NCBI GenBank assembly: GCA_003219095.1
Contig: QHPM01000108.1
Span: 1-17,698 of the forward strand
DNA length: 17,698 nucleotides
Direction: 5' to 3'
Origin: Verrucomicrobiota bacterium
GTDB lineage: Bacteria > Verrucomicrobiota > Verrucomicrobiia > Chthoniobacterales > UBA10450
Below the pieces are notes generated by a model. That model made no database searches. It worked only from the letters and a program-made list of their open reading frames with translations, and was not told where the DNA came from. A program made the translations under genes and the position numbers. This document shows positions 1-17,698 of this stretch, piece by piece. The first letter of the stretch is position 1. Every line of letters starts with the position of its first letter.

Positions 1-486
1 ACTGCCATTTGAAATAATGCTGCTCGTTTGTTCGGTTCGGTTGCGACCTCCCACAGTCATAGTCCACGAGACTTGGACATCTACTTTGAGTAATCCCGTG
101 CCAAGGTCCGTGGCTGTCGAGTCATTAGTGACCGTGCCGTTAGGTGTGCGTGTGAATTTCGTTACTCCGCTGGGCGTCGGATATTTGCTAATCGTGACTA
201 CTTCGGTCGCCTTCTGCGAAAAAGGTGCCGGATTAGCAGACGTGCTCATCAGATTCTGCACAAAAGAAGTGCTCGTCAGATCAGAGAAAGCCAGATTGCG
301 CAAGACCTCGCTGCGATCCTGAACGCTTTGCACGGCAGCGAGTGATTCTTTACTTGCGTCGATGCACCGTAGACAGACGGCATTAAGCTCGAAAATCGAA
401 GCGAAGAAGATCGCGACCAAAACGACCGCAATAAGCGCCTCAGGCAATGTATTGGCTGCATCTGCGACCCGCTGGTTCTTGTTCAT
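1..486 (-). CDS. Type IV pilin/pseudopilin-like protein (5' part, runs off the window)
   Basis: An open frame of 162 codons runs from an ATG at 486 to base 1 without a stop, so the C-terminus is outside the window. The N-terminus is a short polar leader, then TLPEALIAVVLVAIFF, a hydrophobic helix of about 20 residues. This resembles the prepilin class III signal: cleavage after Ala in DAA|NTLPE would put Glu at mature position +5, as in type IV pilins and type II secretion pseudopilins. The usual Gly at -1 and Phe at +1 are absent. The rest is Ser/Thr-rich with predicted extended structure, as in PilV/GspI-like minor pilins. No clear Shine-Dalgarno site precedes the ATG. The role is inferred: a minor pilin or pseudopilin in the cell envelope. 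No partner genes are visible. Confidence 0.6.
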   Translation of the reverse strand, partial: MNKNQRVADAANTLPEALIAVVLVAIFFASIFELNAVCLRCIDASKESLAAVQSVQDRSEVLRNLAFSDLTSTSFVQNLMSTSANPAPFSQKATEVVTISKYPTPSGVTKFTRTPNGTVTNDSTATDLGTGLLKVDVQVSWTMTVGGRNRTEQTSSIISNGS

Positions 487-816
487 AAAAGAAAGGAATT
501 CTTATAATTACTATAGCAGCCGCGGTGCCATGGGAGGCCGTACCTGATACTATATACGCCACAACCAGAAAAAGTCGCGCGTCACAGCTGACCGGCTGGA
601 AAAGTCAGTTGCTCCCTAACTAACTGCGTCATCGGATGTTCTCTTGACGACGAACTTTTCCGGAACTCTCTCGCCTCAACAACTGGTCGGCGAAATAAGG
701 TCCGACACTTTTAATTCTCGCATTGGTTAAGCCAAAAAACGCGTGATCTTCTTGCCATCGCGTCCTAAATACGCGAAGTAGTCCGCCAGGCCGCGGCGTT
801 CCGCGGTCATACATCG
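487..816. other. Intergenic stretch upstream of tRNA-Pro
   Basis: About 330 bases lie between the start of the pilin-like gene (minus) and tRNA-Pro (plus). They must hold both promoters. The longer reading frames here look like noise, and no strong terminator or long repeat is seen. One short minus-strand ORF (727-810) has protein-like composition and is listed separately. Confidence 0.6.
727..810 (-). CDS. Possible 27-residue small protein or gene remnant
   Basis: An ATG at 810 opens a 27-codon frame ending in TAA at 727. The peptide contains GLADYFAYLGRDGKKITRFLA, whose mix of aromatic, acidic and basic residues looks more protein-like than the competing frame over 629-814. There is no Shine-Dalgarno site, and the start lies only 7 bp from the antisense side of tRNA-Pro. 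It could be a small protein, the tail of a decayed gene beside a tRNA, or chance. No family is recognised. Confidence 0.2.
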   Translation of the reverse strand: MTAERRGLADYFAYLGRDGKKITRFLA

Positions 817-890
817 CGGGCTGTGGCTCAGCTTGGTAGAGCGCCTCGTTCGGGACGAGGAGGCCGTGGGTTCAAATCCCACCAGCCCGA
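817..890 (+). tRNA. tRNA-Pro (anticodon CGG)
   Basis: A full cloverleaf can be drawn. The acceptor arms CGGGCTG (817-823) and CAGCCCG (883-889) pair perfectly, with discriminator A890. The D arm is GCTC...GAGC. The anticodon stem CCTCG/CGAGG encloses the loop TTCGGGA with anticodon CGG at 851-853 and the G37 expected for proline. The T arm is GTGGG-TTCAAAT-CCCAC. The 3' CCA is not encoded. It reads CCG codons. Confidence 0.96.
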
Positions 891-911
891 TTAAACGTGG
901 GTGGTCAAGGC

Positions 912-1631
912 ATGAACGAAACGGTCCTCACTACCATTGCCTTAACCGGATTCACGGTCGCATTTTTTCACGCTGCGATTCCGACCCACTGGTTGCCCTT
1001 CGTGGCAGCCGGTCGTGCGCAACGCTGGACTCATTCCAAAACACTTCTCATTACCGCACTGGCCGGTACCGGCCATGTCCTCACGACTGCGTTGCTGGGC
1101 TCACTCCTAACCATTTTTGGAGTCGCGCTGAGCACGCGCATTGGCACATGGTTCCCGCGAATAGCGGGAGCATTGCTAATCGTGCTCGGTCTATTCTACA
1201 TCTGGCGACAACTTTCCGGCCACGCTCACAGCCATACTCACTTGTTTTCGAAGGGTTGTAATAGCGGGAGCCAGCATCAACATCAGCATGAACTGAAGGA
1301 ATCGCTGGCGCATTTTCGTGCACCGGATATTTCGCGCACCCGTACCTCCGACTGGATCGCAATTGGCAGCCTTTTTGCCATGCTCACCTTCTCACCCTGT
1401 GAAGCGTTTCTGCCGATTTACGTTTCGGGAATTCGCTTCGGCTGGAGCGGTTTTGCCCTGCTAACCCTTATTCTCTCCACCGCCGCCGTTGCAGGAATGC
1501 TGGTTTTCACTTGGCTGGCCTTACTCGGAATTCGCAGCATCGGACTAGGTTGGTTTGAACGCTATGAAAGCCTGGTGATGGGATCGCTGCTGCTATTAGT
1601 TGGTGTGATGGTGCTTCTTTTCGAAAAATGA
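912..1631 (+). CDS. Polytopic membrane protein with His-rich loop, putative metal exporter
   Basis: This 239-residue protein has about six hydrophobic segments (near 5-30, 45-70, 82-99, 147-170, 178-208 and 219-236). TM1 carries FHAAIPTHWLPF (H20, H26), which resembles the His motif of the NiCoT/RcnA and UreH-like families (H-A-x-x-P-x-H). A cytoplasmic or periplasmic loop at 104-126 is rich in His (HAHSHTH, HQHQHE), typical of Ni/Co/Zn transporters. FSPCEAFLPIY near 160-170 recalls the PCE/PC motifs of the LysE/CcdA-like superfamily. I infer a divalent metal transporter, but the exact family and direction are uncertain; TauE/SafE-like is an alternative. The ATG at 912 is preferred over an in-frame GTG at 897, just after the tRNA. 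The gene sits 21 bp after tRNA-Pro and may share its transcript. Confidence 0.6.
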   Translation: MNETVLTTIALTGFTVAFFHAAIPTHWLPFVAAGRAQRWTHSKTLLITALAGTGHVLTTALLGSLLTIFGVALSTRIGTWFPRIAGALLIVLGLFYIWRQLSGHAHSHTHLFSKGCNSGSQHQHQHELKESLAHFRAPDISRTRTSDWIAIGSLFAMLTFSPCEAFLPIYVSGIRFGWSGFALLTLILSTAAVAGMLVFTWLALLGIRSIGLGWFERYESLVMGSLLLLVGVMVLLFEK

Positions 1632-1722
1632 CCGCGCGATTTGCTTGCCGAAACCGTTTGCCATCCTACACAACCAATGCTTGCGTTTCGGCTCACTCTT
1701 ACGCCAACTTTATCTATCCGCT

Positions 1723-1827
1723 ATGGGTTCTCTCAAAAAAAGACGCAAAGCGAAAATCTCCAAACACAAACGCCGCAAGCGAATGAAGGAGAATCGCCAT
1801 AAGAAGCGTCTGCGTTACAAGTCGTAA
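1723..1827 (+). CDS. AURKAIP1/COX24-domain small ribosomal protein (bS22/mS38-like)
   Basis: This 34-residue, extremely basic peptide begins MGSLKKRRKAKISKHKRRKR and ends in KKRLRYKS. The pattern M-x-S-x-KKRR-K-x-x-K-H-K-x-RK-x-x-K/R-x-x-R-H-K is that of the AURKAIP1/COX24 (DUF1713) family. Its members include mitochondrial mS38 and actinobacterial bS22, which bind the decoding region of the small ribosomal subunit. The ATG at 1723 is chosen because the family starts here; an upstream TTG at 1645 would add 26 unrelated residues. It lies 91 bp after the membrane protein gene and 53 bp before the TPR gene. The family is recognised with good confidence; its role in this organism is inferred. Confidence 0.85.
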   Translation: MGSLKKRRKAKISKHKRRKRMKENRHKKRLRYKS

Positions 1828-1880
1828 CGGCGACTACGGGCGGTTTGCCTCGGCAGACCGGCACGGTAGATTCAGGCACG

Positions 1881-3704
1881 ATGATGATTGCGCGCAAGCA
1901 GGCAGTTTATCTTGCGCTGCTTCTGCTGGTATGCTGCATCGGAAAAATCTCATCTGCACCGGCGCCATCTACGCGATTGCACAAGGCCACGGTGGCGCAC
2001 TCGGCCCCGAAGCGACCCGATGCAATCGATGATTCGCTGGCTCTACCTCCTGCGCGAGATTTGAATCTGAGCGTTGAGGGTGCGCACAAGGCCGAGGCCC
2101 TCGCCCATTTCGTCGAAGGAATCGATTTTGAGGAAGACGGCGAAATGGAAAAAGCTCTCGAAGCTTATCGTCAAGTTCTGAATGTCGATCCCGGGCAAAT
2201 CGAACTGGCAGTTCGCGTCGCGGCGTTGCTGACGCGAGACGATGATTATCCGAGCGCGATTGATGTCCTAAAAGACGCGGTCAAGGTGCATCCGAAAGCG
2301 CCGGAGCCTTATCTGGAGCTGGCTTTTATCTACGCCAAGTATTTGAAGAAAGTCGACCAGGCGATTGAGTTCGCCAACAAAGCCATCGCGCTGGATCCGC
2401 AGAAAATTGATGGCTACCAACGACTGTTTGAGATTCATCTCACCGCCGGCGATGAAAAAAGGGCAGTCGAAACTCTCGATCGCGCCGCCAAAACGCCAAA
2501 CGACGATCCGATTTTCTGGGCCAGGCTTGGCCGACTTTACGGCTCCGTCGTTTTGAAACCAGATGCCAAGCCGGTTCCGGAGCAAATAGCGCATCTAAAC
2601 GATGTTTTTAAGAAGGCGGCCGCGAAAGGGCAAAATGACGCTGCCGTTTTGAAGGAGGTGGGGGATTACTTCGCCTCTACCCAACAAATCAAGGAAGCGC
2701 TTCCGTTTTATTTGCGCGTCCTTGAGTTGCAACCTGACGATGCCAATGTCCGCGAAAAACTGGCGACCGGATTTGTCTTAACAAATCAGCGGGCACGCGC
2801 CGTGGAAACACTTGAAGCGATTATCCAGGAACACCCCGAAAAATATCAGCCCTACGAATTGTTAGCTCAATTGCACGATGATGAAGCGCGCGCGCTGCTT
2901 CGGGCTAATCAAACCGACCCGGCGAATGCGGAATTCAAGAAGGCGGCACAGAACTACGAACAGAGCCTGCTCATTAATCCAAATCATGCAGCCACATATT
3001 TGCGGTTGGCGGAATTATTGCTCGCGCCGCTGAAACAGAGCGAACGCGCCGTTTCTATTCTAACAGAAGCGCGTCGGCGTTATCCCGATGCTCCTGAGTT
3101 TGCCTACTACCTCGCGATTGCACTGCGCGAATCGAAAAAGGCGAAAGAAGCGGTGGTCATGTTCGAAGAAGCGCTCAACGAAGCGCAGAATGCGCAGGCT
3201 GATTTTTTGAAACCACGTTTTTACGTTGAATATGGCGCAGCGGCGGAAGAGGCCGGTCTCTATGATAAAGCGGCGGAACTTTTCCACAAAGCCATCGCGA
3301 TGGATCCCGCCAATGCGGCCGAGCCCTATAATTACCTCGGCTACATGTGGGCCGAGCAGAACAGTCATCTCGACGAAGCAGAGGACGCAATCAAGCGCGC
3401 GCTTCAACTCGACCCCGACAACGGCGCTTACCTCGATAGCATGGCCTGGGTGCAATACCGTCAGGGAAAATACGATCAAGCCTTGGAAAATTTAAAACGC
3501 GCGATTGAAAATTTGCCGCGCGAAGATGCTGTCGTTTTCGAACATCTTGGCGACGTCTATTCGAAGTTGAATCGTGTCTCCCAAGCACTCGAATCGTGGC
3601 AGAAGGCAAACACACTCGACCCATCGAATAAAAATCTTGCGGCAAAAATCGATGCCCAAAAAACCCGTGTCAGCAAAACGAATCCGACTGGAGCGAAACC
3701 GTGA
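1881..3704 (+). CDS. Secreted/periplasmic tetratricopeptide-repeat protein
   Basis: This protein is 607 residues long from the ATG at 1881; a second ATG at 1884 and an in-frame TTG at 1845 are alternatives. Residues 1-25 form a signal peptide (basic MIARKQ, then LALLLLVCC and a small-residue AxA-like end), so the protein is exported. From about residue 70 to the C-terminus it is built of TPR units with repeated A-x-x-x-Y/F-x-x-A-L/I-x-L-x-P patterns, for example KALEAYRQVLNVDPG and QALENLKRAIENLP. I count roughly nine to eleven units, with some irregular spacers. No catalytic motif is seen. It overlaps the next gene by 4 nt (GTGA), so the two are translationally coupled. A scaffold role in an envelope complex with the downstream AI-2E permease is inferred from this coupling only. 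Confidence 0.85.
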   Translation: MMIARKQAVYLALLLLVCCIGKISSAPAPSTRLHKATVAHSAPKRPDAIDDSLALPPARDLNLSVEGAHKAEALAHFVEGIDFEEDGEMEKALEAYRQVLNVDPGQIELAVRVAALLTRDDDYPSAIDVLKDAVKVHPKAPEPYLELAFIYAKYLKKVDQAIEFANKAIALDPQKIDGYQRLFEIHLTAGDEKRAVETLDRAAKTPNDDPIFWARLGRLYGSVVLKPDAKPVPEQIAHLNDVFKKAAAKGQNDAAVLKEVGDYFASTQQIKEALPFYLRVLELQPDDANVREKLATGFVLTNQRARAVETLEAIIQEHPEKYQPYELLAQLHDDEARALLRANQTDPANAEFKKAAQNYEQSLLINPNHAATYLRLAELLLAPLKQSERAVSILTEARRRYPDAPEFAYYLAIALRESKKAKEAVVMFEEALNEAQNAQADFLKPRFYVEYGAAAEEAGLYDKAAELFHKAIAMDPANAAEPYNYLGYMWAEQNSHLDEAEDAIKRALQLDPDNGAYLDSMAWVQYRQGKYDQALENLKRAIENLPREDAVVFEHLGDVYSKLNRVSQALESWQKANTLDPSNKNLAAKIDAQKTRVSKTNPTGAKP

Positions 3705-5116
3705 GTGAATCTGACGGCACGCGGTATCCGGCAGAATGGCAACGCAAGGCCATCTGGGCTGCAGTCAGCGCGCTCGCCATTAGCTTCCTCATTTTCGTAT
3801 TCGTCGCAGCGGTCTGGATCATGGCGAACGTGATCAGCTTTCTGCAACCAATTCTAATTCCCGTCGCGATCGCGGCCATTCTTGCCTATTTGCTTGACCC
3901 GGTTGTCACTCGAATGGCCGCCAACGGTCTTGGTCGCACGAAATCGATCATGCTGCTTTTTGCCATTGCCGGGCTCGGACTCGTCGCCATCGGCGCCTGG
4001 CTGGTGCCAGCAATTGGAATGCAGAGCACGAACCTGGTGAAGGAATTACCCCAATACACCGTCAAGACGCGCGATAAAATTGTCGATGTAATTTATCGCT
4101 ACGAACGAACCTTTGGTAGCAATGACAAAACACGAGCTAAAGCCACCAGTGGGATCGTAGATTGGTTGCTCGGGTCAACTCCGGCCCCAACGCCGAAACC
4201 AAGCCCGAAGCCTGCTGCCACCATTGCGCCGGAGGCTCTTCCGATTTCGTCACCATCCGCCACCCCGCCATTGGAAGAAATCTCCCCTGCTCCCTCTAAA
4301 TTGACCGATGCAGAACGCCGCCGCATTCAGGAACTGGTGGAAAAACAATTGCCGAATCTCGAAAGACAATTGCCCAACCTCACCGAGAAAATCTGGGCCA
4401 TAATTAAGAAAAGTATTGGCGGGTTTCTCGGCGTCACCGGTTTTCTTCTGAGCTTGGTTCTGGTGCCGATTTATTTATTCTTCTTTCTTAAACAACGGCC
4501 CGCCATCCAGCGTCGCTGGAAAGAATATTTGCCGCTTCGTAATTCGCCCCTCAAAGACGAAGTCGCCGACGTTCTCCTGCAGATCAACAGCTACATCATC
4601 GCCTATTTTCGCGGGCAACTCCTCGTCTGTCTCGTCGATGGCATTCTGATTGGCACGACTCTCTCGTTTCTTCCGCCGCCGGGGCTCAACTTCGCCGCCC
4701 TCATCGGCTGTCTCGTCGCCATTCTCACCATGATTCCGTATATCGGGATTATCATTTGCTGGATTCCTGCTGTCCTGATCGCAGCGGCGCAATGGGGCGA
4801 TTGGATGCATCCGCTGCTCGTAACGTTTATTTTCATCATCGTGCAAAATCTTGAAGGCTTGTTTTACGCGCCGCGCATCATCGGCAATTCCGTCGGCCTG
4901 CATCCCATGACAGTGATTGTTTCGATATTCGTCTGGGGTTTGCTCATTGGGGGATTGCTCGGTCCAATTTTGGCGGTGCCGTTGACGGCGACGATCAAAG
5001 TATTGCTCGCACGGTATGTTTGGGGGGAACGTCTGCGCGAAGAAGCGATTGAAGCAATCGAGGAGGTTCCGGTCGTGGCAGAAGAGGAAGCTGAGGCGGA
5101 GACCGCGCGCGCGTGA
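3701..5116 (+). CDS. AI-2E family transporter (PerM/YdiK-like permease)
   Basis: This protein is 471 residues long from a GTG that overlaps the upstream TPR stop. The layout fits the AI-2E exporter family: paired N-terminal helices (about 17-45 and 47-66), a third at 82-104, a long soluble loop, then C-terminal helices. It carries the family motifs AYFRGQLLVCLVDGI (301-315), MIPYIGIIICWIPAVLIAAA (344-363) and the G-L-H-P...G-G-L-L-G-P-I-L-A-V-P block (399-427). The soluble loop holds a Pro/Ala/Ser-rich linker at about 160-198 (TPAPTPKPSPKP), and the tail is acidic (EEVPVVAEEEAEAE). Members include the quorum-signal exporter TqsA and Na+/H+ antiporters, so the substrate cannot be named. TPR proteins flank it on both sides. 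Confidence 0.9.
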   Translation: MSESDGTRYPAEWQRKAIWAAVSALAISFLIFVFVAAVWIMANVISFLQPILIPVAIAAILAYLLDPVVTRMAANGLGRTKSIMLLFAIAGLGLVAIGAWLVPAIGMQSTNLVKELPQYTVKTRDKIVDVIYRYERTFGSNDKTRAKATSGIVDWLLGSTPAPTPKPSPKPAATIAPEALPISSPSATPPLEEISPAPSKLTDAERRRIQELVEKQLPNLERQLPNLTEKIWAIIKKSIGGFLGVTGFLLSLVLVPIYLFFFLKQRPAIQRRWKEYLPLRNSPLKDEVADVLLQINSYIIAYFRGQLLVCLVDGILIGTTLSFLPPPGLNFAALIGCLVAILTMIPYIGIIICWIPAVLIAAAQWGDWMHPLLVTFIFIIVQNLEGLFYAPRIIGNSVGLHPMTVIVSIFVWGLLIGGLLGPILAVPLTATIKVLLARYVWGERLREEAIEAIEEVPVVAEEEAEAETARA

Positions 5117-5163
5117 ACGGCACGCTTATTTAGAAGGAATCGCGCGTTGCCCATAGAAACGCG

Positions 5164-6987
5164 ATGACAGATCCGGTGATGCACCAGCTTGGGCGGCAGA
5201 GAAACAGAAAGACCTCAGTGGGTCAGACCCGTTCTGTCCGCGGCGGTCTAATCGTCCTGGCGGTCGTTGCTGGATTCGCGCTCGGGCTGCTTGTTCTTAG
5301 CATCGGTCCAAAACTCGTTAACACCTGGCGAGCATCGCGCTGGCTTCGACAGGCCGAAGTGAATCTGAAACAGGGAAATTTTAACGGCGCAAATGATGCC
5401 GCGCATCAGGCGTTACGGATCAATCATGATTCTTTGCCAGCCTATCAAATTCTGGCTGAAGCAACCGAGAAACAAAATCGCGCTGAAACCGTGATCTGGC
5501 GCGCTGAGATCGCACGGTTGCGACCGCGCGACATCGATAGCCAGCTCAACCTCGCCTCGGCTGCTTTGCGTTTCGGTCAGCTGGATGCAGCCCGCAAAGC
5601 GCTCGAGAGCGTGCCAAAGGAGAATCGAGACCGCGCGCCTTACCATGTCGTTGCCGGATGGTTGGCACGTGCGCAAGGCGACGAAGCAGGCCAGGAACGC
5701 CATTTCGCCGCAGCTCTGGAAAAAGAACCGGCCAACGAAACGTATCAATACAACCTCGCCGCGGTTCGGATCAAATCGCCTGATCCGCAGAAAAACGCGC
5801 GGGCGCGGGAAACACTCGAGCACCTCGTTAAAAGCGCTCCCTTTCGCGCCGGTTCCCTTCGCGCTTTGCTGAGTGATGCGGTCCAGCATAGCGACTTCGA
5901 GGCAGCCGATCGTTTCGCGCAGGAACTGCAGTTGAGCCCGCAGGTCACTTTTTCCGACGACCTGCTTTGCTTGGATTTTTACAAGAAACTCGATCAAAAA
6001 AAGCTGGGGACATTACTCGAGAAAGTGAAACCAGTGGCGGCGCGGCAACCCGAAGATCTCGCGGCGCTAATGGCATGGATGAATGGAAATGGCAAGAGCA
6101 CCGAAGTCCTGCGCTGGATGGAAAAGTTGCCGCCGGAAAAAACTGCTAACCCCCCACCGGCCATTGAAGTCGCCGATGCTTTTACCGCGCAAAAAAATTG
6201 GTCGCGTCTACGCCGTTGGACGAAGGGAGGTAACTGGGGCGACTCTGAATATCTGCGCCTCGCCTATCAGGTGTATGCGAAACAACAATCTCGCCAGGAA
6301 GGCGCCGATGCGGAATCTGCTTCGCTCTGGCACGATGCCGAGCGCGCCTGCGAAGAAAATCCCGAGCGTGAAATTCGACTGGCTCGTCTCGCCTCGAAAT
6401 GGAATCTGCCGAACCAAGCGGAGCAACTTTGGTTGCGTGTCGCCCATAATCCATTGAGCCGTCGCGAAGCGCTCGATGCCTTGTTTGAGATTTATCGCGC
6501 CAGCAATGATCTGCCTAATCTCTATCTCACCGCCATGCGTTTGCATGAAACCTCTCCAGAAGAACCGCTGATTGCAGCGGAGTATGCCCGCCTGTCCATC
6601 GTTCTTGATCGCAACCGCAGCGAAGGCCAGCGCGTTGCCACGGCGGCCTTCGATCAAGCGCCTACCGAGCCGCCGTGTGTCGTTGCCCAAGCGCTTTCTT
6701 TAAATTCACAAGGCCGAACCCGCGACGGAATCGCGGTCTTGCAAAAACTTCCGCCCGAAAAATTGCACGATGCCCGCGTCGCCCTCTACCTTGCTGTGCT
6801 CTTCCTTGATGATGGCAAAGCCGATGCCGCTCATGAATTCGTTGACGCTGCCAATTCCGGCTTCGTTTTCCCCGAAGAGAAAAGACTCTTGCAGGAAGCG
6901 TTGCAGAAACAATCCAATTCTACCTCTGCAACGCCGGCACCTTCGCCGACGGCCTCGCCCTCTCCCGCCAATTCCTCACCGCGTTAA
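5164..6987 (+). CDS. Membrane-anchored tetratricopeptide-repeat protein
   Basis: This 607-residue protein starts at ATG 5164, 47 bp after the AI-2E gene. A basic N-terminus (RQRNRKTSVGQTRSVRGG) precedes one hydrophobic segment at about 28-49 (LIVLAVVAGFALGLLVLSIG), which predicts an inner-membrane anchor with the body in the periplasm. The body is helical TPR-like repeats, clear in the first 200 residues (AEVNLKQGNFNGANDAAHQA, LNLASAALRFGQLDAARKAL) and more diverged later. The C-terminus is a Pro/Ser/Ala-rich tail (TPAPSPTASPSPANSS). No enzyme motif is seen. It is the last gene before the 7086-7123 terminator. A role as envelope scaffold or chaperone-like adaptor is inferred. Confidence 0.8.
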   Translation: MTDPVMHQLGRQRNRKTSVGQTRSVRGGLIVLAVVAGFALGLLVLSIGPKLVNTWRASRWLRQAEVNLKQGNFNGANDAAHQALRINHDSLPAYQILAEATEKQNRAETVIWRAEIARLRPRDIDSQLNLASAALRFGQLDAARKALESVPKENRDRAPYHVVAGWLARAQGDEAGQERHFAAALEKEPANETYQYNLAAVRIKSPDPQKNARARETLEHLVKSAPFRAGSLRALLSDAVQHSDFEAADRFAQELQLSPQVTFSDDLLCLDFYKKLDQKKLGTLLEKVKPVAARQPEDLAALMAWMNGNGKSTEVLRWMEKLPPEKTANPPPAIEVADAFTAQKNWSRLRRWTKGGNWGDSEYLRLAYQVYAKQQSRQEGADAESASLWHDAERACEENPEREIRLARLASKWNLPNQAEQLWLRVAHNPLSRREALDALFEIYRASNDLPNLYLTAMRLHETSPEEPLIAAEYARLSIVLDRNRSEGQRVATAAFDQAPTEPPCVVAQALSLNSQGRTRDGIAVLQKLPPEKLHDARVALYLAVLFLDDGKADAAHEFVDAANSGFVFPEEKRLLQEALQKQSNSTSATPAPSPTASPSPANSSPR

Positions 6988-7085
6988 TCGAATCGCACCG
7001 GTTCGGGTGTTGGCCGCTCCTACTTTCTCTGGAACTTTTACGCCGCCGCAGTGTTTCCAATTTGTATAGCTTAGGGATCAAAGGG

Positions 7086-7123
7086 AAACGCCGGGAGCTT
7101 GATGCTTCCGGCGTTTATTTTTT
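7086..7123 (+). terminator. Strong rho-independent terminator
   Basis: A 13-bp stem AAACGCCGGGAGC / GCTTCCGGCGTTT (one G-T pair) encloses the loop TTGAT. ATTTTTT follows at 7117-7123. It ends the plus-strand run of 912-6987, and its T-run overlaps the stop codon of the convergent gene (7122-7124). Confidence 0.9.
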
Positions 7124-7643
7124 ATGGCGCGAGTAATTTCCATTGCTCGACTTCGATTGCCGTGGTCGTCGGACGAATACATCGCATCGCACAAATCGAG
7201 GTGAAACAAACTTCGTGAAATGGCAGCCGTATTTTATCGGCTAGTCTTTGCTTGGTCTCTGGCGGCAACTTTGCATAAAGCAAACTGAGGTGCGGATCGA
7301 TCAGGTAACGGTTCCGCGCACCGCTCGCTTTCCAGATCGCATCGCCTAACTGTTGCAACGCACTGTTTGTTTCGAACTGAACGAAAAGCGTCTTCGTAAA
7401 ATTTTTGCTGAATCGAATGCTATGAATCGTTAGCTCGACGTTAACCTGTCCGAGGTCGCGCAAGACTGCAAGCGGAGCACGCGAATTTTCCGGCGCGATA
7501 AAAACGGTTGCGTGGGGTTCGAACAAGGGAGCGTCAAATTGCCCCGCCAAATCCCTAATTTTTCGCGAGAACAGTTCGCGCGCTGCTCTTTCCGGTAGCA
7601 ACCAATAAGCAATCGCGTGCGCTTTTTCTACCATTGATTTCAT
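7122..7643 (-). CDS. 2H phosphoesterase superfamily protein (LigT/cyclic phosphodiesterase-like)
   Basis: This 173-residue protein has two H-x-S/T motifs, the hallmark of the 2H phosphoesterases: HATVFI at 44-49 and HLSLLY at 118-123. They lie about 74 residues apart, as expected for the two-lobed fold in which both His residues act on a 2',3'-cyclic phosphate or a 2'-5' linkage. Length and motif spacing suit the plant/yeast CPDase-like branch. The likely reaction is hydrolysis of a cyclic phosphate on RNA ends or a nucleotide, in the cytoplasm. The ATG at 7643 is used; the ATG at 7634 (MVEKAHAIAYW) is an equally good start. A repeat element begins 13 bp upstream. The gene converges on the TPR operon and shares the terminator sequence. 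Confidence 0.8.
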   Translation of the reverse strand: MKSMVEKAHAIAYWLLPERAARELFSRKIRDLAGQFDAPLFEPHATVFIAPENSRAPLAVLRDLGQVNVELTIHSIRFSKNFTKTLFVQFETNSALQQLGDAIWKASGARNRYLIDPHLSLLYAKLPPETKQRLADKIRLPFHEVCFTSICAMRCIRPTTTAIEVEQWKLLAP

Positions 7644-7655
7644 TCCGAAATTCCC

Positions 7656-7899
7656 GTCATCCCGAGCGGAAGTCTAGGGATCCCGTGGCGAAGCCTTTAA
7701 GTTAACGGTTCACGGCGGGCTTCGACAGTGAGATCTCGCATGGCGGCTCCGCAGAGCGAGACCCTACCAAAAAGCAACGCGATGAAATTGGTAGGGCGAG
7801 ACTCTCTCGAGTCAGGGATGTGTTCGCCAGTGTTTTCATTTGCGGTCTCGAGTGACTCCAGCTTCTGGAGATTTCAGGGCTGGCTTCCCACGGCATGAC
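7656..7899. repeat. Composite intergenic repeat element with imperfect inverted ends
   Basis: The left edge is GTCATCCCGAGCGGAAG (7656-7672). The right edge, CTTCCCACGGCATGAC (7884-7899), is its imperfect inverted match. The left edge is also the same unit as the palindrome arm at 9621. Inside are a 9-bp inverted repeat, CCCTACCAA/TTGGTAGGG (7762-7770 and 7788-7796), and a perfect small hairpin CTCCAG-CTT-CTGGAG (7856-7870). No convincing gene lies inside. It fills nearly all of the gap between two divergent genes, so their promoters must lie within or beside it. Confidence 0.6.
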
Positions 7900-7928
7900 A
7901 ACACAGAGCTGTCACATTATCCTTCGCC

Positions 7929-8288
7929 ATGCCCACAAATGTTTTCGGCACCGAGCTGCAATGTTGCTGTCGCGACCCGCTCACCGGATTTTACCGCGAC
8001 GGCTACTGTCGAACCGGCCCAGGCGACGTTGGGTTGCATACTGTTTGCGCGCAAGTGACTCGTCATTTTCTCGATTTTTCGGTATTGCAAGGAAACGATC
8101 TGGTCACACCGCACCCGGAATGGGAATTTCCCGGGCTTGAGCCGGGCGACAAATGGTGCGTCTGCGTGACTCGTTGGAAAGAGGCGCTCGAACACGACGT
8201 TGCCTGCCCGGTTGATCTCGAGGCGACCCATGCTTCTGCGCTCGAGTTTGTCACCTTGCAGGAATTGCAAGCACACGCGTTGAAATAA
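7929..8288 (+). CDS. DUF2237 family protein
   Basis: This 119-residue protein matches the DUF2237 family along its full length: NVFGTELQCCCRDPLTGFYR near the start, then DGYCRTGPGDVGLHTVCAQVT, FLDFSVLQGNDL, PEWEFPGLEPGDKWCVC, RWKEALEHDVACPV and LEATHASALEFVTL. Cys residues are conserved as a CCC cluster and as YC, VC and WCVC, which suggests metal binding or a redox role. The family is widespread in bacteria but has no settled function. The ATG at 7929 fits the family N-terminus. It lies 28 bp upstream of the LolC/E-type permease and may be co-transcribed. Confidence 0.92.
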   Translation: MPTNVFGTELQCCCRDPLTGFYRDGYCRTGPGDVGLHTVCAQVTRHFLDFSVLQGNDLVTPHPEWEFPGLEPGDKWCVCVTRWKEALEHDVACPVDLEATHASALEFVTLQELQAHALK

Positions 8289-8316
8289 TCACGTCCTCCG
8301 GCACCGTTAGCGCGTT

Positions 8317-9609
8317 TTGAAATTACCCTTCAGCCTTTTTCTGGCGCTCCGTTATCTAAAACCGAAGCGCACATTTCTTTCCATTATCACGCTGATTTCG
8401 GTGCTGGGCGTCATGCTCGGTGTTACCGTCCTCATCCTCGTGATCTCGGTTATGACGGGATTTGACCGCGAGCTGCGGCAGAAGGTGATCGATTTCGACG
8501 CCCACATTTTGGTTACGACGGAAACGACGCTGACGGACTGGCGAGAGCTGACAGAAAAGATACGAGCAATCCCCCGGGTGGTCGCGACTGCGCCCTATGT
8601 TCAAGGACCGGTAATTCTCGAACATGACGAGACGCGGCTCGCGCCCTTGATCCGGGGCATTGATCCAGAGCTGGAAGAAAAAGTCGTTTCACTGCAAAAA
8701 TTTGTGAAATGGGGAACGCTCGATCTCAACGGCGATACCGCTGTGCTCGGGGTCGAACTGGCGCGGCAATTAAACGTGCGCGTCGGCGATAAGGTGACGG
8801 TCTATTCCCCAGGCAATCTTTCCACTGTTTTGGATCGCATCAAGAAACTCGAGAACGCCAAGGGCGAGGAAGAGAAAAAAGCCATCGAAGAATTGCGCGA
8901 GGTTGTCCTGCCAAAGGATCTGACCGTTACCGGAATCTTCGAGACCGGCCATTATGTACATGATTCGCAGTATCTGCTGGTGCCGCTTTTCATCGGGCAG
9001 GAACTTTACGGCTTGGGCGACGCGCTTCATGGAATCACGGTCAAGACCGAAGACCCTTATGATGTCGATGGAGTAAAGGCGCAGATCGAGAAATTCCTCG
9101 AAGTCCCCCAAATGGCGCGGACCTGGATCGACATGAACCACCAGATCTTCGAGGCAATCCGCCTCGAGCGTAATGTGATGTTCTTTCTCCTTTTCTTCAT
9201 CGTTGTCGTCGCCGCCTTCGGCATCATGAGCACGCTCATTACGGTGACGGTGCAGAAGCGCCGCGAAATCGGTATTATGAAAGCACTTGGAGCAAACATT
9301 GCGCAGATCGTCTGGGTGTTTTTGGGCCAGGGAATGGTCGTTGGATTTTTCGGGACCCTAACGGGACTTGGACTCGGCATGACCCTGATTCGTTATCGCA
9401 ACGAATTTAGTCAATGGCTGGCCAACACTCTGCACATCGAAATCTTCCCGCGCGAGGTTTACCAATTTTCATCGATCCCGGCGGAAGTGATTCCGCGTGA
9501 CGTGACGTTAATTTGTCTGAGCGCGTTTTTGATTTGCTCAATCGCCGCGCTCATCCCGGCATATTTCGCGGCGCGCTTGGATCCAGTAAAGGCATTGCGT
9601 TTTGAGTAA
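8317..9609 (+). CDS. LolC/LolE-type lipoprotein-releasing ABC transporter permease
   Basis: This 430-residue protein starts at TTG 8317 (MKLPFSLFLALRYLKPKRT, the usual LolC/E opening). TM1 spans about 19-45, followed by a periplasmic MacB-like domain (46-280) and three C-terminal helices (287-312, 333-358 and 395-415). VQKRREIGIMKALGA (312-326) is the coupling-helix motif, and the C-terminus IPAYFAARLDPVKALRFE is typical. The family works with the LolD ATPase to release lipoproteins from the inner membrane to LolA. A charged helical stretch at about 169-198 (DRIKKLENAKGEEEKKAIEE) lies in the periplasmic domain and seems longer than in enterobacterial LolC/E. No lolD follows; the next 90 bp form a large palindrome. 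LolC and LolE cannot be told apart here. Confidence 0.9.
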   Translation: MKLPFSLFLALRYLKPKRTFLSIITLISVLGVMLGVTVLILVISVMTGFDRELRQKVIDFDAHILVTTETTLTDWRELTEKIRAIPRVVATAPYVQGPVILEHDETRLAPLIRGIDPELEEKVVSLQKFVKWGTLDLNGDTAVLGVELARQLNVRVGDKVTVYSPGNLSTVLDRIKKLENAKGEEEKKAIEELREVVLPKDLTVTGIFETGHYVHDSQYLLVPLFIGQELYGLGDALHGITVKTEDPYDVDGVKAQIEKFLEVPQMARTWIDMNHQIFEAIRLERNVMFFLLFFIVVVAAFGIMSTLITVTVQKRREIGIMKALGANIAQIVWVFLGQGMVVGFFGTLTGLGLGMTLIRYRNEFSQWLANTLHIEIFPREVYQFSSIPAEVIPRDVTLICLSAFLICSIAALIPAYFAARLDPVKALRFE

Positions 9610-9620
9610 CACCGTCAACC

Positions 9621-9703
9621 GTCATCCCGAGCGGAGTCGATGGATCCCGAAATGAAAGCTTTAAGGGAGCATCACGGGATCCGTCGACTCCGCTCGGGAT
9701 GAC
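9621..9703. repeat. Near-perfect palindromic repeat, REP-like, 29-bp arms
   Basis: Arm 9621-9649 begins GTCATCCCGAGCGGAGTCGA and ends GGATCCCG. Arm 9675-9703 is its reverse complement with one mismatch (T/C, a wobble in RNA). The loop is 25 nt. It lies just 3' of the LolC/E-type gene, between convergent genes. It could end transcription or protect the RNA 3' end, though no long T-run follows. Related sequence occurs at 7656 and 16598. Confidence 0.88.
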
Positions 9704-9710
9704 CAGTATT

Positions 9711-9741
9711 GAAGAAAGGCGGCGCCCTTCCGAACGCCGCC
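9711..9741 (-). terminator. Probable terminator of the Spy-like gene
   Basis: On the minus strand, GGCGGCG (9741-9735) pairs with CGCCGCC (9724-9718) across a 10-nt loop. The stem is followed by TTTCTTC (9717-9711). The T-tract is interrupted, so strength is uncertain. It lies 24 bp after the stop at 9765. Confidence 0.55.
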
Positions 9742-9764
9742 GTCCCCCGCTGCGATATACGCCG

Positions 9765-10130
9765 TTATTTCCCCTTGGCCTCGTGCAATTCTTTCATTGC
9801 ATTGTGCAGGTCTTCGTGCGCCTGGATGATGGCGTCGAGTTTGGTCTGCTGCTCCGGGGTAAGCAGCGGCCGAATCTGGGCGACCGAAGCATCAATTACC
9901 GCCCTGGCCTTCGTCATCGCCTCCTGATGGATCGCCTGAAGCTGCGGTTTCGCCTGATCAAAGATCGGCTGCACCTTCGCCTTCTGCGCGTCGGTCAGGT
10001 TGAGCGACGAGCTCATTTCCTCGAGCGGATTCAAATGCCAGCTTCCATGCGGCCCACCCGGAGGCTGCGCCTGCGCGAAGCTAAAAGCGCCGAGCGCGAT
10101 TGCTGCAATTATTGTCAGTGTTTGTTTCAT
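9765..10130 (-). CDS. Secreted Spy/CpxP-like (LTxxQ) periplasmic protein
   Basis: This 121-residue protein has a signal peptide (MKQTLTIIAAIALGAFSFAQA, cleavage after AQA near 21). The mature part is helical with two LTxxQ-type motifs, LNLTDAQKAKVQPI (43-56) and LLTPEQQTKLDAI (89-101), the signature of the Spy/CpxP/ZraP group. Those proteins act in the periplasm as ATP-independent chaperones or metal-binding stress proteins. His residues near the N- and C-termini (PHGSWH, HEDLH, ELHE) could bind metal. It is transcribed away from the ECF sigma gene, and its upstream region carries GTAACC-N16-GGTC, the mirror of the sequence before the sigma gene. I infer that it is an effector under that sigma factor. 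Confidence 0.82.
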   Translation of the reverse strand: MKQTLTIIAAIALGAFSFAQAQPPGGPHGSWHLNPLEEMSSSLNLTDAQKAKVQPIFDQAKPQLQAIHQEAMTKARAVIDASVAQIRPLLTPEQQTKLDAIIQAHEDLHNAMKELHEAKGK

Positions 10131-10174
10131 GTTTTCTAATTTTGCGACGCATGATTGCGCCTTTGCTCATGGTT

Positions 10175-10200
10175 GACCACGATTCCGGCTCCGTGGTTAC
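10175..10200 (-). promoter_or_regulatory. Candidate ECF promoter for the Spy-like gene
   Basis: The minus strand reads GTAACC (10200-10195), a 16-nt spacer, then GGTC (10178-10175). An AAC-containing -35 and a GTC-type -10 at about 16 nt are typical of ECF sigma factors. Transcription would start near 10168, giving a leader of about 38 nt before the ATG at 10130. Confidence 0.6.
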
Positions 10201-10216
10201 AAATTTTTTTGTAACC
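10195..10216. promoter_or_regulatory. Inverted repeat shared by two divergent promoters
   Basis: GGTTACAAA (10195-10203) and TTTGTAACC (10208-10216) are perfect 9-bp inverted arms around TTTT. The outer six bases of each arm form the -35 candidate for one direction. The same symmetry could also serve as an operator or fold as an RNA hairpin. Confidence 0.75.
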
Positions 10217-10236
10217 GGTGCGGCTTGCATCCGGTC
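10211..10236 (+). promoter_or_regulatory. Candidate ECF promoter for the sigma-factor operon
   Basis: GTAACC (10211-10216), a 16-nt spacer and GGTC (10233-10236) match exactly the spacing and elements found on the other strand. Transcription would start near 10243, about 26 nt before the sigma ATG, which suggests autoregulation. Confidence 0.6.
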
Positions 10237-10268
10237 TTTTCTTTTGGTGTGGATACCTTTCTCTACGC

Positions 10269-10838
10269 ATGGATGACGATGAGCACGCTGGCGTTTTGGT
10301 CGATCGCGCGCGCGGCGGTGACGAAGACGCTGCCCGCGAACTCATTCGCCAATTGTATCCGTTGGTGGCAAAAATTGTGCGCGGCTATCGGCCGCGCCGC
10401 ACCGCCGAAGAGGATCTAGCGCAAATGATTTTCGTGAAAGTTTTCCAAAAGCTGGCGCAATATTCCGGCAAGGTGCCGATCTCTCATTGGGTTTCGCGCA
10501 TTGCGGTAAACACCTGCCGGAACCAGTTGGCGGCGGAAAAAGCGCGACCGGAACTGCGTCACGCCGATCTGAGCGAAGAGCAGGCTGCGATGCTGGAAAA
10601 TCTCGCGGCCTCAGATGACGCCCTCTCCCCCGATCGCAAACTCGCCGCACGCGATCTGGTGGAAAAGTTGCTCACCATGTTAAAACCGGTAGAACGCCTG
10701 GTCATCGATATGCTTTATCTTCAAGAACGCAGCGTAACCGAAGTGCAAAAGCTCACTGGCTGGACCGCTGCCACGATTAAGGTAAGAGCCTTTCGCGCAC
10801 GCCAGAAGTTGCGCAAAAAAATTGGAGGCTTGCTGTGA
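10269..10838 (+). CDS. ECF-family RNA polymerase sigma factor
   Basis: This 189-residue protein has sigma region 2 at about 24-90, with the core-binding and -10 recognition pattern EEDLAQMIFVKVFQKL (47-62) followed by ISHWVSRIAVNTCRNQL (71-87). Region 4 is at about 131-186 (MLKPVERLVIDMLYLQERSV, then the helix-turn-helix GWTAATIKVRAFRARQKLRK). Regions 1.1 and 3 are absent, which defines an ECF (group 4) factor. The ATG at 10269 is chosen because the frame upstream to 10218 would run into the promoter elements. It overlaps the next gene by 4 nt (GTGA). Together with the single-pass protein and the Spy-like sensor downstream, it is most likely held inactive at the membrane until an envelope signal arrives. 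Confidence 0.93.
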   Translation: MDDDEHAGVLVDRARGGDEDAARELIRQLYPLVAKIVRGYRPRRTAEEDLAQMIFVKVFQKLAQYSGKVPISHWVSRIAVNTCRNQLAAEKARPELRHADLSEEQAAMLENLAASDDALSPDRKLAARDLVEKLLTMLKPVERLVIDMLYLQERSVTEVQKLTGWTAATIKVRAFRARQKLRKKIGGLL

Positions 10839-11125
10839 AAAATTGCGACGAAATCTTGCATCGTTTGTTTCGCGCGGCCATGGCTTCCGCGCCGCCCGCG
10901 GAGATGCCGTTCGGTTTTGACACTCGCGTTCTTGCGCGAGCTCAAGCATTGCCAGTCAACGGATCGGTCATCATTGCGCTGTTCGCCCGGCGCGCCGCCA
11001 TGATCGCGCTCGCAGTCATCGTCCTGGCGTCAGCGGGAGTTTATCGCGCCTCAACTTCCAGCAATGATCTGCCGGCGGAATACGCGATGGCAGACACAGC
11101 CATCCAAAGCAATCTCGGCGAATGA
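10835..11125 (+). CDS. Single-pass membrane protein, probable anti-sigma factor
   Basis: This 96-residue protein starts at a GTG that overlaps the sigma stop. Residues 1-44 are cytoplasmic (MKNCDEILHRLFRAAMASAP, then GFDTRVLARAQAL). One hydrophobic helix lies at about 46-69 (VIIALFARRAAMIALAVIVL, with two Arg near its start), and a short 25-residue tail is periplasmic. No zinc-binding H-x3-C-x2-C anti-sigma motif is present. Size and topology resemble CnrY-type anti-sigmas, which clamp the sigma with a short N-terminal segment. The assignment rests on position and topology, not on clear homology. The stop overlaps the next start by 4 nt (ATGA). Confidence 0.65.
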   Translation: MKNCDEILHRLFRAAMASAPPAEMPFGFDTRVLARAQALPVNGSVIIALFARRAAMIALAVIVLASAGVYRASTSSNDLPAEYAMADTAIQSNLGE

Positions 11126-11535
11126 ACAAATCTTTGCGCTGGAAATTAGTTCTCGCCTTTGTGCTGGTATTTCTCGCCGGTGCCGCCTGCGGATTTTTTG
11201 GCGCGCTTCACGCGCACTACTTTTTCACGCGAATGGACCCGGGGGTCATGGCGCAACACATGAAGCAGCGTTTGCGGGTGGAATTGAAGCTGACGCCAGA
11301 GCAGATGCAGCAAATCTCACCGATTATCGATCGTGCCGCCTCTCAGTTGAAAACGAAACGCGAACAAACTATGCGTGATGTTCACGAGATTTTTGAACAG
11401 ACGCATCGCGAGATGCAGCCATTTCTGACCTCGGAACAGCGCGCCAAACTCGAGGAAGTTGAGAAACGGCACCGGCGACTCTTACACCGGCATGGTTTCA
11501 TGCCGCCGGGACCGCCGCCGCCGCCAGACGATTAA
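11122..11535 (+). CDS. Membrane-anchored Spy/CnrX-like periplasmic sensor
   Basis: This 137-residue protein has a basic start (MNKSLRWK), then one hydrophobic helix at about 8-29 that is probably retained as an anchor. The periplasmic part is all-helical, with LKLTPEQMQQISPIID (55-70) and PFLTSEQRAKLEEVEKRHRR (100-119), the paired LTxxQ-like motifs of the Spy/ZraP/CnrX metal-resistance group. His residues are frequent (30, 32, 46, 88, 95, 117, 122, 124), and the tail is Pro-rich (MPPGPPPPPDD). In CnrYXH systems, CnrX is the anchored sensor that binds Ni/Co and frees the sigma from CnrY. A similar job is inferred here. The signal could be metal or misfolded protein. Confidence 0.75.
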   Translation: MNKSLRWKLVLAFVLVFLAGAACGFFGALHAHYFFTRMDPGVMAQHMKQRLRVELKLTPEQMQQISPIIDRAASQLKTKREQTMRDVHEIFEQTHREMQPFLTSEQRAKLEEVEKRHRRLLHRHGFMPPGPPPPPDD

Positions 11536-11646
11536 ACTTGGGACACAGGATCAGGATCAACCGCCAAAAACGCAAGACCACGCCCAACGAATCGGTTTCG
11601 GATTTTTAGTTCCCTTTAGCGTGTTTAGCGCAAAAACTAACGTAAG

Positions 11647-12060
11647 CTATTCTTCCCCTTTGAAATAATCGGTCTCCGTTCCTTTGACGATCACTTCGTC
11701 GACGCCTTCCTTTATCACCGCAAACTTTCCGCTGTCGGGATAGAAACAGGAATCGCCCCGCGGATTATCCGCGATGACGTAGTAAACGAAATCTTCCTCG
11801 CCCGCATTGGCCAGCTGATGCGCTTCGCCCGGCCCGAAAAAGAAGGCATCGCCCGCGTTCACAATTGTCGATCCATCTTTATCCCGAATACTCCCCTTCC
11901 CCGATACCACGAGATAAAGCTCTGACTCCGCTGAGTGCGAATGATAAGGACAAAGCGTTTTCCCTTGCGGAATTCGGACCAACGCCAAATCAAACGGATG
12001 CCGCTTCCGCAAATCTAGCGATTCCGGCTCGCGCCCGAGGGCGACTGATATCTCTTTCAT
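11647..12060 (-). CDS. Single-domain cupin protein
   Basis: This 137-residue protein has cupin motif 1, CPYHSHSAESELYLVVSGKG (37-56), with metal ligands H40, H42 and E47. Motif 2 is GDAFFFGPGEAHQLAN (70-85), with H81. That is a full 3-His/1-Glu set, so it probably binds a metal. Cupins of this size are sugar or small-molecule binding proteins, isomerases or dioxygenases; the substrate cannot be read from the sequence. The start is ATG 12060. The LigD-type gene ends 118 bp upstream, so this gene may have its own promoter or be last in a minus-strand run. It converges on the sensor gene. Confidence 0.85.
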   Translation of the reverse strand: MKEISVALGREPESLDLRKRHPFDLALVRIPQGKTLCPYHSHSAESELYLVVSGKGSIRDKDGSTIVNAGDAFFFGPGEAHQLANAGEEDFVYYVIADNPRGDSCFYPDSGKFAVIKEGVDEVIVKGTETDYFKGEE

Positions 12061-12178
12061 TCTGCGGCCATAAGAATCTAGATCGCATTTATTTCGGGAA
12101 ATGCCCAGATGGACTCGTCTGCGAGGGCCCCTTCGTGTTCGGTGTCATCCGGCGTCGGCCGGTTTTCCCTTCGCATGC

Positions 12179-13111
12179 TCATCCCTTCCCCGTGCGAATT
12201 AAGCTTTTCTTCGGCAGCTTTTGTTTCAACTCTTCGACCGCCTCGAAGAGATCGCCCATTTTTTCCACGCGCGACAGCGTTTTGTCACAGCGGAATTTCA
12301 ACAGATCGGCCTTTTTCTTTTTCAAACAGCTTGCGACTTCGTCCCAGGTAACCGGAGTGGAGACAGTCGGCTCTTCCTTGGCGCGCAAACTGTAAACGCA
12401 AATAGTCGTTTTGTGTTCGTCGTTCTGACTCCAATCGACAAATATTTTTCCTTTGCGCAGCGCTTTCGACATATTCGAAGTAACGAGATTGCGGTGTTCG
12501 CCTTCCAGATGCTGGGCCAGAGTGCGTGATACATCCTTGGTTTGATCGAAGGTGGCCGGGGTATTCAGCGGCACATAAACTTGCAGACCTTTTGAGCCGC
12601 TGGTCTTGGCAAACGATTTCAGTTTCATTTTGCCTAGCAAATCGCGCAGCCAAAGCCCGACCTGGCAGCATTGCACAATGTCGGCCGGCGCACCGGGATC
12701 GAGGTCAAATACCATCAGGGTTGGCCGCGCCACATCGTTCTTCTTCGCCAACGAGGTGTGTAACTCGAGATCGGCGAGATTGGCCGCCCAGACCAAGGTC
12801 GGCAAATCTTGGGCCAAACAATACTGCATAATCCGATTATTGCCCTCGCTCCAAACCTTCGCGGTCTTCACCCACTTCGGCCGATGCGACGGGCAATTTT
12901 TCTCGTAAAAAAATTCTGCATCCACTCCATTGGGATAACGCTTCATCGTCAGGGGTCGATCGCGCAGATGTGGTAGAAGAACTGGCGCGATCCGGATGTA
13001 GTAATCGATCACCTGGCCTTTGGTGAACCCGACTTTCGGATAGAGAACTTTGTCCAAGTTCGAGACCGCAAGCTTTTTATCTTCAACGAGGAGTTCAGAC
13101 TTTGCGGACAT
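12179..13111 (-). CDS. LigD-type polymerase domain (NHEJ primase-polymerase), standalone
   Basis: This 310-residue protein is the PolDom module of LigD alone, with no ligase or phosphoesterase domain. It opens with SNLDKVLYP, the usual start of the domain. The metal-binding aspartates are FDLDPG (D136, D138) and VDWSQN (D226). KTSGSKGLQVYVPL (169-182) is the nucleotide-binding motif, and SLRAKEEPTVSTPVTWDEV (241-259) is the conserved C-terminal block. PolDoms add ribo- or deoxynucleotides at broken DNA ends during Ku-dependent end joining. The ATG at 13111 is chosen over a TTG at 13135. Neither Ku nor a ligase lies in the window. It is 141 bp downstream of lpxK on the same strand. Confidence 0.92.
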   Translation of the reverse strand: MSAKSELLVEDKKLAVSNLDKVLYPKVGFTKGQVIDYYIRIAPVLLPHLRDRPLTMKRYPNGVDAEFFYEKNCPSHRPKWVKTAKVWSEGNNRIMQYCLAQDLPTLVWAANLADLELHTSLAKKNDVARPTLMVFDLDPGAPADIVQCCQVGLWLRDLLGKMKLKSFAKTSGSKGLQVYVPLNTPATFDQTKDVSRTLAQHLEGEHRNLVTSNMSKALRKGKIFVDWSQNDEHKTTICVYSLRAKEEPTVSTPVTWDEVASCLKKKKADLLKFRCDKTLSRVEKMGDLFEAVEELKQKLPKKSLIRTGKG

Positions 13112-13126
13112 CGACAGAAAACGTCG

Positions 13127-13154
13127 AACGCCCAACGCCCAACGTCCAACGCCA
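13127..13154. repeat. Four tandem 7-mers (AACGCCC)
   Basis: The plus strand shows AACGCCC, AACGCCC, AACGTCC, AACGCCA head to tail just upstream of the LigD-type start. Two unit copies are exact and two have one change. Confidence 0.8.
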
Positions 13155-13204
13155 AATTAAGAAGACCTCGCACTACGACACAAAGGTCTCGGGGCGAAGA
13201 ACCT

Positions 13205-13249
13205 TCTTTGCCTCTCTGTCCTTTGTCTCCTTCGTGGCTCCTTTGCGAA
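13205..13249. repeat. Purine/pyrimidine-skewed intergenic segment
   Basis: The plus strand is almost all pyrimidine plus G over about 45 bp (CTTTGCCTCTCTGTCCTTTG and onward). On the minus strand it reads as AAGGAGACAAAGGACAGAG-type sequence between lpxK and the LigD-type gene. It looks like a dispersed intergenic repeat rather than coding sequence; I cannot confirm other copies. Confidence 0.35.
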
Positions 13250-13252
13250 GCC

Positions 13253-14379
13253 TCAGGCGAAGAATCGTTCCGGCGTTAGCAATGGCTGCGGTTTGCAAAT
13301 GCGGGCCACGCAATGTTCCCAGGTCTCGTGCCCGCTTAGGATTTCGATTTCCACTCGCAAGAAAAAGATGGGAACCTCAGTCTTTAGCAGCAAAGGAAAT
13401 CGCACCGCATCTTTCTCGGTTGTCACCATCATTTCCAAGTCACGGCGGATACAACGATTGATGAAGCTTTGCAGTTCCGCTTCGGTGTAACGGTGATGAT
13501 CAATGTAGCGCTTGGCGATTTCGATCCTGGCACCGAGTTTGCGCAAGCCGTCTTCGAAGCTATCGGGCGCGGCGCGACGTTTTGCAGATGTAGCGGTTTG
13601 TACGCGCACTCATTAATTTCGGCGGTGCGATTGTAACGTCGAACTCGTCTGACCAATTGCTCGTTGGATTCGCCTGTGCTTTTGGTGATAAAGATATAAC
13701 TCGCCCGCCGTAAATTGCGTGGCGGCTCACGCAAGGTTCCGCGCGGCAGCAGAAATTCGTTTCCAAAAGGCGCCTGCCGATCGATCAGCACAATATCGAG
13801 CCGATGTTTGAGGTGAAGATATTGTAGACCGTCGTCGAGCAACAAGGTGTCAGCGTTCATTTTTTCTATCGCGAACAACCCGCTCTTGACGCGATCCTTG
13901 TCTACCAGGACGGCGACGTTTTTCAAATTGTGCGCCAGCATGTAAGGCTCGTCCCCAGCGGTGAGAGAATCGAGCAGAAGCGATTTTCCGTCCGAGACGA
14001 CGCGCGGCGGATCGGGGTTATCGCCGCGCAATTTCGCCAGCAAACCGCGTTTGCTCGGTCGCGGCACGCTTTTATAACCGCGGCTGAGAATGGCGACGTG
14101 GCGTCCTCCTTTTTGCAAGGCGCGGGCAAATTTTTCCACGATCGGAGTTTTTCCAGTTCCGCCGACGGTGAGATTACCGATGCTGATGACCAGACAGCCG
14201 AGGGCGCGTTCACGGAAAATGCGTTTCCGATAAAGAAATAATCGCAACTGCACCAGCCGTTCGTAAATGAGCGACAACAAATAAAGAAACGAGCGCAAAA
14301 AGGTCGCACGAGCTCCACCGCGTCGTTCTAAAATTACGTCGATCGCAAATTGCTCGAGATTTTCCAGAGAGCGGCTCAT
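13253..14379 (-). pseudogene. lpxK: Tetraacyldisaccharide 4'-kinase LpxK, frameshifted with an internal gap
   Basis: LpxK phosphorylates the lipid A disaccharide at the inner membrane. The start ATG at 14379 overlaps the thrB stop by 4 nt. The first frame gives an N-terminal membrane helix, the P-loop SIGNLTVGGTGKTP (66-79), AILSRGYKS, GDEPYMLA and LDDGLQYLHLKHRLDIVLID, and is LpxK-like up to YKPLHLQNV (residue 268, near 13576). The family then continues in another frame from PDSFEDGLRKLGARIEIAKR (13567 down), through DHHRYTEAEL and TTEKDAVRFP, to the TGA at 13253-13255. The usual segment between these parts (about 20 residues with a V-x-A-F-x-G-I motif) is absent from all frames. A deletion of 1 mod 3 nt would explain both gap and shift. 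It is either a pseudogene or an assembly error. Confidence 0.85.
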
Positions 14380-15287
14380 TGGATCTTTGGTTTCCGTTGC
14401 GACAGGCTCAAGACTCTGAGCTTGCCGAAGGGCGGATTGCGGATTGTCGATTTCAAAATGCGCGCACCCAGGTTGTCGGCACGCAGGACAATGGTTTGCG
14501 CATCTCGTAAACGAGAGGCGCGCAACATTGCGCCCGCTATTTGTTTTGGAGAGACCAATGTAATCGCACAGATTGCTGGGCCGGAGCCGCTGAGAAATGC
14601 TCCTAGTGCACCGGCGCGTTGCGCCGCTTCGATCACCTGATCAAGAAACGGGACGAATTTTTTTCGGAACGGTTGGTGCAGATAATCGACAAAACGGCCA
14701 CATAATTTTTTGTAATCACGCGTCGCGAACGCGGTCGCAATGGCTGAGGCATTTGCGACGTTTTGCACTGCTTCCGTCCGCGAAATCTTGGCAGGCAATA
14801 GTCGGCGCGCTTCGTTCGTTGCGATTTCGAAATTTGGAATGAGCAAAATGAAACGAAGCTGCGACGAAACGTTGAAGTGCTGCGTCTCCAGGCCGCGAGC
14901 GAGAGTGAATCCGCCGAAGCTCGCAGGCGCAGCGTTGTCTGGATGACTTTCCAATTCCGCACATAGTGTAAACAACTCGTGGCGGGTGAGACTGGTCCGA
15001 GCAATTTTGTTCAAGGCATGAAGCACGCCGAGTCGCACTGTTACGCTGCTGCCAAGCCCACGAGCAATTGGAATATTGCCTCTAATATCGCAGGAAAACT
15101 CGAACGCTCTGCATTCTGCAGCTGCGAAAAATTTTCTCGCCGCGTCTCGAACCATTCCGCTGACTGCGCCGCGTTTGCCTCGGCTGACTGTTACATTGTT
15201 GTAAAGAGAAAGCGCCACCCCGAGGCAATCGAAACCCGGCCCAAGATTCGAAGTGCTGGCGGGAACTCGCACCGTGATTTGCTGCAC
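14376..15287 (-). CDS. thrB: Homoserine kinase
   Basis: This 303-residue GHMP-superfamily kinase phosphorylates homoserine to O-phosphohomoserine in threonine synthesis. The N-terminus has VRVPASTSNLGPGFDCLGVA (7-26), the classic ThrB opening. The ATP-binding loop is PIARGLGSS (73-81), followed by SVTVRLG rather than the more usual Ala-rich run. ESHPDNAAPASFGGF (113-127) and GAFLSGSGPAI (near 240) complete the family motifs. The start is a GTG at 15287. The C-terminus extends slightly past the usual end (about 20 residues, PPFGKLRVLSLSQRKPKIQ) up to the lpxK ATG, which it overlaps. It is divergent from the methyltransferase gene with 71 bp between them. Confidence 0.93.
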   Translation of the reverse strand: MQQITVRVPASTSNLGPGFDCLGVALSLYNNVTVSRGKRGAVSGMVRDAARKFFAAAECRAFEFSCDIRGNIPIARGLGSSVTVRLGVLHALNKIARTSLTRHELFTLCAELESHPDNAAPASFGGFTLARGLETQHFNVSSQLRFILLIPNFEIATNEARRLLPAKISRTEAVQNVANASAIATAFATRDYKKLCGRFVDYLHQPFRKKFVPFLDQVIEAAQRAGALGAFLSGSGPAICAITLVSPKQIAGAMLRASRLRDAQTIVLRADNLGARILKSTIRNPPFGKLRVLSLSQRKPKIQ

Positions 15288-15358
15288 TCGCCGAGCTTAT
15301 CGCACGCACCGAACGCGGCAAGACAGGCGATAACGCGTGATCAAATTAGAACGGAAAC

Positions 15359-16270
15359 GTGAAAACGACCTGGATCGATCGCGAATTGATGCGCGATTTC
15401 GAAGCGGAGGGAACTGATGCCTACCGTCTTTGGACAATCCCGGACGGCTGGATGGAACGATTGGGACAAGATGTTCTGATTTCCTTTAAGGACCAGGAGG
15501 CCCGGGAGCGGTTGACCACCGAATATTTTCTCTGGGCCGAAGCGATGGACTTTAACGCGCAACGAATGTTCCAGCGTTTTTTGCCGAAGCGGAATGAAGA
15601 GCGTGAAGCGCCAAGACTAATTCTGGGTGACTCGAATATCAGCTCGAGCAGTGTCGTGATGGAGCGTGGTCTGCGATTTGAGATCGATTTCAGCGGCGGT
15701 TATTCCGTCGGACTGTTTATCGACCAACGCGAAAATCGGAGCTTCGCGCGCAAGAGCGCACCAAAGCGAACGCTTAATTGCTTCGCGTACACCTGCTCAT
15801 TTTCGGTGGCAGCGGCAATCGCCGGCGCGAATACCGTGAACGTGGACTTGTCCCAGAAATCGCTTGAGCGTGGGCGGCAGAATTTTGTGCTCAACAACCT
15901 GCCGGCAATCGGACACCATTTTATTGCCGACGATGTTTTTGAAGTTCTACCGCGGTTGTCGCGCAAAGGCGAAAAGTTCGATTTAATCGTCCTTGACCCG
16001 CCGACATTCTCCCGGTCGCATCGCGGAAAGACTTTTCAGGTCGAATCAGATTTCGAAGACTTGCTCATAGCGGCGCTGGAAGTGGCCGATCGCGATTGCC
16101 GCATCTTGCTTTCGACCAACTGCGCCGGGCTCAATGAACGTGCCCTCGAAGTGATGGCGCGCTTTTGCCTGAAAGCATCGCGTCGAGCCGGCGGCTTTCA
16201 TTCTCAACCGCGGCCGGTCGAGTTTCCGCCCGACAGCGGCGCCAGCACAATCTGGTTGACGTTGCGCTAG
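15359..16270 (+). CDS. Class I SAM-dependent methyltransferase, RlmI/COG1092-like
   Basis: This 303-residue protein starts at GTG 15359. An N-terminal region (1-100) of mixed structure precedes GYSVGLFIDQRENRSF (114-129), the family motif G-x-F-x-D-Q-R-x-N-R. The SAM-binding Rossmann fold follows: LNCFAYTCSFSVAAAIAGA (139-157, motif I) and VNVDLSQKSLERGRQNFVLN (160-179). FDLIVLDPPTFSRS (207-220) is the catalytic motif IV (DPPxF). This branch includes 23S rRNA m5C1962 methyltransferase RlmI and the C-terminal part of RlmL. The target here is probably rRNA, but the N-terminal PUA domain of RlmI is not evident, so I leave the gene symbol blank. It is divergent from thrB. Confidence 0.85.
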   Translation: MKTTWIDRELMRDFEAEGTDAYRLWTIPDGWMERLGQDVLISFKDQEARERLTTEYFLWAEAMDFNAQRMFQRFLPKRNEEREAPRLILGDSNISSSSVVMERGLRFEIDFSGGYSVGLFIDQRENRSFARKSAPKRTLNCFAYTCSFSVAAAIAGANTVNVDLSQKSLERGRQNFVLNNLPAIGHHFIADDVFEVLPRLSRKGEKFDLIVLDPPTFSRSHRGKTFQVESDFEDLLIAALEVADRDCRILLSTNCAGLNERALEVMARFCLKASRRAGGFHSQPRPVEFPPDSGASTIWLTLR

Positions 16271-16315
16271 CGGGATAAGAACACGCAAAACGGCCCTGAC
16301 AGCCGAAACAAAGTT

Positions 16316-16582
16316 ATGGACGAAAACAATGACATTGCATTGCGCGGCGTACGCTACGCGCAAGACCAATTTTCCGAAGTAGTAACCCAGGCGGAGGAGT
16401 TCGTGCGCGAAAAGCCAGGGCAGTCGCTTCTCATCGCCCTTCTTGCTGGTTTTATCCTCAATCGCTTGCCAATTGGTCGCCTGTTCGCTGGCCTGGTCCG
16501 TCTGCTCATGTTCGCGCTCAAGCCGGCGCTGCTGCTTTACGGCGCGACCAAAGTGTACGAGGTCATCCAGGAAGAAGAGTAG
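16316..16582 (+). CDS. Small membrane protein, ElaB/YqjD-like topology
   Basis: This 88-residue protein has an N-terminal amphipathic helix (RYAQDQFSEVVTQAEEFVRE, about 13-32), then KPGQSLLIALLAGFILNRLP and a second hydrophobic stretch to about residue 78, ending in the acidic tail EVIQEEE. The order helix, E-K-P-x-x-S/A-L, hydrophobic segment recalls DUF883/ElaB/YqjD proteins, which tie ribosomes or other partners to the inner membrane. Homology is only suggested. It lies 45 bp after the methyltransferase and is probably co-transcribed with it. Confidence 0.6.
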   Translation: MDENNDIALRGVRYAQDQFSEVVTQAEEFVREKPGQSLLIALLAGFILNRLPIGRLFAGLVRLLMFALKPALLLYGATKVYEVIQEEE

Positions 16583-16597
16583 GGCGCACCTTCCCGC

Positions 16598-16690
16598 GTC
16601 ATCCTGAGTGAAGCGAAGCCGAATCGAAGGATCCCGTTGCGGCACGTTGAAGATTTCAGCTCGCGATCTCTCGACTGCGCTCGGGATGAA
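16598..16690. repeat. Degenerate REP-like palindrome, third family member
   Basis: It starts GTCATCCTGAGTGAAGCGAA (16598-16617), then AAGGATCCCG, and ends with CTCGACTGCGCTCGGGATGA (16670-16689). The outer ends are imperfect inverted copies of each other and of the unit at 9621. It fills the gap between two convergent genes, whose stops are at 16582 and 16695. Confidence 0.7.
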
Positions 16691-16694
16691 AAGG

Positions 16695-16904
16695 CTAAGC
16701 TTCCAGGGTAAAGCCAACTTTCACCGCGACCTGCCAATGATCTATTTTGCCGTTTTCAATGTGACCGCGTGTTTCCGTCACCTCTAACCAACGCATATTG
16801 CGAATTGTCTTTTTGGCACGGGCCAGTGCGTTCTCCACCGCCGCTTCGATCGATTCCGGCGAAGAACCCACCAATTCGATTTTTTTGTAAACGTGATCGC
16901 TCAT
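16695..16904 (-). CDS. Dodecin family flavin-binding protein
   Basis: This 69-residue protein matches dodecins throughout: [20 protein letters not shown] (1-20), [20 protein letters not shown] (21-40), then [24 protein letters not shown]. The Trp in RWLEV is where the flavin ring stacks in known dodecins. Family members form hollow 12-mers in the cytoplasm that store or buffer FMN/riboflavin. The start at 16904 is set by GAAGGA six bases upstream and by the family length; a GTG at 16922 would add six unrelated residues. It has its own upstream region and converges on the small membrane protein gene. Confidence 0.93.
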
Positions 16905-16910
16905 GGGAAA

Positions 16911-16916
16911 TCCTTC
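16911..16916 (-). promoter_or_regulatory. Ribosome binding site of the dodecin gene
   Basis: The minus strand reads GAAGGA, six bases before the ATG at 16904. It fixes this start over the upstream GTG. It is one of the few strong Shine-Dalgarno sites in the window. Confidence 0.75.
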
Positions 16917-16948
16917 CACCACCAGATTGGGTAGGACAATATCAAAAG

Positions 16949-17032
16949 CGTTAAATCGGTTAAATTGTTAAACTGCCGCAACCTTTCAATCTTGCCATCG
17001 GTTCAGCGTTTTAACGTTTTAACGATTTACGG
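16949..17032. repeat. AT-rich imperfect inverted repeat upstream of acetyl-CoA synthetase
   Basis: Arm 16949-16973 (CGTTAAATCGGTTAAATTGT onward) and arm 17008-17032 (GTTTTAACGTTTTAACGATT onward) are imperfect reverse complements built from GTTAAA/TTTAAC units. They lie between the divergent dodecin and acetyl-CoA synthetase genes and may carry promoter or regulator sites. Confidence 0.5.
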
Positions 17033-17074
17033 TTCCGCTTGCCACACTTGCCCTGCAAGGGCCCCGGCGATATT

Positions 17075-17080
17075 AGGAAG
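17075..17080 (+). promoter_or_regulatory. Ribosome binding site of acetyl-CoA synthetase
   Basis: AGGAAG lies five bases before the ATG at 17086 and supports that start. Confidence 0.7.
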
Positions 17081-17085
17081 TCCGA

Positions 17086-17698
17086 ATGGAAACGAACATC
17101 GAATCGCATTTGATCGAGAAGCGCATTTTCAGGCCGCCGAAAGATTTTGCAAAAAAAGCACGGATCAAATCGCTCACCCAGTATCGAAAAATGTACCGCG
17201 AATCGATTCGACGACCCGATACATTTTGGGCCCGAGAAGCGAAGGAGTTGATCTGGCGAAAGCCGTGGAAAAAAGTGCTCGCGTGGAAAGCGCCCTTCGC
17301 AAAATGGTTCGTCGGCGGGCAACTTAACCTTTCAGAGAATTGTCTCGATCGTCATCTTGCTGGTCCGCGACGAAACAAAGCTGCCATTATCTGGGAGGGC
17401 GAGCCAGGGGACAAGCGTACTCTCACCTATCAGCAATTGCATCGCGAAGTCTGCCGTTTCGCCAACGTCCTGAAGCGAAACAAAATTCGCAAAGGCGATC
17501 GCGTTATCATTTATCTCCCGACCATCCCAGAGGCCGCGATTGCGATGCTGGCTTGCGCGCGGATCGGCGCGGTTCACTCGGTTGTCTTCGGCGGTTTCAG
17601 CGCTGACAGCATTCGCGATCGCATCGCGGACAGCGGGGCGATTGCGTTGATTACGGCCGATGGCAGCTACCGGCGCGGGGCGATTGTACCGCTAAAAA
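17086..17698 (+). CDS. acsA: Acetyl-CoA synthetase, N-terminal part (cut by window end)
   Basis: 204 codons are open from the ATG at 17086 to the window end. The translation is the N-terminal third of AMP-forming acetate-CoA ligase (about 650 residues in full), which makes acetyl-CoA from acetate, ATP and CoA in the cytoplasm. Visible family blocks are [78 protein letters not shown] and [20 protein letters not shown], then [20 protein letters not shown]. The AMP-binding P-loop and the acetylatable lysine lie beyond the window. It is divergent from dodecin, with about 180 bp between starts. The wider acyl-CoA synthetase superfamily is an alternative, but the [10 protein letters not shown] block points to ACS. 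Confidence 0.93.

Follow-up and report, generated by a model that had tools for sequence, protein, structure and literature searches.

Two predicted back-to-back ECF promoters between a sigma factor operon and a divergent Spy/CpxP-like gene in Verrucomicrobiota

We analysed a window of 17,698 nucleotides from a Verrucomicrobiota draft genome, in which the intergenic region between an ECF sigma factor gene and a divergent gene for a Spy/CpxP-like protein carries the pattern GTAACC-N16-GGTC on both strands (Table 1). Judged from the sequence and its conservation, these twin sites are best explained, with a probability of about 0.9, as two back-to-back promoters recognized by the neighbouring ECF sigma factor, which would thereby autoregulate its own operon through one and control the Spy/CpxP-like protein through the other. 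We infer from these patterns that the promoters are active, that this sigma factor is their reader and that the Spy-like protein acts as an effector.

Table 1. Features of the sigma factor locus, in window coordinates
Feature	Position	Strand	Remarks
Intergenic region between the divergent Spy-like gene and the sigma gene			138 bp; both sites inside
-35 element GTAACC, sigma-operon promoter (predicted)	10211..10216	+	invariant in 58 aligned loci
-10 element GGTC, sigma-operon promoter (predicted)	10233..10236	+	GTC invariant in 58 loci
-35 element GTAACC, divergent Spy-like-gene promoter (predicted)	10195..10200	-	
-10 element GGTC, divergent promoter (predicted)	10175..10178	-	
A/T tract common to both promoters	10201..10210	.	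logo positions -8 to -1
Perfect 9-bp inverted repeat, GGTTACAAA-TTTT-TTTGTAACC	10195..10216	.	outer 6 bp of each arm are the -35 boxes
Conserved leader block GTGTGGAT	10247..10254	+	sigma side only, after the sigma -10
Candidate 9-codon mini-ORF, GTG TGG ATA CCT TTC TCT ACG CAT GGA TGA	10247..10276	+	overlaps the sigma start codon
ECF sigma factor gene, 189 aa	10269..10838	+	sigma-70 regions 2 and 4
Probable anti-sigma, 96 aa	10835..11125	+	one strongly hydrophobic segment; overlaps the sigma stop
Spy/CpxP-like protein with N-terminal hydrophobic segment	11122..11535	+	third gene of the sigma operon
Spy/CpxP-like protein, 121 aa, product of the divergent promoter	9765..10130	-	Metal_resist PF13801 1.4e-10, LTXXQ 3.4e-07

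The initial annotation had placed GTAACC-N16-GGTC on the plus strand at 10211-10236 and on the minus strand at 10200-10175, and both the coordinates and the 16-nt spacer proved exact. These were the only two matches in the window, and 200 shuffles gave none. Its statement that the two GTAACC boxes form the outer ends of a perfect 9-bp inverted repeat, with TTTT at the centre, also agreed with the sequence. The A/T tract between the boxes matches the A-rich/TT stretch found upstream of each -35 element and may be UP-element-like.

Conservation of the sites was examined in loci encoding homologous sigma factors. A total of 146 loci were gathered, and 98 were retained after identical copies and loci with less than 120 bp of upstream sequence had been dropped. 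The relatives were 80 draft genomes, titled mostly Verrucomicrobia, Verrucomicrobiota, Spartobacteria, Chthoniobacterales, Candidatus Udaeobacter or Pedosphaera, with a few under other titles such as Candidatus Solibacter. A family set of 62 loci was defined by a sigma identity of at least 60.5%, with L166, L169, L172 and L185 excluded by name; these four exclusions were decided after the site results had been seen, and all four loci lack an exact match with the 16-nt spacing. When no more than one mismatch was allowed, the 300 bp preceding the sigma start contained a site on the plus strand in 58/62 family loci, on the minus strand in 58/62 and on both in 54/62 (in the worst case 58/64 and 54/64 if L172 and L185, which pass the identity cut at 61.5% and 60.7%, are counted), and both sites were exact in 31/62. 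Retention of both boxes in relatives with the gene pair was the annotation's own proposed test, which the sites thus passed. In the same 62 loci, the reversed pattern gave no match and the complemented pattern one, while spacers of 13, 14, 15, 17 and 19 nt gave none and a spacer of 18 nt gave one per strand. Among the 26 loci whose leaders are at most 75% identical, 23 carried both sites, and no locus did so in 200 mononucleotide shuffles. A looser pattern, GTAAC[CT]-N17-GTC, had a match on each strand within 620 bp in 58/60 loci, L069 (misplaced alignment start) and L144 (masked bases) being left out of this count. The two exceptions were L009, whose minus box reads GTACCC, and L040, where neither a minus site nor a Spy-like gene lies in the 589 bp upstream, at which point the contig ends.

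Column by column, conservation of GTAACC and GTC was complete on the plus strand and nearly complete on the minus strand; the first base of the plus -10 element was G in 66% and T in 26% of the 58 aligned loci. Strong conservation extended to the preceding TT, an A-rich stretch 4-8 nt upstream, the C before the -10 element and the A/T after it. Much of the 16-nt spacer was free to vary, with part of the plus spacer moderately conserved. As read from the alignments, this column pattern is that of a promoter, (A-rich)-TTGTAACCg-N14-cGGTCAT, so that the recognition sequence predicted by the annotation was borne out and could be extended.

Outside the family, GTAAC-N17/18-GTC (a 15/16-nt spacer) was present within 130 bp upstream of the sigma gene in 30/36 loci, against 0/36 for the reversed and the complemented control, and on the minus strand in 4/36. 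The plus site was found in 14/36 when the spacer was fixed at 16 nt and no more than one mismatch was allowed. The wide occurrence of the sigma-side site and the rarity of its minus-strand counterpart in these loci suggest an old sigma-side promoter whose spacing and -10 element have drifted, and a minus-side promoter that arose later or is more narrowly distributed. Several paralogous ECF sigma genes (L054-L057, L061 and L063) are preceded by GTAACC followed at 15-16 nt by a (C/T)GTC -10 element, a pattern that suggests drift of the -10 specificity within the group.

We then compared, over the 98 loci, the presence of a minus site within 300 bp with that of a divergent Spy-like gene within 450 bp. 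Both were present in 59 loci and neither in 35, with the site alone in one and the gene alone in three (Fisher p ~6e-22, a statistic that ignores shared descent). Expressed by gene content, the minus site occurred in 59/62 loci with the Spy-like gene versus 1/36 loci without it. In the single site-only locus, L007, the contig ends 240 bp upstream. The three gene-only loci each carry a related site: an exact minus site at -513 near a displaced gene in L142, a site with two mismatches in L044, and one with a 15-nt spacer and CGTC in L054. L124 was scored as having neither, since its gene lies beyond 450 bp; it has an exact site at -514 plus the gene farther out. In L124 and L142, about 450 bp of extra DNA separates the promoters, and each promoter remains beside its own gene. 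Outside the family, 33 of 36 loci had neither the divergent gene nor a strict minus site, and L057, also scored as neither, has a 15-nt-spaced minus site with no Spy-like gene detected. In L024, a second Spy-like gene carries its own copy of the site. Because the minus site tracks the Spy-like gene in this way, it appears to belong to that gene and not to the sigma operon.

The inverted repeat itself fared differently from the sites. The annotation had presented it as the design on which the mirror-image promoters are built, a view contradicted by its distribution: GGTTAC-N10-GTAACC is present in 1 of 11 genus genomes, and among the 54 loci with both sites the -35 boxes are 10 bp apart here, which is the minimum, and 22-152 bp apart in the others. 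This variation implies that the repeat comes from two promoters abutting. Since the gap here is only AAATTTTTTT, the conserved upstream T and A bases of both promoters meet and give the extra arm bases. The repeat is thus, as far as these comparisons tell, a lineage-specific local accident, a by-product of promoters pushed together; a striking palindrome between divergent promoters can be such a side effect. At a box distance of 10 bp, polymerases on the two promoters would probably use common upstream DNA or compete for it, and the separation of the boxes in other species argues that coupling through shared upstream DNA cannot be essential. As read by eye, a dispersed repeat bounded by TCATCCCGAGCG lies in the gap of several relatives of the genus, either as a plain copy or in diverged form. 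Such copies or diverged forms fill part of the gap in L005, L006, L007, L008 and L012, and the repeat starts right after the minus promoter in L069 (G003:C157), a second close copy of the sigma locus in G003 that represents either a duplicate gene or mixed strains. The dispersed repeat gave 109 matches in the genome under study and none for controls. Within the window, it occurs at 9622-9702 and 16665-16689, with an inverted pair just past the Spy-like gene.

Searching the 2.38 Mb genome for GTAACC-N16-GGTC, as the annotation had advised, yielded three matches, two of them the sites described here, versus five for the reversed pattern; the search was therefore at chance level and uninformative either way. 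In this metagenome-assembled genome (74% complete), the longer pattern with at most two mismatches gave 14 matches versus 11 reversed and no clear further regulon member; one further site with a single mismatch lies inside open frames. In 60 genomes, by comparison, the extended motif GTAACC-N16-GGTCAT had 38 exact matches versus 4 reversed (64 versus 4 with one mismatch), 25 of the 38 at the sigma locus and 13 elsewhere. We inspected the open frames at 17 off-locus sites in relatives, made up of the 13 exact ones, three from the one-mismatch search and L024, and at two in the genome under study. A few of these sites precede Spy-like or other small secreted proteins, several lie inside long open reading frames, and no large shared regulon was seen among them. 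In L202 (G035:C52), near a contig end, an off-locus site precedes a Spy-like gene, which may be the missing partner of L040 (G035:C27), the locus in which the contig stops upstream of the sigma gene; the two are possibly one locus split in assembly. By eye, similar small secreted proteins stand behind the extended site in L098 (G027:C22) and L099 (G015:C20), within one genus, and are a candidate further target. On these searches the module looks mostly local, although divergent sites would escape them. Plasmid records searched with 10140-10300 gave no match.

The sigma protein consists of regions 2 and 4 only (PF04542, 3.1e-11; PF08281, 2.9e-08), scored 80.5 bits against TIGR02937 (cut-off 42.9) and has E. 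coli sigmaE (1or7) as its best relative of solved structure. The 96-aa protein encoded next is conserved in place; its family matches all fall below cut-off, and the structure-profile search returned no natural solved relative with a good E-value. By position and by analogy to CnrYX, it is probably the anti-sigma factor, and the third protein of the operon, probably membrane-anchored, is on the same grounds probably the sensor part. The divergent Spy-like protein, which begins with a signal-peptide-like segment and is probably secreted, scored above cut-off for both PF13801 (41.8 bits, cut-off 29.2) and PF07813 (31.4, cut-off 24.3). The anchored protein reached 19.9 bits for PF07813, below that cut-off, and a profile built from 45 of its orthologs found Spy at 3e-5. 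Outside the family, an open frame with LTxx(Q/E) occupies the third-gene position in 25/36 loci. Predicted structures of the two Spy-like proteins were helical, with moderate confidence. As a Foldseek/PDB comparison of both models gave no match with E<=0.001, the Spy assignment rests on the sequence profiles.

These observations are compatible with the following scheme. Release of the sigma factor from its membrane-bound anti-sigma partner would direct polymerase to the plus-strand GTAACC-N16-GGTC and raise the sigma factor, the anti-sigma factor and the anchored Spy-like protein, giving positive autoregulation together with its own brake, while the mirror copy on the minus strand would lead to production of the secreted Spy/CpxP-like protein. 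The likeliest signal would be an envelope condition, such as misfolded protein or a metal, that is sensed by the anchored Spy-like protein and relayed to the anti-sigma factor. Given that the sensor and the product are both Spy-like, the product may in addition weaken the signal. The classical description of ECFs gives them AAC at -35 and CGT at -10 and includes positive autoregulation, which is predicted for about 55% of them (PMC8103513).

A further conserved element lies downstream of the sigma-side promoter. The GTGG[AC] core of the GTGTGGAT block starts exactly 12 nt after the GTC of the -10 element in 60 of 61 loci and at 13 nt in one (L069 omitted), its distance to the sigma ATG varies, and the Spy side of the 62 family loci showed no such block. 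A block of this type with GTC at fixed spacing was matched in 80 of 83 family genomes, mostly a few times per genome, with 0-4 matches for the reversed pattern. The block lies where transcription should start, judging from EcfF, whose start is 6 bp downstream of the -10 box (PMC3420878). Its possible roles are a mark on the initial transcript, a protein-binding site and the opening of a mini-ORF that ends over the start codon of the sigma gene. Across 60 family loci the distance from GTG to ATG is 22 nt in 47, 25 in six, 19 in two and 13 in one, all in one phase; one locus reads 23 owing to a block shifted by one base, and three have no assigned distance. The first codon is GTG in 56 of the 60 (57 after correction for the shift), with GGG, GCG and CAG once each. 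A tentative and rather doubtful proposal is that the sigma transcript starts at or next to GTGTGGAT and that a nearly leaderless mini-ORF of about 5-12 codons couples translation of a leader peptide to sigma synthesis; in most family loci, the stop of this mini-ORF would lie across or directly beside the start codon of the sigma gene. If so, the Spy promoter, which has no block, would let twin promoters yield regulator and product at different levels. The mini-ORF is at most a candidate coding sequence, since conservation by codon position is weak and the protein start M-(D/A)-D in part dictates the TGA; among the 30/36 loci with a site outside the family there are mini-ORFs in differing phases as well as loci that have none. 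As the block keeps its spacing to the promoter and not to the start codon, a role at the level of DNA or of the initial transcript is equally open. The block makes post-initiation control of an ECF sigma factor testable.

Several other explanations of the twin sites were weighed. The sites could be ECF promoters that are read mainly by another, or by several, of the ECF sigma factors in the same cell: the genome holds five matches to the sigma protein at E<=0.001, the protein itself included, paralogous loci use the related boxes GTAACC...(C/T)GTC, and cross-recognition by the paralogous sigma factors encoded behind GTAACC-N15/16-(C/T)GTC in relatives is possible. However, across genera and orders the motif accompanies this sigma gene at a nearly constant position upstream, and the extended matches are concentrated here, which makes a different main reader improbable.

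The remaining alternatives take the repeat or the matches as something other than ECF promoters. A perfect 9-bp palindrome with a 4-bp centre has the usual shape of an operator, and as DNA this one folds better than its shuffles (200/200), as might be expected of a site for a separate dimeric transcription factor beside which the GGTC matches are incidental. That reading is largely refuted by the variable separation, since the half-sites at the other 53 two-site loci lie 22-152 bp apart, each still 16 nt from its own GTC; with the palindrome so rare in the genus, we give it very little credence. Less probable still is a transcription terminator or structural hairpin. The repeat is T-rich and stem-forming and adjoins a weak stem of six pairs (10217-10231), one of three such stems in the region where 1.3 are expected, but it sits between divergent genes, is itself absent from the terminator-scan list and is not conserved. 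A sigma-70 reading of the repeat was rejected, as were the operator and terminator readings. Chance resemblance would account for the chance-level frequency of the bare pattern genome-wide, yet both sites recur in 54/62 orthologous loci and in no shuffle, and this conservation reduces its probability to a negligible level.

The predicted ECF promoter pair and its operon share features with several known systems. The ECF16 group, which includes Caulobacter sigmaF and Bradyrhizobium EcfF, has the promoter motif GTAACC-N16-CGAA (PMC3511200, PMC3420878), with the GTAACC -35 and N16 spacing also in the sigmaF-binding sequence (PMC3511200). The -35 element and spacing are the same here, but the -10 element is GGTC in place of CGAA, and in place of the six-segment DUF1109 anti-sigma of the OsrA type (PMC3420878) there is a 96-aa protein with one hydrophobic segment and no DUF1109 match in the family-profile scan. 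Assignment to ECF16 was rejected because the -10 element and the second protein differ. The CnrYXH system of Cupriavidus metallidurans, in which a membrane-bound CnrYX complex controls CnrH, likewise combines a short second protein with another membrane-anchored protein, and the sigma profile matches CnrH (4cxf) at 2e-8. The gene order here is sigma, small protein, anchored protein, as against cnrYXHCBAT (PMC9045368); none of the six proteins scanned here is an RND efflux protein, and the anchored-protein profile of 45 orthologs found no chain named CnrX at E<=1. Without a match to a CnrX-type periplasmic metal sensor, membership in this system was also rejected. In CnrYX itself, the anti-sigma CnrY is presumed to be switched when CnrX binds metal (PMC4598750).

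RpoE-like autoregulated ECF operons resemble the present one in having a sigma gene followed by a probable membrane anti-sigma, an own upstream promoter-like site and a -35 element containing AAC. The differences are the -35 TTGTAACC and the -10 cGGTCAT, a Spy-like third gene, a divergent Spy-like target and a second protein without a curated anti-sigma match above cut-off. Enterobacterial Spy and CpxP are controlled by the Cpx/Bae two-component systems. The proteins described here share with them LTxxQ motifs, helical models and profile matches to Spy (3oeo and 5wo1), but are probably under an ECF sigma factor, and one of the two, probably anchored, is a product of the sigma operon. No published description of the module was found in the literature, of which our coverage was partial. 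The module is ordinary in kind and unusually well supported. It provides a well-supported recognition sequence, (A-rich)-TTGTAACCg-N14-cGGTCAT, for a group of ECF sigma factors in Verrucomicrobiota draft genomes, and its two promoters and four genes form a ready test system.
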